Shown here: positions 1 to 64,000 of the stretch, piece by piece
How the letters are laid out: every line of letters begins with the position of its first letter
Position numbering within the stretch: the stretch's first letter is position 1
Assembly (NCBI RefSeq): GCF_028416635.1
Contig: NZ_CP114013.1
Span: 5,208,001-5,272,000, forward strand
DNA length: 64,000 bases
Direction of reading: 5' to 3'
DNA from: Baekduia alba
GTDB taxonomy: Bacteria; Actinomycetota; Thermoleophilia; Solirubrobacterales; Solirubrobacteraceae
Position numbers and translations under genes: made by a program
Notes under the pieces: generated by a model
Database searches by the model: none
Seen by the model: the letters and a program-made list of their open reading frames with translations, nothing else
Told to the model about the DNA's origin: nothing

Positions 1-1813
1 CGAGCGACGGCCCGGTGTAGGTGCTGTCCTCGACGCCGTCGACCACCGGATCGGCGGTCGCCTCCGGGATCGTCGTCGTCGGCACGACCGCCATGGTCAA
101 GGACTCCGACGAGGGGTTGGACCCCGAGGTGTTCGTGGTGGCGATCGTGAACGTCGAGGTCTGCGTCGCCGGGAGCGACGAGTCCGTGTTGGTGATGGCG
201 AAGTCGACCGTGTCCTCGGCGCCCGCGGCGAGCGAGCTATAGGCCTTGGTCGCCGAGTCCGCCGTGTAGTTGGACGGCAGCGTCAGCGTGACGTTGCCCG
301 ACTGGTTCGTCGAGGACCAGTTGTGCACCCGTACCTTGATGGTCTTGGTCTCCCCCAGCCCGATCGACTGCAGGGCCTGCGACCGGCCGAGGCGCCGGGC
401 CTCCGGCGCGGTGCCCTCCACCCACTGGTCGTACTCCTTCCACTCGCCCCAGCGGTCGAGGCGGCCCTCGACGGGCGCGACCATGCGGACCACGTTGTCG
501 GTGTACCCGGTCGCCGATCCGGAGGTCACGAGGGCCGAGATCTTGTAGTTGGCGTCCAACGGCGTGACGTTCACCGGCGGCGTCACCGTGAAGCTCGCGG
601 TGGTCTCGGCGGACGACGTCGTGGCCGGCAGGTCCTTGGTGGCCTGGTCGACCGACCAGCCGGCCGGCACGTTGAGCGCCACGCCGTTGGTCTGCGCCGC
701 GATCGGGCCGCCGCCCGACTTCAGCCGCACCGTCGCGGTGAACGCGCGGCCCGGGATGTTGTAGAAGTCGGAGAACGTGATCCGCTCGGTGCTGCCCAGC
801 GGGAAGCCGCCCGGGTCCTGGACCGAGGCCCCGTACAGGATCGCGTCGTCCCTGCCGGCCAGCGGGTTGGCGTTTCCGCTCACCGTGTTGGGCTGGAACG
901 GGACCGTCGCGTAGGTCTGACCGAAGCGCGAGCAGCCCGGATCGGCGGTGGTCTGCCGCATCGTGCGGCTCTGCGTCGGGTAGGCGGACTGCCCCTCGGC
1001 GGCGACCTGCGCCCAGCTCTTGGCCGAGCCCGCCGGCCGACCCTGGACGTTGTCCGGAGCCCAGGAGTACGGCGAGTCATAGCCGGTCCAGACGCCCGCG
1101 ACGGTGTCGACGTTCGTCGCGGCCGGGACGAAGCCCGTCGTGCAGCTCGCGGCGTTGGGGTTGCCGCCGGTGCCGGTGGTCGAGCCGCCGGAGAACACCT
1201 TCTTGACCTGCCAGGTGCTCAGCGCGTTCGGGCCCGTCAGCTGCTCGGGGAACATGGTCGGGTCGGCCGCGGCCTTCATGCCCTCCCAGATGTACCGGCC
1301 GGCCTGCTGGTGGTTGCCGTGGCCGGCGCCCTGGAGCGTCGGGGTGAAGCCGATGTAGATGTCGGGCTGGGTCATGCGGATGACCCGCGTGATCCGCCGC
1401 AGCGTCTCGTCGTGATCCCAGAAGTGCTGGGTCAGCGGCGCGCTCAGGTTGTAGAAGAAGTCGACGCGGTCCAGGTTGAAGATGTCGACGGTCCCGGACC
1501 GGTAGTGCGCGACGCGGTCCTCGTTCTCGCGCCGCAGCCCGAGGTCGGGGCCGATCTCGGTGCCGGCGCCGTTGCCGCCGCCCTCACCGCGCGTGACCAT
1601 GATGATCCCGCACTTGGTGCCGTAGCGCTGGTGCCACACGCCGCACGGCCCGATGATGCTGGTGTCGTCGTCCGGGTGCGCCCACTCACCCATGACGTTG
1701 ATCTTCACGGCCTTGCTCGCCGTGTACGGCGATGCCGGCGCCGCGAAGGCCGACCCCGCCAGGCTCAGGACGGTCCCCACGACCGTTGCCGCAACAACGC
1801 AGAAGCGCCTCAC
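1..1813 (-). CDS. Secreted PIG-L family deacetylase with C-terminal beta-sandwich domains (partial)
   Basis: Read leftwards from a GTG at 1813 preceded by a GGGGAGGGG ribosome site; the gene runs off the left window edge after about 604 codons. Residues 1-24 form a signal peptide ending AFA. The zinc-binding motif HPDDD lies at residues 46-50, the hallmark of PIG-L/LmbE deacetylases, which remove acetyl groups from N-acetylglucosaminyl compounds. After about residue 300 the protein becomes Thr/Ser/Val-rich beta-sandwich sequence resembling NPCBM-associated NEW3 domains, a common carbohydrate-binding addition. Export plus these domains suggests action on extracellular or wall glycans. It lies downstream of the sugar-uptake operon but has its own promoter, so functional coupling is an inference. 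The C-terminus is not visible. Confidence 0.85.
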   Translation of the reverse strand, partial: MRRFCVVAATVVGTVLSLAGSAFAAPASPYTASKAVKINVMGEWAHPDDDTSIIGPCGVWHQRYGTKCGIIMVTRGEGGGNGAGTEIGPDLGLRRENEDRVAHYRSGTVDIFNLDRVDFFYNLSAPLTQHFWDHDETLRRITRVIRMTQPDIYIGFTPTLQGAGHGNHQQAGRYIWEGMKAAADPTMFPEQLTGPNALSTWQVKKVFSGGSTTGTGGNPNAASCTTGFVPAATNVDTVAGVWTGYDSPYSWAPDNVQGRPAGSAKSWAQVAAEGQSAYPTQSRTMRQTTADPGCSRFGQTYATVPFQPNTVSGNANPLAGRDDAILYGASVQDPGGFPLGSTERITFSDFYNIPGRAFTATVRLKSGGGPIAAQTNGVALNVPAGWSVDQATKDLPATTSSAETTASFTVTPPVNVTPLDANYKISALVTSGSATGYTDNVVRMVAPVEGRLDRWGEWKEYDQWVEGTAPEARRLGRSQALQSIGLGETKTIKVRVHNWSSTNQSGNVTLTLPSNYTADSATKAYSSLAAGAEDTVDFAITNTDSSLPATQTSTFTIATTNTSGSNPSSESLTMAVVPTTTIPEATADPVVDGVEDSTYTGPSL

Positions 1814-1860
1814 TGCCCCTCCCCACTTTCGAACGTCTTCGAACAGCCGGATGTGCGAAG

Positions 1861-1890
1861 ACGCTAATTCAGGAAGGAGTCGCGTGTCAA
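1861..1890 (-). promoter_or_regulatory. Promoter for the PIG-L gene
   Basis: On the minus strand TTGACA (1890-1885) and TAGCGT (1866-1861) are separated by 18 bases, a good sigma-70-type pair. It lies in the 121-base gap after the SIS gene and about 50 bases before the PIG-L start. Two TTCGAAC direct repeats at about 1829-1846 lie in the leader and could be a regulator site. Confidence 0.6.
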
Positions 1891-1934
1891 CCTGGATTGC
1901 TCGCGCACAACTCCGAACATCGGAGTGAAGGCGC

Positions 1935-2992
1935 CTAGGCGGCGGAGGTGACCTTGCGCAGGTGGCGCGGCGCGCCTGGGTCGATGCCCTTCGCGAGCGC
2001 GAGCGACCACGCCAGCAGCTGGCCCGGCAACACGGACAACATGGGCGTGAGCAGCGGGTCCCGCGCCGCGGGCGGCGTGGGCAGCGTGAACGCCGCGCCC
2101 TCCAGCGCGGCGGCGGCCGGTCCGGCGGCGAGCACCGGCGCCCCGGCGTCGTGGGCGCGGGCCACCGCCTCGACGACCGCCGGCAGCGTCGCGTCGGGCG
2201 AGGCGATCGCGTACAGCGGCACCCCGGCGTCGAGTGCCGCGACCGGCCCGTGCGCCATCGCGGTCGCCGACATCGCCTTCGCCCCGAGGTAGGCGACCTC
2301 CGTCAGCTTCAGCGCGATCTCGTTGACCGTCGCCAGCTCCACGCCCCGGGCGACCAGGTACATGCGGTCGATCGCGGCCAGCGCCTCGGCGACCGGCGCG
2401 ACGTCCCCTTCGATGCCCGGCAGCGCCGCCTCCCCCGCGTCGGCGACCTGCGCGACCGCCTGTTCCGCAGCGGTGCCGGCCTCCCGTCCGGCGAGGTGGC
2501 CGCAGAGCAGGGCGAGCGTGGCGAGGGTCCCGGTGTAGGTCTTGGTCGCGGCGATCGAGAGCTCGCGACCGACCCCGAGGTGGAGGACATGGTCGGCGGC
2601 CGCGACCAGCGGCGCCTCCGGCCCGCCGTTGGTGATCGCCAGCGTGGTCGCGCCGGCGCCGCGCGCCCGCTCCAGCCACGTGGCCACGTCGGGCGTCGCG
2701 CCCGACTGCGAGATCCCGATGGCGAGCTCGCCCGGCGCCGCGGCCGCGACGCCGTAGTACAGCGGCAAGGACATGGAGTCGCGCACGACGGTCCAGCCGA
2801 GTCGCGCGCGCAGCAGGTAGCCGGCGAAGATCGCGGCGTGATCGGAGGTCCCGTGCGCGGCGATCCGGACGAGCGCCGGCGGCGACGCGGCCAGCGCCCG
2901 CGCGACCTCCGCGACGTCTCCGGCGCGCTCCAGCAGCGCGCGCCACGCCGCCGGCTGCTCGAAGACCTCCTCGCGCAGGACGCCGGCGGCGC

Positions 2993-2996
<4 letters not shown>
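1935..2996 (-). CDS. SIS-domain sugar isomerase/deaminase (GlmS C-terminal / NagB-II like)
   Basis: A 353-residue protein of two SIS (sugar isomerase) domains and no glutaminase domain. The first carries GISQSGATPDV and the second an AMAHGP segment, both typical of GlmS-like and AgaS/NagB-II/FrlB proteins, which isomerise or deaminate amino-sugar phosphates such as glucosamine-6-phosphate. The GTG start at 2996 overlaps the stop of the upstream ABC ATPase as GTGA, so the pair is translationally coupled; the longer open frame upstream is ATPase sequence in another frame. As the last gene of the sugar operon it probably feeds the imported sugar, after phosphorylation, into central metabolism. 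The exact substrate cannot be read from the sequence. Confidence 0.85.
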
Positions 2997-4087
<1,091 letters not shown>

Positions 4088-4094
4088 CAGAGAA

Positions 4095-4913
4095 CTACCC
4101 CTTCACGGCCCCGGAGACCATGCCCCGGATGAAATGACGCTGGAGGAAGACGTACAACACGACGACCGGCGTGGCGACGATGACCGCGCCGGCGGCCAGC
4201 AGGGTCAGGTCGGCCTGGTTGCGGCCGACGAAGAAGCTCAGGCCCAGCGGCGCGGTCCGCAGCCCCTCGTCGGTGACCATGACCAAGGCCAACAGGAACT
4301 CGTTCCACGTCCACATGAACAGCAGGACGACCATCGTCAGGACCGCCGGCTTGGCCAGCGGCAGCAGGACGCGCCACAGCGTGAACCAGCTCGACGCGCC
4401 GTCGATCCGCGCCGCCTCGACCAGCGAGGGCGGCACCGAGCGGAAGAACGCGCGCATCCAGAACGTGCCGAACGCGATCGACGTCCCCGCCTGGGGCAGG
4501 ATCAGCGCCCAGTAGGTGTCGGTGAGCCCGGCGTCGCGCATGTCGTAGTACAGCGGGACGATCATCGCCTCCATCGGCACCATCAGGCCGAGCAGGAAGA
4601 TGTAGAACAACACCTGGGACCCGCGGAAGCGCATCAGCCCGAAGGCGTAGCCGGCGAGGATCGACACGACGCTGGAGAGCGTGACGACCGTCACCGCGAC
4701 GATCGCCGACGACTTCAGGTACTGGCCGAAGTTGCCGTCCTCCCAGGCGCGCTGGAAGTTGTTGAAGTGCAACCCGTCGAACGTCCCGAACGACGCTCCG
4801 CCGCCCTCCTTCTGCAGGGCGGTGAAGATGATCCCGACGATCGGCAGCAGCGCGATCAGGGCGAAGACGCCGAGGATCGCGTAGGTGGCGGACTGCTCGC
4901 GGCGGCTGGTCAT
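4095..4913 (-). CDS. Carbohydrate ABC transporter permease (MalG/DasC type)
   Basis: 272 residues with six predicted membrane helices and the EAA loop VEAARIDGASSWFTLWRVLLP, split here as EAARIDGAS followed by a conserved LP, which docks on the ATPase. The ATG at 4913 overlaps the stop of the partner permease as ATGA. The larger open frame reading through upstream is that partner in a different frame. It forms the inner-membrane channel with the gene before it. Confidence 0.93.
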   Translation of the reverse strand: MTSRREQSATYAILGVFALIALLPIVGIIFTALQKEGGGASFGTFDGLHFNNFQRAWEDGNFGQYLKSSAIVAVTVVTLSSVVSILAGYAFGLMRFRGSQVLFYIFLLGLMVPMEAMIVPLYYDMRDAGLTDTYWALILPQAGTSIAFGTFWMRAFFRSVPPSLVEAARIDGASSWFTLWRVLLPLAKPAVLTMVVLLFMWTWNEFLLALVMVTDEGLRTAPLGLSFFVGRNQADLTLLAAGAVIVATPVVVLYVFLQRHFIRGMVSGAVKG

Positions 4914-5905
4914 CGTGCCTGTCCCCTCTCCGCGACGCGGTTGATGATGGCCGACAGCACGAAGATGAGCGCGGCGAGCATCAGACCCATCGCCGACGCC
5001 GAGCCGACCTTGCCGGTGAGGAACGCCCGCTCGTAGACCTGGTAGGCCGGAACCGAGGTCGACGTGCCCGGCCCGCCCTTGGTCGTGATGTACACCAGGT
5101 CGAAGTTGCGCAGGGCCGCGATCGTGCTGAGCGTCAGCGCCACCGCGATCTCGCCGCGCAGCGCGGGCAGCGTCACCGCGAAGAACTCGCGGACCGGGCC
5201 GGCGCCGTCGACCCGCGCGGCGTCGTAGAGGCTGCGCGGGATCTTCTGCACGCCGGCGGTGAGCAGCACCATCGCCAACCCGTACATGACCCACGTGCCG
5301 ATCAGGCCGACGGCCGGCAGCGCGACGTCGAAGTCGCCGAGCCAGGACTTGGCGAGGCCGCCGAGTCCGATCGACCGCAGCGTCTCGTTGATCGGCCCGT
5401 CGTTGGGGTCGTAGATCATCCGCCACATCACGGCGACGACGACGAGCGCGATGACCTGGGGCAGGAAGAGGACGACGCGGAAGAACGCGAAGCCGCGGAT
5501 GTGACTGCGCGCGACCAGGCCCGCGATCAGCAGGCCGATCAGCAGCGGGATCACCGCGTAGAAGATCAGGAGGACCAGCGCGTGCCCGAACGCCTCGCGC
5601 TGGACGGGGTCCGACAGGACGTCGGCGTAGTTGTGCAGGCCGACCCACTTGCCGGCCGTGATGCCGTCCCACTGGAACAGCGACAGCCACACGCTGTGGA
5701 CCAGCGGGGCGAGCGTGAACGTCCCGAAGATCAGCGCCGCCGGGATCAGATACAGGTACGCGACGCGACGCGGCTCGCCCGGGGGCCGGTCGCGGGCACG
5801 CCCGCCGAACCGGACGCGGCGCGCCGGCTCGGGAGCGTCCGCGGACGCGCCCCCGCCGCGCCCGAGCGCGACGGGGGTGTCCGCGGTGGCGACGGGACGC
5901 GCCAT
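4910..5905 (-). CDS. Carbohydrate ABC transporter permease (MalF/DasB type)
   Basis: 331 residues. The first 50 residues are a basic, proline-rich cytoplasmic tail, followed by a helix with AYLYLIPAALIFGTF and five further helices. The EAA-type loop YDAARVDGAGPVREF is present near residue 235. Its start is 4 bases after the binding-protein stop, consistent with a single transcript and tight coupling. Confidence 0.92.
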   Translation of the reverse strand: MARPVATADTPVALGRGGGASADAPEPARRVRFGGRARDRPPGEPRRVAYLYLIPAALIFGTFTLAPLVHSVWLSLFQWDGITAGKWVGLHNYADVLSDPVQREAFGHALVLLIFYAVIPLLIGLLIAGLVARSHIRGFAFFRVVLFLPQVIALVVVAVMWRMIYDPNDGPINETLRSIGLGGLAKSWLGDFDVALPAVGLIGTWVMYGLAMVLLTAGVQKIPRSLYDAARVDGAGPVREFFAVTLPALRGEIAVALTLSTIAALRNFDLVYITTKGGPGTSTSVPAYQVYERAFLTGKVGSASAMGLMLAALIFVLSAIINRVAERGQAR

Positions 5906-5909
5906 CGGG

Positions 5910-7259
5910 TCAGCTGCTCTTCGAGGCGTCGACCTTCTCCTGCACGCCCTTGGTGAAGTCGGTCGGCGAGTCCTTGCCGGCCAGCATCTGCTGGATCGCG
6001 CCGCCGAGGTCGTCGCCGAACGTCGGCGTCGTGTAGTCGGCGTACGGGATCAGGCCGTCGGCGTCGCCGAGCGCCTTCCACGCCGTGGCCACGTCCTTGG
6101 TCAGGGCCGCGCTCGGAGCGGGGGCGTCGTACTTCATCGCCGGCAGGTTGTCCGTCTGGGCCAGCACGTTGGTGGCGTTCTGGTCGGTCAGGAAGTCGAT
6201 GTACGCCGCGGCGACGTCCGGGTGCTTGGACTTCGACGTCACCGTGAACGGCAGGCTCTCGCCGCCCAGCGCCACGGGGTCGCCGCCGGCCTGCTGCCCC
6301 GGCAACGGCATGAAGCCGACGTTGTCGCCCATCTGCTTGGCGAGGTCGGCCACCAGCCAGGTGCCGGCGATCAGGAAGTGGCCGCGGCCCTTGGCGAAGC
6401 GCTGCCACGCCGGGTCGTAGCCGGTGCCGTTGAAGTCGTCGGTGAAGTACCCCTTCTTGGCCCAGTCCTGGATCTTGGCCGCCGCGTCCTGGAACTCGGG
6501 GGTGTCGAACGACGCGCCGCTCTTCTGGAACACGAAGTCGCGGACGCTCTGCTTGGGCGCGACCTGGCCGAGCACGGTCTCGTACTCGTGGATGCCGGGC
6601 CACTTGTCGAGGTTGCCGAACTGGATCGGCACGTCGCCGCTCTGCTTGGCCGCCGCGAGCTGCTGCTCGAACTCGGCCAGCGTCTTCGGCGGCGTCGTGA
6701 CCTTCTTCTTGTTGTAGAAGACGCCGACGATCTCGCCCATCTGCGACAAGCCGTAGAGGTCGCCGCTGCCGAACGTGGTGCCGTTGGCCTCGAACTTGTT
6801 GAGGTCGAGCAGCAGGCTCGGGTAGCGATCGGCCCAGCCGTAGATCTTGGCGTAGTCGTCGATCGGCCGCAGGAGCTTGGCCTTGACGAGCTGGCCCATG
6901 ACCCCGAGGCCCTGGTTGGCCTCCACGACGTCCGGCGCCTTGGGGCCGGAGACCGCGAGCTTCAGCGTCGTGTTGAGGTCGTCGAACGACTTCGCCACGC
7001 GCTTGATCTTCACGTTGGGGTACTTGGCCTGGAACTGCTTGTTGAGCTCCTTGATCTGCGCCGCCTGGCCACCGCGGACCTCCTGGTCCCAGACGGTCAA
7101 CGTCACGTTGCCCGCCTTGGCGATGTCCGGCTTGGCCTGCGCCGCCGTGGTGGTCTTCGGCGCGTTGGAGCTGTCGTCGCCGCCCGGCGTGCCGCAGCCT
7201 GCGGCCAGCGCCGTGGCGCCGATCGCCACCACCGATCCCAACACCCTCGATGCCTTCAT
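5910..7259 (-). CDS. Sugar-binding lipoprotein of an ABC importer
   Basis: 449 residues. The N-terminus is a lipoprotein signal with lipobox LAAGC, making Cys22 the lipidation site. The rest matches family-1 extracellular solute-binding proteins, with WPGIHEYETVLGQ and DPAWQRFAKGRGHFLIAGTW segments typical of the oligosaccharide-binding fold. It captures the sugar outside the membrane and delivers it to the two permeases. A GAGGAGAGG ribosome site precedes the ATG; the 21-base gap from the kinase gene is the largest within the operon, in keeping with higher translation of a binding protein. Confidence 0.92.
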   Translation of the reverse strand: MKASRVLGSVVAIGATALAAGCGTPGGDDSSNAPKTTTAAQAKPDIAKAGNVTLTVWDQEVRGGQAAQIKELNKQFQAKYPNVKIKRVAKSFDDLNTTLKLAVSGPKAPDVVEANQGLGVMGQLVKAKLLRPIDDYAKIYGWADRYPSLLLDLNKFEANGTTFGSGDLYGLSQMGEIVGVFYNKKKVTTPPKTLAEFEQQLAAAKQSGDVPIQFGNLDKWPGIHEYETVLGQVAPKQSVRDFVFQKSGASFDTPEFQDAAAKIQDWAKKGYFTDDFNGTGYDPAWQRFAKGRGHFLIAGTWLVADLAKQMGDNVGFMPLPGQQAGGDPVALGGESLPFTVTSKSKHPDVAAAYIDFLTDQNATNVLAQTDNLPAMKYDAPAPSAALTKDVATAWKALGDADGLIPYADYTTPTFGDDLGGAIQQMLAGKDSPTDFTKGVQEKVDASKSS

Positions 7260-7280
7260 GTGAACCTCTCCTCGCTCTTC

Positions 7281-8204
7281 CTAGGAACCCGCGCCCCATA
7301 CGCGCGGAGACGACGAATGGGCCGGAACCGCCAGCCCGCGTTCTGCACCCGCCGCGACGAGCGCGGCGCGACCCTGCGCGCCCGCCACCGCGGTCGGGAC
7401 CCGCACCGACAGCGCGGCGGCCAGGCAGGCCCACCGCAAGGAGTCCTCGGGCGTCCCGCCCGCCAGGTCGCTCCAGATGTAGGCGGCCGTGAACAGGTCG
7501 CCGGCGCCGGTCGTGTCGACCACCGGGTCGACCACCACGCCGGGGACTCGGACCACGTCCTGGTCGCGGTCGGCGCTCAGGGCGCCGTCGGCGCCCAGCG
7601 TGACCACCACGCGCGGGGCCGCCGCGGTCAGGGCGCGTGCCGCGTCGGCGACGTCGTCGCGCCCGCTCAGCACCCGCGCCTCGCGCGCGTTGACGATCAG
7701 CGCCCGCGCGCGGGCCAGCTCGGTAGGGAGCGCGCCGCCGGCGTGGGCGCGCGCGCCGTCGTCGCCGATCGTGGCGTAGGACGACGCGTCCTCCGGCACG
7801 CAGGCCAGGCGCTGCACCGACAGCACGACCGCGCGCGGCGCGAACCCCGCGACGTCGCCGGCGGTGAGCTCGGCGTCGGCGTCGTAGGTCGCCATCGCGC
7901 GCTCGCCGTCGGTCGGCATGACGACGGTGACCGACGTCCGCGCGACCTGGCGGTCGTTGACGGCGACGCCCTCGTCGGCGAGCACCGCGCGGACGGCGTC
8001 GCCGTCGGCGTCGGCGCCGAGCGGGAACGCGAGCCCGACCGACAGCCCGAGGCGCGCGGCGCCGATCGCGACCGTCGCGGCGCCGCCGGGCGAGCGCAGC
8101 AGCTCGCGCGCATGGCGCTCCTCGCCCGCAGCGGGCAGCGCGTCGAGACCCAGGAAGGTCATGTCGACGAACGCGGCGTCACCGCAGACGAGGTCGATGG
8201 TCAC
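7281..8204 (-). CDS. PfkB/ribokinase family sugar kinase
   Basis: 307 residues starting at the GTG at 8204, which overlaps the GH4 stop as GTGA; the longer frame upstream is GH4 sequence out of frame. The N-terminal PfkB signature region (SPGGAATVAIGAARLG) and the C-terminal signature DTTGAGDLFTAAY, with the catalytic Asp of GAGD, are both present. It would phosphorylate a sugar or sugar derivative using ATP. With a GH4 enzyme and an SIS enzyme in the same operon, an imported glycoside is probably cleaved and phosphorylated internally. The substrate is not determinable here. Confidence 0.9.
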   Translation of the reverse strand: MTIDLVCGDAAFVDMTFLGLDALPAAGEERHARELLRSPGGAATVAIGAARLGLSVGLAFPLGADADGDAVRAVLADEGVAVNDRQVARTSVTVVMPTDGERAMATYDADAELTAGDVAGFAPRAVVLSVQRLACVPEDASSYATIGDDGARAHAGGALPTELARARALIVNAREARVLSGRDDVADAARALTAAAPRVVVTLGADGALSADRDQDVVRVPGVVVDPVVDTTGAGDLFTAAYIWSDLAGGTPEDSLRWACLAAALSVRVPTAVAGAQGRAALVAAGAERGLAVPAHSSSPRVWGAGS

Positions 8205-9544
8205 TGCGCGAACGCCTCCGCGAGGCCCGGCAGCCGCTCGCAGTAGCCCTCGAAGATCTCGCGCGCGGTGTTCACCGACGGCACGAGCGGGTGCAGCGCC
8301 AGCGCGCGGATCGCCTGCTGGCGCGAGCCCGACAGCGCGGCGTCGATCGTCGTGCGCTCGACGTCCTTCATCGTCTCGACCAGCGCGCGGGCGTGCGGCG
8401 CGACCTCGCCGATGGCGACGGGCACCGGACCGTTGCGCCCGACGACGCACGGCACCTCGACGACCGCCCGCTCGTCCAGGAAGGGCAGGGCGGAGCGGTT
8501 GGCGGTGTTCAACACCAGCACGGCGCGGGTGTTGTTGGCGATCGCGTCGAGGACGGCCATGGCCTCCCCCTCATACCCACCATTGACGTCGATCTCATGC
8601 TCGCACGCGTCACCGGCCGCCGAACGGGCCTCGGCCATGTACGTCCGCTCGCGGTCGTGGCGCGTCCCGCGCCAGCTCTCCAGCGCCGTTCCAGGCGGCT
8701 GCTCACCCTCGGCGTAGAACGCGCGCTGCTGCTTGAGCAGGAAGGCGCCGCGCGACTCCGGGCTCTGGCGGATCGCGTTGACCGTGTCGGCCGCGTAGTA
8801 GAAGTAGTACAGGTACTCGTTGGGGATCATCTCCAGCGAGCGCAGCCAGTCGCCGCCGAAGAGGCGGCCCTCCTCGAAGGTGCCGAGCTTGTCGTCGGCC
8901 TCCAGCAGCGCGGGCAGGAGCTCGCGGTCGCGGTCGCGCACGCCGTGCAGCCAGCCCAGGTGGTTGAGGCCGAAGTAGTCGAACCACAGCTCGTCGTGGT
9001 CGCGGCCCAGCGCGCGGGCCACGCGGCGGAAGAGGCCGGCGGGCGAGTCGCAGATCCCGATCGCGCGGTCGCCGAGCACGCGCTGCACGGCCTCGGTGAC
9101 CATGCCGGCCGGGTTGGTGAAGTTGACGAGCCACGCGTCGGGCGCGTGCTCGGCCATCGTCTCGGCCAGCTCCATCATCACCGGGATCGTCCGCAGCGCG
9201 AAGCAGATGCCGCCGGGACCGGTGGTCTCCTGTCCAAGGACCCCCAGCCCCAGCGGCACGCTCTCGTCCACGACGCGTCCTTCGAGCTGCCCTACGCGGA
9301 TCGCGCACAGCACGAAGTCGGCGCCCTGCACCGCATCCACGAGGTCGGTCGTGCCGCGGAACGGCAGCTTGACCTCGTGCTCGATGGCCAGCCCGCTGAG
9401 CACCGGCGCGATGCGGTCAAGGCGGGAGCGGTCGACGTCGTGCAGGACGACCTCGTCGATCCCGAGACGCTCGCGGAGTCCCAGCAGCGCGGTGTAGACC
9501 AGGGGGACCCGGAATCCGCCGCCGCCGACGATCGTGAGCTTCAT
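8201..9544 (-). CDS. Glycoside hydrolase family 4 (NAD/metal-dependent 6-phospho-beta-glucosidase type)
   Basis: 447 residues. A Rossmann start (KLTIVGGGGFRVPLV), NFTNPAGMVTEA, a Cys in GICDSPAG and a His in GLNHLGWLHG supply the NAD site and the metal ligands of the GH4 mechanism, which works by oxidation at C3 and elimination rather than ordinary hydrolysis. GH4 members act on phosphorylated or free glucosides, galactosides or glucuronides in the cytoplasm. The gene sits directly behind the regulator with an ATGA overlap and ahead of the kinase. Confidence 0.9.
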   Translation of the reverse strand: MKLTIVGGGGFRVPLVYTALLGLRERLGIDEVVLHDVDRSRLDRIAPVLSGLAIEHEVKLPFRGTTDLVDAVQGADFVLCAIRVGQLEGRVVDESVPLGLGVLGQETTGPGGICFALRTIPVMMELAETMAEHAPDAWLVNFTNPAGMVTEAVQRVLGDRAIGICDSPAGLFRRVARALGRDHDELWFDYFGLNHLGWLHGVRDRDRELLPALLEADDKLGTFEEGRLFGGDWLRSLEMIPNEYLYYFYYAADTVNAIRQSPESRGAFLLKQQRAFYAEGEQPPGTALESWRGTRHDRERTYMAEARSAAGDACEHEIDVNGGYEGEAMAVLDAIANNTRAVLVLNTANRSALPFLDERAVVEVPCVVGRNGPVPVAIGEVAPHARALVETMKDVERTTIDAALSGSRQQAIRALALHPLVPSVNTAREIFEGYCERLPGLAEAFAQ

Positions 9545-10302
9545 GCGATGGTTACCTCGATGCCGGCGTCTTCGATGGCCGAGCGGTCCGGAGCCGGCAG
9601 GTCCGCGTCGGTGATGATCTGGTCAAGGTCCTCGGGGCCGCAGATGCGCACGACCCCGTTCATGGAGAACTTCTCGGAGTCGGCGAGCAGCACCACGCGG
9701 GCGGCGGCGCGGATCATGGCCCGCTTGATCGGCACCTCGATCATGGTGGTGTCCCACACCGAGAGGTCCTGGTCGACCGCGCTGGTGCCCAGGAACGCGA
9801 CGTCGGCGCTGAGCTGGCGCAGCGCGTCCTCGGCGAGCACGCCGACCGTCGAGAGGTAGTTGCGGCGCACGAGGCCGCCGGGGAGCACGAGCTCGACGGT
9901 GTCGTCGGCGCGCAGCTCGTCGAGCACGGCCAGGTTGGTGGTGATGAGCGTGATGTCGCGGCCGCGCAGGTGGCGTGCGACCTGCAGCGCGGTCGTGCCG
10001 ATGTCGAGCATCACGGTCTGGCCGTCCTGGACCAGCCCGGCCGCGACGCGGCCGATGCGGTCCTTGGCCTCCTGGCCTTCGAGCGCGATCTCCGCGAACG
10101 GGCGCTCGGGCACGGTGTGGACCGCGCCGCCATGGACGCGCTCGAGCTGGCCGGCGTCCTGGAGCGCGCGCAGGTCGCGGCGCACGGTCATCTCCGACAC
10201 CTCGAAGGCGCGGGCGAGGTCCGAGACGTGGGCGGTCCCGCTGCGCACGGCGTTCAGGATGCGCTGGCGCCGCTGTGCGGGGACCATCACACGTTCGGCC
10301 AT
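9541..10302 (-). CDS. DeoR-family transcriptional regulator of the sugar operon
   Basis: 253 residues. An N-terminal winged helix (residues about 12-60, VSDLARAFEVSEMTVRRDL) is followed by the DeoR sensor domain with MLDIGTTALQVARHL, which in this family binds a sugar phosphate. It is the first gene of the leftward operon. The near-palindrome at 10360-10391, between it and the divergent IolE-like gene, is the obvious operator, so it should control both directions and itself. The effector is probably a phosphorylated intermediate made by the operon kinase. Confidence 0.9.
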   Translation of the reverse strand: MAERVMVPAQRRQRILNAVRSGTAHVSDLARAFEVSEMTVRRDLRALQDAGQLERVHGGAVHTVPERPFAEIALEGQEAKDRIGRVAAGLVQDGQTVMLDIGTTALQVARHLRGRDITLITTNLAVLDELRADDTVELVLPGGLVRRNYLSTVGVLAEDALRQLSADVAFLGTSAVDQDLSVWDTTMIEVPIKRAMIRAAARVVLLADSEKFSMNGVVRICGPEDLDQIITDADLPAPDRSAIEDAGIEVTIA

Positions 10303-10359
10303 GACGCCTCGCGGTGTTCGTATGTGGAACGCGCTTCCGGCACTGACGCCGCGAACATT

Positions 10360-10391
10360 ACAACTTCGGACAGAAGTCTGTGCGAAATTGT
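10360..10391. promoter_or_regulatory. 32-bp near-palindromic operator
   Basis: The arms ACAA-n-TTCG-n-ACAGA and TCTGT-n-CGAA-n-TTGT mirror each other across 32 bases with only a few mismatches. The right end touches the -35 box of the rightward promoter at 10391, and the site lies about 60 bases before the DeoR-type gene. It is best read as the operator for that regulator. Confidence 0.65.
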
Positions 10392-10419
10392 TGACGAGTG
10401 ATCGCGGCGGCGTTAGCTT
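10391..10419 (+). promoter_or_regulatory. Promoter of the IolE/IolG-like pair
   Basis: TTGACG (10391-10396) and TAGCTT (10414-10419) are 17 bases apart. Transcription would begin at or beside the ATG at 10428, so the message is probably leaderless. No ribosome site precedes that ATG, which fits. Confidence 0.6.
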
Positions 10420-10427
10420 GCCGGCCC

Positions 10428-11345
10428 ATGGACGCCGTCCGACGCCAGCCGAGCTCCGTCCGCTCGGCGCTCGCAGGAGCCCCCATCTCGTGGGGCGTAT
10501 GCGAGGTGCCCGGGTGGGGCGCGATGCTCCCGCCGGCGCGCGTGTTCGAGGAGATGGCGTCGCTCGGGCTGGGCGCGACCGAGCTCGGCCCGGTCGGCGA
10601 CTGGCTGCCGCTGGACGCCGCGGCGATCCGCCGCGCGACCGATGCCTATGACTTGCAGCTGGTCGGCGGGTTCGTGCCGCTGGCGCTGCACCGCGACGAC
10701 GCCACGACGGCCGCCGAGCTGGACCGGGCCCAGCGGATCGGCTCGGTCATGGCGCAGGCCGGGGCCGACACGTTCGTGGTGGCCTTGGTCGAGGACGACG
10801 CCTGGTCGGCGCCCGCCGCGCTCGACGAGGCGGCGTGGTGGCAGTTGGCCACGCACTTGGAGCAGCTGTCGCTGGTGGTCGCCGACCTCGGCATGACCGC
10901 GGTCGTGCACCCACACCAGGGCACGCTGATCGAGCGCGCCGAGGCGGTGGACAGGCTGGCGTCGTTGATCGACGTCGCGTGGTGCCTGGATCCCGGCCAC
11001 CTCGCGCTCGGCGGCTACGACCCGCTCGCGTTCGTGGAACGCTACGGCGCGCGCGTCCTGCACGTCCATCTCAAGGACATCGACTTGCGGGTCGCCGCGC
11101 GCCTGAACGCCGGCGAGCTGACGCTGATGGCCGCGGTCCAGGCCGGGCTGTTCGTGCCGCTCGGCACCGGCGACGCCGGCATCGCGGACGTCGTCGCCGC
11201 CCTCGACGCGCGCGGCTACGACCGCTGGATGGTCCTCGAGCAGGACTGCGCGATCGTCGGCCCCGAGCCGGCGCCCGGCGACGGCCCGGTCCTCGCCGTG
11301 GCCGAGAGCGTGCGGTTCCTGGCCGGGATGGAGGCGGCGCGATGA
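10428..11345 (+). CDS. Sugar phosphate isomerase/epimerase (IolE-like TIM barrel)
   Basis: 305 residues of the xylose-isomerase-like TIM barrel family. The start APISWGVCEVPGWG matches inosose dehydratase (IolE) relatives, and metal-site segments VHPHQGT, CLDPGHLALGG and HVHLKDID follow. IolE dehydrates 2-keto-myo-inositol; related enzymes isomerise other keto-sugars. I chose the ATG at 10428 because it sits 8 bases after the -10 box; the GTG at 10398 lies inside the promoter. It overlaps the oxidoreductase gene by ATGA. Confidence 0.82.
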   Translation: MDAVRRQPSSVRSALAGAPISWGVCEVPGWGAMLPPARVFEEMASLGLGATELGPVGDWLPLDAAAIRRATDAYDLQLVGGFVPLALHRDDATTAAELDRAQRIGSVMAQAGADTFVVALVEDDAWSAPAALDEAAWWQLATHLEQLSLVVADLGMTAVVHPHQGTLIERAEAVDRLASLIDVAWCLDPGHLALGGYDPLAFVERYGARVLHVHLKDIDLRVAARLNAGELTLMAAVQAGLFVPLGTGDAGIADVVAALDARGYDRWMVLEQDCAIVGPEPAPGDGPVLAVAESVRFLAGMEAAR

Positions 11346-12403
11346 GCGACGGCGCCGCCGTCCGCATCGGCATCCTGGGCCTCGGCCGGATCGGGACGCT
11401 GCACGCCGAGCTGCTCGCGCGGCGCGTCGCGGGCGCGCGCGTGACGCGCGTCTTCGACGTCGACGGCGCGCGGGCCGCCGCGGTCGGCGCCGCGCTGGAC
11501 GTCGTGGTCGCGGGCTCGGCGACGGCGCTGCTCGAGGCCGACGACGTCGACGCGGTCGCGATCTGCACGAGCACCGACACGCACGCCGCGCTGATCGAGG
11601 CGGCGGCGCGGGCCGGCAAGGCGATCTTCTGCGAGAAGCCGGTGTCGCTGGACCTCGCCGCGGTCGACGCGGCGCTCGACGCGGTCGTCGACGCGAGCCT
11701 GACCTTCCAGATCGGCTTCAACCGGCGCTTCGACCCCGCGCACGCGGCCGTGCGCCGGGCGGTCGCCGACGGCGTGGTCGGCGCGCCGCAGCTCGTGCGC
11801 GTCACCTCGCGCGACCCGGCGCCGCCGCCGCTGTCCTACGCCGCGACGTCCGGCGGCCTGTTCCTCGACATGACCATCCACGACTTCGACATGGCGCGGT
11901 TCGTGACCGGCAGCGAGGTCGTGCGCGTCAGCGCCTTCGGCGCCGCGCGCGTGGTCCCCGAGCTCGCCGAGCTGGGCGACGTCGACACCGCGGTCGTGGT
12001 CCTCGAGCACGCCGACGGCTGCCTGACGACGATCGACAACGCGCGCCAGGCGGCCTACGGCTACGACCAGCGCGTCGAGGTCCACGGCGCGCTCGGGATG
12101 GCGACGTCGGAGAACCCGCCCGCCCACACCGGCAGCGTCAGGACCGCGAACGGCACCGCGTCCTCCGTCCTGCCCCACTTCTTCCTCGAGCGCTACGCCG
12201 CCGCGTTCGCCGCCCAGTGGGACGCGTTCGTCGCGGCCTGCCGGGACGGCGGTCCCGGCTCCCCCGGCGTGGCCGACGCCCGTGCCCCGCTGGCCATCGG
12301 CCTGGCCGCGCTGCGGTCCCGGGCCGAGCGCCGCCCGGTCGACCTCGCCGAGGTCGATCCTCCCCCGCTGTCCCGACCCCTCACCACCTCCCCGACCCAG
12401 TAG
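11342..12403 (+). CDS. Gfo/Idh/MocA oxidoreductase (inositol 2-dehydrogenase-like)
   Basis: 353 residues. The NAD(P)-binding motif GILGLGRIG is at the N-terminus, the catalytic-region EKPVSLD follows near residue 100, and GGLFLDMTIHDFDMARF is the conserved segment of IolG-type dehydrogenases. It probably oxidises a cyclitol or sugar to the keto form used by the IolE-like enzyme translated just before it. Both lie divergent to the sugar ABC operon and share its operator region, so they are likely co-regulated with it. Confidence 0.87.
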   Translation: MSDGAAVRIGILGLGRIGTLHAELLARRVAGARVTRVFDVDGARAAAVGAALDVVVAGSATALLEADDVDAVAICTSTDTHAALIEAAARAGKAIFCEKPVSLDLAAVDAALDAVVDASLTFQIGFNRRFDPAHAAVRRAVADGVVGAPQLVRVTSRDPAPPPLSYAATSGGLFLDMTIHDFDMARFVTGSEVVRVSAFGAARVVPELAELGDVDTAVVVLEHADGCLTTIDNARQAAYGYDQRVEVHGALGMATSENPPAHTGSVRTANGTASSVLPHFFLERYAAAFAAQWDAFVAACRDGGPGSPGVADARAPLAIGLAALRSRAERRPVDLAEVDPPPLSRPLTTSPTQ

Positions 12404-12468
12404 GGCCGGTGCCGCCCGCGCCATCCCCCGCGAGCGGCGCCGGCCGGGCACTACCGTGCGGAGCCCGC

Positions 12469-13509
12469 ATGGCCCGCACCCCCGCACCCGCTCCGCCCAC
12501 GTCCTCGATGCCCACGGGGCTGGACACGCGGACGCTCGTGCGGCGCGCCGCGCAGGCCGCCGCGCTGCTGTTGGTGTTGGTGCTCGTCGCGGTCCTGGCC
12601 CCCGGGCTCGGCGAGGTCCGCGACCGGCTCAGCGGCGCGTCACCCGGCTGGCTCGCGCTCGCCGTCGTCTTCGAGGTCCTGTCCTCGTTGTCCTACGTGG
12701 TGATGTTCCGGCCGGTGTTCTGCTCGCTGATGAGCTGGCGCTCGGCGGCCGAGGTGGGGCTCTCGGAGGTCGGCATGGGCTCGATCGTGCCGGCGTCGGG
12801 CGCCGGCGGCGTCGCGCTCGGCGCGTGGGTCCTCTCGCGCGCGGGCATGAAGCCGGAGACGATCGCGCGCCGCTCCGTCGCGTTCCTGTTGTTGAAGTCC
12901 TCGGTGAACTTCGCGGCGGTCGTCGTGGTCGGGCTGCTGGCCTTCGTCGGCGTCGTCGGGCCGTCGGAGTCGGCGTGGCTGACGCTCTTCCCGGCGGTGC
13001 TGGCGACGTTGATCATCGGGTTGGTCGCGCTGATCCCGCGGATTCCCGAAGGGCCGCCGGCACGTGACGACGACGGCCGCGCGCGCAAGCTGTGGATCGG
13101 GGCGCGCGCCGCGATCGTCACGGGCACCGCCGAGGCCGGTGTGCTGCTGCGCCGCCACGACCCGTGGCTGCTCGCCGGGATCGTCGGCTACTGGGCGTGG
13201 GACAACCTCGCGCTGTGGGCGACCTTCCACGCCGTCGGGCTGGCGCCCGGCGTGAGCGTCATCCTGTTGGGGTACTTGATCGGCCAGATCGGCGGGCTGC
13301 TGCCGATCCCGGGCGGCATCGGCGGGATCGACGGCGGCCTGATCGGGACGCTCGTCGTCTACGGCGCGCCCGCCTCGACCGCGACCGCCGCGGTGCTGGC
13401 CTACCGGTTGATCCTGTTCTGGGTCCCGCTGCTCATGGGCGCGGTCGCGTTCGCCTCGCTGCGCCGCTCGATGGCGCAGCCGGCGGGCTTCATCCCCTGC
13501 GCCGAGTAG
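12469..13509 (+). CDS. YbhN/AglD-like flippase-type membrane protein (lysylphosphatidylglycerol synthase TM family)
   Basis: 346 residues with about eight membrane helices. The LPIPGGIGGIDGGLIGTLVVYG segment (central IPGGIGGIDGG) is the characteristic motif of the UPF0104/lysylphosphatidylglycerol synthase transmembrane family, whose members move or anchor lipid-linked molecules. There is no soluble MprF-like synthase domain. The ATG lies 11 bases after a TACCGT box (12452-12457) and lacks a ribosome site, pointing to a leaderless transcript. It converges on the next gene with an 12-base gap. Confidence 0.8.
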   Translation: MARTPAPAPPTSSMPTGLDTRTLVRRAAQAAALLLVLVLVAVLAPGLGEVRDRLSGASPGWLALAVVFEVLSSLSYVVMFRPVFCSLMSWRSAAEVGLSEVGMGSIVPASGAGGVALGAWVLSRAGMKPETIARRSVAFLLLKSSVNFAAVVVVGLLAFVGVVGPSESAWLTLFPAVLATLIIGLVALIPRIPEGPPARDDDGRARKLWIGARAAIVTGTAEAGVLLRRHDPWLLAGIVGYWAWDNLALWATFHAVGLAPGVSVILLGYLIGQIGGLLPIPGGIGGIDGGLIGTLVVYGAPASTATAAVLAYRLILFWVPLLMGAVAFASLRRSMAQPAGFIPCAE

Positions 13510-13521
13510 GCGGGCGCGCGC

Positions 13522-14643
13522 TCAGCCGGGCTGCAGGACCACCTGGACCAGGGTCTCGTAGCCCTGGTGCGTGATCGGCGTCCAGACGGCGCCGGCGTTC
13601 TGGCTGTCGCCGTCGGACGTGTGCGAGAAGGTGGTGGCGCCGGCCTGCGGCGCGAACCAGACGTAGGCGTCGCGGGTGGTTGTCCCGGAGTTGTCCACCG
13701 TGACGATGTCGCCCTTCTGGACCTTGCAGCACGCGAAGCTGAGGCTCGACGTCGCGTAGGTGTGGACGCCGGCGTCGTGCGCCGGCAGCGGGTAGACGGG
13801 GTTGGTGGTCGTGACGACCGTGACCGTGCCGTTGCCCGACGGGCGGACGACCGAGAAGCGCAGCGGCAGGTCGATCGGGCTGTCGCCGGTCTTCACGCGG
13901 AACGTCGTGATCGTGCCGTCGGCCGGGACCGTGAGCGCGGCGGTCCAGAACTCCGTGTCCTCGGGGTCGAAGGTCGCCGGGAGCGCCGTCGGGGTCCCGC
14001 CGAGGTCGCTGCCGAACGTGATCGGGTCCTTGGCCGGCGCGAGCGTCTTGGCGCGGCGCAGGAGCCGCTTGGCGCAGGACAGCGCGCCGGAGCGCCGGCC
14101 GGCCTCGACCTTGACGTCGATGCACTCGATGTCGTCGTAGACGTCGGCGAAGGCGATGCCGTGGAGCGTGGCGCCACCGAAGCGCTTGGCGACCATCCGG
14201 GACTGGAGCTTGCGCAGCGCGGTCGCCTTCGCGCCGTAGGCGCGGCCGGCGGAGGCGCGCGCGGCGACGGCGGCGAGCGCGTTCTTGATGGTCTTGGTGT
14301 CGACCCCGGCGACACCGGCCAGGCACCTGCCGGCCGCGGCCATCCGGGCCTTCACGGCGCGCTTGGCCTTCGTGTTGCGCGCCTTCTGGACGTTGAGCGA
14401 GACGCAGTCCAGGCCGGCGATGGCCTGCGCGGCGTCGACCCCGTCGACCTGGTCGCCGAACGCGGCGGCGATCAGCTTGGCCTTGCCGGCGTGGATCGCC
14501 GCAGGACCGGCGCTGGGGTTCCCGAGCTGGGCGACGAGGCCGCCGACGCCGGCCTTGAAGTCGTCAGCGGTGCCGGAGCCGGCGGCCGAGGCGGGGCCGG
14601 CGGCGAGCAGGCTCGCGAGGAACGCGAGGGCGAGGAGGCGCAT
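13522..14643 (-). CDS. Secreted protein of unknown function
   Basis: 373 residues. A clear signal peptide ends near residue 20 (ASAAG). The first half is Ala/Lys-rich and helical (RNTKAKRAVKARMAAAG), and the second half is beta-rich with an ITTFRVKTGDSPIDLPLRFSV-like carbohydrate-binding style segment and cysteines in FACCKVQKGD. I do not recognise the family. The length, codon pattern and signal peptide support a real gene. It is convergent with the flippase-type gene. Confidence 0.75.
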   Translation of the reverse strand: MRLLALAFLASLLAAGPASAAGSGTADDFKAGVGGLVAQLGNPSAGPAAIHAGKAKLIAAAFGDQVDGVDAAQAIAGLDCVSLNVQKARNTKAKRAVKARMAAAGRCLAGVAGVDTKTIKNALAAVAARASAGRAYGAKATALRKLQSRMVAKRFGGATLHGIAFADVYDDIECIDVKVEAGRRSGALSCAKRLLRRAKTLAPAKDPITFGSDLGGTPTALPATFDPEDTEFWTAALTVPADGTITTFRVKTGDSPIDLPLRFSVVRPSGNGTVTVVTTTNPVYPLPAHDAGVHTYATSSLSFACCKVQKGDIVTVDNSGTTTRDAYVWFAPQAGATTFSHTSDGDSQNAGAVWTPITHQGYETLVQVVLQPG

Positions 14644-14692
14644 GGCCGCGCATCATCTTGATCGGGCAGCGCGGAGGCAAGCCCATTGCCGC

Positions 14693-15313
14693 CTACCGCT
14701 CCACCACCGCGACGCCGGCGATGTGCGGAACCGCGCTGACCGAGAAGCGACGCTCGGCGTCGAACGCGAACCCGGCGGCGGCGATCGCGGCGCGCGTGTC
14801 GCACGTGAGGTGGCAGCCGGCGGCGAGCTTGGGCCAGATGCCGCTGCGGTCCAGCCCGCGCTGGACAGCCAGGCCGGCGCGCGACTCCGCGACGACGTGC
14901 TCGTAGAACACGAGCGCGCCGCCGGGGCGCAGCACGCGCCGGACCTCCGCCAGCGCCGCGGCCTGGTCGGCCACCGAGCAGAGCACGAGGCACGCGACGA
15001 CGGCGTCGAGCGACGCGTCGGCGGCGGGCAGCCGCTCGGCGGTCCCGTCGACGACCCGGATCGGGACCGGCACGCCGGGCGCGGCCGCCGCGGCGACCGC
15101 CCGCTCCCGCAGGTTCGGCTCCGGCTCGACGGCGAGGACCGACGCGACCGTCGCCGGGTAGTGCGGGAAGTTGAGGCCGTCGCCCGCGCCGACCTCCAGC
15201 ACGTCGCCGGTGAGTCCGGCCAGCAGCTCCCGCCGATCGCGCCGCGACATCGCCCGCGGGCCGGCGACCGCCCAGAAGCGGGCGAACACGGGGTGAGCGG
15301 TGGGCGCGCACAT
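14693..15313 (-). CDS. Class I SAM-dependent methyltransferase
   Basis: 206 residues with motif I VLEVGAGDGLNFPHY and a post-II LRPGGALVFYEHV segment, as in UbiE/COQ5-like methyltransferases. The ATG at 15313 is 7 bases downstream of a TAGCGT -10 element (15326-15321 on this strand) and has no ribosome site, so the message is probably leaderless. The methyl acceptor is unknown. Confidence 0.87.
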   Translation of the reverse strand: MCAPTAHPVFARFWAVAGPRAMSRRDRRELLAGLTGDVLEVGAGDGLNFPHYPATVASVLAVEPEPNLRERAVAAAAAPGVPVPIRVVDGTAERLPAADASLDAVVACLVLCSVADQAAALAEVRRVLRPGGALVFYEHVVAESRAGLAVQRGLDRSGIWPKLAAGCHLTCDTRAAIAAAGFAFDAERRFSVSAVPHIAGVAVVER

Positions 15314-15341
15314 GCCGACGACGCTACCCGACGCGGCGCGG

Positions 15342-15614
15342 TCAGCCGCGCCGGTTGGTCCGCCCCGTGCCGGCGTAGCCGGCCAGCTCGACGAGGAACG
15401 CGAGCGCGACCCACAGCCAGCGGCCGTTCCCGAGCTGGATGACCGGGGAGTAGGCGAGCACGTAGACCAGCGTCGTGAACGGCAGGAAGAAGAGGCCGAG
15501 CAGCGGCAGGATCCACGGGCCGAACGCGCGGTCGACCAGGTTGGTGGTCAACCAGACGACGACGAGCGCGACACGGGGGAAGAAGCCCGCGACGATGGCG
15601 AACAGGCAGCCCAT
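15342..15614 (-). CDS. Small membrane protein, conserved hypothetical type
   Basis: 90 residues with two or three membrane helices (MGCLFAIVAGFFPRVALVV; GPWILPLLGLFFLPFTTLVY; WLWVALAFLVEL). Similar short proteins are common in actinobacteria, but no function is known to me. A GGGGAGGG ribosome site sits just before the ATG. It stands alone between the methyltransferase and the broken ZIP gene. Confidence 0.7.
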   Translation of the reverse strand: MGCLFAIVAGFFPRVALVVVWLTTNLVDRAFGPWILPLLGLFFLPFTTLVYVLAYSPVIQLGNGRWLWVALAFLVELAGYAGTGRTNRRG

Positions 15615-15671
15615 GGACCGACCCTCCCCGACCGCGGCGGCGACCGCATCACCCGACCTGGGTGAACGGCC

Positions 15672-15993
15672 TCAGGCGACGGCGAGCACGCCCGCGGCGA
15701 GGTAGCCGAGCACGGTGAGCAGGCCCACGGTCCGGCCGCCGTGCTCGAAGGCCTCGGGCATCATCGAGTCGGCGAGCATCGACCAGGAAGGCGACGCCGA
15801 TCCCGGCCGCGTGCCGGAGGCTCGACGCCGGCACGAGCTCGTAGGCCACGGCGCTCAGCAGCGCGCCGGCGCCGAAGCCCATCACCTGCCCGGTCAGCCG
15901 CCGGCGCTCGCGCAGCGGCCCGGCCAGCGCCTGGCCGAGGTAGAGCGCAGCTGACGACAACCCGCCCCACAGCAACGCCGACCAGACGGTCAC
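15672..15993 (-). pseudogene. ZIP-family metal transporter with internal deletion and frameshift
   Basis: The first 70 codons (WGGLSSAALYLGQALAG; MGFGAGALLSAVAYELVP) match the N-terminus of ZIP/ZupT-like transporters. At about 15784 the frame changes, and the other frame reads SMLADSMMPEAFEHGG then VGLLTVLGYLAAGVLAVA and stops at 15672, which is the C-terminus of the same family. Roughly 150 residues of helices 3-7, including the metal-binding His pairs, are missing. The two remaining ends cannot transport metal. Transcription is on the minus strand with no partner genes. Confidence 0.75.
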
Positions 15994-16118
15994 GCCCCGC
16001 AGCTTGCGCGGCGCCGGGGTGAGCGCGGCTCACCCGCCGAGGATGACGGCCGCGCCGCGACGGACGGCGCGTGCCGGCGTCGGCCCGGGACGGGTGTGAC
16101 ACCATCGGCGGCGACGTC

Positions 16119-16445
16119 ATGGAGAACCGGCGTGCCGACCCTCGCGTTCCCGTCGTCCTCGACGTCCACCTCGGGCGCAAGGTCGGCAACGAGGTGCTCG
16201 CGCACACCCGCGACCTCAGCAGCCACGGCGCGCAGGTCGTCAGCGATCGGCCGCTGCGGGTCGACGAGCAGCTGACGTTCGACGTCGAGCTGCCGTCGAC
16301 CCACGCGCACCTGCGCGTGCTCGCCCGCGTCCTGCGCCACCAGCAGGACAAGACGTATGCCTTGCGCTTCGAGCAGCTCGACGCGGCGGCGCACACGGTG
16401 ATCGACGACCTGCTGAGGGCGATCGCCGCGGCGCCCGCGCGCTAG
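16119..16445 (+). CDS. PilZ-domain cyclic-di-GMP receptor protein
   Basis: 108 residues, a stand-alone PilZ domain. The RxxxR motif appears as ENRRADPRVPV and the D/NxSxxG motif as TRDLSSHGAQV, the two elements that grip cyclic-di-GMP. The ATG at 16119 puts the first motif at the extreme N-terminus as in other single-domain PilZ proteins. It could respond to the GGDEF/HD-GYP protein encoded at 49 kb, an inference only. Confidence 0.83.
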   Translation: MENRRADPRVPVVLDVHLGRKVGNEVLAHTRDLSSHGAQVVSDRPLRVDEQLTFDVELPSTHAHLRVLARVLRHQQDKTYALRFEQLDAAAHTVIDDLLRAIAAAPAR

Positions 16446-16469
16446 TCGCGATGCTTCTGCATCACGACG

Positions 16470-17456
16470 CTAGCCGACCCGCACCACCTGCTTGCCCGCC
16501 CCGCTGCCCTCGGCCAGCCCCTGCTGCGCGGTGGCCGTGGCGTCCAGCCCGGCGAGCTCGGTGACGTCGACCGTCAGCGCGCCGCGCTCGAGGTCGGCGA
16601 GGACGGTGGTGAGCGCCCGCGCGACGCGCTCGGGTGCGCCGGCCGACAGGCGCGAGATGCTGAAGGCGCCGATCGACAGGTTGCCGCCGAACAGGCGCCC
16701 GGCGGGCGGGAGCGGGTCCATGGCCGCGCCGCCGGCGTTGCCGAACAGGACGATGCGCGCGCCCGGCGCGGCGACCTCGAGGTCGACGTCGAGCAGCCGC
16801 GTGCCCTGCGGGTCGAGGATGACGTCGACGCCGCGCCCGTCGGTCTGCTCGAGGATCGCGGCCGCGAGATCCGCGCCGCGGCCCAGGACCACGTCGTAGC
16901 CGGCGCGCTCGCCCGCGGCGATGCGGTCCGGACCCCCGACGGTCCCGACGATCCGGCCGGCGCCCGACACCCGGGCCTGCCGGGCCAGCGCCTGGCCGAC
17001 GCCCCCGGCGGCGGAGTGGACGAGCAGCGTCTCGCCCGGCCGCAGGCGCCCGGCGTCGCCGAGCAGCAGCGCCGCCGTGGTCAGGACGGCGGGCGCCGCG
17101 GCCGCCTCGGCGTCGCCGACGCCCTCCGGGATCGCGACCGTCAAGGCGCTCCGGGCCACGGCGACCTCGGCCAGGCCGCCCGAACCGGTGAACGCCGCCA
17201 CGCGCGTGCCGGGCGGCGGCCCGTCGACGCCCGGGCCCAGCGCGCGCACGGTCCCGGCCACCTCGAGGCCCGGGACGAACGGCCACGCGTCGGCGTAGCC
17301 CGGGTCGCCGCGGCGCGCCATGACGTCGATGAAGTTGACGCCGGCGTGGTGGACGTCGATCGTCAGCTCGCCCGGACCGGGCTCCGGGACCGGGAGGTCG
17401 GCGACGCGCGTCGTCGAGCCGTCCGGCGCCGGGGCGTCGAAGACGACGGCGCGCAT
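16470..17456 (-). CDS. Zinc-independent quinone oxidoreductase (MDR family)
   Basis: 328 residues. The GroES-like N-terminal half (VHHAGVNFIDVMARRG) and the Rossmann half with HSAAGGVGQALARQA mark an NADPH:quinone oxidoreductase of the medium-chain reductase family without the structural-zinc cysteines. The ATG at 17456 overlaps the cupin stop; a GTG three bases earlier is also possible. It forms a two-gene unit with the cupin, divergent from the GntR gene. Confidence 0.88.
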   Translation of the reverse strand: MRAVVFDAPAPDGSTTRVADLPVPEPGPGELTIDVHHAGVNFIDVMARRGDPGYADAWPFVPGLEVAGTVRALGPGVDGPPPGTRVAAFTGSGGLAEVAVARSALTVAIPEGVGDAEAAAAPAVLTTAALLLGDAGRLRPGETLLVHSAAGGVGQALARQARVSGAGRIVGTVGGPDRIAAGERAGYDVVLGRGADLAAAILEQTDGRGVDVILDPQGTRLLDVDLEVAAPGARIVLFGNAGGAAMDPLPPAGRLFGGNLSIGAFSISRLSAGAPERVARALTTVLADLERGALTVDVTELAGLDATATAQQGLAEGSGAGKQVVRVG

Positions 17457-17929
17457 CACGCGGCCACCGCCGGCGCGAGCGCCTCGACGCGCGCGACGAA
17501 CTCGGCGGGCAGCTCGACGTCGACGTTGACCGCGCCGCCGCCGGTCGCGACCTCCGCCTCGTCGAAGAGGGCGACGGCGATCGGCGCGATCCCCGGGTCG
17601 CCCTGCAGGCCGGGCGCGTGCACCTCGATCAGGACGCAGGGCTCGTCAGCGCGGTTCCAGGACCAGTGGATCGCCCCGGCCGGGATGCGCAGCACGTCGC
17701 CGGGGTGGAGCAGGTAGGCGCGCTCGTCGCAGTAGACGTGCAGCTCGCCGGACTGCAGGAGGTTGAGCTGCTCGCAGTCGTGGGTGTGGGGCCGCGAGTG
17801 GTAGCCGCCGGGACGCTCGGCGACCATCAGGCTCGCCTCGTGCCCGTGCACCAGCGTCGTGGTGAAGGCGGTCGTGCCCATGTCGACCGTGCCGACGGGA
17901 AGCTCTGCGGCGCTGCGGTACAAGCTCAT
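17456..17929 (-). CDS. Cupin-domain protein
   Basis: 157 residues with the double cupin motif: HSRPHTHDCEQLNLLQSGE supplies metal-binding His residues, followed by PGDVLRIPAGAIHWSW. The ATG at 17929 has a GGAGGA ribosome site 5 bases ahead. The gene is divergent from the GntR regulator and shares its 121-base control region. It may be a dioxygenase, isomerase or ligand-binding cupin of a catabolic pathway. Confidence 0.85.
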   Translation of the reverse strand: MSLYRSAAELPVGTVDMGTTAFTTTLVHGHEASLMVAERPGGYHSRPHTHDCEQLNLLQSGELHVYCDERAYLLHPGDVLRIPAGAIHWSWNRADEPCVLIEVHAPGLQGDPGIAPIAVALFDEAEVATGGGAVNVDVELPAEFVARVEALAPAVAA

Positions 17930-17958
17930 CGAAGTCCTCCTGGATGACGAGGGGTTGG

Positions 17959-18021
17959 TTGACACGGGAGCGGTGTCGTGGCTATCGTAGCAATTGGTCG
18001 GGCCACCGGGCCACCCAACCA
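17959..18021 (+). promoter_or_regulatory. GntR promoter with overlapping operator
   Basis: TTGACA (17959-17964) and TATCGT (17983-17988) are 18 bases apart. The start point falls in an inverted repeat with arms TGGTCGGG (17995-18002) and CCCAACCA (18014-18021), a likely autoregulatory operator. The -10 box lies in the palindrome GCTATCGTAGC, so the opposite strand reads TACGAT and may drive the cupin gene. Confidence 0.65.
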
Positions 18022-18050
18022 TTAGGCCGATCCGTCAGACTTGGAGACCC

Positions 18051-18764
18051 ATGAGCGACCTCTTCATCGAGATCCCGCGGACCTCGACGCCCCAGGCGAT
18101 CGAGGACCAGATCAGAGGCCTGATCGTCAGCCGCCAGCTGGTGGCGGGCGAGGCCCTGCCGCCCGAGCGCGCCTTCGCCGCGCGGCTGGGCGTGAGCCGC
18201 TCGACGCTGCGCGAGGCGCTCCGCGCGCTGACCGAGCAGGGCATCGTCGCCGCGCGCCAGGGCTCGGGCTGGGTGGTCCAGCCCAACCAGGAGGTGGCCG
18301 CGGGCAACCTCGCCGTGTACTTCCGGCTGGAGGACGTCACCTTCGAGCAGGTCTTCGAGGCGCGCATGGCCAACGAGCCGGCGATCGCCCGCCTGGCGGC
18401 GCTGCGGCGCACCGACGCCGAGCTCGACGCGATCGTGGCGGCCCGCGCGGCGATGGACGCGCCGGCCACGCCCGCCGCCTTCCTGGCGGCCGATACCCAC
18501 TTCCACGCGCTCATCGCCACCGCCGCGCACAACGTCCTGCTGTCCTTCCAGATGACGCCGACGATGTCGCTGCTGGAGGAGCCGCGCCTGGCGGTCGTGA
18601 CCGGCGACGGCAGCGCGACGAGCCAGGCCGAGCACGGCCGGATCGTCGCGGCGATCCGCGCGCAGGACGGCGACGCCGCCGAGCAGGCGATGCGCGACCA
18701 CATCGCCTCCTTCGCCCGGCGTGGCGTCGCGACCCTGGAGAGCCAGAAGGAGCCAGAGCGATGA
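18051..18764 (+). CDS. GntR/FadR-family transcriptional regulator
   Basis: 237 residues. An N-terminal winged helix (LPPERAFAARLGVSRSTLREALRAL) is joined to an FCD-type helical ligand domain (residues about 85-225) with metal-site histidines in ADTHFHALIATAAHN and DHIASFARRG. FadR-type regulators usually sense a carboxylate substrate or product. It is the first gene of a five-gene rightward operon for a symporter and hydrolase, and the operator in front of it implies autoregulation. Confidence 0.9.
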   Translation: MSDLFIEIPRTSTPQAIEDQIRGLIVSRQLVAGEALPPERAFAARLGVSRSTLREALRALTEQGIVAARQGSGWVVQPNQEVAAGNLAVYFRLEDVTFEQVFEARMANEPAIARLAALRRTDAELDAIVAARAAMDAPATPAAFLAADTHFHALIATAAHNVLLSFQMTPTMSLLEEPRLAVVTGDGSATSQAEHGRIVAAIRAQDGDAAEQAMRDHIASFARRGVATLESQKEPER

Positions 18765-19525
18765 GCGTCCCCCACTATACGATCACGCCGCTGGACCTCG
18801 GCAGCGTGCGCCGCCAGAAGTGCCTGTTCACCTACATGACGGACATCGGCACCGAGATCGACCTGACCGTCGTCTCGTTCCTGCTGCGCGGCAACGGGCA
18901 GACGATCCTCGTCGACACCGGCGGGCCGCCGGTCGCCGACACGCTGCCGCGCCACCTGCCCTACGAGCAGCGCGCCGACCAGTCGCTCGACGCCCAGCTG
19001 CGCGCGAACGAGGTCGACCCCGCCGACGTCGACGCGGTCATCTACACGCACCTGCACTGGGACCACGCCTACAACACGTCGATCCTGTCCTCCGCGCGGT
19101 TCTTCGTCACCCGGCGCGAGCTCGAGTTCGCCCGCGACCCCTACCCGATCCAGGACTGGATGTACGACGCGGTCAGCGTCGGCGGCGCGCCGGACTTCGA
19201 GCAGCTCGACTTCGCGTTCACCACCGCGGGCGAGGAGGTGCTGCCCGGCATCACGGCCATCGCGACGCCCGGCCACTCCCCCGGCCACCAGTCGCTCGCG
19301 GTCGAGACCGACGGCGGCCGGTTCGTCCTCGCCGGCGACCTGTCCCCGCTGCAGGAGAACTGGGAGCGGCGCATCCCCAACGGGATGCTGCACAACCTCG
19401 AGGAGCACTTCGCATCGTTCGAGCGCGTGGCGGCGGTGGGCGGCACGGTCGTCGCCTCGCACGACCCACGGACGCTCGCGGCGGGCATGCTGCCCGCGCT
19501 CGCCGTGCCCGAACGGGCCGGCTGA
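18761..19525 (+). CDS. Metallo-beta-lactamase-fold hydrolase (AHL-lactonase-like)
   Basis: 254 residues. The HLHWDHAYN motif, a second His in TPGHSPGHQSL, and LAGDLSP give the zinc ligands of the metallo-beta-lactamase superfamily, closest in style to N-acyl-homoserine lactonases and related lactonases. It overlaps the GntR stop by ATGA. Next to a carboxylate-type symporter it more likely opens a lactone nutrient than quenches signals, but the sequence does not decide this. Confidence 0.85.
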   Translation: MSVPHYTITPLDLGSVRRQKCLFTYMTDIGTEIDLTVVSFLLRGNGQTILVDTGGPPVADTLPRHLPYEQRADQSLDAQLRANEVDPADVDAVIYTHLHWDHAYNTSILSSARFFVTRRELEFARDPYPIQDWMYDAVSVGGAPDFEQLDFAFTTAGEEVLPGITAIATPGHSPGHQSLAVETDGGRFVLAGDLSPLQENWERRIPNGMLHNLEEHFASFERVAAVGGTVVASHDPRTLAAGMLPALAVPERAG

Positions 19526-19573
19526 TCACCCGAGCGCCGGCCCCCGCCGGCGCTGTCACGCAGGAGGAGAGAG

Positions 19574-19981
19574 ATGCAGATCACGACGGCGCCTGGCGCC
19601 GAGCAGTTGCCCCTGCCCGCGTCCACGGACGCGCCCGGGCCCGCGGCGCCGGCGCGCGCCGCGATCGACTGGGAGGCCGCGATCCGGCTCCCGGCGTTCA
19701 CCGAGCTGCGGCGCCGGCGGCGCCGGTTCGTCGCCCCGGCGGCGATCGGCGCGTTCGCCTGGATCACGCTGTGGCTGGTGCTGGTCGCCTACGCGCACCG
19801 CTTCATGGGCCACCAGATCATCGACGGCGTCAGCGTCATGCTCGTCACGGGCCTGTCGCAGTTCGTCCTGGTCTGGATCCTCGCCGCCGGCTACCTCCGC
19901 CGCGCGCGCCGCGACTGGGCGCCGCTGCAGCGGCGGGCCATCCAGGAGCTCGAGGCCATGCTGACCGGTGAGCGCGCATGA
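19574..19981 (+). CDS. DUF485-type small membrane subunit partner of the symporter
   Basis: 135 residues. After a proline/alanine-rich tail come two membrane helices (IGAFAWITLWLVLVAYA and VSVMLVTGLSQFVLVWILAAGYL), the pattern of DUF485/YjcH proteins that are encoded with acetate or monocarboxylate symporters. An AGGAGGAGAG ribosome site precedes the ATG. Its stop overlaps the symporter start by ATGA. Confidence 0.85.
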   Translation: MQITTAPGAEQLPLPASTDAPGPAAPARAAIDWEAAIRLPAFTELRRRRRRFVAPAAIGAFAWITLWLVLVAYAHRFMGHQIIDGVSVMLVTGLSQFVLVWILAAGYLRRARRDWAPLQRRAIQELEAMLTGERA

Positions 19982-21552
19982 TCGCCGCGACGCAGGTCAA
20001 CCACACCGCGCTCGTCGCGTTCGGCGTGCTCGTGGCCATCACGCTCGGCGTGACGGTCTGGGCCGCGCGCCGGACGCGGACGACGTCCGAGTTCCTCGCC
20101 GCGGGCGGGCGGATCTCGGGCGCGCAGAACGGCATCGCGATCTCGGGCGACTTCATGTCGGCCGCGACCTTCCTGGGCGTCACCGGCCTGGTGTTCCTGG
20201 TCGGGATCGAGGGCTGGACGGTCGCCTGCGCCGCCGTCGTCGCCATCCTGCTCATGCTGCTGCTCTTCGCCGAGCGGATGCGCAACGCCGGCGAGTACAC
20301 GGTGGCCGACGCGCTCGCCTTCCGGCTGCGCGAGGGCCCGGCCCGCGCGGCCGCCGCCTCGGCCACGCTGTTCGTGGCCCTGCTGTTCCTCGTGGCCCAG
20401 CTCGTGGGCGCCGGCGTGCTGCTCGGCGCGCTGGCCGGCACGAGCTTCACGCTCTCGGTGGCGATCACCGGCGTGTTCATGTTGTTGTACGTCGTGTTCG
20501 GCGGCATGCTGGCGACGACGTGGGTGCAGATCATCAAGGCGGTGCTGTTGATCGTCTGCGGCGTCGGGCTGACGGCCTGGGTGCTCGGCCGGGCCGGCTT
20601 CGACCCGACGGCGGTCATCACCGGCGCCGCCGACCGCCACCCGGCCGGCCACGCGATCCTGTCGCCCGGCCTGGCCGGCACGACCGGGCCCAACGTGATC
20701 TCCGGCGCGCTGGCCTTCACGCTCGGGTCGGCCGCGCTGCCGCACATCCTCGTGCGGTTCTTCACGGTCCGCGACGCGCCGGCGGCGCGCCGCTCGATGG
20801 GCTGGGCGATCGCGCTGATCGGCGGCTTCTTCGCGCTGCTGGTCCTGCTCGGCTTCGCGACGCGCTACGTGCTGGGCACCAGCCCGGAGGCGGTGATCGC
20901 GACCAAGAGCGGCGGCAACCTCGCGGTGCCGCTGATGGCCGAGGTGCTGGGCGGCGGACCGGGGACGACGGCCGGCGACCTGCTGCTGGCCGTGGTCTCC
21001 GCCGTCGCGTTCGCGACGATCCTCGCCGTCGTCTCGGGCGTGGTCATCTCGGCCAGCGGCGCGGTGGCCCACGACCTGTGGACCAAGCTGCTGCGCGGCG
21101 GCCGGGCCAGCGATCGCGAGGAGACGATCGCCGCCCGCGTGGGCGCCGCGGGGGTCGGGACCATCGCGGTCGTGCTGGCGATGATGGCCGGCTCCGGGTT
21201 CAACGTCGCGTTCCTCGTCGGGCTGGCGCTGTCGGTCTCGGCGGCGGCGAACTTCCCGGCGCTGCTGCTGTCGTTCACCTGGCGGCGGTTCACGACGACC
21301 GGCGCGGTCGCCGGCGTCGCGGTCGGCCTGCTGGCCTCGCTCACCTGCATCGTGCTGAGCCCGCCGGTGTGGCCGGGCGCTGACGGGAACGGCTCGCCGC
21401 TGGCGCTGACCAACCCCACCATCATCGCGGTGCCGCTCGGCTTCGCCGCCTGCTGGCTGGGCAGCGTGCTGAGCAGCCGCCACGAGCCGAAGGCCGAGCG
21501 GGGCTACGCCGAGATGCTGTTCCGCTCGCTCACGGGCTACGTCGCCCCGTGA
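19978..21552 (+). CDS. Sodium/solute symporter (SSS family, ActP/MctC-like)
   Basis: 524 residues with about 13 membrane helices. AAGGRISGAQNGIAISGDFMSAATFLG is the N-terminal region seen in acetate/pyruvate symporters of the SSS family (core GGRISGAQNGIAISGDF), and LPHILVRFFTVRDAPAARRS is the conserved middle loop. It imports a short carboxylate with Na+. Its partner subunit precedes it and the regulator is FadR-like, in keeping with carboxylate uptake. Confidence 0.9.
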   Translation: MIAATQVNHTALVAFGVLVAITLGVTVWAARRTRTTSEFLAAGGRISGAQNGIAISGDFMSAATFLGVTGLVFLVGIEGWTVACAAVVAILLMLLLFAERMRNAGEYTVADALAFRLREGPARAAAASATLFVALLFLVAQLVGAGVLLGALAGTSFTLSVAITGVFMLLYVVFGGMLATTWVQIIKAVLLIVCGVGLTAWVLGRAGFDPTAVITGAADRHPAGHAILSPGLAGTTGPNVISGALAFTLGSAALPHILVRFFTVRDAPAARRSMGWAIALIGGFFALLVLLGFATRYVLGTSPEAVIATKSGGNLAVPLMAEVLGGGPGTTAGDLLLAVVSAVAFATILAVVSGVVISASGAVAHDLWTKLLRGGRASDREETIAARVGAAGVGTIAVVLAMMAGSGFNVAFLVGLALSVSAAANFPALLLSFTWRRFTTTGAVAGVAVGLLASLTCIVLSPPVWPGADGNGSPLALTNPTIIAVPLGFAACWLGSVLSSRHEPKAERGYAEMLFRSLTGYVAP

Positions 21553-22541
21553 GGGCGGCGTGGTACGACCGGACCGGTCGGGCGCGGGAGGTCCTCGCCC
21601 TCGGCGAGCTCCCCGCGCCGGCGCCGGCCGCCGGCGAGGTGCTCGTCCGCGTGCGGGCGGCGGGCGTCAACCCGGCCGACGTCAAGCGCCGGGCCGGCGC
21701 CGGCGGCCGCACGATGGCCGCGCCGCGCGTCGTGCCGGGCGACGACGGCGCCGGCGTCGTCGAGGCCGTCGGCGCGGGCGTGGACCCGGCGCGTGTGGGC
21801 CAGCGCGTGTGGGTGCACGACGCGACCGTCGGCCGGCCGTGGGGCACGAGCGCCGCGCTCGCGGTGGTCGACGCCGCGAAGGCGATCAGACTCCCCGATC
21901 ATGTCGACTTCACGATCGGTGCGTGCCTCGGCGTGCCGGCCCTGACCGCGCACCGCGCCGTGTTCGGCGACGGCCCGGTGGCCGGCCGCGCCGTTCTGGT
22001 CACCGGCGGCGCGGGCGCGGTCGGCGGGTACGCGATCCAGCTGGCGCGCTGGGGCGGCGCGCGCGTGGTCGCGACCGCGAGCACGCCAGAGAAGACGCGC
22101 GCCGCGGCCGCCGCGGGCGCCGAGCAGGTCGTCGACTACCGCGCCGAGGACGCCGCCGAGCGCGTGCTGGCGGCCTCCGGCGGCCCGGTCGACCGCGTCG
22201 TCGACGTCGCCTTCGGAGCCAACCTGCCGCTCACGGCGCGCGTGCTGGCGACGGGCGGCACGATCGCCGCCTACGGCTCGGACGCCGTCCCCGAGCCAGG
22301 TCTGCCGTTCTACCCGCTCATGCGCCGCGACGCCCGCCTGCACCTCGTGTCGGTCTTCGCGCTGCCGTCGCCCGCGCGTGCCCAGGCGATCGCGGCCCTG
22401 ACGGATCTGCTGGAGGACGACGGGCTGCGCCACCCCATCGGCGCCCGCTTCGACCTCGACGACATCGCCGCCGCGCACGAGGCGGTCGAAGACGGCGGCG
22501 TCGTTGGCCGGGTGGTCGTGACGCTTCCGACTGGTCCATGA
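21549..22541 (+). CDS. NADPH:quinone oxidoreductase-like MDR protein
   Basis: 330 residues starting at a GTG overlapping the symporter stop by four bases. VRVRAAGVNPADVKRRAG and LVTGGAGAVGGYAIQLARWGG are the GroES-like and nucleotide-binding segments of the MDR quinone-reductase group. It is the last gene of the GntR operon. A second MDR gene lies on the other side of the same regulator, suggesting two related reductive steps. Confidence 0.88.
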   Translation: MRAAWYDRTGRAREVLALGELPAPAPAAGEVLVRVRAAGVNPADVKRRAGAGGRTMAAPRVVPGDDGAGVVEAVGAGVDPARVGQRVWVHDATVGRPWGTSAALAVVDAAKAIRLPDHVDFTIGACLGVPALTAHRAVFGDGPVAGRAVLVTGGAGAVGGYAIQLARWGGARVVATASTPEKTRAAAAAGAEQVVDYRAEDAAERVLAASGGPVDRVVDVAFGANLPLTARVLATGGTIAAYGSDAVPEPGLPFYPLMRRDARLHLVSVFALPSPARAQAIAALTDLLEDDGLRHPIGARFDLDDIAAAHEAVEDGGVVGRVVVTLPTGP

Positions 22542-22597
22542 AACCAGCCGCCTACTGGACCACCTCGCCAGACCAATCGCTTCCTACCCTCGCTCGC

Positions 22598-23017
22598 ATG
22601 ACGATGATGGACGGCAGCCGAAACATCCTGACGATGCTCGACGAGGTGCATCCGCCGTTCGTGCCCGAGGGCGCGCACGTGATGACGGCCACGGTCGAGA
22701 TCCCGCCGGGCGACCCGGGGATCCGCCCGCACCGGCACTCCGGCCCGGTGTTCGGCTACGTGCTCGAAGGCGAGATGACCTTCGAGCTCGAGGGCGAGGC
22801 GCCCCGGCCGATCCGGGAGGGCGAGGCGTTCTGGGAGCCCGGCGGGGACGTCATCCACTACCAGGCGGCCAACAACCTGCCCGACGCGGTGACCCGATTC
22901 GTCGTCGTCATGGTGTGCGCGCCCGACGTGCCGATGTTGACGTTCCCGGACGCGGACGAGCTCGCCGAGCGCGCGCACCTGCGCCACCCGGCGGCGCCGG
23001 CCGGATCGGAGGCGTAG
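22598..23017 (+). CDS. Cupin-domain protein
   Basis: 139 residues with one cupin domain: RPHRHSGPVFGYVLEGEMTFE gives the metal-binding His/His/Glu set and EGEAFWEPGGDVIHYQAAN the second motif. The ATG at 22598 is 7 bases downstream of a TACCCT box (22585-22590) and lacks a ribosome site, so it is probably leaderless; two further ATGs follow at 22604 and 22607. It is followed after 2 bases by an epimerase gene. Confidence 0.83.
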   Translation: MTMMDGSRNILTMLDEVHPPFVPEGAHVMTATVEIPPGDPGIRPHRHSGPVFGYVLEGEMTFELEGEAPRPIREGEAFWEPGGDVIHYQAANNLPDAVTRFVVVMVCAPDVPMLTFPDADELAERAHLRHPAAPAGSEA

Positions 23018-23019
23018 CG

Positions 23020-23892
23020 GTGCGGGTCTTCGTGGCCGGCGGGACCGGCGTCCTCGGCCGCCGGATCGTGCCCGCGCTCCTCGCCCAGCGCCACCACGTC
23101 ACGGTCATGGTGCGACGGCCGGAGCGCGCCGCGCCGCTGCGCGCTCAGGGTGTCGACGTGGTCGCCGGCGACGTCTTCGACCGCGACGTCACGCTCCGGG
23201 CGCTCGCCGCGGCGCGGCCCGACGTCCTGCTGCACCAGCTGACCGACCTCGCCGCCGGCTCGACCGAGGCCAACGCCCGGATCCGCGTCGAGGGCACGCG
23301 CAACCTCGTGGACGGCGCTGCGATCGCCGGCGTGCGCCGCGTCGTCGTCCAGAGCATCGCCTGGGCCTACGCGGGCGGCGACGACCCCGCCGACGAGCGC
23401 ACGCCGCTGGACACGGGATCCACCGACGACGTCCGCCGCCGCTCGGTCGACGCCGTGATGGCGATGGAGGCGACCGCCCGGGAGCTGCCCGAGTCCATCA
23501 TCTTGCGCAACGGCGCCCTCTATGGCCCGGGCACGTGGTACGCCCGCGACGGGCTCTTCGGCGAGCGCGCGCGGGCCGGCGTGCTCGGGCCCAGCCGCGA
23601 CGTCACCAGCTTCGTCCACGTCGACGACGCCGCGGCCGCCGCGGTGCTCGCGCTGCAATGGCCGGTGGGCGCCGTGAACGTCGTCGACGACGAGCCGGCC
23701 GCCGGCGACGTGTGGACGCCGGCGTTCTGCGCTGCCGTCGGCGCGGCGGCGCCGCCGGCAGCCGAAGACGGGGCGGACGCCGCGCCGCGCACCACCTGGG
23801 CGCGGGGCGCGTCCAACACCTACGCCCGCGCGACGCTCGGGTGGACCCCGCGCTGGCCGTCGTGGCGGGAGGGGTTCGCGGAGCTGGCCTGA
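23020..23892 (+). CDS. NAD-dependent epimerase/dehydratase family protein (extended SDR)
   Basis: 290 residues beginning at a GTG with a GGAGG site just upstream. The nucleotide motif FVAGGTGVLGRRIVPAL, a DVVAGDVFD acidic loop and a final region GWTPRWPSWREGF match atypical or extended SDR epimerases. The usual YxxxK pair is not obvious, which is common in atypical SDRs. It resembles the epimerase at 25587, about 2.6 kb away, and the two may be paralogues. Confidence 0.82.
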   Translation: MRVFVAGGTGVLGRRIVPALLAQRHHVTVMVRRPERAAPLRAQGVDVVAGDVFDRDVTLRALAAARPDVLLHQLTDLAAGSTEANARIRVEGTRNLVDGAAIAGVRRVVVQSIAWAYAGGDDPADERTPLDTGSTDDVRRRSVDAVMAMEATARELPESIILRNGALYGPGTWYARDGLFGERARAGVLGPSRDVTSFVHVDDAAAAAVLALQWPVGAVNVVDDEPAAGDVWTPAFCAAVGAAAPPAAEDGADAAPRTTWARGASNTYARATLGWTPRWPSWREGFAELA

Positions 23893-23920
23893 GGTCCTCG
23901 AGGTGGCGCGCGGCCGAGAC

Positions 23921-25147
23921 CTAGAGCGCGGAGCGCTCGTCGACGACCGAGATGACGGTGTCGATCACCGGATCGTGCCAGCCGTCGCGCAACGCCTCGC
24001 CACGCAGCGTCCGGGCCTCGGCCTGCACCCGCTTGGCGAGCGCGGCGCGCCGGGCCGCGAAGGCCCGGGCGCCGAGGCCGAGGTCGCTCGCGAAGCGCGC
24101 CCACGCGTCCGGACCGATCTCCTCCACGGTGAACGCGCCGCCGATCCCGAGCGCCAGATCCTGGTTGAGCTCCGGGTAGGCCGCGGTCGACACCACGTCG
24201 TACAGCGGGGCCAGGCGCACCCGCCCGTCCTCGTGCAGCAAGGACATGTTCTTGGCGTGGGCGTCGGCGTTGCCGACGAGGAGGTTGAAGACGGTCGCCT
24301 CGGCCACCGCGAGGCGGTCGGCGCCGGGGCGCGCGCCGTGGTCGGCGAGCAGCTGGGCGACGCCGGCGAACGACGGCAGCCGCCAGCCGCGCTGCTGGTA
24401 CTTGAAGTCCGGCGTGATGCCGAGCGCCTGGCAGAGGTCCTCCTGATGGCGCCGGCGGACGGGCGCCGCGGCGAGGTCGCGGTCGAAGCGCTCCACGACG
24501 AGGCACGGACGATCGGCGAACGTCGCGAGCTCCACCTTCGCGGCGCCCAGGCCGCAGCGCGCGGCGAGCGACATGCAGAAGTGCTCGTTGATCGCGATCG
24601 CCGGGTAGTTGTCGTCCTTGGGCTGGGGCTTGAGGATGTGCGTCGTCGGCATGCCGTTGAGCGGCTCGCCGTAGCGCCCGCCCGCGTCGCGGACCAGGAC
24701 CGCCTTGCGCTGGACGCCGGCGAGGCTGAGGCGCAGGCGGCCGTCGGCGGCGAGCAGGCCGAGCGGGCGCCCCGGCAGGTCCTCGATCAGCTGGTCCATG
24801 CCGTCGGCGTCCAGCCACGCGACGCTCGGCGTGTCGGACAGGCGCCGCGTCTCGAAGATCTGGATGGCGCCCGCGCAGTCGCGCCCCAAGGCCGCCAGGA
24901 GGCCGTAGCTGTCGCCGGCCGGGAGCTTGAGCTGGCCGGCGATCTGCTCGCGCACGACGCCTTCGGGCAGCAGCGCCTCGAAGAACGGCCGCGACTCGAC
25001 GGCGCTGAACGTCGTCTGCGTCGTGGGCAGCGACAACGACAGCGCCCGCGACGCGTCGGTGTAGGTGTAGGTGAACTCGCGTGACCGCTCCGAGTGCTGG
25101 TCGAGCTGCCCGACCTGGCGCCCGTCCCAGGCGACGATCAGGCTCAC
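23921..25147 (-). CDS. hipA: HipA-type serine/threonine kinase toxin
   Basis: 408 residues. The HipA N-terminal region has FFEALLPEGVVREQIAG, and the kinase core shows HILKPQP (ATP-binding Lys), GNADAHAKNMSLL (catalytic loop) and LAPLYDVVSTAAY (Mg-binding Asp). HipA kinases phosphorylate a translation factor such as a tRNA synthetase and cause growth arrest. The GTG at 25147 overlaps the HipB stop by four bases. The motifs are intact, so the toxin is probably active. Confidence 0.9.
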   Translation of the reverse strand: MSLIVAWDGRQVGQLDQHSERSREFTYTYTDASRALSLSLPTTQTTFSAVESRPFFEALLPEGVVREQIAGQLKLPAGDSYGLLAALGRDCAGAIQIFETRRLSDTPSVAWLDADGMDQLIEDLPGRPLGLLAADGRLRLSLAGVQRKAVLVRDAGGRYGEPLNGMPTTHILKPQPKDDNYPAIAINEHFCMSLAARCGLGAAKVELATFADRPCLVVERFDRDLAAAPVRRRHQEDLCQALGITPDFKYQQRGWRLPSFAGVAQLLADHGARPGADRLAVAEATVFNLLVGNADAHAKNMSLLHEDGRVRLAPLYDVVSTAAYPELNQDLALGIGGAFTVEEIGPDAWARFASDLGLGARAFAARRAALAKRVQAEARTLRGEALRDGWHDPVIDTVISVVDERSAL

Positions 25148-25431
25148 CGCTGGCCCCGACGCTGCACGTCGAGGTCGAGCCCGAGCGCCGCGAGGACCCG
25201 GAGCAGCACGTCGACGCGCACCGTCGCGTGCGCGTTCTCGATCCGGCTCACCGACCGGACCGCGACGTTGGCGACGAGGGCGAGCGTCGGCTGGTCCATG
25301 CCCTGCCGCTTGCGCTCGGCCCGGACAGCGGCGGCGACGCGGGCCAGCGTGGGATCTCGGTTGGAGAGGTCAGGCAAAACATGCGCGATCGCGCACGGCA
25401 GGGGGATCTCGACCACCGGTGGCCAAAACAT
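25144..25431 (-). CDS. hipB: HipB-type antitoxin, XRE-family repressor
   Basis: Up to 95 residues with an XRE helix-turn-helix (VRAERKRQGMDQPTLALVANVAVRSVSRIEN). HipB neutralises HipA and represses the operon. The ATG at 25431 lies about 8 bases from the predicted start point; a TTG near 25379 (LPDLSNRDP...) is an alternative giving a shorter, more typical protein. Part of the N-terminus is written in operator DNA, so residues CAIAH may simply be the translation of a binding site. Confidence 0.85.
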   Translation of the reverse strand: MFWPPVVEIPLPCAIAHVLPDLSNRDPTLARVAAAVRAERKRQGMDQPTLALVANVAVRSVSRIENAHATVRVDVLLRVLAALGLDLDVQRRGQR

Positions 25432-25493
25432 GCGCGATCACGCATAATCTACCGCATGTCCGCTGAAATGGTCAAGACGTGCGCGATCGCGCA
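25382..25493. promoter_or_regulatory. Three evenly spaced palindromic hipBA operators
   Basis: TGCGCGATCGCGCA occurs at 25382-25395 and 25480-25493, and a one-base variant TGCGCGATCACGCA at 25431-25444. The starts are exactly 49 bases apart. The first two sites share the longer flank CAAAACATGCGCGATC. A weaker CGCGATCGC copy at 25507-25515 may be a fourth half-spaced site. They surround the hipBA promoter, as expected for cooperative repression by HipB. Confidence 0.8.
25446..25475 (-). promoter_or_regulatory. hipBA promoter
   Basis: On the minus strand TTGACC (25475-25470) and TAGATT (25451-25446) are 18 bases apart. Transcription would start near 25439, inside the middle operator. Confidence 0.65.
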
Positions 25494-25516
25494 CGCGCAC
25501 CCGGAACGCGATCGCA

Positions 25517-25543
25517 TGTCACAGCCGGCCGGACCGTCTCGTC
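25517..25543 (+). promoter_or_regulatory. ECF41-type promoter (TGTCACA-16-CGTC)
   Basis: TGTCACA at 25517-25523 and CGTC at 25540-25543, 16 bases apart, match the promoter described for ECF41 sigma factors. The transcript would cover the epimerase and the sigma factor itself, giving autoregulation. Confidence 0.75.
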
Positions 25544-25586
25544 TCGGATCTCAGAGACAGGTTCTACGATCAGGAGGGCAGTGAGC

Positions 25587-26519
25587 ATGCGGGTGTTCTT
25601 GGCAGGTGGGAGCGGCGTTCTGGGGCGGCGGCTGGTGCCGCAGCTCGTGGCCCGGGGCCACCAGGTGACGGCGACGACGACGAGCGCGGACAAGCTGGCC
25701 CTGCTGGCGCAGCTGGGTGCCGACGCGGTCGTCATGGACGGTCTGGACGCGGGGTCGGTCGGCGAGGCGGTGGCGACCGCCCGGCCGGACGCGATCGTCC
25801 ACCAGATGACCGCGATCTCCCTGGCGCACGCCGGCAAGCCGGACCTGAAGCATCCGGATCGGTGGTTCGCCAAGACCAACCGGCTGCGCACCGAGGGCAC
25901 GGATCACCTGATGGCGGCGGCGGAGGCGACCGGCGTGCCCCACGTCGTCGCGCAGGGCTACGCGAGCTGGAACGGCATCCGCGAGGGCGGCTGGGTCAAG
26001 ACCGAGGAGGACCCGCAGGACCCGATGGACGGGACGGCGGCGCAGGTCGGGATGGAGGCGATCCGCCACGTCGAGGACGTGGTCCTCGCGGCCGGCGGCG
26101 CATCGCTGCGCTACGGCGCGTTCTATGGGCCGGACGCGATCGACGACCAGGTCGAGCTGGTGCGCAAGCGGCAGTTCCCGCTCGTCGGGCGCGCCACCGG
26201 CTACAGCTCGTGGGTGCACCTGGACGACGCGGCGAGCGCCACCGTCCTGGCGGTGGAGCAGCGGGCCAGAGGTGCGTTCAACATCGTCGACGACGACCCC
26301 GCTCCGGCGAGCGAGTGGCTGCCCTACTTGGCCGAGTGCGCGGGCGCGAAGCGGCCGATGCGCGTCCCGAAGTGGTTGGCCCGGCTGCTGGCCGGGGAGC
26401 AGGCGGTGGTGATGATGACCGAAGGGCGCGGCTTCTCCAACGCCAAGGCCAAGCGGGAGCTCGGCTGGGAGCCGCGGTACCCGTCGTGGCGGCAGGGCTT
26501 CAAGGCGGAGCTGACGTGA
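25587..26519 (+). CDS. NAD-dependent epimerase/dehydratase, ECF41 partner gene
   Basis: 310 residues. The Rossmann motif FLAGGSGVLGRRLVPQL, HQMTAISLAH and the terminal LGWEPRYPSWRQGF mark an atypical extended SDR. The ATG at 25587 has an AGGAGGG site 8 bases ahead; the GTG at 25581 is too close to it. ECF41 sigma genes are known to sit beside carboxymuconolactone decarboxylase, oxidoreductase or epimerase genes, and this is such an epimerase. Its stop overlaps the sigma start (GTGA). Confidence 0.87.
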   Translation: MRVFLAGGSGVLGRRLVPQLVARGHQVTATTTSADKLALLAQLGADAVVMDGLDAGSVGEAVATARPDAIVHQMTAISLAHAGKPDLKHPDRWFAKTNRLRTEGTDHLMAAAEATGVPHVVAQGYASWNGIREGGWVKTEEDPQDPMDGTAAQVGMEAIRHVEDVVLAAGGASLRYGAFYGPDAIDDQVELVRKRQFPLVGRATGYSSWVHLDDAASATVLAVEQRARGAFNIVDDDPAPASEWLPYLAECAGAKRPMRVPKWLARLLAGEQAVVMMTEGRGFSNAKAKRELGWEPRYPSWRQGFKAELT

Positions 26520-27439
26520 CCCGGACCGAGGAGTTCGAGCAGCAGCGGCCGCTGCTGTTCTCGATCGCCTACCGGCTCCTGGGCAGCGTGAGCGAGGCCG
26601 AGGACGCGGTCCAGGAGGCCTGGCTGCGCTACGCGGCCACGCCGACGCGGCCCGCCTCGGTCAAGTCCTTCCTGGCGGCGGTGGTCACCCGGATCGCGAT
26701 CGACGTGCTGCGCTCGGCGCGCGTGCGCAGGGAGGAGTACGTCGGGCCGTGGTTCCCCGAGCCGCTGCTGACCGATCCCTACCAGGACCCCGCGCGGTCG
26801 GCGGAGCTGGCCGACTCGCTGTCGATGGCCGCCCTGTTGCTGCTGGAGCGGCTCTCCCCGCTGGAGCGGGCGGTGTTCGTGCTGCGCGACGTGTTCGCCT
26901 TCGACTTCCCGGAGATCGCCTCAGCGGTGGGGCGCTCTGAGTCGGCATGCCGGCAGCTCGCGGTGCGGGCGCGCCGCCACATGGATGACGGCCGGCCCCG
27001 GTTCGCGGCCGACCGCCGGGAGCGCGAGGAGCTCGCCGGGCGCTTCTTCGCCGCCTGCCGCGACGGCGACGTCGACGGCCTGCGGGAGCTGCTCGCCGCC
27101 GATGTGCAGATGCTCAGCGACGGCGGCGGCAAGTCGCCGCAATGGGGCAGCGGCGTCTTCGGCGTCGACCGCGTGACCCGCGTGCTCGCGGCCTCCTTCC
27201 CGCAGCTCGCCCGGATCGGCGCCGCCGTGGAACCGCACGACGTCAACGGTCAGCCGGGCGCGATCTTCCGCGACCGGGACGGCAGCGTCATCAACACGCT
27301 GGCGCTCGACATCCTGGACGGCCGGATCCAGACGATCCGCTCGGTCCTCAACCCCGACAAGTTGGGGCACATGGGCCCGGTGGCCGACGCCTGGACGGTC
27401 GTCCGCGAGGTCAACGAGGCGCGCCGGCCGGGAGCCTGA
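26516..27439 (+). CDS. ECF41-family RNA polymerase sigma factor (SigJ-like)
   Basis: 307 residues. Region 2 (LLFSIAYRLLGSVSEAEDAVQEAWLRY) and region 4 (LSPLERAVFVLRDVFAFDFPEIA) are followed by a SnoaL-like C-terminal domain. The family hallmarks WFPEPLL in the linker, DGGGK and NPDKL near the C-terminus are all present; in ECF41 members the fused C-terminal domain, not a separate anti-sigma factor, controls activity. No anti-sigma gene is nearby. The TGTCACA-CGTC promoter upstream indicates autoregulation with the epimerase. Confidence 0.92.
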   Translation: MTRTEEFEQQRPLLFSIAYRLLGSVSEAEDAVQEAWLRYAATPTRPASVKSFLAAVVTRIAIDVLRSARVRREEYVGPWFPEPLLTDPYQDPARSAELADSLSMAALLLLERLSPLERAVFVLRDVFAFDFPEIASAVGRSESACRQLAVRARRHMDDGRPRFAADRREREELAGRFFAACRDGDVDGLRELLAADVQMLSDGGGKSPQWGSGVFGVDRVTRVLAASFPQLARIGAAVEPHDVNGQPGAIFRDRDGSVINTLALDILDGRIQTIRSVLNPDKLGHMGPVADAWTVVREVNEARRPGA

Positions 27440-27448
27440 AACGCGAAA

Positions 27449-27486
27449 GGAGAGGCCGTCACCGCTCCTCTCCACCCCCATTTTAT
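27449..27486 (+). terminator. Hairpin terminator after the sigma factor
   Basis: GGAGAGG (27449-27455) pairs with CCTCTCC (27467-27473), followed after a C-run by ATTTTAT. It closes the epimerase-sigma operon. Confidence 0.6.
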
Positions 27487-27496
27487 ATCGCACATG

Positions 27497-27532
27497 GGGG
27501 CTTGAAACAAGCCCCGGGGTGTGCTGCATAAT
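27497..27532 (+). promoter_or_regulatory. 19-bp palindrome (rifamycin-associated-element-like) with promoter of the monooxygenase
   Basis: GGGGCTTGAAACAAGCCCC (27497-27515) is a perfect 8+3+8 inverted repeat. It contains TTGAAA (27502-27507), and CATAAT lies at 27527-27532, a 19-base spacing. From memory, the rifamycin-associated element of actinomycetes is a 19-bp inverted repeat with the same GGGGCTTG arm, found before rifamycin-inactivating genes. The gene that follows is a flavin monooxygenase of the type that includes rifampicin monooxygenase. Confidence 0.65.
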
Positions 27533-27574
27533 CGCCCGCCGCAAGCGAGAACCGATGAATGGGAAGCGTGAGAA

Positions 27575-29095
27575 ATGAGTGTTGCTGTTGATGTGGCCGG
27601 ACGGGATGCGGCGATGGGCGAGCATGCGGTGGTGATCGCCGGAGGCGGTCCGGCGGGGATGATGCTGGCCGCTGAGCTGGCGTTGGCGAAGGTCGACGTC
27701 GCGATCGTCGAGCGGCGCCCCGATCACGTGCTCGCCGACTCACGGGCCGGCGGCGTCCACGCGCGCACGATCGAGGTCCTCGATCAGCGTGGGATCGCCG
27801 ATCGGTTCCTCGCCGAAGGTCAGACGGCTCAGGCCGCGACGTTCGGCACGACCGTGTTGGACATGAGCGACTTCCCGACGCGGCATCCGTATTCGCTCGG
27901 GATCTGGCAGAAGAAGATCGAGCGGATCATGGCCGCCTGGATCGCCGAGCTGCCGGTGCGGATCATGTACGGGTGCGAGGTGACGGGCTTCGCGCAGGAC
28001 GACACCGGCGTCGACGTCGAGCTGTCCGGCGGCCAGTCGCTGCGGGCGCGGTACCTCGTCGGGTGCGACGGGGGACGCAGCCTGATCCGCAAGGCCGCCG
28101 GCATCGAGTTCCCGGGGTGGGATGCGACGCGGAGCAACCTGATCGCCGAGGTGGAGGTGACCGAGGAGCCGCCGAAGGGCCTGCGCCACGACGCCTCCGG
28201 CGTCCACGCCCTCAACCGGATGGAGGACGGGCGGACGTTCCGGGTCGTCACGACCGAGCGCCAGGTCGGGTCCGGCACCGAGCCCACGCTGAGCGACTTG
28301 AGCGAGGCGCTGATCACGGTGTACGGCACCGACTTCGGGATCCACAGCCCCACGTGGATCTCCCGGTTCACCGACATGACCCGCCAGGCGGCGTCCTACC
28401 GCGCGGGCCGCGTCCTCCTCGCCGGCGACGCGGCGCACGTGCACTACCCGGCCGGCGGCCAGGGCCTCAGCCTCGGCGTGCAGGACGCGGTGAACCTGGG
28501 CTGGAAGCTCGCGCAGGTCGTCGACGGGACCTCCCCGGAGAGCCTCCTCGACACCTACCACGACGAGCGCCACCCGGTCGCCGCACGCGCGCTGCGGCAC
28601 ACGATGGCCCAGACCACGCTCCAGCGCCGCGACGAGCGCATGCTCGCCCTGGTCGAGGTGGTGTCGGACCTGGCGACGCTGGACGAGCCTCGCAAACGCC
28701 TCGCCGGGATCATCTCCGGGCTGGACATCCACTACGACGCCGGCGAAGGCGGCCACCCGCTCGTCGGACGCCGGATGCCGGACCTGGACCTCGCGACGGC
28801 CGACGGCGACGGCGGCGGCCCGCTGCGGGTCTTCGAGCTGCTGCACGATGCTCGGCCGGTGCTCCTCGACTTGAGTGAGCGCGGCGGCGTCGACATCACG
28901 CCGTGGGCTGGCCGGGTGGAGCTGGTGGTCGCGCGGTACGCGGGCGAGTGGGAGCTGCCGGTCCTGGGCGCCGTCGCCGCGCCGTCCGCCGTGCTGATCC
29001 GGCCGGATGGCTACGTGGCCTGGGTGGGAGAGGGCTCCGACGCGGGGTTGGCCGACGCGCTCGCCAGGTGGTTCGGAGCGCCGGTGGCGGCGTAG
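27575..29095 (+). CDS. FAD-dependent aromatic monooxygenase, rifampicin-monooxygenase-like
   Basis: 506 residues of the class A (PHBH-fold) flavin hydroxylases. The N-terminal FAD site VIAGGGPAGMMLAAELA, the DG motif LVGCDGGRSLIRKAAG and the GD motif GRVLLAGDAAHVHYPAGGQGL are all intact, and a thioredoxin-like C-terminal domain follows (about residues 400-506). Such enzymes use NAD(P)H and O2 to hydroxylate aromatic compounds, including rifamycins and tetracyclines. The palindrome in front supports a drug-inactivating role, but overall sequence alone would also fit a catabolic hydroxylase. The start may be the ATG at 27575 or the later one at 27614. Confidence 0.85.
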   Translation: MSVAVDVAGRDAAMGEHAVVIAGGGPAGMMLAAELALAKVDVAIVERRPDHVLADSRAGGVHARTIEVLDQRGIADRFLAEGQTAQAATFGTTVLDMSDFPTRHPYSLGIWQKKIERIMAAWIAELPVRIMYGCEVTGFAQDDTGVDVELSGGQSLRARYLVGCDGGRSLIRKAAGIEFPGWDATRSNLIAEVEVTEEPPKGLRHDASGVHALNRMEDGRTFRVVTTERQVGSGTEPTLSDLSEALITVYGTDFGIHSPTWISRFTDMTRQAASYRAGRVLLAGDAAHVHYPAGGQGLSLGVQDAVNLGWKLAQVVDGTSPESLLDTYHDERHPVAARALRHTMAQTTLQRRDERMLALVEVVSDLATLDEPRKRLAGIISGLDIHYDAGEGGHPLVGRRMPDLDLATADGDGGGPLRVFELLHDARPVLLDLSERGGVDITPWAGRVELVVARYAGEWELPVLGAVAAPSAVLIRPDGYVAWVGEGSDAGLADALARWFGAPVAA

Positions 29096-29137
29096 CCGGG
29101 CGAGAAGGCCGACGCGGGGGCTTCACCTCCGGGGCGC

Positions 29138-29185
29138 TTGACATCCCTCCTAGATAACCGTTACCGTCGGATTAGATAACGGTTA
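29138..29185 (+). promoter_or_regulatory. PadR operon promoter with two operator repeats
   Basis: TTGACA (29138-29143) and TACCGT (29162-29167) are 18 bases apart. TAGATAACCGTTA (29151-29163) and TAGATAACGGTTA (29173-29185) are repeated with a 22-base step and each contains a TAAC-GTTA inverted element, so both faces of the -10 region would be covered by a dimeric repressor. Confidence 0.7.
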
Positions 29186-29203
29186 GAGAGGAGGCGTCCT
29201 TCG

Positions 29204-29788
29204 ATGCCTCGAGCGGTTGGCGCAGCAAGCAAGGAGCCGTCGCACGGCTATCAACTGCGGGTCGTCCAGGAGATCCTGCTGGCGCTGCTCGCCAAGGACG
29301 CGTCGCACGGCTACCAGCTCCGCGCGCGCCTGCAGCTCGCGCTCGGCCCGCTGGCGGAGGCGCTGAACGCCGGCCAGGTCTACGTGACGCTCGCGCGGCT
29401 CGACAAGGCGGGGCTCGTGCGCGCCGAGCACGTCGGCCAGTCCGATCGTCCCGACCGCAAGGTCTACGAGCTCACCGAGGAGGGGCGCGCGCGCGTCATG
29501 GCGTGGTTGGACGACACGAGCTGGCCCAAGCCCGCGCCGGCCGAGTTCCACCTCAAGCTGGTCGCCGCCGCGACGGCGGGCCTGGGCGATCCCGTCCGGA
29601 TCGTCGACGTCCAGCGCCACGCGGTCCTGGCCAACCTGGCCGAGGCGCAACGGGCCGCGCTGGCCCAGCCCGACGGCGCGGTCGCCGGGCTCCTGCTCGA
29701 AGGCGTGGTGCTGCGGCTGCAGGCCGACCTGCAGTGGCTCGAGGCCTGCGCCCGCTATTGGAGCTCCATGACGACGAAGGGACGCTGA
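29204..29788 (+). CDS. PadR-family transcriptional regulator
   Basis: 194 residues. The winged helix QEILLALLAKDASHGYQLRARL and YVTLARLDKAGLVRAE is standard PadR, followed by the helical dimerisation domain. An AGGAGG site lies 10 bases before the ATG at 29204. The first 20 residues contain KEPSHGYQLR, a copy of the KDASHGYQLR found 21 residues later, apparently a duplication (see findings). PadR regulators usually repress drug-export genes; here the ABC exporter follows with a TGATG overlap. Confidence 0.88.
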   Translation: MPRAVGAASKEPSHGYQLRVVQEILLALLAKDASHGYQLRARLQLALGPLAEALNAGQVYVTLARLDKAGLVRAEHVGQSDRPDRKVYELTEEGRARVMAWLDDTSWPKPAPAEFHLKLVAAATAGLGDPVRIVDVQRHAVLANLAEAQRAALAQPDGAVAGLLLEGVVLRLQADLQWLEACARYWSSMTTKGR

Positions 29789-30531
29789 TGGACATCGGCC
29801 GACCGCTCGTGCAGACGCACGAGCTGCGGATGGACTACGGACAGGGAACCGGCGCCGTGCACGCGCTCGACGCGGTCGAGCTGGCGGTCGCCGCCGGCGA
29901 GACGCTGGCGATCATGGGGCCGAGCGGCTGCGGGAAGTCGACGCTGCTGCACCTGCTCGGCGGCCTCGAACGGCCGTCGGCCGGCGAGGTGCGGCTGCAG
30001 GGCGAGCGCATCGACCACCTCAGCGAGCGGGCGCTCGCGCGGCTGCGCCGCGACGCGGTCGGCTTCGTCTTCCAGGCCTTCCACCTGATGGACGAGCTGA
30101 CCGCGATCGAGAACATCGAGCTGCCCGCGCTGCTGGCCGGCGCCTCGCCGCGAACCGCGCGACGGCGGGCGACCGAGCTGCTCGACCGCGTCGGGCTGAC
30201 GGACCGCGCCGCGCACCTCCCGTCCGCGCTCTCGGGCGGTCAGCGCCAGCGGGTCGCGGTCGCGCGGGCGCTCAGCAACGAGCCGCTGCTCGTCCTGGCC
30301 GACGAGCCGACCGGCAACCTCGACAGCACCGCGACCCTCGACGTCCTGCGGCTCTTCGACGACCTGCGCGCGACCGGCCAGACGGTCGTGATCGTCACCC
30401 ACGACGCGCGGATCGCGGCGACCGCCGACCGTCTCATCTCGATGCGCGACGGTGCCTTCGTCGAGGAGACCCGGCTGACCCACGGCTCGACCGGGCGGCT
30501 CGGCGCGCTCGCCGGGCTCGAGGAGGCCTGA
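29788..30531 (+). CDS. ABC exporter ATP-binding protein (LolD/MacB type)
   Basis: 247 residues with Walker A GPSGCGKST, signature LSGGQRQR and Walker B LLVLADEPTGNLDS, the last being typical of the MacB/LolD group that works with FtsX-like permeases by mechanotransmission. It overlaps the PadR stop and is followed by its permease after 5 bases. Confidence 0.93.
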   Translation: MDIGRPLVQTHELRMDYGQGTGAVHALDAVELAVAAGETLAIMGPSGCGKSTLLHLLGGLERPSAGEVRLQGERIDHLSERALARLRRDAVGFVFQAFHLMDELTAIENIELPALLAGASPRTARRRATELLDRVGLTDRAAHLPSALSGGQRQRVAVARALSNEPLLVLADEPTGNLDSTATLDVLRLFDDLRATGQTVVIVTHDARIAATADRLISMRDGAFVEETRLTHGSTGRLGALAGLEEA

Positions 30532-30536
30532 GCGCC

Positions 30537-32402
30537 ATGGGCCGCGTCCTGCTCGTCCTGCGCCTCGCGGCGCGCGACGTGCGCCGGCATCCGGCGCAGG
30601 CCGTACTCCTGGTGGCGACGATCACCGCTGCCACCGCCACGCTGACGCTCGGCCTCGTCCTGCACGGCGTGGTCCAGACGCCGTACAAGAGCACCCGCGC
30701 CGCGACCGCCGGGCCCGACGTGGTCGCGCGGGTCGAGCCGCCGGAGCCCGGGCCGAGCGGCACGCCACCGGCCGGCGGCCGCCACGCGTCGGTGAACCCC
30801 GCCGCGCTCGACGCGCTGACACGGGCGCGCGGCGTCGTCGCGCACAGCGGTCCCTACACGCTGGCCGACACCACCCTGACCGCGCACGGCACCCGCGCGG
30901 CGGTCCAGGCCGAGGGACGCGACGTCGCCCCGGCCACGCTCGACCAGCCCGAGCTCACCGCCGGCCGCTGGGTCCACGACGGCGGCGTGGTGGTCGAGCG
31001 CGCGTTCGCCGACGCCTTCGACGTCCACACGGGCGACGCGGTCAAGGTCGGCGGCCGGTCGTTCCGCGTCGCCGGGATCGCGGTCACCGCCGCGATGTCG
31101 CCCTACCCGTCAGCCGGCTCGATGGTCCGCGGGCACGTCGTGCATCCGGGCCTGGTCTGGCTCACCCGCGCCGACGCCCGCCGGCTCGCGGTGGCTCCGG
31201 AGAGCGTGTCCTACATCATGAACCTGCGGCTCGCCGATCCGGCGCGCGCCCCGGCGTTCGTCAGCGCGCACGAGCCCAGCGAGAGCGAGAGCCTGAACGC
31301 GCCGCCGGGTGCGCGTCCGTCCGTCCCGCCACCGCCGCCGATGCTGCAGTCCTGGACGCAGCTGAGCGACAACGCCGGCAACCTCGTGCGCAACGAGCGG
31401 CGCGCGCTGCTGACCGGAAGCTGGCTGCTGGGCCTGCTGGCGCTGGCCAGCGTCGCCGTGCTCGTCGGCGGGCGGATGGCCGGCCAGATGCGGCGCGTCG
31501 GCCTGCTGAAGGCCGTCGGCGCCACGCCGGGCCTGGTCGCGTCGGTGCTGCTCGCCGAGTACGTGGTGCTGGCGCTGGTCGCCGCCGCGGCGGGGCTGGC
31601 GATCGGTCGCCTCACCGCCCCTCCGCTCGCCGATCCCGGCGCCGGCCTGGTCGGCGGCGCCGGCGGGATCCCGTTCGGCGTTGTCGATGTCCTTGTCGTG
31701 ATCGCGGTGGCGGTGGCCGTCGCGATCGTCGCGACGCTCGTGCCCGCGGTCCGCGCCGCACGGGTCAGCACGGTGCTCGCGCTGGGCGACGCGGCCCGTC
31801 CGCCGCGGCGCAGCGCCCGGTTGATCGCGCTGTCGGCACGGCTGCCGGTGCCGTTGCTGCTCGGCCTGCGCGTGGCCGGGCGCCGCCCGCGCCGCTCGCT
31901 GCTGTGCGCGGCCGGCGCGACGATCACCGTGGCCGGGATCGTCGCCGTGCTCTGTGCCCACGCGCAGCTCGACGCGCAGCGGACGACGTCCGCCCTGGCC
32001 GATCCCCGCACCGACCGGCTGAGCGACGTGCTGGCGCTGATCGCGGTGATGCTCGTCGCGCAGGCGTCCGTCAACGCGGTCTTCATCACCTGGGCGACGG
32101 TGCTCGACGCTCGCCGCACGTCCGCCCTCGCTCGCGCGCTCGGCGCGACGCCGGGCCAGGTCGCCGCCGGCCTCTCGGCCGCGCAGGTCCTCCCCGCGCT
32201 GGCCGGCGCGATCGTCGGGATCCCCGCGGGCCTCGGGCTCTTCGCGGCGGTGAGCCCGGACGCCGCGCCGGCGCCTTCGGCGTGGTGGCTGCTGGCGACC
32301 GTCGCGGGCACCGTCGTCGTGGTCACGGCGCTCACCGCGATCCCGGCGCGCGCCAGCGCCCGGCGGCCGGTCGCGGCGGTGCTGCGGTCGGAGTTGGGGT
32401 AG
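30537..32402 (+). CDS. FtsX-like ABC exporter permease
   Basis: 621 residues. One N-terminal helix (QAVLLVATITAATATLTLGL), a large extracytoplasmic domain (about residues 40-290), then three helices, a second loop and further helices near residues 450, 510 and 580 give the duplicated FtsX/MacB-like layout seen in actinobacterial exporters. With the ATPase it would export a drug, peptide or lipid under PadR control. The gene ends at 32402; the 88 bases to the next gene hold a GC-rich inverted repeat but nothing else I can name. Confidence 0.9.
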   Translation: MGRVLLVLRLAARDVRRHPAQAVLLVATITAATATLTLGLVLHGVVQTPYKSTRAATAGPDVVARVEPPEPGPSGTPPAGGRHASVNPAALDALTRARGVVAHSGPYTLADTTLTAHGTRAAVQAEGRDVAPATLDQPELTAGRWVHDGGVVVERAFADAFDVHTGDAVKVGGRSFRVAGIAVTAAMSPYPSAGSMVRGHVVHPGLVWLTRADARRLAVAPESVSYIMNLRLADPARAPAFVSAHEPSESESLNAPPGARPSVPPPPPMLQSWTQLSDNAGNLVRNERRALLTGSWLLGLLALASVAVLVGGRMAGQMRRVGLLKAVGATPGLVASVLLAEYVVLALVAAAAGLAIGRLTAPPLADPGAGLVGGAGGIPFGVVDVLVVIAVAVAVAIVATLVPAVRAARVSTVLALGDAARPPRRSARLIALSARLPVPLLLGLRVAGRRPRRSLLCAAGATITVAGIVAVLCAHAQLDAQRTTSALADPRTDRLSDVLALIAVMLVAQASVNAVFITWATVLDARRTSALARALGATPGQVAAGLSAAQVLPALAGAIVGIPAGLGLFAAVSPDAAPAPSAWWLLATVAGTVVVVTALTAIPARASARRPVAAVLRSELG

Positions 32403-32490
32403 CCGCGCCCTGCGGCGCGCCGGCGACACGACCGGGATATGCAGGGTCCGTTGCGCCGGCAGCGGGCCCACCGGCTCCGACGTCTGGCCG

Positions 32491-32685
32491 TCACGACCGC
32501 TGGGCGCATGCGCGCGCGATGGTTGCGCGACCCAGTCGTTGCAGGCCTTTGAGGTACTCGGCGTGGCTGGTCCAGTCCGCGTCGCTCTGACCACCGAGGA
32601 TCATCTCGACGGTGTCGAGGTGCGCCTCCAGAAGCTCGTCGAGGAGCCACAGCAGAGCGTCTCGATCGTGGGTGGATCCGACCAT
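32491..32685 (-). CDS. Small hypothetical protein
   Basis: 64 residues, acidic and helical (DALLWLLDELLEAHLDTVEMILGG). The ATG at 32685 has a GGGAG site 6 bases ahead, better than the earlier GTG at 32706. Codon third positions are GC-rich like neighbours. I do not recognise the family. It lies at the left edge of the accessory region, so it may be the last core gene or an island remnant. Confidence 0.5.
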   Translation of the reverse strand: MVGSTHDRDALLWLLDELLEAHLDTVEMILGGQSDADWTSHAEYLKGLQRLGRATIARACAQRS

Positions 32686-33019
32686 GTTGGCTCCCAGCGC
32701 GGTCACGCGATCCGCGACGGCGCGATCTCAGCGCGGCGATCGACGGCGTCCTCGCGACCGCGGCGCAGGCTCAGGTGCCGGGCGGCCGCTCGGCCGGGTG
32801 TCGCAGCAAAGATTGCACGACGAGGTCGCGCTGCGAACTCCGGCCTGGCTGCTGCGGAGCGCTGCTCGACGCGTGCTCGGCCTTGGCCCTGGCGGCGTCG
32901 GATTCTCTGATCTCTCGCACGTGCGGCGTCAACATGTCGCTCTTCTCCCGCGTGGTGGAGCCTGACGGTAGCCCGCCCTCGCCACATACGTCCAATACGA
33001 ATCGAAGCGACCCCGCATA

Positions 33020-33260
33020 CACGCCCAGCTATAAGCGAACTCTGGCCTCCGCGACGCTGGCGCACCTCTTCCAGCGACGCACTCCCTTCTCGTCGTTGGT
33101 AGCGGTCGGTCGGCCCGTCGGAGTACGAGCCGTCCTTGCGCCAGCACCGGCGCGTCTCCACCGTCGACTCCCGCGGAGCTGAACGCGGCATCGTGCGCCG
33201 CCGTCGTCGCCGCTGAACAACCACGCGTCGAGATCGACTCGACGGGCAGCGAAGGGACCC
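33020..33260 (-). pseudogene. Decayed excisionase-integrase pair
   Basis: Around 33255-33189 the minus strand reads RRVDLDAWLFSGDDGGAR, close to the C-terminus DLDRWLFSDDDGGSS of the intact excisionase at 39814. At the same relative position a new frame begins with ATG at 33191, reading VETRRCWRKDGSYSDG, which resembles integrase N-termini such as that at 39817. After about 50 codons the similarity stops. The arrangement (xis, int, leftward, just left of a tRNA-Thr repeat) repeats that of the two intact modules, so this is the remains of an older insertion. Confidence 0.55.
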
Positions 33261-33357
33261 CAATTGGACTCCGTTCGACCTGGATACAAACCCCATCGCG
33301 GCGCTCGGACAACTCCAACGAGTCGCGAGCTACGGCGCCTTGCAGGGACTTCCCGAA

Positions 33358-33400
33358 GAGCCGACGCGGGGACTCGAACCCCGGACCCCTTCATTACGAG
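33358..33400 (-). repeat. Attachment-site repeat, copy 1 (tRNA-Thr 3' fragment)
   Basis: 43 bases identical to the 3' part of the tRNA-Thr gene at 48.99 kb, from the T-arm to the anticodon loop. The flank to its left (TTGCAGGGACTTCC) also resembles that of the real tRNA. It marks the left end of island A. The following 374 bases to 33774 contain no convincing gene in either strand. Confidence 0.9.
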
Positions 33401-33774
33401 CGCCGCTCTGGTGCGCTCAGTGGTTGAAGGAGTGGTGTCGCTGCCAGTCAAGTCGCTGCAAAGCGCAAGGCTTTGCGGACTAGGCATGGGTGGAGTGTAC
33501 CCGGGCTGAGCGGGATTTGGGACCCAAGCCGGCCCGTGCTGCGACGCCGCGGCTCCGTTGTCCGGCGTCAGCCTGAACAAACCTACCGGCACGATGGCGG
33601 TGTGCCCGACCGTTTCACCCTCGGGCTTGGCGATGCACTTCTTGCTCGCTCGTCGATACCGCGTCGCAGACGTCTTCAGTCAGTCGCCCCAGTCCACTAT
33701 CGCGCCGTCTCTGCATATACGGTGCCGCGATCACCGCTCCACTCACGCAACTCGTCGACCTCCGCTCCGTCTGG

Positions 33775-35307
33775 GTGTCGACTAAGAACGAGGTTCGCTC
33801 CGTAGCCTTCCGCAACCCCTTCGAACTCGAGATCTTGGATGCGAGTGTCGAGCAATGGCTGCCAGAACTCGAGGCGCGACTGACGTCTGACGCCTACACG
33901 CCGGACACCGCCACGCTGATCGAGTTACCGAAGGCGCGAGGCCTCGTTCGACCGATCGCGCTGATGTCGTTGCGCGATCGCGTGGTCTACAACGCCTGCG
34001 TTCATGCCTGCTTCGACGCGATCTTCGCGGAACTCGCATGGGCTCAGGGGACCAAGGACTTCGCCTATCGCCTAAGTCGTCCCGCTAAAGCTCCTCCGTG
34101 GTTCAAGAACGCGTTCAAAGGCTGGGACTCATTTCGGCGCGCCAGCCTCGCGAATCTCAGCGAGCGCGGCTCGGTCGCGATCACGGACGTGGCCGCGTTC
34201 TACGAAAACATCTCAATCAAGCTCCTTCTCTCCGATCTCCGAGCACTCGGCAGTCCCGAGCATCCGTTGCGCGTCCTGTCCGCCTGTCTCAATCGCTGGT
34301 GCCAGGTAGAAGGGCGTGGCCTTCCGCAGGACTCCTACGCCTCTCACGTCCTGGCGAAGCTCTACCTGCAGCCGCTGGACCGGATGCTGCAGCACCATCA
34401 CCTGCTGCATGCCCGGTACTCAGACGACATGCGGATCTTCTGTCACACAGAAGAAGAGGCGCAGCGCGCGCTGGTCGAGACAGCACGGACCCTCCGCCGG
34501 AGAGGCCTGAGTCTGCAGGGTGCTAAGACACGAGTCATCTCGGGTGAAGATGCACGTCATTTGATTGAAGGGCGAACGCCGACGATTGCACGCATACGCC
34601 GGCAGTGGCGGCAGGCAGTCCTCGACTCCATGCAGGCCGGTGAAAACTCGCCGTACCTAACAAGTGGAGAGATTGATCAGTTGATCCGCGATGACCCGGG
34701 CCGGATTCCGCTAGCCGTCATTCGCGACGCCTTCGACGCTTTCGTGGCCGAGCGCGAGCAGTCAGGCTTTGACAAGTCGATCTTCCATTTCCTTCTCAAC
34801 CGTCTCGCCGCGGCGAAGGACAAGCATGCTTTGCCGCACCTGGCGCCCTTGCTCGCCGACTTCCCGCAGGAGACGCCGTTCATCCTGCGTTACGTGCGTC
34901 GGGCGGAGAGCGAGTCTGAGTTTGAGCCCTCGCTTCTCGGGTTTCTGCGGACGGCTCAGGGGGGCGTGTACGACGCGCAGCGGCTACTCGTCTTCGCTTG
35001 GTGGGCTGATGGCGATGCGCACCCGTCGGACGAGGCGATTTCTCTCGCGCGCGATGTTGCGCTCGACGAGGCGGCACGACCGATGATGAGAGCAGCGGCC
35101 CGCGCCGTGCTCGCGCGGCGCGCGGAGTTGTCGGATCTCGAGCGGTTGCTTGACGAGTACGAACGTTCTCGCGACGAGCTCGAGAAGGCGCAAATCATCT
35201 GCTGTCTAGGCCGTCTAGAACGGTCACGGCTCCGAGCATTCACCGGCCGCGTCCACGGTGACGGTGCGCTGCCTCGCTACGCCGCGGCGTGGCTCGCGAC
35301 GAGGTAG
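33775..35307 (+). CDS. Bacterial reverse transcriptase of the defence-associated (UG/Abi-like) type
   Basis: 510 residues. Reverse transcriptase motifs: A, ITDVAAFYENI with Asp138; B, GLPQDSYAS at 182-190; C, ARYSDDMRIF with YSDD at 215-218; D, LSLQGAKTRV. The C-terminal half (about 270-510) is alpha-helical with repeat-like pairs, as in Abi-type and UG reverse transcriptases, and has no maturase or endonuclease domain, so a group II intron is unlikely. No retron RNA is evident. The GTG start has no ribosome site and the frame is open upstream (LTQLVDLRSVW precedes it), so the N-terminus is uncertain or truncated. Antiphage function is an inference from type and location. Confidence 0.8.
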   Translation: MSTKNEVRSVAFRNPFELEILDASVEQWLPELEARLTSDAYTPDTATLIELPKARGLVRPIALMSLRDRVVYNACVHACFDAIFAELAWAQGTKDFAYRLSRPAKAPPWFKNAFKGWDSFRRASLANLSERGSVAITDVAAFYENISIKLLLSDLRALGSPEHPLRVLSACLNRWCQVEGRGLPQDSYASHVLAKLYLQPLDRMLQHHHLLHARYSDDMRIFCHTEEEAQRALVETARTLRRRGLSLQGAKTRVISGEDARHLIEGRTPTIARIRRQWRQAVLDSMQAGENSPYLTSGEIDQLIRDDPGRIPLAVIRDAFDAFVAEREQSGFDKSIFHFLLNRLAAAKDKHALPHLAPLLADFPQETPFILRYVRRAESESEFEPSLLGFLRTAQGGVYDAQRLLVFAWWADGDAHPSDEAISLARDVALDEAARPMMRAAARAVLARRAELSDLERLLDEYERSRDELEKAQIICCLGRLERSRLRAFTGRVHGDGALPRYAAAWLATR

Positions 35308-35358
35308 TTCGATTCGTAATATCTGAGCGGTATAGGGTGCACACGTCAGGGAACGCTG

Positions 35359-36264
35359 ATGAGCGGAGAACGGATGGAACCTTGGGTCGCGGTCGACTTC
35401 GAGACCGCTTCGAGCGACCGTGCCAGCGCGTGCGCCGTCGCCGCAGTTGCCGTCGCGGACGGAGCCGTGGTCGACGAGCGTCGGTGGCTCATCCGGCCAC
35501 CGGGCAACAAGTACGACGCATTCAACACGTTCATCCACGGCATCGACGGCTCAATCACGCGAGATGCATCCGAGTTCTCGACGGTGTGGAGCGAGGTCCT
35601 GGACTTCGCCGGCGGTCGGACACTGGTCGCCCACAACGCTGGCTTCGACATGGGTGTCGTCCGCGCGGAGCACGTTCGCACCGGTGCCACGCCCGCGGAG
35701 ATTAACTATGTCTGCTCGCTCGTTATGGCCCGACGCCAGTGGACGGGGCTCCCCAGCTACAGCCTCCCCTGGGTCTGCGACCACGTCGACGTCGTTTTGG
35801 CCGATCACCATGATCCGCTCGCGGACGCTCGCGCCTGCGCGGAGGTGATGCTGAAGCTGCTCGCGACACTCGGCACGACGACCCTCTCCGAGGCCGCCGA
35901 GCGCCTCACGGTCTTCGTTGGGTCATACGGTCCGCACGACGTCCGATGCACGATCAAGGACCACAAATCTCGGCTGGGCAGGCTGCCCGAAAACCCCGAC
36001 GCGGATCCCGATCATCCGCTCTACGGCATGCACTTGGTTTTCACTGGAACCCTCCAGCAATGGCGTCGCGAGGACGCCGCCCGCCTTGCGGTCCAGTGCG
36101 GCGCCATCTGCGCCAACTCCGTGACGCGCTCGACCGACTATCTCGTCTGTGGCATCAGTGACCCACGCGTCCTTCGAGGCCACACGATGAGCACCAAGCT
36201 GCGGAAGGCGACGGCTCAAGGCGTCGAACTCCTTACCGAGCTGGAGTTCACGCAGCTGCTCTGA
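35359..36264 (+). CDS. DnaQ-like 3'-5' exonuclease with C-terminal BRCT domain
   Basis: 301 residues. The DEDDh exonuclease residues are visible: Asp13/Glu15 in VDFETA, Asp97 in HNAGFD, and His151/Asp156 in HHDPLADA. A BRCT domain (about 220-300, HLVFTGTLQQWRREDA) follows. This architecture occurs in actinobacterial DNA polymerase III epsilon-like proteins. It lies 51 bases after the reverse transcriptase with its own possible promoter (TATAGG at 35331). The ATG at 35374, preceded by GGAG, is an alternative start. It may trim nucleic acid made by the reverse transcriptase, a guess from context. Confidence 0.82.
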   Translation: MSGERMEPWVAVDFETASSDRASACAVAAVAVADGAVVDERRWLIRPPGNKYDAFNTFIHGIDGSITRDASEFSTVWSEVLDFAGGRTLVAHNAGFDMGVVRAEHVRTGATPAEINYVCSLVMARRQWTGLPSYSLPWVCDHVDVVLADHHDPLADARACAEVMLKLLATLGTTTLSEAAERLTVFVGSYGPHDVRCTIKDHKSRLGRLPENPDADPDHPLYGMHLVFTGTLQQWRREDAARLAVQCGAICANSVTRSTDYLVCGISDPRVLRGHTMSTKLRKATAQGVELLTELEFTQLL

Positions 36265-36464
36265 CTCGGCATGGGTCATCGGCATCTCGTCGAAGGGCAT
36301 GGTGCATCTGGTCCGGTCCAGTGCTGCCGGCGGCAGAGGTGAGCGCGACGCGCTCCGCGATCCGACCCTCGGTACGCCAGGCGAGCCACCGACGGCACCT
36401 GGGTCGCTCGCGGTGGACGCAGAGAGTGCGAGGCCTGTCGTGACCACAGTAGGCTCGCGGCTTC

Positions 36465-38024
36465 ATGCACACGACGGATCCAGTCGGCTTCCTGGGTCGG
36501 GACTTCGTCGGCTACGTGGCCGACCTGGCTGTCGGTGAGATCGACGACGCAATCGCCGACCACACCCACCCTCGTCACGATGACGTCTGTGTCGCGATCA
36601 ACGTCTGTCAGACGTTCCTAGCCGACGCAGCTCTTGGTGTTCACAGTGGAGTCGCGCGGATGTGCGCCGAGGACGGCGAGCACTCAGTCGGCAACGCTCT
36701 CCGCCGCCAGGCGGGGCACGAAGTGCCCGAGATTGTGGACGCCGACCCGCTGCTGTCAACGATTTTCGCAATCGCGCGTGACGTCTACCCGGCACTGCTT
36801 CTCCCGCCGTTGCGCGACCCGTTTGCGTCCGCTGCGCTCGTAACTCCAGCGCATCGGATAGTCATGTCGGCGGTAATGGAGCACCCAGCCGCATCCCGGT
36901 TCGCGGAGGCCGTAAGGGACGACCCACTGTTTGAAATGCTCGGCGATGGCACGGCGCCGCCGTTCTTTATGTTCGCGGCAGGAACGGGCGCTGCCGTAGA
37001 CCTTGACGCTCTGCCGGCGGCGGTCATTGGCGCGGCGGCTGCTCGGTCGCGGCTTCTCGATGCCCAGTTCTCGCTAGGCGGACTTGTCGCGCAGTTGCGC
37101 GCTGTGCTCGCCGATCTTCGGGCAATCGGTCGTGGTGAGCGGATTCGAGTCCCTGTCGCCACAAGCGTTCAGGGCATCGAAGTGCAGCCGGCTGTTAAGT
37201 TCGATCTGCCGTGGGGCGTGCTCCGATCGATGGACCAGAGCACTCTCAATGCAATTGGAGACGCGTTTCCGGCGCAGGGGGCCGCATTCGTGACGACGAT
37301 CGAATGCGATGTCGCAGTCGGCGACGCCTCGGCCCCCGAAGGCCCTCCCACGCCGCGGCAGTCGGCAATGCGCGCGTTCAACACGACGCTCGATGAGCGG
37401 GTCGAGAAGCTCGCGCTAACGCTTCTGCTCGCGAACCATAATCCGCGTGTCGCAGGTGTGGTGACGCGTGTGGTTGCGATCACGCCGCTGTTTGGAGTCG
37501 GCTGGGGAGCGGTCGGCAGAGCCACCGAGCCCGGGCCGGCCCAGCAGCGAGCCCTAACCACCCAATCAGCGGCTGCTCTGACCGAGGCGGCGGCGCTCGT
37601 GGATCTGAGATACGCACCAACGCTGGCGATCCCAACGCGCCGGTTGACGTCGGCGCTCTCCGTACGCCATGACTTGGAGGACAGTCTTGTGGATGCTGTC
37701 GTCGCTTGGGAGAGCCTTTTTGCCGGCACTGACGCAGGCGAGCTTACGTTCCGTATTGCGGCGGCCATGGCATGGCTTCTTGGCGCGACGGTCGAAGACC
37801 GTCTTCGGCTTCATCGAGAAATCTCATCGCTGTACGGCGTGCGTAGTCAGATCTTGCATCGCGGCCGCGCCGGGCGGGATTTGACCGCCGAACGGGATCG
37901 CGCCGTAGAACTCGGCGTTCAGGCGATCACGGCGCTATTGCGCGACCACCCCGATCTCGTAGCCGACGAGAATCGAGGCAAGAAGCTGATCATGCGTGGC
38001 GAGATGCCGGATGCGTCGAACTAG
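36465..38024 (+). CDS. HEPN-type protein of unknown function
   Basis: 519 residues. The last 130 residues have the helical pattern of Apea-like HEPN domains, VAWESLFAG...FRIAAAMAWLLG, ending in the Rx4H motif RSQILH (Arg460, His465) that marks HEPN ribonucleases. The large N-terminal part is not recognised. The ATG is 9 bases after a TAGGCT box (36450-36455) without a ribosome site. HEPN RNases are frequent effectors in phage defence. The 200 bases before it hold no gene I can support. Confidence 0.7.
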   Translation: MHTTDPVGFLGRDFVGYVADLAVGEIDDAIADHTHPRHDDVCVAINVCQTFLADAALGVHSGVARMCAEDGEHSVGNALRRQAGHEVPEIVDADPLLSTIFAIARDVYPALLLPPLRDPFASAALVTPAHRIVMSAVMEHPAASRFAEAVRDDPLFEMLGDGTAPPFFMFAAGTGAAVDLDALPAAVIGAAAARSRLLDAQFSLGGLVAQLRAVLADLRAIGRGERIRVPVATSVQGIEVQPAVKFDLPWGVLRSMDQSTLNAIGDAFPAQGAAFVTTIECDVAVGDASAPEGPPTPRQSAMRAFNTTLDERVEKLALTLLLANHNPRVAGVVTRVVAITPLFGVGWGAVGRATEPGPAQQRALTTQSAAALTEAAALVDLRYAPTLAIPTRRLTSALSVRHDLEDSLVDAVVAWESLFAGTDAGELTFRIAAAMAWLLGATVEDRLRLHREISSLYGVRSQILHRGRAGRDLTAERDRAVELGVQAITALLRDHPDLVADENRGKKLIMRGEMPDASN

Positions 38025-38056
38025 CGCGCCCGCTCACATGCGGATGGGTGAGTCTG

Positions 38057-38407
38057 ATGACTGACGAGACACGCCGGGCTGTCGCCTATGTCGTCGGACG
38101 CCTAGCCGGTCAGCGGGACACTGGCGCCGTGTATGACTTCACGGCCCGCAAGCACTTCCAATTCTCCGGAGAGGTGACACCTGGAAGCGTTCAGGTGTAC
38201 GACTATGGCGCTCGTTGCCATATCAGTGGGTCTCCCAGCTCGATGTACCACCACGGGAACCGGCGCCACCTAACGGTGACGTTGAGCGGGAGCAGCTTCA
38301 ACGGCTACGACTTCGCATCGCGACGACATTTCAACGGAACGGTGTCGGGCTCGTCGATCGCGATTTACGACTTCGAAGTCGGACGCTTCTTTCAGTACTC
38401 GGTGTAG
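38057..38407 (+). CDS. Small repeat protein, unknown function
   Basis: 116 residues made mostly of five repeats of about 20 residues with the pattern YDF/YDY, a basic segment, His-Phe and SG (VYDFTARKHFQFSG, VYDYGARCHISG, GYDFASRRHFNG, IYDFEVGRFFQ). Such spacing suggests a small beta-solenoid. The ATG at 38057 follows a GGGTGAG site; a GTG at 38048 is an alternative. It is the last rightward gene of island A. The 261 bases between it and the integrase contain a possible 36-residue frame ending at 38649 that I cannot support further. Confidence 0.6.
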   Translation: MTDETRRAVAYVVGRLAGQRDTGAVYDFTARKHFQFSGEVTPGSVQVYDYGARCHISGSPSSMYHHGNRRHLTVTLSGSSFNGYDFASRRHFNGTVSGSSIAIYDFEVGRFFQYSV

Positions 38408-38668
38408 GCGGTCCGCGAGGTCGTCGAACTAGGCGCCCGGTACTCGGCTCGTCGGGCTACAGAAGTCCCTCCGATGCTCTCTCTGTCGCGACGCTTTGTC
38501 TGGCGCAAGCGACCGAGGCCGCGGGTGAGATCAGTCTGATGGCCCGAGACTTACTCGACGACAGCCGAGGCCGAAACGATGAGTCTAGGCGGGCACCGAG
38601 ACGCGAGTTGGTGGTCATGGTCGAGGCGCTGGCGGCGGGCGCCGAGTAGGCCCGCCGCTGGAGTGCGT

Positions 38669-39817
38669 TCAGGTAGAGGAGTCGCGAGCGGCCCGGATGA
38701 GGTCGCTCGCCGGCACTCGTGGCTGTCGTCGGTGCTCGGCGAAGACGTGTGCGTACGTCTTCAGCGTCTCGGTCGGTGAGTGGCCGAGTTGTTCGGCGAG
38801 CTCGACGATCGAGGTGTTGCCGTCAGGGATCATCAGCGACGCGAAGGAGTGGCGGAGGTCGTAGGGACGCGGACGGCCGAGGTCGATGGCCTCGGTCGTT
38901 GCGTTGAAGTGCCGGCGCCGCCAGTTCTTCCAATCGTCGGGTCGCATCCAGCCGCCGTCGCTCCGGCCGAACAAAGGCGCGTCGGGTCGTGTTATCTCCT
39001 TCATGTCGCACCAGGCCAAGATGTCCTCGCGGAGTTCCGGCAGGAGGTCGACGGTCCGGTACACGCGGCCGGTCTTCTGCAGCTTCAGCGACCCGTAGGA
39101 CACCGCTTGCTCGACCAAGATGGTGTCCTCGCGGATATGGCGGCGTTCGAGGGCGATGCCTTCGCCAGGGCGGACACCGGCGTAGGCCAGGACGCTCACC
39201 AGCGTGGCTGAGAAGTGGTCGCCGTCAGCGAGGAGTGCGCGACGCAAGCGCTCGACGGTCGCGGGATCGAGCACTTCGATCGCGCGGAGACGGCCTTGCC
39301 GAGGCTTCCGCACGACCGAGACCGGATTGCGCTCGGCTTCACCCCACTCGACTCCGAGGGTGAACATGGCCTGTAACAACACCATCGCGCGACGGACGGT
39401 CTCGCGACCGACTCCGTTGCCCAGCATGTCGGCACGCCACTGCGCGACCGCGCGAGGTGTGATCTCGTCGAGGACCATGTCTCCGAAGCGCGGGGCGAGG
39501 TGCCGCGACCAGCATCGGTCGTAGCTGACGATCGTCGCGCGGGCCAGCCGGGCAACGGCGTCGGCGCGGTAGGTCGGCCACAGCGCGGCCAAGGTGTTGT
39601 CCCTGACCGTGCCGCCGATGGAGCCGGTCTGCGCGAGTTCGAGCGCGAGACGAGCGCGTTCGAGGTCGGCCTCCTCGAACGTGTCGAAGCTCAGCCGACG
39701 GCGGGCGCCGTCCTGGTCGGTCCAGCGGACAGTTGGCGTGGTCGAGATGCTGCCGTCGGTGCGACGCCGGCGTCGCTGCTCGACGCGCGGCTTGCGGGAG
39801 TCGGCGGCGGCGGTCAT
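38669..39817 (-). CDS. int: Tyrosine site-specific integrase of island A
   Basis: 382 residues. A basic AP2-like/N-terminal arm-binding region (RRRRRTDGSISTTPTVRW) and SAM-like core-binding domain precede the catalytic domain, with Arg in YAGVRPGEG, YDLRHSFASLM, LGHSPTETLKTYAHV and its nucleophile Tyr. It should catalyse recombination between attP and the tRNA-Thr gene. It overlaps the excisionase gene by ATGA and lies 430 bases from the attachment repeat, the normal place for such an integrase. Confidence 0.92.
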   Translation of the reverse strand: MTAAADSRKPRVEQRRRRRTDGSISTTPTVRWTDQDGARRRLSFDTFEEADLERARLALELAQTGSIGGTVRDNTLAALWPTYRADAVARLARATIVSYDRCWSRHLAPRFGDMVLDEITPRAVAQWRADMLGNGVGRETVRRAMVLLQAMFTLGVEWGEAERNPVSVVRKPRQGRLRAIEVLDPATVERLRRALLADGDHFSATLVSVLAYAGVRPGEGIALERRHIREDTILVEQAVSYGSLKLQKTGRVYRTVDLLPELREDILAWCDMKEITRPDAPLFGRSDGGWMRPDDWKNWRRRHFNATTEAIDLGRPRPYDLRHSFASLMIPDGNTSIVELAEQLGHSPTETLKTYAHVFAEHRRQPRVPASDLIRAARDSST

Positions 39818-40062
39818 GAGGAACCGCCATCGTCGTCCGAGAACAGCCAGCGGTCGAGATCGGCGGGCCGGATGCGGAACCCACCACGAGCAGCGTTCGC
39901 GCCTCGCACTCGACCGGCGCGTAGCGCGCCGCGATCGATCGCGCGTCTGATCGTGCGCTCGTGGCAGCGGACCCGCTGCGCAGCTTCGGCGATCGTGAGA
40001 TATCCCGACGATGAAGTCTCTGGCGACAGCTCATCGTCGAAGGGCAGTTCGAGTTGCGTCAT
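39814..40062 (-). CDS. xis: Excisionase-type helix-turn-helix protein of island A
   Basis: 82 residues with an AlpA/MerR-like DNA-binding domain (YLTIAEAAQRVRCHERTIRRAIDRGALRAGRV). Starting at the ATG at 40062 after GAAGAAG. It is coupled to the integrase and would bend DNA at the att site to favour excision. The 180 bases to the att repeat hold no clear gene. Confidence 0.85.
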   Translation of the reverse strand: MTQLELPFDDELSPETSSSGYLTIAEAAQRVRCHERTIRRAIDRGALRAGRVRGANAARGGFRIRPADLDRWLFSDDDGGSS

Positions 40063-40242
40063 CGCTTCTTCAGTCGATGAGCGGCCCGAAACACCCTCGC
40101 CCAATCGCAGACGCGAACAGGCAGGACACAGCTCAAACAGACCCTGCGAGACCCCGTTCTGCCCCAACAACTGGGAGTCAGCGGGATGCGCGGCACCCAC
40201 GCTTGGGTGCGGAAAGTGCGCATTTGCAGCGACTCCCTGACA

Positions 40243-40294
40243 AGCCGACGCGGGGACTCGAACCCCGGACCCCTTCATTACGAGTGAAGTGCTC
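40243..40294 (-). repeat. Attachment-site repeat, copy 2 (tRNA-Thr 3' fragment)
   Basis: 52 bases identical to the tRNA-Thr gene from the discriminator end through the T-arm, anticodon arm and part of the stem before it. Divergence begins at 40295. It is the right end of island A and the left end of island B; it is not a working tRNA because the 5' half is missing. Confidence 0.92.
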
Positions 40295-40468
40295 GCTCTG
40301 CTGAGGGGCTGGAACCTCTGACAAATCCCTGTAAGACCCTGAGGTCTGAAGGGATGTCATCGCACCTCAAAGTATACCGGGACCGCTCCCGAACCACCAC
40401 GGTGGCCCCGAGATGGCCCCGGGTAGATCATCAACTTGGACGGGCCGAATCCAGCGGCCTGCGCGGAG

Positions 40469-41308
40469 CTAGCCGCGCTCGTCGGCGTCGGGGCCGAGCC
40501 CCAGAAATTTCCTTCTGAGAGACTGAGCGAGGCGCCAGGTGACCGGATCGACGAGCGCGTTGTGCGCGTCGGCCAGGATGTAGGTGCCGCAGCGGGCTTC
40601 GCCGAGGTAGACACGGTTCTTGAACAACAACGCCATGGTCGTTCGAGTCCAGAGACTGCCGCCGCGCGCGCTGCGGATCTTGCCGTCGCGCAGGATCTGC
40701 CCGGCCGCGTCAAGGCTCGCGCCTCGGGCGCGCAGGGCGAAGGCCTCGCGCACCGCGGGCGCGGTCTTAGGATGGGGTCGCAGGCGGCCGTCGGCGCGGC
40801 GCCGGTAGCCAACTGGCGCGACGCCAGAGCCGTGGACGCCGCGCGCGACCGCGCGGCGGCGAGCGTCGTCCCAGCTGGCGCGGATGCGATCGCTGTCGAA
40901 CTCCGCGTAGGACAACATCAACCGCAGCACGAGCCGGCCGTGCTCGGTGGACAGATCGAAGCCCTCCTGGACCGAAACGAAGGTGCCACCCGCGCGCTGG
41001 ATGCGATCAAGATGGTCAAGAGCATCGCGTAGCGAGCGGCCAAAGCGATCGAGCTTGGCGACGATGATCCCGTCGCTGACCCCCGCCTCGACGCGACCGA
41101 TCAACTCCTGCAGCTTCGGTCGATCGGCGCGGCGCCCAGAGGCGTCGAGCTCCTCGGCCACGTTGAGCAGCTTCGCACCGCGGATGGCACACCACGCGTC
41201 GATCTGCTCGCGCTGCACACTGGGCGAGATAAACGACGGACCGGCTCGCCCGCGAACGTCGGAGACGCGGATGTAGCCATCGAGACGAAGCGCCGTGAAA
41301 GCATCCAT
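40469..41308 (-). CDS. Large serine recombinase, C-terminally truncated
   Basis: 279 residues. The resolvase domain is intact: GYIRVSD with the likely nucleophile Ser16, IVAKLDRFGRSLRD, and a YAEFDSDRIRASWDDARRRA long helix. The following recombinase domain (GVAPVGYRRRADG to LFKNRVYLGEARCG) is present, but the gene stops soon after, without the zinc ribbon and coiled coil of full-length large serine recombinases (usually 450-600 residues). It is therefore probably not a working integrase. It sits next to att copy 2. The 312 bases beyond its start (41309-41620) contain no convincing gene. Confidence 0.8.
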   Translation of the reverse strand: MDAFTALRLDGYIRVSDVRGRAGPSFISPSVQREQIDAWCAIRGAKLLNVAEELDASGRRADRPKLQELIGRVEAGVSDGIIVAKLDRFGRSLRDALDHLDRIQRAGGTFVSVQEGFDLSTEHGRLVLRLMLSYAEFDSDRIRASWDDARRRAVARGVHGSGVAPVGYRRRADGRLRPHPKTAPAVREAFALRARGASLDAAGQILRDGKIRSARGGSLWTRTTMALLFKNRVYLGEARCGTYILADAHNALVDPVTWRLAQSLRRKFLGLGPDADERG

Positions 41309-41620
41309 GCGCCCGATGATCCCCCTGACGTCGTGCCGCGTCGAGCCCGCGCGGCCGGTAACAACGGAGTCGTCAACCAGCGGGGGCGCATCGCGTCGAA
41401 CACCGACCGCCCGTAAAACGTCGCATGGTTCGCGTCTCCCGTAATGACTCCCACGACCCGGAGCCGGAGTCGGCTTCGAGACGTCTCATCGCTGTGGGCA
41501 CTGCGGGTGCGTGCATCGACCCTGCGGCAAGAACTCAAGCCGATAACGCGAAGGGCGCGGATTCAACCCAACACGAAGACTGCGCAATACGCCTACATCA
41601 GGCGATGCCTTAGACGCGCG

Positions 41621-42145
41621 TCACCGGCAGAGGCTGCGGACGGCCCAGGACGAGGACGAGGACGAGGAAAGTCGCGCGGACGCTTTCAACGCCGAGGGGC
41701 GCCCCTTGACGATGACGCTGACGTGGACGATCGTGCCGACCTTCGGGTGCGCCAGCGTTCCGTGGGGCGGATCGATGATGTCGAGCGTGGACTGCTGGTA
41801 GCAGTGCGTCCCCTTGGCGCTCTTGGCGGTGACGAAGCCTCCATGGTCGCTCATCGAGAAATCGAGGTCGGGACCGTAGCCGTTGATCCGCGCGCCGGCG
41901 AGGATCGTGCCCGAGGCCGAGCGCGGAAGCGCCGTCGTGGTTCGGACGACCACCTCGTAGTAGACCTTGCCCGACGACGAGCGATGGAACGTGACCACTG
42001 GCTTCCCGGAGATATGCGGAGGGGCCGAACTGGCAGCCTGCCCACTGGCAGCCACGCTCAGCGACAGAGCACACGCGGCGAGCGCACCGAGCACAGCCAA
42101 AGACGTGCGGGAACGAGCGGCGAGGAGCGAAAGAGTGTGGTTCAT
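41621..42145 (-). CDS. Secreted protein of unknown function
   Basis: 174 residues. A long signal peptide (SLAVLGALAACALSLSVAASGQAA) precedes a beta-rich domain with VVTFHRSSSGKVYYEVVVRT and a single Cys pair region. It ends in a Ser/Arg tail. I do not recognise the family. It follows the next secreted gene in the same direction after a 92-base gap. Confidence 0.68.
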   Translation of the reverse strand: MNHTLSLLAARSRTSLAVLGALAACALSLSVAASGQAASSAPPHISGKPVVTFHRSSSGKVYYEVVVRTTTALPRSASGTILAGARINGYGPDLDFSMSDHGGFVTAKSAKGTHCYQQSTLDIIDPPHGTLAHPKVGTIVHVSVIVKGRPSALKASARLSSSSSSSWAVRSLCR

Positions 42146-42237
42146 TGGTAGGGCCAGTCCTTACGATTCGGTTTCGTCGATCTTAACGACGGCGAGGCGC
42201 AAAAGGTTGCGCCCCGCCGCCCTCGATATGTCCGCTT

Positions 42238-43023
42238 CTAGCACTGAGCGCTGCCAGTTGGCAGTGGGTTGGGGAAGCTCGTCTTCTCCATGAACACCCA
42301 CGAGCCGTGGTCGTCGTCGGCCACGCTTGTGCGGGCCATGACGAACTGGTTGTTGGTCGTGACGTAGCGCCACTCGACGCAGGTGCCGCCGGGCAACTGC
42401 CGCTGGTTGTCGGCGGGATTGTTGGCGTTCGTGAGCGGGCTCACGTTGGCGAAGTTGTTCACGGCGCCGGTGAGCGAAACCTTCATGCCCGTTCCGCAGC
42501 CGGAGCAGTTGAACGCCGAGCCGAACGTGCTTGGGTCGGCCTGCCAGTCGGTCGGGCAGGTCGAGTGCGGCGTGCCCGAGCCCGGGTTGATGTTCGCCGC
42601 CAGCGTGAAGCCGCAGTTGTTGTAGTTCCCGTAGATCGTGCCGCGGTACCAGGTGCCGCTGCCCTTGTTGACGACGTCGAACGTCCCGCCGTTGAAGGCG
42701 GATCCGAGAACGTAGCCCGCCGACGTGTTCCGCAGCAGGCTGATCGGACCGCGGGGGTTCGCGAACGTGTACCGATCCTGAACTCCCAACGGCGTCACGG
42801 TGCCGCCGAACGCGGACGCGGGCGCGCCCTTGACGAGCTTGGTCGGCTGCTGGGGGTCGTGCGGGTCGACCGGCGGGGTCGGCGTGACGTACTGCGGTGC
42901 GACGCCGCCACCTGGCAGCGTCGGGGCCGTCTCCACATATGGCGCGGCGAACGCGGGCGACGCCATCATCGCCACCATGCCCACAGCAGCGCCCGAAGCG
43001 CGTGTTACGTGCTCTGCTCTCAA
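42238..43023 (-). CDS. Secreted protein of unknown function, TTG start
   Basis: 261 residues. The start is set by AAGGAG at 43037-43032: it overlaps the GTG at 43032 but lies 8 bases before the TTG at 43023, so TTG is the better start. The signal peptide ends ASPAFA. The mature part is Gly/Asn/Thr-rich with cysteines (FNCSGCGTGMKVSL; NNCGFTL; GGTCVEW; final Cys) that could form disulfides outside the cell. Family unknown. Downstream of the ACP gene in the opposite reading order. Confidence 0.72.
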   Translation of the reverse strand: MRAEHVTRASGAAVGMVAMMASPAFAAPYVETAPTLPGGGVAPQYVTPTPPVDPHDPQQPTKLVKGAPASAFGGTVTPLGVQDRYTFANPRGPISLLRNTSAGYVLGSAFNGGTFDVVNKGSGTWYRGTIYGNYNNCGFTLAANINPGSGTPHSTCPTDWQADPSTFGSAFNCSGCGTGMKVSLTGAVNNFANVSPLTNANNPADNQRQLPGGTCVEWRYVTTNNQFVMARTSVADDDHGSWVFMEKTSFPNPLPTGSAQC

Positions 43024-43090
43024 CGCAGTCACTCCTTAGTGAGTCGATCTACAAGTGTTGCCGCGTGCGAAGCGCGATCTCGGCGGCCCG

Positions 43091-43360
43091 TCAGGCGGTG
43101 ACGGGCGAGACGCAAAGGCGATGGAGCTCGACGGCGGTGAGCTCTCGCAACTCGGCATCGGACCGATCAAGGACGTCGACGGCGCCGTACACCACGTCGA
43201 ACAACGCAGCGATCTCCGATAGCGCCAGTGAGTCGACGTCAAGGTCGGAGAACGGGCGCGTGTCCTCGACGAGCTCGTCTTTGGGGACCTTCAAGATTGC
43301 AGCCATCTCGTCTCGGAACGCTTCCCAGGAGGGGCGGCCATCTCCGGGCGCTGGTGTCAC
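43091..43360 (-). CDS. Acyl carrier protein
   Basis: 89 residues. FSDLDVDSLALSEIAALFDV contains the DSL motif; Ser44 is the expected phosphopantetheine attachment site. The GTG start at 43360 overlaps the GNAT stop as GTGA. Because it is isolated from fatty-acid synthesis genes and coupled to an acyltransferase, with a fatty-acyl-AMP ligase across the promoter gap, it is likely a dedicated carrier for an acyl chain rather than the housekeeping ACP. Confidence 0.85.
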   Translation of the reverse strand: MTPAPGDGRPSWEAFRDEMAAILKVPKDELVEDTRPFSDLDVDSLALSEIAALFDVVYGAVDVLDRSDAELRELTAVELHRLCVSPVTA

Positions 43361-44058
43361 CGCGTCGTCTCCGCCGGGAAGTGCACGGCCACCCGGGTCG
43401 GCTTTTGCACGCGTTCGGTCTCGAGAACGCGTGCGGCCTGCTCCTGCCACCGTTCGCGATAGACAGCCAAAGTGACGAGATCCCAGTGCTGCCCAGCGTA
43501 GGTGTAGTGGTCCTTGAGTCGAGCTTCGACCTCGAAGAAGCTGCCCAGGCCACTGGCGAACTGGGGCAGGTTGTATGACGGCGTCTCGAGGTAGAGCTTC
43601 CGGAACTCCCAGCTGCCGAAGACGTACTGCAGGAACAACGCGATGCCACGCATGAAGCGTGGTGTGCGGTCGTCCGGGTCGAAGCGGAGGCCGGCGATGT
43701 ACGCATGCTGGTCCTGGAACGAGTGCCGATATGCGAGCACGAGACCGACCGGAACGTCGGCGCCTTCGGCCACCACGATGAACTGCGCGAGGACTCCCGA
43801 CCACAGGGTCGACATCCATTGCTCGGGACTCGGCGTCTGACCGCGATAGCGCCAGTTGAGCGCCAGTTCGTTGTTGGTCTCGAGGAGCTGGAGGATCCCG
43901 TAGTCGTTGGGCGTCACCGGCTGTAGCGCCACGCTCCGGCCGCGCAACGGCGGAATCGGCGGTGCGGGCATCGACTTCGCGCGAGCCATCAGTCGCTCGG
44001 CATCGACAACGAATTGGAACTCGTCTGGCACGCGTACCGCTCCTGGATCGCTGGACAT
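43357..44058 (-). CDS. GNAT-family N-acyltransferase (RimJ/RimL-like)
   Basis: 233 residues. The fold is recognisable from LRGRSVALQPVTPNDYGILQLLE, FIVVAEGADVPVGLVLAYR and GSWEFRKLYLETPSYNLPQFASGLG (central RKLYLETPSYN), typical of RimL-like GNATs, and DLVTLAVYRERW at the end. Coupling with an ACP suggests acyl-ACP as donor, as in N-acyl amino acid synthases, instead of acetyl-CoA. The acceptor amine is unknown. It has its own promoter, TTGACT-17-TAGAGT at 44105-44077. Confidence 0.82.
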   Translation of the reverse strand: MSSDPGAVRVPDEFQFVVDAERLMARAKSMPAPPIPPLRGRSVALQPVTPNDYGILQLLETNNELALNWRYRGQTPSPEQWMSTLWSGVLAQFIVVAEGADVPVGLVLAYRHSFQDQHAYIAGLRFDPDDRTPRFMRGIALFLQYVFGSWEFRKLYLETPSYNLPQFASGLGSFFEVEARLKDHYTYAGQHWDLVTLAVYRERWQEQAARVLETERVQKPTRVAVHFPAETTR

Positions 44059-44076
44059 CCCGCCAAGGCAGCGGGG

Positions 44077-44140
44077 ACTCTAGGGCGGTAAGGGAAATTA
44101 GTCAAAGTGAGTTGTGCAGAGCATATGGACGCCGTAGCGT
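44077..44140. promoter_or_regulatory. Divergent promoters of the acyl-transfer cassette
   Basis: Leftward: TTGACT (44105-44100) and TAGAGT (44082-44077), 17-base spacing, for GNAT-ACP. Rightward: TTGTGC (44112-44117) and TAGCGT (44135-44140), 17-base spacing, ending 9 bases before the ligase ATG. The two -35 boxes are only 6 bases apart, so one regulator could control both. Confidence 0.65.
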
Positions 44141-44149
44141 ACGCGCCCG

Positions 44150-45865
44150 ATGCACACCTCAGACAGGCTGTCGGGTGCCGGTCGAATCCCCGGACTGTTA
44201 TCGATCATCGACGCAGATCGAGGCGCGACGCCGATACTCACGACGTGGGACGACGGCGCCTACCACGCCTGGACATGGGACGACTGGCGTTCCCGCAGCG
44301 AACGTGCAGCCGGTGCGCTGCATGCCAGCGGGGTCAGGAGCGGGGACGCAGTCGCCGTTCTCCTCACCAACGGGTTCGATAGTTGCGCGGCGGTGGTGGG
44401 CGCGTGGCTGCTCGGCGCGCATGTGGTGTCCCTGCCGATGCCACCGCGCGGGATGGACTTCGAGCGCTATCAGCAGTTGCTCGGACGCGTGCTCGACCAC
44501 GCGCGGCCTGCGGCGACCGTGGCCGACCAGGCCTACGCGAGCGTGCTCAGCGGCGCGCAGGCCGAGGCCACGCCGACGCTTGCCTTGCAGGCCCTTCGCG
44601 ATGCCCCGCCCATGGTCGGGCCCGGGCTGGCCGATGATGACATTGCCTTCGTACAGTTCTCCTCGGGGAGTACGCGCGAGCCGCGAGGTTGCGTGCTGAC
44701 GGCGCGGGCGGTGGCCTGGCAGCTGGATGCCCTGGCCCACGCGCTGCGGATCGATCCCGAGCGGGATCGTGGTGCGGTCTGGCTGCCGATGTCCCACGAC
44801 ATGGGCCTCTTCGGGTGTGTGCTCCTCAGCTACTGGACCGGTCACCCACTTATGCTAGGGGATCCTCAGCGATTCCTGCGCAACCCTATGACCTGGCTCG
44901 AGGATTGCCGGTCGCACGGTGCCACTGTGAGCGCCGCGCCCAGTTTCGCGCTTGACCTCGTGGCACGCGCAATCGGTCGCCGCCCGGCGCTCCAAGCCGG
45001 CATGCCGGCCACCATGCGCAAGCTCGTGCTCGGCGGAGAGCCGATCTCGACGCACACGCTGCGAACGGCCACCGATCCGGCAACCGGTCTCGGGCTCCCC
45101 CCGGAGGCCCTCCTGCCCGCATACGGCCTGGCCGAGGCCACGCTGGCGGTCACGCTTACGCCGGTGGACGACGGCGTCCCCGGCTCTCTGCGTGTGGACG
45201 CCGCGGCACTGAGTCGCGGTCGCGCGGGGCCTTGCTCGGCGGGGTCTGAGCAGGCGGGCACCGACGCGGTCGAAGTGGTCGCATGCGGCCGTGCGCTGCC
45301 GGGGGTCGATGTGCAGATCGAGTCGCCAAAGGGGGGAGGCGACGGCGCCGTGGGTGAAATCTGCGTACGGTCGCCTGCGCTCGCCGCCGGGTACATGGGC
45401 GATGACGGCTGGGCGTCGCGCTGCCAGGGCGGCGTGTTGCGCACCGGCGATCAAGGGTTCCTTCACGACGGACGTCTCTACGTGCTCGGGCGGAAGGACG
45501 ACATGGTCTCGGTCGGTGGACGCAATCTCTTCACTCGGGACATCGAGTTGGCGCTCTCGGACGCGGGCGCGATCAAGCCCGGGCGGGTCGCTGTGGTGAA
45601 CGTCGGCCGGGTCGGCACCCCGGAGCTGGCGGCGGTGGTGGAAGACGCCGACTCGCGCCGCGACTTGCGCGAGCTCGCGCGCGAGCTCGCGCGTACCTCC
45701 TTCCGCGACTGCGGAGCTCGCCTCTCGAGCTGTGTCTTCGTCGAAGCCGGCATGCTGCCCAAGACCTCGTCGGGCAAGGTGCAGCGTCATGGCTGCGTTG
45801 CGCTCGTCCGCGCCGGCGGCGCAGGGGTTGTTGCCCGCGTGGCGTTGACGTCGGAAGGAGCCTGA
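44150..45865 (+). CDS. Fatty-acyl-AMP ligase (FAAL-type adenylating enzyme)
   Basis: 571 residues of the ANL superfamily. The adenylation motif VQFSSGSTREPRG, WLPMSHDMGLFG, PAYGLAEATLAVT and LRTGDQGFLHDGRLYVLGRKDD (core TGDQGFLHDG) fit FAALs, which activate fatty acids as acyl-AMP and load them on an ACP instead of CoA. The divergent ACP is the obvious partner. The ATG follows the TAGCGT box by 9 bases, leaderless style. Five bases after its stop a secreted barrel-like protein begins. Confidence 0.88.
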   Translation: MHTSDRLSGAGRIPGLLSIIDADRGATPILTTWDDGAYHAWTWDDWRSRSERAAGALHASGVRSGDAVAVLLTNGFDSCAAVVGAWLLGAHVVSLPMPPRGMDFERYQQLLGRVLDHARPAATVADQAYASVLSGAQAEATPTLALQALRDAPPMVGPGLADDDIAFVQFSSGSTREPRGCVLTARAVAWQLDALAHALRIDPERDRGAVWLPMSHDMGLFGCVLLSYWTGHPLMLGDPQRFLRNPMTWLEDCRSHGATVSAAPSFALDLVARAIGRRPALQAGMPATMRKLVLGGEPISTHTLRTATDPATGLGLPPEALLPAYGLAEATLAVTLTPVDDGVPGSLRVDAAALSRGRAGPCSAGSEQAGTDAVEVVACGRALPGVDVQIESPKGGGDGAVGEICVRSPALAAGYMGDDGWASRCQGGVLRTGDQGFLHDGRLYVLGRKDDMVSVGGRNLFTRDIELALSDAGAIKPGRVAVVNVGRVGTPELAAVVEDADSRRDLRELARELARTSFRDCGARLSSCVFVEAGMLPKTSSGKVQRHGCVALVRAGGAGVVARVALTSEGA

Positions 45866-45869
45866 GCAG

Positions 45870-46352
45870 ATGAGTCGGCAAGGCCTGGGGCAGCGCGTCC
45901 TGGCCACGTTGGCGATCGCGACGATCGCGACGATCTGCTGGTTGGCGGAGTCTCGCGCAGAGGCACGAAGCACGAACGCTGCCGAGGTCCGTGTGTCGGC
46001 GCGGCTCCACCTCGTCGGGGTAAGCGCGGCGGGCATCGTCCAGGCGGGCAAGGTCGCATCTGCGCAACTCGGCAACGGCACCATGACCGCCCGAAGCGCT
46101 ACGACCCAGACCACCGGGCGGTACCGCACGACCACCCGCATCCGGTTCGGGTCGGGGACACTCACGCTGCGTGGCAGCAACCGAGTCGCTCCAGGACGTA
46201 CCTCTCACCAGTACCACCTCGCGGGTACGGCCAAGATCGTCTCGGGAACGGGGCGCTTCGCCCACGCGACCGGGCAGATGATCGTGCGTGGTGACGGGCG
46301 CAACAACCTGAAGTGGCTGAACTTGCAACTCCGTGGAGCGATCCATCGCTAG
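45870..46352 (+). CDS. Secreted beta-barrel-like protein (allene oxide cyclase/dirigent-like style)
   Basis: 160 residues. A signal peptide (LATLAIATIATICWLAESRAEA) is followed by repeated beta strands; HLAGTAKIVSGTGRFAHATGQMIV (core GTGRFAHATG) is the motif style of small secreted AOC-barrel or dirigent-like proteins. It is in one transcription unit with the acyl-AMP ligase, so it may bind or carry the acylated product. Family assignment is tentative. Confidence 0.6.
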   Translation: MSRQGLGQRVLATLAIATIATICWLAESRAEARSTNAAEVRVSARLHLVGVSAAGIVQAGKVASAQLGNGTMTARSATTQTTGRYRTTTRIRFGSGTLTLRGSNRVAPGRTSHQYHLAGTAKIVSGTGRFAHATGQMIVRGDGRNNLKWLNLQLRGAIHR

Positions 46353-46571
46353 CTGGCGCCCGCGGTCTGAACACGGGCGCCACACAGACAAGCGACTGGG
46401 AACCGCGTTTGGAGGCGCGGCACCGAGCGCTCGCGCGCCCTAGCGTTCACCCTGGGGACGTAGCGCTCCGCCGCCCGAGCGCGCGGGTGACGGCGGGCAC
46501 GCAGTCGCGTCGCGTCCTGCCGCGAGACGCGAAGCGTGCCGGAATGGCGAACGGGTCGCGCCTGCCGGTGC

Positions 46572-46826
46572 ATGGACTCGCACCACGAACTCGAGCCCGT
46601 CCCTGTCGTGGATAGCGGGCTTCGCGAGCGGCCGATGTCGATCAGCCAAACGGCGACGTTGCTCGACGTGTCGCAGGCTGACGTTGTGGACCTGGCGTGT
46701 CGGCGGAGCGCACCGCTCCCCGCGACGTACGACGACGGCGGCGCGATCGGCTTCTACCGGAGCGAGGTTGACTGTTGGGTGGTGGAGCAGGGCGCTTCCG
46801 CAAGCGCGATGTTGGATTGCTGCTGA
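46572..46826 (+). CDS. Helix-turn-helix (excisionase-like) protein
   Basis: About 84 residues. MSISQTATLLDVSQADVVDLACRRSAPLP with a following FYRSEVDCWV segment (strand then helix) is the pattern of small AlpA/MerR-like DNA-binding domains. Starts at 46572 or at the inner ATG at 46635, which begins at the domain itself. It may regulate the island or be a second recombination-directionality factor. The 220 bases before it show no supported gene. Confidence 0.55.
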   Translation: MDSHHELEPVPVVDSGLRERPMSISQTATLLDVSQADVVDLACRRSAPLPATYDDGGAIGFYRSEVDCWVVEQGASASAMLDCC

Positions 46827-46884
46827 TACATCGGTGCCGTGCTGGGCACGGCTGTTCTGCGTGGCACTGCTGCGCGGCTTAGAA

Positions 46885-48264
46885 CTAGGCGGCCACAAGG
46901 GAACGCACCTTCTCCGCTAGCTCGTCGTTGGTCAGGACCCCGAGGACGTTGAGGTTGACGAGACTGTCGAGGACACCGGCCGGGACAGCCGCAGGGGCCG
47001 GCGCGGTAGCCATAGGGGCCGACACATGCCCCGGCGTGTCTCGGATGTCGGCGCCGAGGTCGACGGCGATCCGCAACAGCGGTTCTGTGCCGTGCAGGTT
47101 GTGACGGGCCTGCTCGATCTCGGCCTGGACGTCGACCTGGCGGCCTCGGTACTCCGCAAGCTCGTGGGCATACGTGCGCGAGAGCTCGTTGAGCGAGTGG
47201 CCGAGGTGGGTCGCGATTTCCTGGTTGGAGAGGCGGCCCTCCTTGATGAGCAGCGAGGCGTTGAAGTGCCGCAGGTCGTATGGAGTGCATTCCCATCCGG
47301 CCGCGCGGGCGACCGGCTTGAACTTCCGCTTGACCCAGTTCTTGTAGTCGTCGTCCGACATCGCGCCGCCATCGGCGGCCGGGATGACGAAGTCGGAGTC
47401 GGCGGCGTATGGCGTGATGGCACGCCATGCCCGCAGATCGACCGCGAGGGCTTTTAGCAACTCCGCCGAGCGGCTTCGGTGGGTCTTAGTGTCGCTCGTG
47501 GACTCACCGTCGGGATCAGGCGTTTTCAGGATGACGAGCGTCGCCTCCCACACGTTGCACCACCGCAGACCCCGGACCTCACCAGGCCGGAGCCCGGCGT
47601 ATGCCGCCAGCGAGATCCACATGGCGGTCATGGCGGAGTCCCACTGGCTGACGGCGAGAGCGCGCATGCGCTCCACGACCTCGACCTTGGGCGGCACGCG
47701 CCGTGGTCGCTTCTTGCGAACGGCTGGAGCCTCAACGGCCAGCGCCGTGTTGAAGTCCACCATGTTGCGACGCACACCGAACGCGAGGATCGATCCGAGG
47801 ACGGCAAGCGCCAACTTGACCGTCGAGGCGCCAACGCCCTCGGCCAGCATCTCATCCTTGAGACGCTCAAGCTCCGATGTGGTGAGGTCGATCAGCACCA
47901 GCCCGTCAACGCGGTGCTTGAGGTGCCGGTCCCACGCGCCTTCGTAGTTGTCGCGCGTGCGTTGCTCCAGGCGGGTGAGCACATGCTGCTCCCACCACTT
48001 GGCCTTGGCGCCCCAGACGGTGGTTGTCGCACGGGACGTCGGTCCCTTCCGAAGCTGCTCGGCGCGCTCCTCCAGCTTGTCGCGAAACTCCTTGGCCTCG
48101 TCGACGTCGTCGAACTCCTCGCGCTGTCGCTCGCCCGTGTCGTCGATCCACCGCACGCGATAGGTGAGCAGCACCGACCCGTCGGCCCGCTTGCGCCGCC
48201 GGGCCTCGATGTTGCGCATCTCCGGATCGCGCTTACGCTTGGCCTTGACCGTGGGCTTAGCCAT
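46885..48264 (-). CDS. int: Tyrosine site-specific integrase of island B
   Basis: 459 residues. N-terminal basic domain (RRKRADGSVLLTYRVRWIDD), core-binding domain, and a catalytic domain with Arg in YAGLRPGEVRGL, YDLRHFNASLLI, LGHSLNELSRTYAHELAEYRG with the Tyr nucleophile. A C-terminal extension of about 100 residues follows. It is coupled to the small ORF and excisionase upstream and is 730 bases from the tRNA-Thr target. Confidence 0.92.
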   Translation of the reverse strand: MAKPTVKAKRKRDPEMRNIEARRRKRADGSVLLTYRVRWIDDTGERQREEFDDVDEAKEFRDKLEERAEQLRKGPTSRATTTVWGAKAKWWEQHVLTRLEQRTRDNYEGAWDRHLKHRVDGLVLIDLTTSELERLKDEMLAEGVGASTVKLALAVLGSILAFGVRRNMVDFNTALAVEAPAVRKKRPRRVPPKVEVVERMRALAVSQWDSAMTAMWISLAAYAGLRPGEVRGLRWCNVWEATLVILKTPDPDGESTSDTKTHRSRSAELLKALAVDLRAWRAITPYAADSDFVIPAADGGAMSDDDYKNWVKRKFKPVARAAGWECTPYDLRHFNASLLIKEGRLSNQEIATHLGHSLNELSRTYAHELAEYRGRQVDVQAEIEQARHNLHGTEPLLRIAVDLGADIRDTPGHVSAPMATAPAPAAVPAGVLDSLVNLNVLGVLTNDELAEKVRSLVAA

Positions 48265-48430
48265 CGCTGTCAGCCGTCCGTTCGGTCAGCGCCTGCGTGC
48301 GGATCCGGAGGGCGTCCGCTTCGTCGCGCGCCGTCTCGGTATGGATGCGGCCGTCTGACCCGCGCCAGCGGGCGGCATAGCTCACCGCCGTCTCGTTGTC
48401 CTCGTCGTCAATTCGCGCCCACGCGGTCAC
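48257..48430 (-). CDS. 57-residue protein between excisionase and integrase
   Basis: A short frame from the GTG at 48430 to the TAA at 48257. The start overlaps the excisionase stop (GTGA) and the end overlaps the integrase ATG by 8 bases. It reads as an acidic beta-rich peptide, WARIDDEDNETAVSYAARW then GSDGRIHTETARDE, resembling the AP2-like N-terminal strands of integrases. The perfect fit between its neighbours supports a translated gene, perhaps a directionality cofactor. Confidence 0.6.
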   Translation of the reverse strand: MTAWARIDDEDNETAVSYAARWRGSDGRIHTETARDEADALRIRTQALTERTADSDG

Positions 48431-48753
48431 GGGCGACTACCCCCGCGTCGCAGGCCTCCCGGGCGCGGGGCGCCTGCCAGACCGGCGCGCCGCCGATTGA
48501 CCATGCGATCGAGCCCTTCGCGCACCTGCTGGCCGACGACGAACGAGGCGACCCACGCCTGGGCGTCGTCGCGGTGGACCGAGTACGGGCCGCCCGCGTC
48601 GAACTGAACGGCCCGCAAGCGCTTGGCCCGGATGTGCTGGCGCACGGTCTTGGGCGTGCGCCCGATGGTCGCGGCGACCTCGGCGACCGTCATGGTCTCC
48701 TTCGGCCACGGAAACTCCGGCAACTCCATCGTCGCCGTGCGGTTGGTGGTCAT
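48427..48753 (-). CDS. xis: Excisionase-type helix-turn-helix protein of island B
   Basis: 108 residues with TMTVAEVAATIGRTPKTVRQHIRAKRLRAVQ, a MerR/excisionase-like winged helix, and SVHRDDAQAWVASF wing-helix end. The ATG at 48753 has a GGAGGA site 4 bases ahead. It leads the xis-ORF-int transcription block. The 240 bases between it and the tRNA contain hairpins (CCCGATCggtGATCGGG at about 48925) but no gene, and are likely attP arm sequence. Confidence 0.85.
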   Translation of the reverse strand: MTTNRTATMELPEFPWPKETMTVAEVAATIGRTPKTVRQHIRAKRLRAVQFDAGGPYSVHRDDAQAWVASFVVGQQVREGLDRMVNRRRAGLAGAPRPGGLRRGGSRP

Positions 48754-48992
48754 GCGCTCCTCCTTGCGGTCGATGCGCGCGACGGTGGCGTCGCGCGGGG
48801 TCGACAGCGAAGGACGCGGCGAGGCGGCGTCTCCGGCTCCAAGGCGCGGCGGGCGAGCGGCGCTCGGCGTACGTCGTGACCGGCGAGGAGGCGCGAAAGG
48901 AAGGCGCCGTGGCCCCGGCGTGGCCCCCGATCGGTGATCGGGCGCCACTACGGAACTGGTGGAAATCGTTGCCTTGCGGGGATTTCCAGAGG

Positions 48993-49065
48993 AGCCGACG
49001 CGGGGACTCGAACCCCGGACCCCTTCATTACGAGTGAAGTGCTCTACCAGCTGAGCTACGTCGGC
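48993..49065 (-). tRNA. tRNA-Thr, anticodon CGT
   Basis: 73 nucleotides on the minus strand. Acceptor GCCGACG pairs with CGTCGGC, D-arm GCTCAGCTGGTAGAGC, anticodon loop CTCGTAA with anticodon CGT, and T-arm GGGGTTCGAGTCCCC; discriminator U and no encoded CCA. It reads ACG codons. Its 3' part is the integration target repeated at 33.36 and 40.24 kb. Confidence 0.95.
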
Positions 49066-49108
49066 GTGAGGCAACGGGATTGTAGGTCAGTAGCGCGGAG
49101 GATGGTCG

Positions 49109-51187
49109 GTGGGTTCTCGACCGGGGGGCGAAGTCGGTTTGGACCGGGTGGACCAACAGAAGGCGAGCGTGGTTGCCGACTTCCCCGGAGGCATGCCGAT
49201 CAGGGGTACTTCGTCACGTCTTCTCAGCGCGTTCGCGGACATCGCGGCCGCGACCAGCGTCGAGGAGTGTGCGACGACCGTCCAGCGACGGGCGACGCAC
49301 GTCTTCCCGGGGCTGCAGCCGCAGCTGAAGCTCGGAACCGGGCCGGACGGGCCGCCGGACCAGGTCTTCGCGCTCGTCGCGCGCGGGAAGACGGTCGGCC
49401 ACCTCCAGGCCATGCGACCGGTGCCGCGCAGGCAGCGCCGGGCCCTCGCTACCTTCGCCGAGCATGCCGCGCTCGCGCTCGACAACCTCCTGACGCTGGC
49501 CGAGCACGACGCTCGCGCGCGGCGGGACCCGCTGACCGGGCTGCTCAACCACCGCGAGTTCCACGAGGCCCTCGACCGCCAGCTCGGCACGCCGACCGCG
49601 CCCTTCGCCGTCGTGCTCTTCGACCTCGACCGCTTCAAGGCCGTCAACGACATCGGCGGCCACGCCGCGGGCGACCGGACCCTCAGAGCGACGGCGGGCG
49701 CCGTCGCCGCCGCGTGCCGGACCTCCGACGCCGCCTTCCGCGTCGGCGGCGACGAGTTCGCCCTCATCCTCCCGCAGGCCGACGCCGAGCAGGCCGCCCG
49801 CATCGCCCGCCGCGCCGCCGACGCGATCGAGCGCGTGGCCCATCGCGACGGCGTCTCGTTCGGCATCGCCACCCACCCCCACGCCGGCACCACGCGCGAC
49901 GCGCTCCTCTTCGCCGCCGACGCCGCGATGTACACCAACAAGGGTCGCAGCGGCCAAGCGCAGGCGCACGGCGCCACCACCCCCACCCAGCGCTCCCGCC
50001 TGGCCGTCGCCGCCCGCCTCGCCACCAAGCTCGCGCCCCTCGACGACCCCGACGCCATCGCGACCGTCACCGTCGACGAGCTCCACGAGGCCTTCGGCTT
50101 CTTCCTCGCGGTCATCCAGCGGCTCGACGCGCGGGACCAGACCCTGCGCGTCGTCGGCGCCGCCGGCCCGCTCGCCGACCACCCGGACTTCCTCGCCTAC
50201 GAGCAACCCGTACAAGAAGGGGTCAACGGGCGCGTCGCGCGCACCGGCCAGCCCGCGGTGATCGCCGACACCACCACCGACCCGGACTACCTGCGCCGCG
50301 ACCCGCGCTCGGACCCCGGCTCCGAGCTCAGCCTCCCGATCCTCGTCGACGGCCGCATCTGGGGCGTCCTGAACCTCGAGCAGCTCGCCACCCACGCCTG
50401 CGGCGACGACGACCTCCTGCTCGCCGACGCCGTCGCCGCCCAGGTCGGCGCGGCCCTGCACCGCGCGGAGCTCACCCAGGAGCTGGAGACGTCGTTCGCC
50501 ACCACGCTCGGCATCCTCGCCGACGTCCTGGAGACCAAGGACGCCTACACGGCCGACCACGCCGACGAGGTCGCCGACCTCGCGCTGCGGACCGGCCGCG
50601 ACCTCGGCCTGACCGACGCCGAGCTCCGCCCCTTGCGCTACTGCGCGCTCCTGCACGACATCGGCAAGATCGGCGTTCGCTCAGACCTCCTGAGCAAGCC
50701 CGGGAAGCTGACGCCCACCGAGTTCGACGAGATCAAGGAGCACTCCGCGATCGGCGCCGCGCTCCTGGAGCGCATCCCGCTCCTGACCGACGTCGCGCCG
50801 CTCGTCCGCGCCGTCCACGAGCGCTACGACGGCGCCGGCTACCCGGACGGCCTCAGCGGCGACGCCATCCCGCTCCCCGCGCGCATCGTCGCGGTCTGCG
50901 ACGCACTGCATGCGATGACCTCAGACCGCCCCTACCGCCAGGCGCGGCCGCTGCCGACCGCGCTCACCGAGCTGCGCCGCTGCGCCGGCAGCCAGTTCGA
51001 CCCGGACGTCGTCGCCGCCGTCGTCAGCGCTCAGGCCGCGACGGGCGTCGGCCGCGCGCTCGCGGCGTCCGCGACGCCCTCCGCCGCCGCCTCGGCGGCC
51101 GCCGCCAGCCGCGCGCGCCGCTCCTCGCGCATCAGCAGCAGCGCCGGGATCAACGCCAACAAGATGCCCACGAGCGACCACGTGTAG
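49109..51187 (+). CDS. GGDEF-GAF-HD-GYP cyclic-di-GMP turnover protein
   Basis: 692 residues with an N-terminal GAF-like region, a GGDEF domain with intact GGDEF at 213-217 (diguanylate cyclase), a second GAF domain (about 290-450), and an HD-GYP domain with LLHDIGKIG, KEHSAIGAALLERI and HERYDGAGYPDGL (phosphodiesterase). One polypeptide thus has both making and breaking signatures. The start is uncertain: GTG 49109 or ATG 49193. The last 50 residues are Ala/Ser/Arg-rich and overlap the convergent MFS gene by 157 bases, so they are probably read-through after loss of the original stop. Confidence 0.85.
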   Translation: MGSRPGGEVGLDRVDQQKASVVADFPGGMPIRGTSSRLLSAFADIAAATSVEECATTVQRRATHVFPGLQPQLKLGTGPDGPPDQVFALVARGKTVGHLQAMRPVPRRQRRALATFAEHAALALDNLLTLAEHDARARRDPLTGLLNHREFHEALDRQLGTPTAPFAVVLFDLDRFKAVNDIGGHAAGDRTLRATAGAVAAACRTSDAAFRVGGDEFALILPQADAEQAARIARRAADAIERVAHRDGVSFGIATHPHAGTTRDALLFAADAAMYTNKGRSGQAQAHGATTPTQRSRLAVAARLATKLAPLDDPDAIATVTVDELHEAFGFFLAVIQRLDARDQTLRVVGAAGPLADHPDFLAYEQPVQEGVNGRVARTGQPAVIADTTTDPDYLRRDPRSDPGSELSLPILVDGRIWGVLNLEQLATHACGDDDLLLADAVAAQVGAALHRAELTQELETSFATTLGILADVLETKDAYTADHADEVADLALRTGRDLGLTDAELRPLRYCALLHDIGKIGVRSDLLSKPGKLTPTEFDEIKEHSAIGAALLERIPLLTDVAPLVRAVHERYDGAGYPDGLSGDAIPLPARIVAVCDALHAMTSDRPYRQARPLPTALTELRRCAGSQFDPDVVAAVVSAQAATGVGRALAASATPSAAASAAAASRARRSSRISSSAGINANKMPTSDHV

Positions 51188-52605
51188 GCGTGGGCGAACG
51201 CCACGCCGAGGGGATCGACGAGCCGCTCGCGGACCGCGTTGGGCAGCGTCCCGCCGACCGCGCCGTCGCCTCCGCCGGGCACGCCCCGGCCACCGGTGGC
51301 GTCCGACACCTGCGACTGGAGCGAGTTCTCCAGGATCACGGTCAGCACCGCCACCCCCACCGAGCCGCCGACGCGCTGCAACACGTTCAACATCGGCGTC
51401 GCGCGCGGGACCTCGGCGGCGCTGTCGAGCGTCGCGTAGGCCGCGGCCATCGCCGGCATCATCGTCCCGCCGAGGCCGAGGCCCCGGACGAACAGCCCCA
51501 CCATCAGGACCCAGTAGGCCGTGTCGCCGCCGATCGTCGCGTACGGGATCGTGCCCAAGGCCAACAACAACAGCCCGACGGGCACGACGCGGCCCGCGCC
51601 GATGCGATCGGTCAGCCGCCCGGCGACGTTCATCCCGAGCGCCGCGCCGAGGCCCTGCGGGGCCATCAGCAGCCCGGCGTGCAGCGGCGACTGGCCCCGC
51701 ACCACCTGGTAGTAGAGCGGCAGCAGGATCATCGAGCCGAACAGCGCGCCGCCGATCAGCGTGGTCGTGGCCGCGGCGGCGCTGAACCCGCGTCCGCGGA
51801 AGAGCTTGACGTCGACCAGCGGGTGCTCGATGCGCAGCGCGCGCACGATGAACGTCGCGACCGCCGCGACGCCGACCACGATCGGCAGCCACGCCTCGGT
51901 GACCATCAGCGTCCGGTGCGTACCGACCTCGCTCAGGCCGAAGACGACCGCCGCGACGCCGGGCGAGAGCAGCAACAACCCCAACTTGTCCAGCGGCGGC
52001 GTGGCGTGGCCCGCCTCGGACGCCCGGCCGGCCGCGCGCCCCGTCGGCAGCAGCTTGTAGGCCAACACCAGGCCGACTGCGCCGACCGGGACGTTGACGT
52101 AGAAGATCCAGCGCCAGCTCAGGTTGTCCACCAACAACCCGCCGAGCACCGGGCCGATGACCGGCCCCAGCAGCATCGGGACGCCGACGACGCTCATCAC
52201 GCGGCCCATCCGCTTGGGCCCCGCGGCCTGCGCGAGCGTGATCATCCCGATGGGCATGATCATGCCGCCGGCCAGGCCCTGCAGGACGCGGAACGCGATC
52301 AGCGAGTCCGCCGACCACGCGGCGCCGCACAGCGCGCTGGTCGCGACGAACCCCGCGACCGCGCCCATCCACACCTTCCGCGACCCGAAGCGCTCGGCCA
52401 TCCACCCCGTCAGCGGGATCACGGCGCTCAACGCCAGCAGGTAGCCGGTGCTGACCCACTGGATCGTCGCGAGCGACACGTCGAGGTCGTCGCGCAGAGT
52501 CTGCAGCGCGACGTTGACGATCGTCGCGTCCAGGATGGACATGATGGCCCCGATCACGACGACGATCGCGATCGGTCGCAGGTCCTTGGGCAGGGATGAG
52601 CCCAC
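51031..52605 (-). CDS. MFS drug exporter, DHA2/EmrB-QacA type
   Basis: 524 residues with about 14 membrane helices. Motif A-like LTGWMAERFGSRKVW and motif C-like VIGPVLGGLLVDNLSWRWIF (core GPVLGGLLVD) are those of proton-driven multidrug exporters. It starts 3 bases after the MarR stop with a GGAGC ribosome site, so the pair is an operon. Its 3' end overlaps the GGDEF gene on the other strand. Confidence 0.92.
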   Translation of the reverse strand: MGSSLPKDLRPIAIVVVIGAIMSILDATIVNVALQTLRDDLDVSLATIQWVSTGYLLALSAVIPLTGWMAERFGSRKVWMGAVAGFVATSALCGAAWSADSLIAFRVLQGLAGGMIMPIGMITLAQAAGPKRMGRVMSVVGVPMLLGPVIGPVLGGLLVDNLSWRWIFYVNVPVGAVGLVLAYKLLPTGRAAGRASEAGHATPPLDKLGLLLLSPGVAAVVFGLSEVGTHRTLMVTEAWLPIVVGVAAVATFIVRALRIEHPLVDVKLFRGRGFSAAAATTTLIGGALFGSMILLPLYYQVVRGQSPLHAGLLMAPQGLGAALGMNVAGRLTDRIGAGRVVPVGLLLLALGTIPYATIGGDTAYWVLMVGLFVRGLGLGGTMMPAMAAAYATLDSAAEVPRATPMLNVLQRVGGSVGVAVLTVILENSLQSQVSDATGGRGVPGGGDGAVGGTLPNAVRERLVDPLGVAFAHAYTWSLVGILLALIPALLLMREERRARLAAAAEAAAEGVADAASARPTPVAA

Positions 52606-52608
52606 GGG

Positions 52609-53079
52609 TCAGCTCCTCTCGAAGGCCGTGGCGAGGCGCGCCAGCACCTTGGCGGCGGCGCGACGCTCGCTCGGCGTCAGCAGGTCGAACATGGCGCGCC
52701 GTCGCGCGAGCATCTGCGCGCGACGCTCCAGCAGCACCTCGGTCCCCTCGGCCGTCAGCGCGATGCGCACCGCGCGGCCGTCCTCGGGATCGCGCGCGCG
52801 CGTGACGAAGCCGCGGCACTCCAGGCCGTCGACCATGCGCGTCGCCGTCGGCGCCGCGATCCCCACCAACCGTGCGAGCTCGCGCAGGCCGAGGCCGCCG
52901 GGCTCGCAGTCCAGCAGCGGGTGGAGCAGGTCGACCTGGGACGAGGTCAACGCCGCGCCGCCGGGCTCCGCGCGGGCGCGGGAGCGCTTGGCGGCCTTGA
53001 CGAACGCGTCGAAGGCGCCGACGAGCTCGTCGAGCTCGGCGTCGGGCGTCGGGTCATGGGTTGGAGCGGACTGCGCCAT
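52609..53079 (-). CDS. MarR-family transcriptional repressor
   Basis: 156 residues with a MarR winged helix (LGLRELARLVGIAAPTATRMVDGLECRGFVTRARDPEDGRAVRIALT; recognition helix PTATRMVDGL). The ATG at 53079 is 9 bases after a TAGCAT box and has no ribosome site, so it is likely leaderless. Twin operators cover the promoter. It should repress itself and the MFS pump until a drug or phenolic ligand binds. Confidence 0.9.
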   Translation of the reverse strand: MAQSAPTHDPTPDAELDELVGAFDAFVKAAKRSRARAEPGGAALTSSQVDLLHPLLDCEPGGLGLRELARLVGIAAPTATRMVDGLECRGFVTRARDPEDGRAVRIALTAEGTEVLLERRAQMLARRRAMFDLLTPSERRAAAKVLARLATAFERS

Positions 53080-53082
53080 GTC

Positions 53083-53118
53083 GTTAGCATGCTAACAGCA
53101 TGTCGTTAGCGCCCTAAC
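53083..53118 (-). promoter_or_regulatory. MarR promoter and twin operators
   Basis: GTTAGCATGCTAAC (53083-53096) is a perfect palindrome and GTTAGCGCCCTAAC (53105-53118) a near-perfect one, offset by 22 bases. The first contains the -10 box TAGCAT (53094-53089, minus strand) and the second the weak -35 TTAGGG, 17 bases apart. Confidence 0.8.
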
Positions 53119-53123
53119 GATCC

Positions 53124-53300
53124 TGGCGCGAGTGCGGTCGCGAGGACACGCTGATCGCGGCGCGCGCCTGCGTGAAGCGCGGCCTGCTCAGCACCGGCTC
53201 CGCGGACTTCCACGGCCCCGACCACCCGCGCTTCAACGCGTTCCGCGCCTTCGACCTCCACGGCCTGGCGCCCAACCTCGGGAACCTGACCGCAACCTGA
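53124..53300 (+). pseudogene. C-terminal remnant of a PHP-domain phosphoesterase
   Basis: A 58-codon frame without a start codon reads RGLLSTGSADFHGPDHPRFNAF (core TGSADFHGPDHP) and ends at a TGA at 53300. This is the C-terminal metal-site region of TrpH-like PHP phosphoesterases. No upstream part exists because the MarR operators begin directly before it, so it is a fragment left by a deletion or rearrangement. Confidence 0.6.
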
Positions 53301-53368
53301 CCACGACCCGGCACCTGGCCGGTCGGACGGCCGCTCGACCACTGCGGCGGCTACTGTGGCCCGCGCAC

Positions 53369-54187
53369 ATGGACGCATTCCAGGCCATCGTCCTGGGGAT
53401 CGTTCAGGGCCTCACCGAGTTCCTGCCGATCTCCTCCACCGCGCACCTGCGCCTCGTCCCCGCGTTCGCCGGCTGGGACGATCCGGGCACCGCGTTCACC
53501 GCGGTCGTCCAGCTCGGCACGATGGCGGCCGTCCTGCTGTACTTCCGCCACGACCTGTGGAACATCGCGCGCGCGTGGCTGCGCTCGCTGCGCGACCCGT
53601 CGGTCCGCGGCACGCTCGACGTGCGCCTGGGCTGGTACCTGATCGTCGGCACGATCCCGATCTCGATCCTCGGCCTGCTGTTCAAGGACAAGATCGAGAC
53701 CGACGCGCGCCAGCTCGTGCTGATCGGCATCGCGCTGATCGTGCTCGGCGTGGTCCTCGAGATCGCCGAGAAGGTCGGACGCAAGGAGCGCGAGATCGAC
53801 TCGCTGACGATGCGCGACGGCGTCCTGATCGGCTGCGCGCAGGCCTGCGCGCTCGTGCCGGGCGTGTCGCGCAGCGGCTCGACGATCACCGCCGGCCTGT
53901 TCCTCGGCCTCACGCGCGAGGCCGCGGCGCGCTACTCGTTCCTGCTGTCGGTCCCGGCCGTCGTGCTGTCCGGGGTCTTCGAGCTGAAGGACGTCGGCCA
54001 CGGCGGCGGCGCCGGCGCGGTCCCGACGATCATCGCCACCATCTTCGCGTTCATCGTCGGCTACGCGTCGATCGCCTGGTTGTTGAAGTACTTGACCCGT
54101 CACCCGGTGACGGTCTTCGTCGTCTACCGCGTGGTGCTCGGCGTCGTCGTCCTCGCGCTGGTCGCGACCGGCGCGCTGGACGCCTAG
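53369..54187 (+). CDS. uppP: Undecaprenyl-diphosphatase (BacA family)
   Basis: 272 residues with about eight membrane helices. VLGIVQGLTEFLPISSTAHL contains the E/Q-rich catalytic motif and VPGVSRSGSTITAGL the conserved RSGST loop. It removes a phosphate from undecaprenyl diphosphate to recycle the wall-lipid carrier and may confer bacitracin resistance. The ATG follows a TACTGT box (53352-53357) by 11 bases, leaderless style. Its stop overlaps the convergent holB stop. Confidence 0.95.
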   Translation: MDAFQAIVLGIVQGLTEFLPISSTAHLRLVPAFAGWDDPGTAFTAVVQLGTMAAVLLYFRHDLWNIARAWLRSLRDPSVRGTLDVRLGWYLIVGTIPISILGLLFKDKIETDARQLVLIGIALIVLGVVLEIAEKVGRKEREIDSLTMRDGVLIGCAQACALVPGVSRSGSTITAGLFLGLTREAAARYSFLLSVPAVVLSGVFELKDVGHGGGAGAVPTIIATIFAFIVGYASIAWLLKYLTRHPVTVFVVYRVVLGVVVLALVATGALDA

Positions 54188-55302
54188 CCTCGGAGCGTCC
54201 GCTCCAGCTTGGAGGCCAGCGCCTCGAGCGCCAGCTCCTCGGACGGGTTGAGGATCTGCATCGTGCGCGCCTCCTCGACGAGGCCGACGGCGTCGCGCAG
54301 GCTGTTGCCGCTGGCCTGCGTCTCGTCGGCGTCGGCCTGGACCTGCTCGACGCGATCGACGTGGTGGACCAGCTCGGGGACGCCGTCCTTGACGACCGCG
54401 ACGTCACGCAGCCACAGGCCGACGAGCTGGAGGCCGTGGTCGATCGTCGCGGCGTGGGCGCGACGGTGGGCGCGCTTGCCGGCGGTCTCGCCCTCGCGCT
54501 TGACGCGCCGGGCCTCGCGATCGGGCAGCAGCTCGGCGTCGGCGGCGATCTGCTCGGCGACGGCGGTCGCGGCGACGTCCCCGCGTGCGCGCGCGAGGTC
54601 CAGCAGCGCGACGTGCGGGCGCTCGGCCAGGCGGGCGTGCAGCGCGGCGCGGGCGTAGCGCTCGGCCGTGTCGCGCAGCGCCGGGCCCTGGGCGAGGGCG
54701 AGCGCGAGGGCGCGCTCGGCGTCGCCCAGCGCGAGGCGCGCGGCGGCGTCGGCGGTGAGCGGCGGGACGCCGTGCTTGGTCTGGAGGCGGTCGCTGAGCT
54801 CCTGCGGCGTCGCGGCCTCGAACCGGACGAGCTGGCAGCGGGAGCGGACCGTCTGCAGGATGTTGCCGAGCCGGTTGGTGAGCAGGACGAGGTGGGCGAA
54901 CGGCGGCGGCTCTTCGAGCGTCTTGAGCAGCTTGTTGGCGGCCTGGTCGTTCATCGTGTCGGCACCCTCGATCACGAAGACGCGGCGCTGAGCCTCGAAC
55001 GGCGTGCGCGACGCCGCGCCGATCACGGGCTCCTCGAGGTCGGCGACGAGCATCTCGGCAGCGCCGCTGGGACGGACCCAGGTGAGGTCGGGGTGGACGC
55101 CGTCGAGGACGCGGCGCTTGGCGTTGGCCGGGTCCTTGGCGCCCTCGGCCAGCAGCTCGGCGGCGAAGGCGCGGGCGGCGGCGCGCTTGCCCGCGCCGGC
55201 CGGCCCGTGGAACAGGTAGGCGTGCGACGGCGCGCCGGCCGGCGGGAGCGCCGCGCCGAGGATCGAGCGGGCGTGCGGGTGGCGATCGACGACCTCGAGC
55301 AT
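54184..55302 (-). CDS. holB: DNA polymerase III delta' subunit
   Basis: 372 residues. The AAA+ fold shows HAYLFHGPAGAGKRAAARAFA (P-loop), FVIEGADTMNDQAANKLLKTLEEPP (Walker B/clamp-loader segment, core LLKTLEEPP) and the SRC motif VRSRCQLV. It is part of the clamp loader that places the sliding clamp on DNA. The zinc-binding cysteines of the E. coli protein are not seen. The start codon is 9 bases from a TACCCT -10 element and 28 bases from the tmk start on the other strand. Confidence 0.9.
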   Translation of the reverse strand: MLEVVDRHPHARSILGAALPPAGAPSHAYLFHGPAGAGKRAAARAFAAELLAEGAKDPANAKRRVLDGVHPDLTWVRPSGAAEMLVADLEEPVIGAASRTPFEAQRRVFVIEGADTMNDQAANKLLKTLEEPPPFAHLVLLTNRLGNILQTVRSRCQLVRFEAATPQELSDRLQTKHGVPPLTADAAARLALGDAERALALALAQGPALRDTAERYARAALHARLAERPHVALLDLARARGDVAATAVAEQIAADAELLPDREARRVKREGETAGKRAHRRAHAATIDHGLQLVGLWLRDVAVVKDGVPELVHHVDRVEQVQADADETQASGNSLRDAVGLVEEARTMQILNPSEELALEALASKLERTLRG

Positions 55303-55311
55303 GCGCGGGCC

Positions 55312-55321
55312 AGGGTACTGT
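55312..55321. promoter_or_regulatory. Overlapping divergent -10 elements of holB and tmk
   Basis: AGGGTACTGT contains TACCCT on the minus strand (55317-55312) and TACTGT on the plus strand (55316-55321), sharing the central TA. Each lies exactly 9 bases from its start codon. Confidence 0.6.
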
Positions 55322-55330
55322 CACGCGCGA

Positions 55331-55924
55331 GTGGGACGGCTGATCGCGATCGAGGGCATCGACGGGGCGGGCAAGACCACGCTCGCCCGCGGGCTGGTGG
55401 AGGCCATGCCCGAGTTGGTGGTGTTGCGCGAGCCGGGCGGCGCGGAGGTCTCCGAGCGGATCCGCGCGCTGGTCGCCGACCCGGCGCTGGACGTCGACCC
55501 GCGCGCCGAGGCGCTGCTGTTCGCCGCGGCGCGGGCGCAGCTGGTGGCCGAGGTCGTCCGGCCGCTGCTGGCGGACGACCGCTGGGTCGTGCTGGACCGG
55601 TACGTGGACTCGTCGCTGGCCTACCAGGGTGCGGGACGCGAGTTGGGCGTCGACGCGGTCGCGGCGATCAACGCGTTCGGGACGGGCGGGCTGGTGGCGG
55701 ATCTGACGCTGTACGTGCGCGTGGAGCCGGCGGTGGGGGCGGCGCGGCTGCGCGGTGGGCTGGACCGGATCGAGCAGGCGGGCGCGGCGTTCTTCGCCGC
55801 CGCGGTGGCGGCCTACGACGCGCTGGCGGCCGCCGCGCCCGAGCGCTACGTGGTGCTGGACGGCTCCGGCGCGCCGGAAACCGTGCTTTTGCAGGCCTTG
55901 ACGGCGCTGAAGCGCCTGCAATAG
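55331..55924 (+). CDS. tmk: Thymidylate kinase
   Basis: 197 residues from the GTG at 55331. P-loop AIEGIDGAGKTTLARGL, the DR(Y/F) segment VVLDRYVDSSLAYQGAG and LREPGG substrate loop are all present. It converts dTMP to dTDP for DNA synthesis. The LID region is short (RLRGGLDRIEQ). The longer frame upstream of the GTG overlaps the promoter and holB and is not used. Confidence 0.93.
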   Translation: MGRLIAIEGIDGAGKTTLARGLVEAMPELVVLREPGGAEVSERIRALVADPALDVDPRAEALLFAAARAQLVAEVVRPLLADDRWVVLDRYVDSSLAYQGAGRELGVDAVAAINAFGTGGLVADLTLYVRVEPAVGAARLRGGLDRIEQAGAAFFAAAVAAYDALAAAAPERYVVLDGSGAPETVLLQALTALKRLQ

Positions 55925-55977
55925 CCGACCTTCCGGCTACGATCGGCGAGCGACGCCGGGTTTCGCTCGCGCCTCTC

Positions 55978-58900
55978 ATGACTCCGCGCTTCGAGGTTCA
56001 GTCCTTCGAGCAGGTCCCCGCTGGTCCCGGCACGGTGCTGCTGCGGATCGCGGGTCGCTGGGTGGCCCCGTCCCGGGAGCGCCTCGCGGCGCCGCTGCTG
56101 CTGCTCGACGACGGGCGCCGGATCCACCGCCTGTCGCCGCTGCCGGGGCCCGACGACGTCGCGCCGATGGTCGGGCCGGAGGGCTTCGAGTGGCGCGCGG
56201 CGTTCAGCGCGCCGGCGGAGGTCGTGAGCGAGGCGCGGGTCGCGTACGCCCTGCAGACGGGGCGCGGGCAGATCACCGATCTCCCGCGGCCGTCGGGGCG
56301 GCGGGGAGCGCGGGCGGCGCCGGTTGCGCCGGTTGCGCCCGTCGCGCCCGTCGCGCCCGTCGCGCCCGAGCCCGAAGACCCGGCGCCCGATCGCGGGCGC
56401 GCCGGGTTCCGCCGGCGCGGCGCCCGGCCGGCCGAGGCGCCGCCGTCCGTCCTGGACGTCGGCCAGCTCGCGCGTGCGTCGGACCTCTCTGCCGTGCACG
56501 AGCGGCTGGCCGAGGAGCGCGCCGCGCGCGAGGACGCCGAGCGCCGGGCGGCCGAGGCGCACGCGATCGCCCAGCAGGCGGCCAACGAGACAGCGCGCGC
56601 GGCGAACATCGCGGCGCGCGCCGAGGCCGCGCGCGTCGGGGCCGTCGACGCGCTGACCGAGGAGCGCGTCCGGGCCAGCGAGCGCGCCGCCGCCGAGGAG
56701 GAGCGGGCGCGCGAGCACCGCGACCGGGCGACGCGCGCGGCGGACCAGGCCCGCCAGGCGGTCGAGGTCGCCCACGAGGCGCGGCGGGCGCTCGAAGAGC
56801 GCGAGGGCGAGGTCGGGGCGCTGCGCGAGCAGGCCGAGCGGGCGTCGCGCGCGGCGCGGGCGGCCGAGGCCCGGCTGTCGGCGGTCGAGGACGCGCGGTC
56901 GGTCGCGGAGGCGCGGGCGACCGAGTTGTCGTCCTTGCGCGAGCGGTTCGAGGTCCTGGAGGGCGAGCGCGAGAACGCGACGCTGACGGCGGGCGCGGCG
57001 CAGCGGCGCGCCGAGCAGGCCGAGCAGCGGATCCGCGGGCTCGAGCAGAAGCTGAGCGAGACCGAGGCGCTGGCGCGGCGGGCCGAGGCGGCCGCGCGGC
57101 GCGCCGACGACCTGACGACGCGCGTGCGCGAGGAGCGCGCGGCGCGGCGCGCGGCGGAGTCCGAGGCGCAGCGGGCGCTGCGCGAGAACGCGGACGAGGC
57201 GTCGCAGCGGGCGGCGCTGCTCGGCTCCGAGCTGCGCGAGGCGCAGCGGCGGATCGACGCCGAGGCCGTCGCGCGGCGCGACGCCGAGGCGCGGGCCCAC
57301 GCGGCGACGTCCGAGCTGTCGGAGCTGCGCGTCGCCGCGGCCGAGGCGAGCGAGCGCGCCGGGCTGGCCGAGCAGGCGACCGCAGGGCTCGCGCGGCTGG
57401 AGGCCCAGCTGGCGGCGGCGAAAGCGCGGGCGAGCGAGGCCGACGCGCTGGAGGAGCGGGTTCGCGTCGTCGAGGACGAGCGCGACGCGCACGCGGGCGA
57501 TGTTGATGTCCTTCGCGATCGGCTGGGCGCGACCGAGTCCGAGGGAGAGCAGCTGCGGGCGTCGGTGGCGTCAGCGCAGGCGGCGGCCGAGGGCGCCGAG
57601 CAGGCGCTCAAGGCGGAGTCCGACGACCTGCGCAACTGGCTGGCCGACGCCGAGCAGCGGGCCGGGCAGGCGGCGGCCGACGCGGCGGCGCTGCGGGACC
57701 GGCTGGCGGCGGCCGAGGAGGAGGCGTCCGCGAGCGCCGCGGCGCTGCGGGCGCGCGTGGCCGAAGCCGAACGCGACGCGGCCGCCGAGGCCGACGCGCT
57801 GCGCGACCGGGTGGCGAGCGTCGAGACGGCCGGCGAGGCGCGGGCCGCGGAGCTGCGCGAGCGCCTGGTCGAGGTCCAGCGCGACGCCGAGGCGCGCGTC
57901 GCCCAGGCCGAAGAGCGACTCGATGGTGTCGAGCGCGAGGCCGCGACGGACGTCGCACGGCTGCAGCGCGCGTTGGAGGCCGCGGATGCGCGGGCGGAGT
58001 CCGAGACCGAGGCGCTGCGCGCCCAGCTGGCCGAGGTCGGGGACGCGGCGCGGGGTGAGGCCGCGGCGCTGCGGGACCGGCTGCAGGAGGCCGACGCGGC
58101 GGCGGCCGCGGAGGCCGACGCGCTGCGCAAGCGCCTGGAGGACGCCGAGGCCGCGGCGACGGTCGTCGTCGAAGAGCTGCAGGACGAGCTGGACCGGGCG
58201 CGCGCGGTCGAGGCGCGGTCGCGGGACGAGGTGGCCGCGCAGCGCGCGGAGTCCGAGGCCCGGCAGGCGGCGGTGGAGGCGGCGGCCGAGGCGCGCGTCG
58301 AGGCGGCGGAGCAGGCGGGGCGCCAGCGGGTCGAGGCCGCCGAGTCGGCGGCCCGGGTGGCCGAGGCCGACCTGCGTGCGGAGGCGGCGTCGCGAGTCGA
58401 CGCGGCGGAGTCGGCGCGGGCACGGGCCGAGGAGGCGGCGTCGGAGGCCGAGGAGCGCGCGGTCGCGGCCGCGGCGGCCCGGCTGGCCGAGGTCTCGGCG
58501 GAGGCCGAGGCGGCGCGAGCCGAGCTGGCGGTCGCGGTCGAGCGCGCCGAGCTGGAGAGCGCGGAGGCCGTCGCGCGGGCGCGGCGCGAGGCCGACGACC
58601 GGGTGGACGGCGCCCGGCGCGAGGCGGCCGCGGAGGTCGAGGCCGCGCGCGCGGAGTCGGCGGAGCGGGTCGCGGCCGCCGAGCGCTCCTTGGCCGCGGC
58701 GCAGGCCGAGGCCGCCGACGGGGTGGCCGTCGCCGAGCGCGCCGCCGAGCAGGCCCAATCGGAGATCACGACCGCGATCCGCCGCGCCGAGGCCAACGCC
58801 TTCGACCGCGTGTCCGCCGCCGAGCGCGACGCCGAGTCGGCCCGCGAGGAGCTGGGCCGGGCCGAAGCGACCGCCCACCGCGACCTCTCCGCCGCCATCG

Positions 58901-61533
58901 AGCAGACCCGTGCCCAGGCCGACCACGAGATCGCAGCGCTCCGGTCCCAGTTCACCCAGGCGGCCGAGGCCGCCGCCGCGGAAGCCGAGACCCTCCGCAC
59001 GCAGCTCCGCGCCGAGGCGGCCGCCCGCATCGGCGCCGCCGAGCGCGAGACCGAGGCCGTCCGCGCGCGGCTCGCCGCCGAAGCCGAAGCCGCAGAGGCC
59101 GACGCCGACGAGCGCGTCGCCGCGGCACAGCGCGACACCGAGAGCCTGCGCGCGCAGCTCACCGAGCGCATCGCCGCCGCCGAGGCCGAGACCGAGAACC
59201 TCCGCGCGGAGCTCACCGCCGCGGCCGAAGCAACACGAGCCGACGCGGCCGAAACCGACGCCCTCCGCGCCCAACTCACCGCCGCCCAGGCAGCACAAGC
59301 CGACGCGGCCGAGCGCGTCGCCGCCGCCGAGGCCGAGACCGAAGAGCTCCGGACCCAGCTCACCGCCGCGGCCGAAGCCGCACAAGGCGACGCCGCCGAA
59401 CGCATCGCCGCCGCCGAAGCCGAGACCGACAACCTCCGGACCCAGCTCACCGCCGCGACCCACGCGGCACAAGCCGACGCGGCCGAACGCATCACCGCCG
59501 CCGAAGCCGAAACCGAGAACCTCCGCGCCCAACTCGAGGCGCGCGTCGCGGAGATCTCCGAGCGGGCCGAGCGCGAGGTCGCCGCCGCGACCGCCGAGCT
59601 CGAGCAGGCCCGCGCCGATGCGCGTGCCGCGCGCGATGAGGCGACCGCGGAGGCCGAGGCTGCGGGCGCCGAGGTCGAGCGCGCGCGGACCGAAGCGCAG
59701 GTCGACGCCGACGAGCGCGTCGCGGCGGCCCGCGCCGACGCCGAGGCCCGGGTCTCCGCGCTCGAAGACGACCTCGACCGTGAGCGCTCGGCCGCCGACG
59801 AACGCCTCGCCGCGCTCGAGGTCGACGCCGACCACCGCCTCGCCACCGCTCAGGCCGCCGCCGCGGAGCGCACCCGCACCGCCGAAGGCCGTCTCGTCGC
59901 AGTCACCGCGCAGCTCACCGCAGCGACGACCGGTGCCGATGAGCGCATCTCATCGCTCGAAGCTGCGCACGCCGAGGCCGAGAACCGCGCCTCCGCCCTC
60001 CAGACCGCCCTCGACGCGGCGGCCGCCCAGTCCGACGCGCGCACCACCGAACTGCGCTCCCAGCTCGACGCGGCCCGGGCCGAGGCCGACGAGCGCGACG
60101 CCGGGCTGCGCGCCGAGCTCGACGCCGCACGCGCCGAAGCGGAGAGCCACCGCGCCGCGCACGCCGCTCTGCAGGACGCGCTCGACACCGCCCAGGAACG
60201 TGTCTCCGTCGACCAGGCCGACCGCGACGACCGGATCGCCGCCCTCGAAGCTGCCCGGGCTGAGGCCGATGAGCGCGCCTCAGCGCTCGAAACCGCCCGG
60301 GCCGACGCCGACACGCGCGTCGCCTCGCTCCGGACCGCGCTCGAAACCGCCCGGGCCGACGCCGACACGCGCGTCGCCTCGCTCCAGACCGCGCTCGACG
60401 CCGCGCAGGCCGACGCTGAGCGCCACCTCGCCGCACACGCCGCCCTCCAGGCCGCACGCGACGACGCCGACACCCGCGTCGCCTCACTCCAGTCCGCGCT
60501 TGACGCCGCCCAGGAGCGCCTCTCCGCCGAGCAGGCCGACCGCGGCGAGCGCGCCGCCGCGCTCGAAGCCGCCCGCGCCGACGCCGAGTCCCGCCTCGCC
60601 GCCACCGAGGCCGCCGGCGCCGACCGGGTCGCCTCCCTCGAGTCCGCCCTCGCCGCCGCGACCGCCGACACCGACGACCTCATCACCACCCTCCAAACCG
60701 CCCGCGCCCAAGCCGAAGACCGCGCCACCGCCCTCGAAGCCACCCTCGCCGACACCGACGACCGCATCACCACCCTCGAGGCCGCCCGCGCCCAAGCCGA
60801 GGACCGCGCAGCCTCGCTCGAGTCCGCGCTCGCCGCCGCGACCGCCGACACCGACGACCGCATCACCACCCTCCAAACCGCCCGCGCCCAAGCCGAAGAC
60901 CGCGCCACCGCCCTCGAAGCCGCCCGCGCCGAGGCCGACGACGACCGCGCCACCCTCGCGGCCCGCCTCACCGCCGCCCTCGCCGAGGTCGACCAGACCC
61001 GCGCCGAGGCCGAGGCCGCCGTCGCTCGCGCAGAGCAGCGAGCGCAGGAGCGCGGAGAGGACGCCGTCCAGGTCCAGCTCGCCGCCGTGCGGGCCGCCGC
61101 CGCGCAGGACGTCCAGGACGCCGAGGCCCGCGCCGCGTCCGCCGCTGCCAACGCCGAGGCGCTGCGCGCCCGCGTCACCGATCTCGAAGAGCAGGTCCTC
61201 CAGGTCGACCCGAACGCGATCGCCGACCTCCAGCGCGCCCTCGCCGAGGCGCGGGAGCGGGAAGCCGAGCTCGCCAACCAGCTCGACGCCGCCTACGCCG
61301 CCGGCACCGAGCGCGAGGCCGAGCTCGACGAGCTCCGCTCCGCCGTCCCGCGCACACCCCTCCACGAGGCCGACGACGACGACCTCGCCGCCGACCACGA
61401 GCCCGATGACCACGACCCGCTCTTCGGCTCCGACGCCCGCCGCGAGCGCCTCGTCATGCTCGCCCTCCTGTTCCTCGCGATCGTCACCGGCGTGGCGATC
61501 GTGACCGGCGGCTTCACCGACGTCCTGCGCTGA
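55978..61533 (+). CDS. Giant tail-anchored coiled-coil protein
   Basis: 1851 residues. Residues 1-110 form a globular beta-rich domain (VLLRIAGRWVAP; RLSPLPGPDDVAPMVGPEGFEW), followed by a linker with five VAP repeats and a basic patch. Residues about 155-1790 are almost unbroken Ala/Glu/Arg coiled coil with no proline. An acidic segment and a single C-terminal helix (LVMLALLFLAIVTGVAIVTGGF) end the protein, with no signal peptide, so the coil should lie in the cytoplasm tethered to the membrane. Size and layout recall cytoskeletal or polarity scaffolds of actinobacteria (Scy-like), but no homology is asserted. The coil contains recent in-frame duplications. The ATG follows TACGAT (55938-55943) with a 30-base leader. 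Confidence 0.85.
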   Translation: MTPRFEVQSFEQVPAGPGTVLLRIAGRWVAPSRERLAAPLLLLDDGRRIHRLSPLPGPDDVAPMVGPEGFEWRAAFSAPAEVVSEARVAYALQTGRGQITDLPRPSGRRGARAAPVAPVAPVAPVAPVAPEPEDPAPDRGRAGFRRRGARPAEAPPSVLDVGQLARASDLSAVHERLAEERAAREDAERRAAEAHAIAQQAANETARAANIAARAEAARVGAVDALTEERVRASERAAAEEERAREHRDRATRAADQARQAVEVAHEARRALEEREGEVGALREQAERASRAARAAEARLSAVEDARSVAEARATELSSLRERFEVLEGERENATLTAGAAQRRAEQAEQRIRGLEQKLSETEALARRAEAAARRADDLTTRVREERAARRAAESEAQRALRENADEASQRAALLGSELREAQRRIDAEAVARRDAEARAHAATSELSELRVAAAEASERAGLAEQATAGLARLEAQLAAAKARASEADALEERVRVVEDERDAHAGDVDVLRDRLGATESEGEQLRASVASAQAAAEGAEQALKAESDDLRNWLADAEQRAGQAAADAAALRDRLAAAEEEASASAAALRARVAEAERDAAAEADALRDRVASVETAGEARAAELRERLVEVQRDAEARVAQAEERLDGVEREAATDVARLQRALEAADARAESETEALRAQLAEVGDAARGEAAALRDRLQEADAAAAAEADALRKRLEDAEAAATVVVEELQDELDRARAVEARSRDEVAAQRAESEARQAAVEAAAEARVEAAEQAGRQRVEAAESAARVAEADLRAEAASRVDAAESARARAEEAASEAEERAVAAAAARLAEVSAEAEAARAELAVAVERAELESAEAVARARREADDRVDGARREAAAEVEAARAESAERVAAAERSLAAAQAEAADGVAVAERAAEQAQSEITTAIRRAEANAFDRVSAAERDAESAREELGRAEATAHRDLSAAIEQTRAQADHEIAALRSQFTQAAEAAAAEAETLRTQLRAEAAARIGAAERETEAVRARLAAEAEAAEADADERVAAAQRDTESLRAQLTERIAAAEAETENLRAELTAAAEATRADAAETDALRAQLTAAQAAQADAAERVAAAEAETEELRTQLTAAAEAAQGDAAERIAAAEAETDNLRTQLTAATHAAQADAAERITAAEAETENLRAQLEARVAEISERAEREVAAATAELEQARADARAARDEATAEAEAAGAEVERARTEAQVDADERVAAARADAEARVSALEDDLDRERSAADERLAALEVDADHRLATAQAAAAERTRTAEGRLVAVTAQLTAATTGADERISSLEAAHAEAENRASALQTALDAAAAQSDARTTELRSQLDAARAEADERDAGLRAELDAARAEAESHRAAHAALQDALDTAQERVSVDQADRDDRIAALEAARAEADERASALETARADADTRVASLRTALETARADADTRVASLQTALDAAQADAERHLAAHAALQAARDDADTRVASLQSALDAAQERLSAEQADRGERAAALEAARADAESRLAATEAAGADRVASLESALAAATADTDDLITTLQTARAQAEDRATALEATLADTDDRITTLEAARAQAEDRAASLESALAAATADTDDRITTLQTARAQAEDRATALEAARAEADDDRATLAARLTAALAEVDQTRAEAEAAVARAEQRAQERGEDAVQVQLAAVRAAAAQDVQDAEARAASAAANAEALRARVTDLEEQVLQVDPNAIADLQRALAEAREREAELANQLDAAYAAGTEREAELDELRSAVPRTPLHEADDDDLAADHEPDDHDPLFGSDARRERLVMLALLFLAIVTGVAIVTGGFTDVLR
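60289..60396 (+). repeat. Tandem 54-bp in-frame repeat within the coiled coil
   Basis: Two adjoining 54-base units (60289-60342 and 60343-60396), nearly identical, encode two copies of an 18-residue heptad segment starting ETARADADTRVASL. This is a recent in-frame duplication. Confidence 0.85.
60640..60909 (+). repeat. 180-bp spaced in-frame repeat within the coiled coil
   Basis: The block beginning at 60640 recurs at 60820 with about 90 bases nearly identical, an offset of 180 bases or 60 residues, encoding ESALAAATADTDD and the following ITTLQTARAQAEDRATALEA segment (core LQTARAQAEDR). Low synonymous divergence suggests recent expansion. Confidence 0.8.
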
Positions 61534-61563
61534 CGCGCCCTCCTTGGCTAGCCTGTGCCGCCG

Positions 61564-62097
61564 ATGCGCTGCCGCTTCGCAACGGTCGGGCTCGCGTGCG
61601 CCGCGCTCGCGGTCGCCGTGCCCACACCCCTCGCGCAGGCCCAGGACGCCACGTCGGCGAGCCCCAGCAGCACCACCAACAAGGGGACGACCTCGGCGGC
61701 GCCCGGCTCGTCGGTCCTGCCGGGCTCGACCACGGCCCCGGCGTCGACCACCGCGCCGTCGACCACGACGCCGCCCTCCACCGCGACGATCCAGTCGACC
61801 GCCGTCCCGCAGACCGCGACGCCGCCGACCGACGCCACGCCGGCCTCGACCGCGGCCCCCGCGGGCGGCGTTCCGGGCCAGCCCGGTCCGTCCTCGGACG
61901 ACTCGAGCACCGCCATCGTCCTCGTGGCGATCATTGGCGCGCTGCTGCTCGCGGCGGCCCTCGCGATCGCCGCCGCGCGCTGGTGGGCGTACGAGCCGCC
62001 ATGGTGGATCCGCTGGCGTCACGCGACCGCCGAAGCGGGCTGGCGGACCTCTGCCGCATGGGCGGAGTTCCGCGACTGGGTGCGCCTAGGACGCTGA
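61564..62097 (+). CDS. Secreted Thr/Ser/Pro-rich protein with C-terminal membrane helix
   Basis: 177 residues. The signal peptide ends TPLAQAQ, residues 27-115 are a low-complexity TTAPSTTTPP stalk, and one helix (STAIVLVAIIGALLLAAALAIAA) is followed by a Trp-rich cytoplasmic tail (YEPPWWIRWRHATAEAGWR). It should span the membrane once with a long exported stalk. The ATG at 61564 is 9 bases after TAGCCT (61549-61554); the earlier GTG at 61555 would touch the promoter. Function unknown. Confidence 0.72.
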   Translation: MRCRFATVGLACAALAVAVPTPLAQAQDATSASPSSTTNKGTTSAAPGSSVLPGSTTAPASTTAPSTTTPPSTATIQSTAVPQTATPPTDATPASTAAPAGGVPGQPGPSSDDSSTAIVLVAIIGALLLAAALAIAAARWWAYEPPWWIRWRHATAEAGWRTSAAWAEFRDWVRLGR

Positions 62098-62134
62098 AGC
62101 ACGGCGCCTACACTTGAAGTTCTCCGCAGATAGC

Positions 62135-62151
62135 GGGGACGACCCCTTTTT
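62135..62151 (+). terminator. Short hairpin with T-run before nrdJ
   Basis: GGGG-ACGA-CCCC followed by TTTTT. The stem is only 4 pairs, so it is a weak terminator of the preceding gene or an attenuator in the nrdJ leader. A possible TACACT -10 box lies upstream at 62109-62114. No B12 riboswitch box was recognised in this gap. Confidence 0.4.
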
Positions 62152-62238
62152 CCGTCCGGCCCACGCGCCACCCTGCTCGACCCCCACCAAGGTTTTCGAG
62201 TTGCCGCGGGCCGGCGGCGAGGAAGGATCAAGAGGCGT

Positions 62239-64000
62239 ATGGACACAGCACCACAGACCGCTTTCGCGACGGACATCCAGCCCGGTCGCGCGCTCACGAT
62301 CGAGCGCTATTTCACGACCGCGGGCACCGCTCCTTTCGACAGCGTGGAGTGGGAGCTCCGCACCGCGGCGGTCGGCAAGTTCCGCCAGGACGACGTCGAG
62401 TTCCCGAAGACGTGGTCGCAGAACGCGACCAACATCGTCGCGCAGAAGTACTTCCGCGGCCAGATGGACTCGCCCGCGCGCGAGCGCTCCGTCAAGCAGA
62501 TGATCGGCCGCGTCTCGGGCACGATCGCCGACTGGGGCCGCCAGCGCGGCTACTTCGCGACCGCCGAGGACGGCGACGCGTTCCAGGACGAGCTCACCTA
62601 CATCTTGCTGCACCAGCTGGCGGCGTTCAACTCGCCGGTCTGGTTCAACGTCGGCTTCGAAGAGCAGCCGCAGTGCTCGGCCTGCTTCATCCTGAGCGTC
62701 GAGGACACGATGGACTCGATCCTCGACTGGAACACGCGCGAGGGTCGCATCTTCCGCGGCGGTTCCGGCTCGGGCATCAACCTGTCCAACATCCGCGGCT
62801 CGATGGAGCCGCTGTCCAAGGGCGGCACGGCCTCCGGCCCGGTGTCCTTCATGCGCGGCGCCGACTCGTGGGCCGGCACCATCAAGTCGGGCGGCAAGAC
62901 GCGCCGCGCGGCCAAGATGGTGGTCCTCGACGTCGACCACCCGGACATCGTCGAGTTCATCGAGTGCAAGGCCAAGGAGGAGGACAAGGCCGAGGCGCTG
63001 CGCAACGCGGGCTTCGACATGTCCATCGACGGCGACGGCTTCAAGTCGATCCAGTACCAGAACGCCAACAACTCGGTCCGCGTCACCGACGAGTTCATGA
63101 ACGCCGCCGAGGCCGACGGCGAGTGGCGCACGCTGGCCCGCTCCAACGGCAAGCCGGTCGGCGAGCCGCTGCGCGCGCGTGAGGTCATGCGCAAGATCGG
63201 CGAGGCCGCCTGGCGCTGCGCCGACCCGGGCGTCCAGTACGACACCATCATCAACGAGTGGCACACCTGCCCGGTGTCGGGCCGCATCAACGCGTCGAAC
63301 CCGTGCTCGGAGTACATGCACGTCGACGACTCGGCCTGCAACCTGGCGTCGCTCAACCTCATGAAGTTCCGCCGCGTCGACGGCACGTTCGACGTCGAGC
63401 GCTTCGAGAAGGCCGTCGACGTCGTCTTCCTCGCGCAGGAGATCGTGGTCGGGCCGTCGAGCTACCCGACCGAGGAGATCGGCGTCAACGCCCGCGCGTT
63501 CCGCCAGCTCGGCATGGGCTACGCCAACCTCGGCGCGTACCTGATGTCCAACGGCATGCCGTACGACTCGGAGTCCGGCCGCGCGACGGCCGCCGCGATC
63601 ACGGCGCTGATGACCGGCCGCGCATACCTGCAGTCGGCGAAGGTCGCCGCGGCGATCGGCCCGTACGAGCGCTACGCCGAGAACCGCGAGCCGCACAACG
63701 CGGTCATGCGCATGCACCGCGACGCCACGGCGCACATCCCGGTCGGCATCGGCCGCGACGACGCGCTGCTGTCCGCTGCCCGCGAGGTGTGGGACGAGGC
63801 GGTCGAGGTCGGCGAGGCCCACGGTTACCGCAACGCGCAGGCGACGGTGCTCGCTCCGACCGGCACGATCTCGTTCCTGATGGACTGCGACACGACGGGC
63901 GTCGAGCCCGACTTCTCGCTCGTCAAGTACAAGGAGCTCGTCGGCGGCGGGTCGATGACGATCGTCAACCGCACGGTCGGCCTCGCGCTGGAGACGCTCG
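62239..64000 (+). CDS. nrdJ: Class II (adenosylcobalamin-dependent) ribonucleotide reductase (partial)
   Basis: 587 codons are visible and the frame runs off the right edge; full-length enzymes are usually 700-1200 residues. SPVWFNVGFEEQPQCSACFI (core NVGFEEQPQCSACF) contains the first redox cysteine, RIFRGGSGSGINLSNIR and NASNPCSEYMHVDDSACNL (core NPCSEYMH) contain the radical-site cysteine and catalytic Asn/Glu. It makes deoxyribonucleotides using vitamin B12 and needs no oxygen. An AGGAAGG-type site lies before the ATG at 62239. With tmk and holB nearby the region is rich in DNA-precursor and replication functions. Confidence 0.93.
   Translation, partial: MDTAPQTAFATDIQPGRALTIERYFTTAGTAPFDSVEWELRTAAVGKFRQDDVEFPKTWSQNATNIVAQKYFRGQMDSPARERSVKQMIGRVSGTIADWGRQRGYFATAEDGDAFQDELTYILLHQLAAFNSPVWFNVGFEEQPQCSACFILSVEDTMDSILDWNTREGRIFRGGSGSGINLSNIRGSMEPLSKGGTASGPVSFMRGADSWAGTIKSGGKTRRAAKMVVLDVDHPDIVEFIECKAKEEDKAEALRNAGFDMSIDGDGFKSIQYQNANNSVRVTDEFMNAAEADGEWRTLARSNGKPVGEPLRAREVMRKIGEAAWRCADPGVQYDTIINEWHTCPVSGRINASNPCSEYMHVDDSACNLASLNLMKFRRVDGTFDVERFEKAVDVVFLAQEIVVGPSSYPTEEIGVNARAFRQLGMGYANLGAYLMSNGMPYDSESGRATAAAITALMTGRAYLQSAKVAAAIGPYERYAENREPHNAVMRMHRDATAHIPVGIGRDDALLSAAREVWDEAVEVGEAHGYRNAQATVLAPTGTISFLMDCDTTGVEPDFSLVKYKELVGGGSMTIVNRTVGLALETL

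Follow-up and report, generated by a model that had tools for sequence, protein, structure and literature searches.

A FAAL, acyl carrier protein and GNAT cassette that recurs beside genes for exported proteins in actinobacteria and may attach fatty acids to them

A cassette encoding a putative fatty acyl-AMP ligase (FAAL), an acyl carrier protein (ACP) and a GNAT acyltransferase was found to recur in actinobacterial genomes, usually next to genes for diverse predicted exported proteins. This linkage of the cassette to signal-peptide genes is new here and lies far above chance. The combination may represent an undescribed way to attach fatty acids to secreted proteins, and there is a realistic chance that it constitutes a new protein-lipidation route. 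The locus from which the family was defined lies in a stretch of 64,000 nucleotides of Baekduia alba DNA (the window), in an actinobacterial genome consisting of a single contig of 5.86 Mb. The features of the window are given in Table 1.

The four genes from the ACP to SEC_C that made up the original prediction were confirmed as ORFs. GNAT, ACP, SEC_B and SEC_A are read in one direction and FAAL and SEC_C in the opposite direction, with 91 bp between the two groups. The GTG start of the ACP gene and the stop codon of the GNAT gene share a GTGA overlap, so the predicted divergence of FAAL from a GTGA-coupled GNAT and ACP was borne out. SEC_B begins 58 nt past the ACP stop and SEC_A 92 nt past SEC_B, both on the same strand, while SEC_C starts 4 nt past the FAAL stop and is preceded by a GGAAGGAG site. 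Predicted signal-peptide proteins, three in all, are present on both sides of the cassette, as had been proposed. No Pfam family was matched by SEC_A, and no relatives of SEC_C were found in 40 related genomes. For the barrel-like nature also ascribed to the secreted proteins, the only basis in SEC_C is a sub-threshold Dirigent match (E 0.058) and a single-sequence model (pLDDT 52) of too low a quality for a structure search. A promoter scan between GNAT and FAAL gave a single consensus match, on the minus strand at 44105-44077, in place of the two promoters 6 bases apart that had been described.

Table 1. Features of the cassette locus and of the surrounding island (window positions)
Feature	Position	Strand	Basis
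Attachment-site copy (3' end of tRNA-Thr), island left end	40224..40305		tRNA repeat
Serine recombinase, opposite island end	40469..41308	-	Resolvase E 9e-30
SEC_A, predicted exported protein, 174 aa	41621..42145	-	N-terminal signal-like sequence
SEC_B, predicted exported protein, 264 aa	42238..43032	-	Signal-peptide rule, spacing; single copy in genome
Acyl carrier protein, 90 aa	43091..43363	-	PP-binding E 2e-5; GTG start overlaps GNAT stop
GNAT acyltransferase, ACP-partnered family	43357..44058	-	Predicted fold; ACP fused in relatives
FAAL (fatty acyl-AMP ligase)	44150..45865	+	Pfam, NCBIfam and structure matches
SEC_C, predicted exported protein, 160 aa	45870..46352	+	Signal-peptide heuristic, spacing
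Tyrosine integrase of island	46885..48264	-	Phage_integrase E 5e-12
Excisionase-like HTH protein, inside longer ORF frame	48427..48870	-	TIGR01764 excise E 9e-7
Attachment-site copy within tRNA-Thr(CGT), island right end	48974..49055		tRNA repeat

By its sequence, the ligase of the window is a FAAL. It matched Pfam AMP-binding (E 2e-45) as well as the NCBIfam FAAL and MbtM models, the MbtM match (E 8e-66) being under the cut-off of that model, and the closest solved structures were FAALs (3pbk, FadD32). The hallmarks of FAALs are residues closing the CoA pocket, a FAAL-specific helix and a pocket proline (PMC8460268). In the alignment, the Trp and Pro of WLP..HDMGL, the Met, the FAAL-specific helix and the Phe were kept. 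The ACP matched Pfam PP-binding and carries its serine in a DSL motif, in agreement with the DS(L/I) serine of stand-alone carriers. No other ACP of this kind is present in the genome, and the carrier serine was retained in all ACP domains of the family (56/56).

The window GNAT alone remained under the Pfam thresholds. Acetyltransf_3 (PF13302) was matched by 39 of 42 GNAT relatives, and the family profile found solved structures of the SpeG and RimJ/RimL type. An AlphaFold (AF2) model of the window protein was a clear GNAT (pLDDT 85.6) with SpeG as the best match (Z about 18). Judged from profile and model together, the window GNAT is a member of the Acetyltransf_3 (RimJ/SpeG) group of the GNAT superfamily. 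The acetyl-CoA P-loop, Q/R-x-x-G-x-G/A, could not be recognized in it, as P128, R131 and P133 occupy this region and both P-loop glycines are missing. Among the other members of the family the GxG is mostly kept and the Q/R is not conserved. A weakened CoA-binding motif would be expected if CoA were not the donor.

The distribution of the family was assessed by scanning an alignment of the first GNAT matches against public genomes and a larger alignment against further genome sets. After removal of near-copies 75 GNATs were left, and the 61 of them that form the core were all actinobacterial. Single-sequence scans of genomes and viral contigs with the window GNAT gave no relatives; the alignment-based scan gave relatives in genomes and none in viral contigs. 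The family is rare, with 11 positive genomes among 396 phylum-wide and 2 among 299 within the class, and in one genome-set scan 25 of the 26 positive genomes fell in a single family, taken to be Frankiaceae. In the GNAT tree the window protein pairs with that of a Thermoleophilaceae MAG (L020; support 96/92), and a supported group of 49 takes in most of the ACP-fused members.

In about 50 of the 61 core members ACP and GNAT form a single fused protein, with the ACP at the N-terminus or, in L023, L037 and L054, at the C-terminus. A separate, adjacent ACP gene was seen at three loci (the window, L036 and L163). FAAL adjoins GNAT in about 30 loci, roughly half of the core set, often with a 4-nt overlap, as in Nocardia (L042, L053), Virgisporangium (L046) and Catelliglobosispora (L067), or with a short gap, as in many Frankia loci. 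The original prediction depended on such co-occurrence elsewhere, which was thereby recovered. The FAAL and GNAT distance matrices were correlated (r 0.76 over 32 loci), a value to which shared species history contributes. The natural fusions in both orders, the FAAL adjacent in about half of the loci and the correlated divergence of FAAL and GNAT support the view that FAAL, dedicated ACP and GNAT make up one functional unit.

Exported partners were recognized with a simple home-made signal-peptide heuristic, an earlier version of which flagged 13 of 96 cassette proteins, and the same rule was applied to the controls. The count covered 39 loci, namely the core set without Frankia clade I, and 254 genes in the same loci served as controls. 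A downstream partner starting between -30 and +60 nt of a cassette stop codon was present in 14/39 loci versus 9/254 controls (odds ratio 15, p 2e-8). With upstream partners included, the count was 26/39 loci versus 39/254 control genes (odds ratio 11, p about 1e-10); one of the 26, L067, is the FAAL itself, so that 25/39 is fairer, and L037 and L164 are doubtful. These targeted ORF tests replaced a first neighbour statistic on greedy gene maps (26/64 versus 61/266, p 0.007), in which small genes were missed. Roughly one in three loci outside Frankia clade I lacks a tight exported partner.

In Nocardia, a predicted exported protein of 115-121 aa overlaps the stop codon of the ACP-GNAT gene by four bases (ATGA) at 5/5 loci. 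This partner is under purifying selection (dN/dS 0.07-0.35) and is kept in L049 and L056, where there is no adjacent FAAL. The common order in Frankia clade I is ACP-GNAT, FAAL, a SnoaL-like gene with a 4-nt overlap and, 39-177 nt further, a gene for a 4-Cys exported protein. All 20 matches of the profile of this 4-Cys family in core loci, near-copies included, lay within 2.4 kb of ACP-GNAT on the same strand (20/20). A predicted exported protein was also found beside each of the five cassette copies of the MAG TL1-3.bin48. Coupling of the cassette genes to a predicted exported protein was thus seen in the Nocardia overlap, in the linkage test and in the Frankia family, and the link is supported as a general, statistically strong feature and not a local accident. 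The partners themselves belong to mutually unrelated families: peptidase inhibitor I36 (L046), matrixin (L158), Amidase_6 (L156), peptidase A4 (L026) and small Cys-rich proteins. No acceptor motif common to the exported partners was seen, and a search for a family linking the three secreted proteins of the window to partners elsewhere gave none. Tailoring-type neighbours occur in some loci, namely the SnoaL-like genes, a PKS beside L048 and a KshA-like oxygenase in L036.

In Baekduia alba the cassette lies within a tRNA-Thr island of 8.75 kb. Direct repeats of the tRNA-Thr(CGT) 3' end share a 48-bp identical core (40247-40294 and 48997-49044; chance expectation 0), and beside the tRNA gene lie genes for a tyrosine integrase and for an excisionase-like protein, so that the 3'-end direct repeats, integrase and excisionase typical of a tRNA island are all present. 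A third copy of the tRNA 3' end, at 33340-33400, shows that a second element, which carries an integrase of its own, is arranged in tandem. Three other genomes of the genus were searched and gave no match to the window GNAT, which fits a recent gain. No member of the GNAT family was found on plasmid or phage records of the searched collections, and the island is for this reason regarded as specific to the Baekduia alba genome. The mobile island of the original prediction is accordingly real at this locus and explains how the cassette arrived there; it is no part of the system elsewhere.

With the identities of FAAL, ACP and GNAT, their partnership and their linkage to exported proteins established at the level of sequence and gene context, we infer each chemical step of the following scheme, including the use of acyl-ACP in place of acyl-CoA, and the acceptor. 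FAAL would activate a fatty acid as acyl-AMP and load it onto its private ACP, which in most relatives forms part of the GNAT protein, and the GNAT would then move the acyl group from the ACP onto an amine. The charging of the ACP by FAAL and the withdrawal of the acyl group by the GNAT have good support in the arrangement of genes and domains. The likeliest acceptor would be the exported protein from the cassette's own operon. It would receive the acyl group while still in the cytoplasm, much as with HlyC or CdiC, with the difference that the cassette would have its own acyl supply. The exported protein is the leading candidate because it is recurrent, translationally coupled and kept without an adjacent FAAL, and by analogy with HlyC and CdiC. 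That the cassette is a dedicated acyl-transfer module acylating a co-encoded exported protein is, in our judgement, close to an even proposition, falling a little short of it. Tentatively, and with the balance leaning slightly to the negative, it may further be proposed that this is a previously undescribed actinobacterial protein-lipidation system, in which FAAL and an ACP-fused GNAT would fatty-acylate, ahead of secretion, an exported protein encoded alongside them; the cargo would be interchangeable and include inhibitors, proteases and small Cys-rich proteins. A protein acceptor is made less probable by the many unrelated partner families without a shared acceptor motif, by the third or so of loci outside Frankia clade I that lack a tight exported partner, and by the SnoaL-like, PKS and oxygenase neighbours, which fit small-molecule chemistry. 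Sec substrates are exported unfolded and leave a short time for modification, which also counts against protein acylation.

The same observations could be explained by a module making a small N-acyl molecule, such as an N-acyl amino acid, an N-acyl amine or a polyketide-derived amide, with the exported protein serving as carrier, target or processing enzyme. Besides the tailoring-type genes, this explanation can draw on the mbt-2 system, where the same enzyme trio has a small-molecule acceptor, modified on a lysine side chain, and on the nearest fold neighbours, which acetylate small amines (SpeG). However, no amino-acid or NRPS gene was seen as a recurrent neighbour in the loci examined, and by itself a small-molecule product leaves the ATGA-coupled exported proteins of unrelated families unexplained. 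We regard it as a serious possibility, doubtful on the whole. A siderophore-lipidation cassette of the mbt-2 type, to which the trio and the MbtM model match under cut-off would point, is very improbable: the MbtK-type Pfam family (Acetyltransf_8) was matched by none of the 42 relatives at E 0.01, MbtK was absent from the profile matches to solved structures and from the fold matches listed, the latter absence excluding nothing, and no NRPS siderophore genes were noticed in the loci examined. It is just as improbable that an ordinary acetyl-CoA enzyme of the RimJ/SpeG kind has come to lie beside FAAL and ACP by accident, as the Acetyltransf_3 family of the GNAT, its models on SpeG and RimJ and the GxG kept in most members might suggest, but the ACP-GNAT fusion in most relatives, in both orders and with the serine always kept, argues against this.

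If acylation of the exported protein is true, lipidation of exported proteins would not be confined to the RTX and CDI systems; this route would activate its fatty acids itself and be separate from the lipobox pathway, and the ACP-GNAT fusion with FAAL would provide a compact, portable protein-lipidation tool. If the product is a small molecule, secreted proteins of Frankia, Nocardia and other actinobacteria would be tied to a family of N-acyl compounds. Under either reading the operon renders the question testable with four genes.

A literature search found no paper on a FAAL-GNAT-ACP system with secreted proteins, most subscription journals lying outside its reach. The toxin-activating acyltransferases HlyC, ApxC and CdiC have a GNAT-like fold, use an acyl-ACP donor and acylate exported proteins (PMC8339906, PMC8510554). 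The fold and a gene position beside that of an exported protein are common to them and to the cassette, for which an acyl-ACP donor would be a further likeness. In contrast to them, the cassette is actinobacterial, has its own FAAL and ACP and partners with Sec- or Tat-like signal peptides, and none of the 42 relatives matched the HlyC Pfam family at E 0.01. In the GNAT-lipidated RiPPs (selidamides, nostolysamides, goadvionins) a GNAT acylates a ribosomal peptide with a fatty acid, and NpuN is a tandem GNAT accepting acyl-CoA (PMC13060382). The NpuN precursor carries a RiPP leader and is produced by a lanthionine synthetase, whereas the cassette partner is a signal-peptide protein. FeeM-type N-acyl amino acid synthases and LuxI combine a GNAT-like fold with an acyl-ACP donor. 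For FeeM, this combination is described in PMC11631085; neither family gave a Pfam or NCBIfam match among the 42 cassette GNAT members. Bacterial FAALs have been described as always standing in a PKS or PKS/NRPS context (PMC8460268). The cassette FAAL shares the hallmark residues with these enzymes, but pairs with a GNAT, a PKS being noticed at L048 only.

The closest counterpart is mycobacterial mbt-2, where a FAAL (MbtM) loads a dedicated ACP (MbtL) and a GNAT (MbtK) moves the acyl group to an amine, the acceptor being a lysine side chain of the siderophore. The original prediction could name no system coupling such a cassette with secreted proteins on a mobile island; for the three enzymes mbt-2 provides the name, while the link to exported proteins is new. 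Read from sequence, the trio would work like that of mbt-2, but its GNAT, which is of another subfamily (Acetyltransf_3, SpeG/RimJ-like) and usually fused to the ACP, sets the cassette outside mbt-2 membership. Whereas mbt-2 is tied to a siderophore pathway, the cassette is tied to exported proteins.

One tRNA-Thr(CGT) gene in the window holds two integrative elements in tandem, and the 3' end of this tRNA gene is present three times, marking the elements. The element neighbouring the cassette island has a separate integrase and an ORF in which a motif of the YDFxxRxHF type recurs.

Five GNAT copies (loci L021, L022, L025, L026 and L028) were found in the small genome of the actinobacterial MAG TL1-3.bin48 (G499), each adjoined by an exported protein; these were protease-like, peptidase A4, a repeat protein and others. 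An exported metalloprotease with HELGH adjoins the fused ACP-GNAT gene in L154, L157, L158 and L161, that of L158 being a matrixin, and a lipoprotein is also found beside ACP-GNAT in the last three of these loci. L157 and L158 further have a downstream gene, of no assigned family, that looks like a methyltransferase.

Distant GNATs without ACP were observed in L031 and L032. On one side they have another GNAT-like protein and on the other a protein that carries a Tat-like RRxML signal, an arrangement kept in two genomes. In Frankia sp. EI5c, one FAAL and one SnoaL-like gene are flanked by two ACP-GNAT genes. In Actinophytocola oryzae, a large PKS lies directly downstream of ACP-GNAT, the sole clear PKS link noticed among the cassette loci.

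Coordinates of the features in the window and in loci of GNAT relatives
Feature	Location	Coordinates
Tandem integrative elements	window	33340-49055
Neighbouring integrative element	window	33.3-40.3 kb
Its 119-aa ORF	window	38048-38407
Its integrase	window	38669-39817
Distant GNAT with its two neighbours	L031	6585-8754
Distant GNAT with its two neighbours	L032	5258-7443
Frankia locus	L043	258-5257
PKS locus	L048	9661-17040
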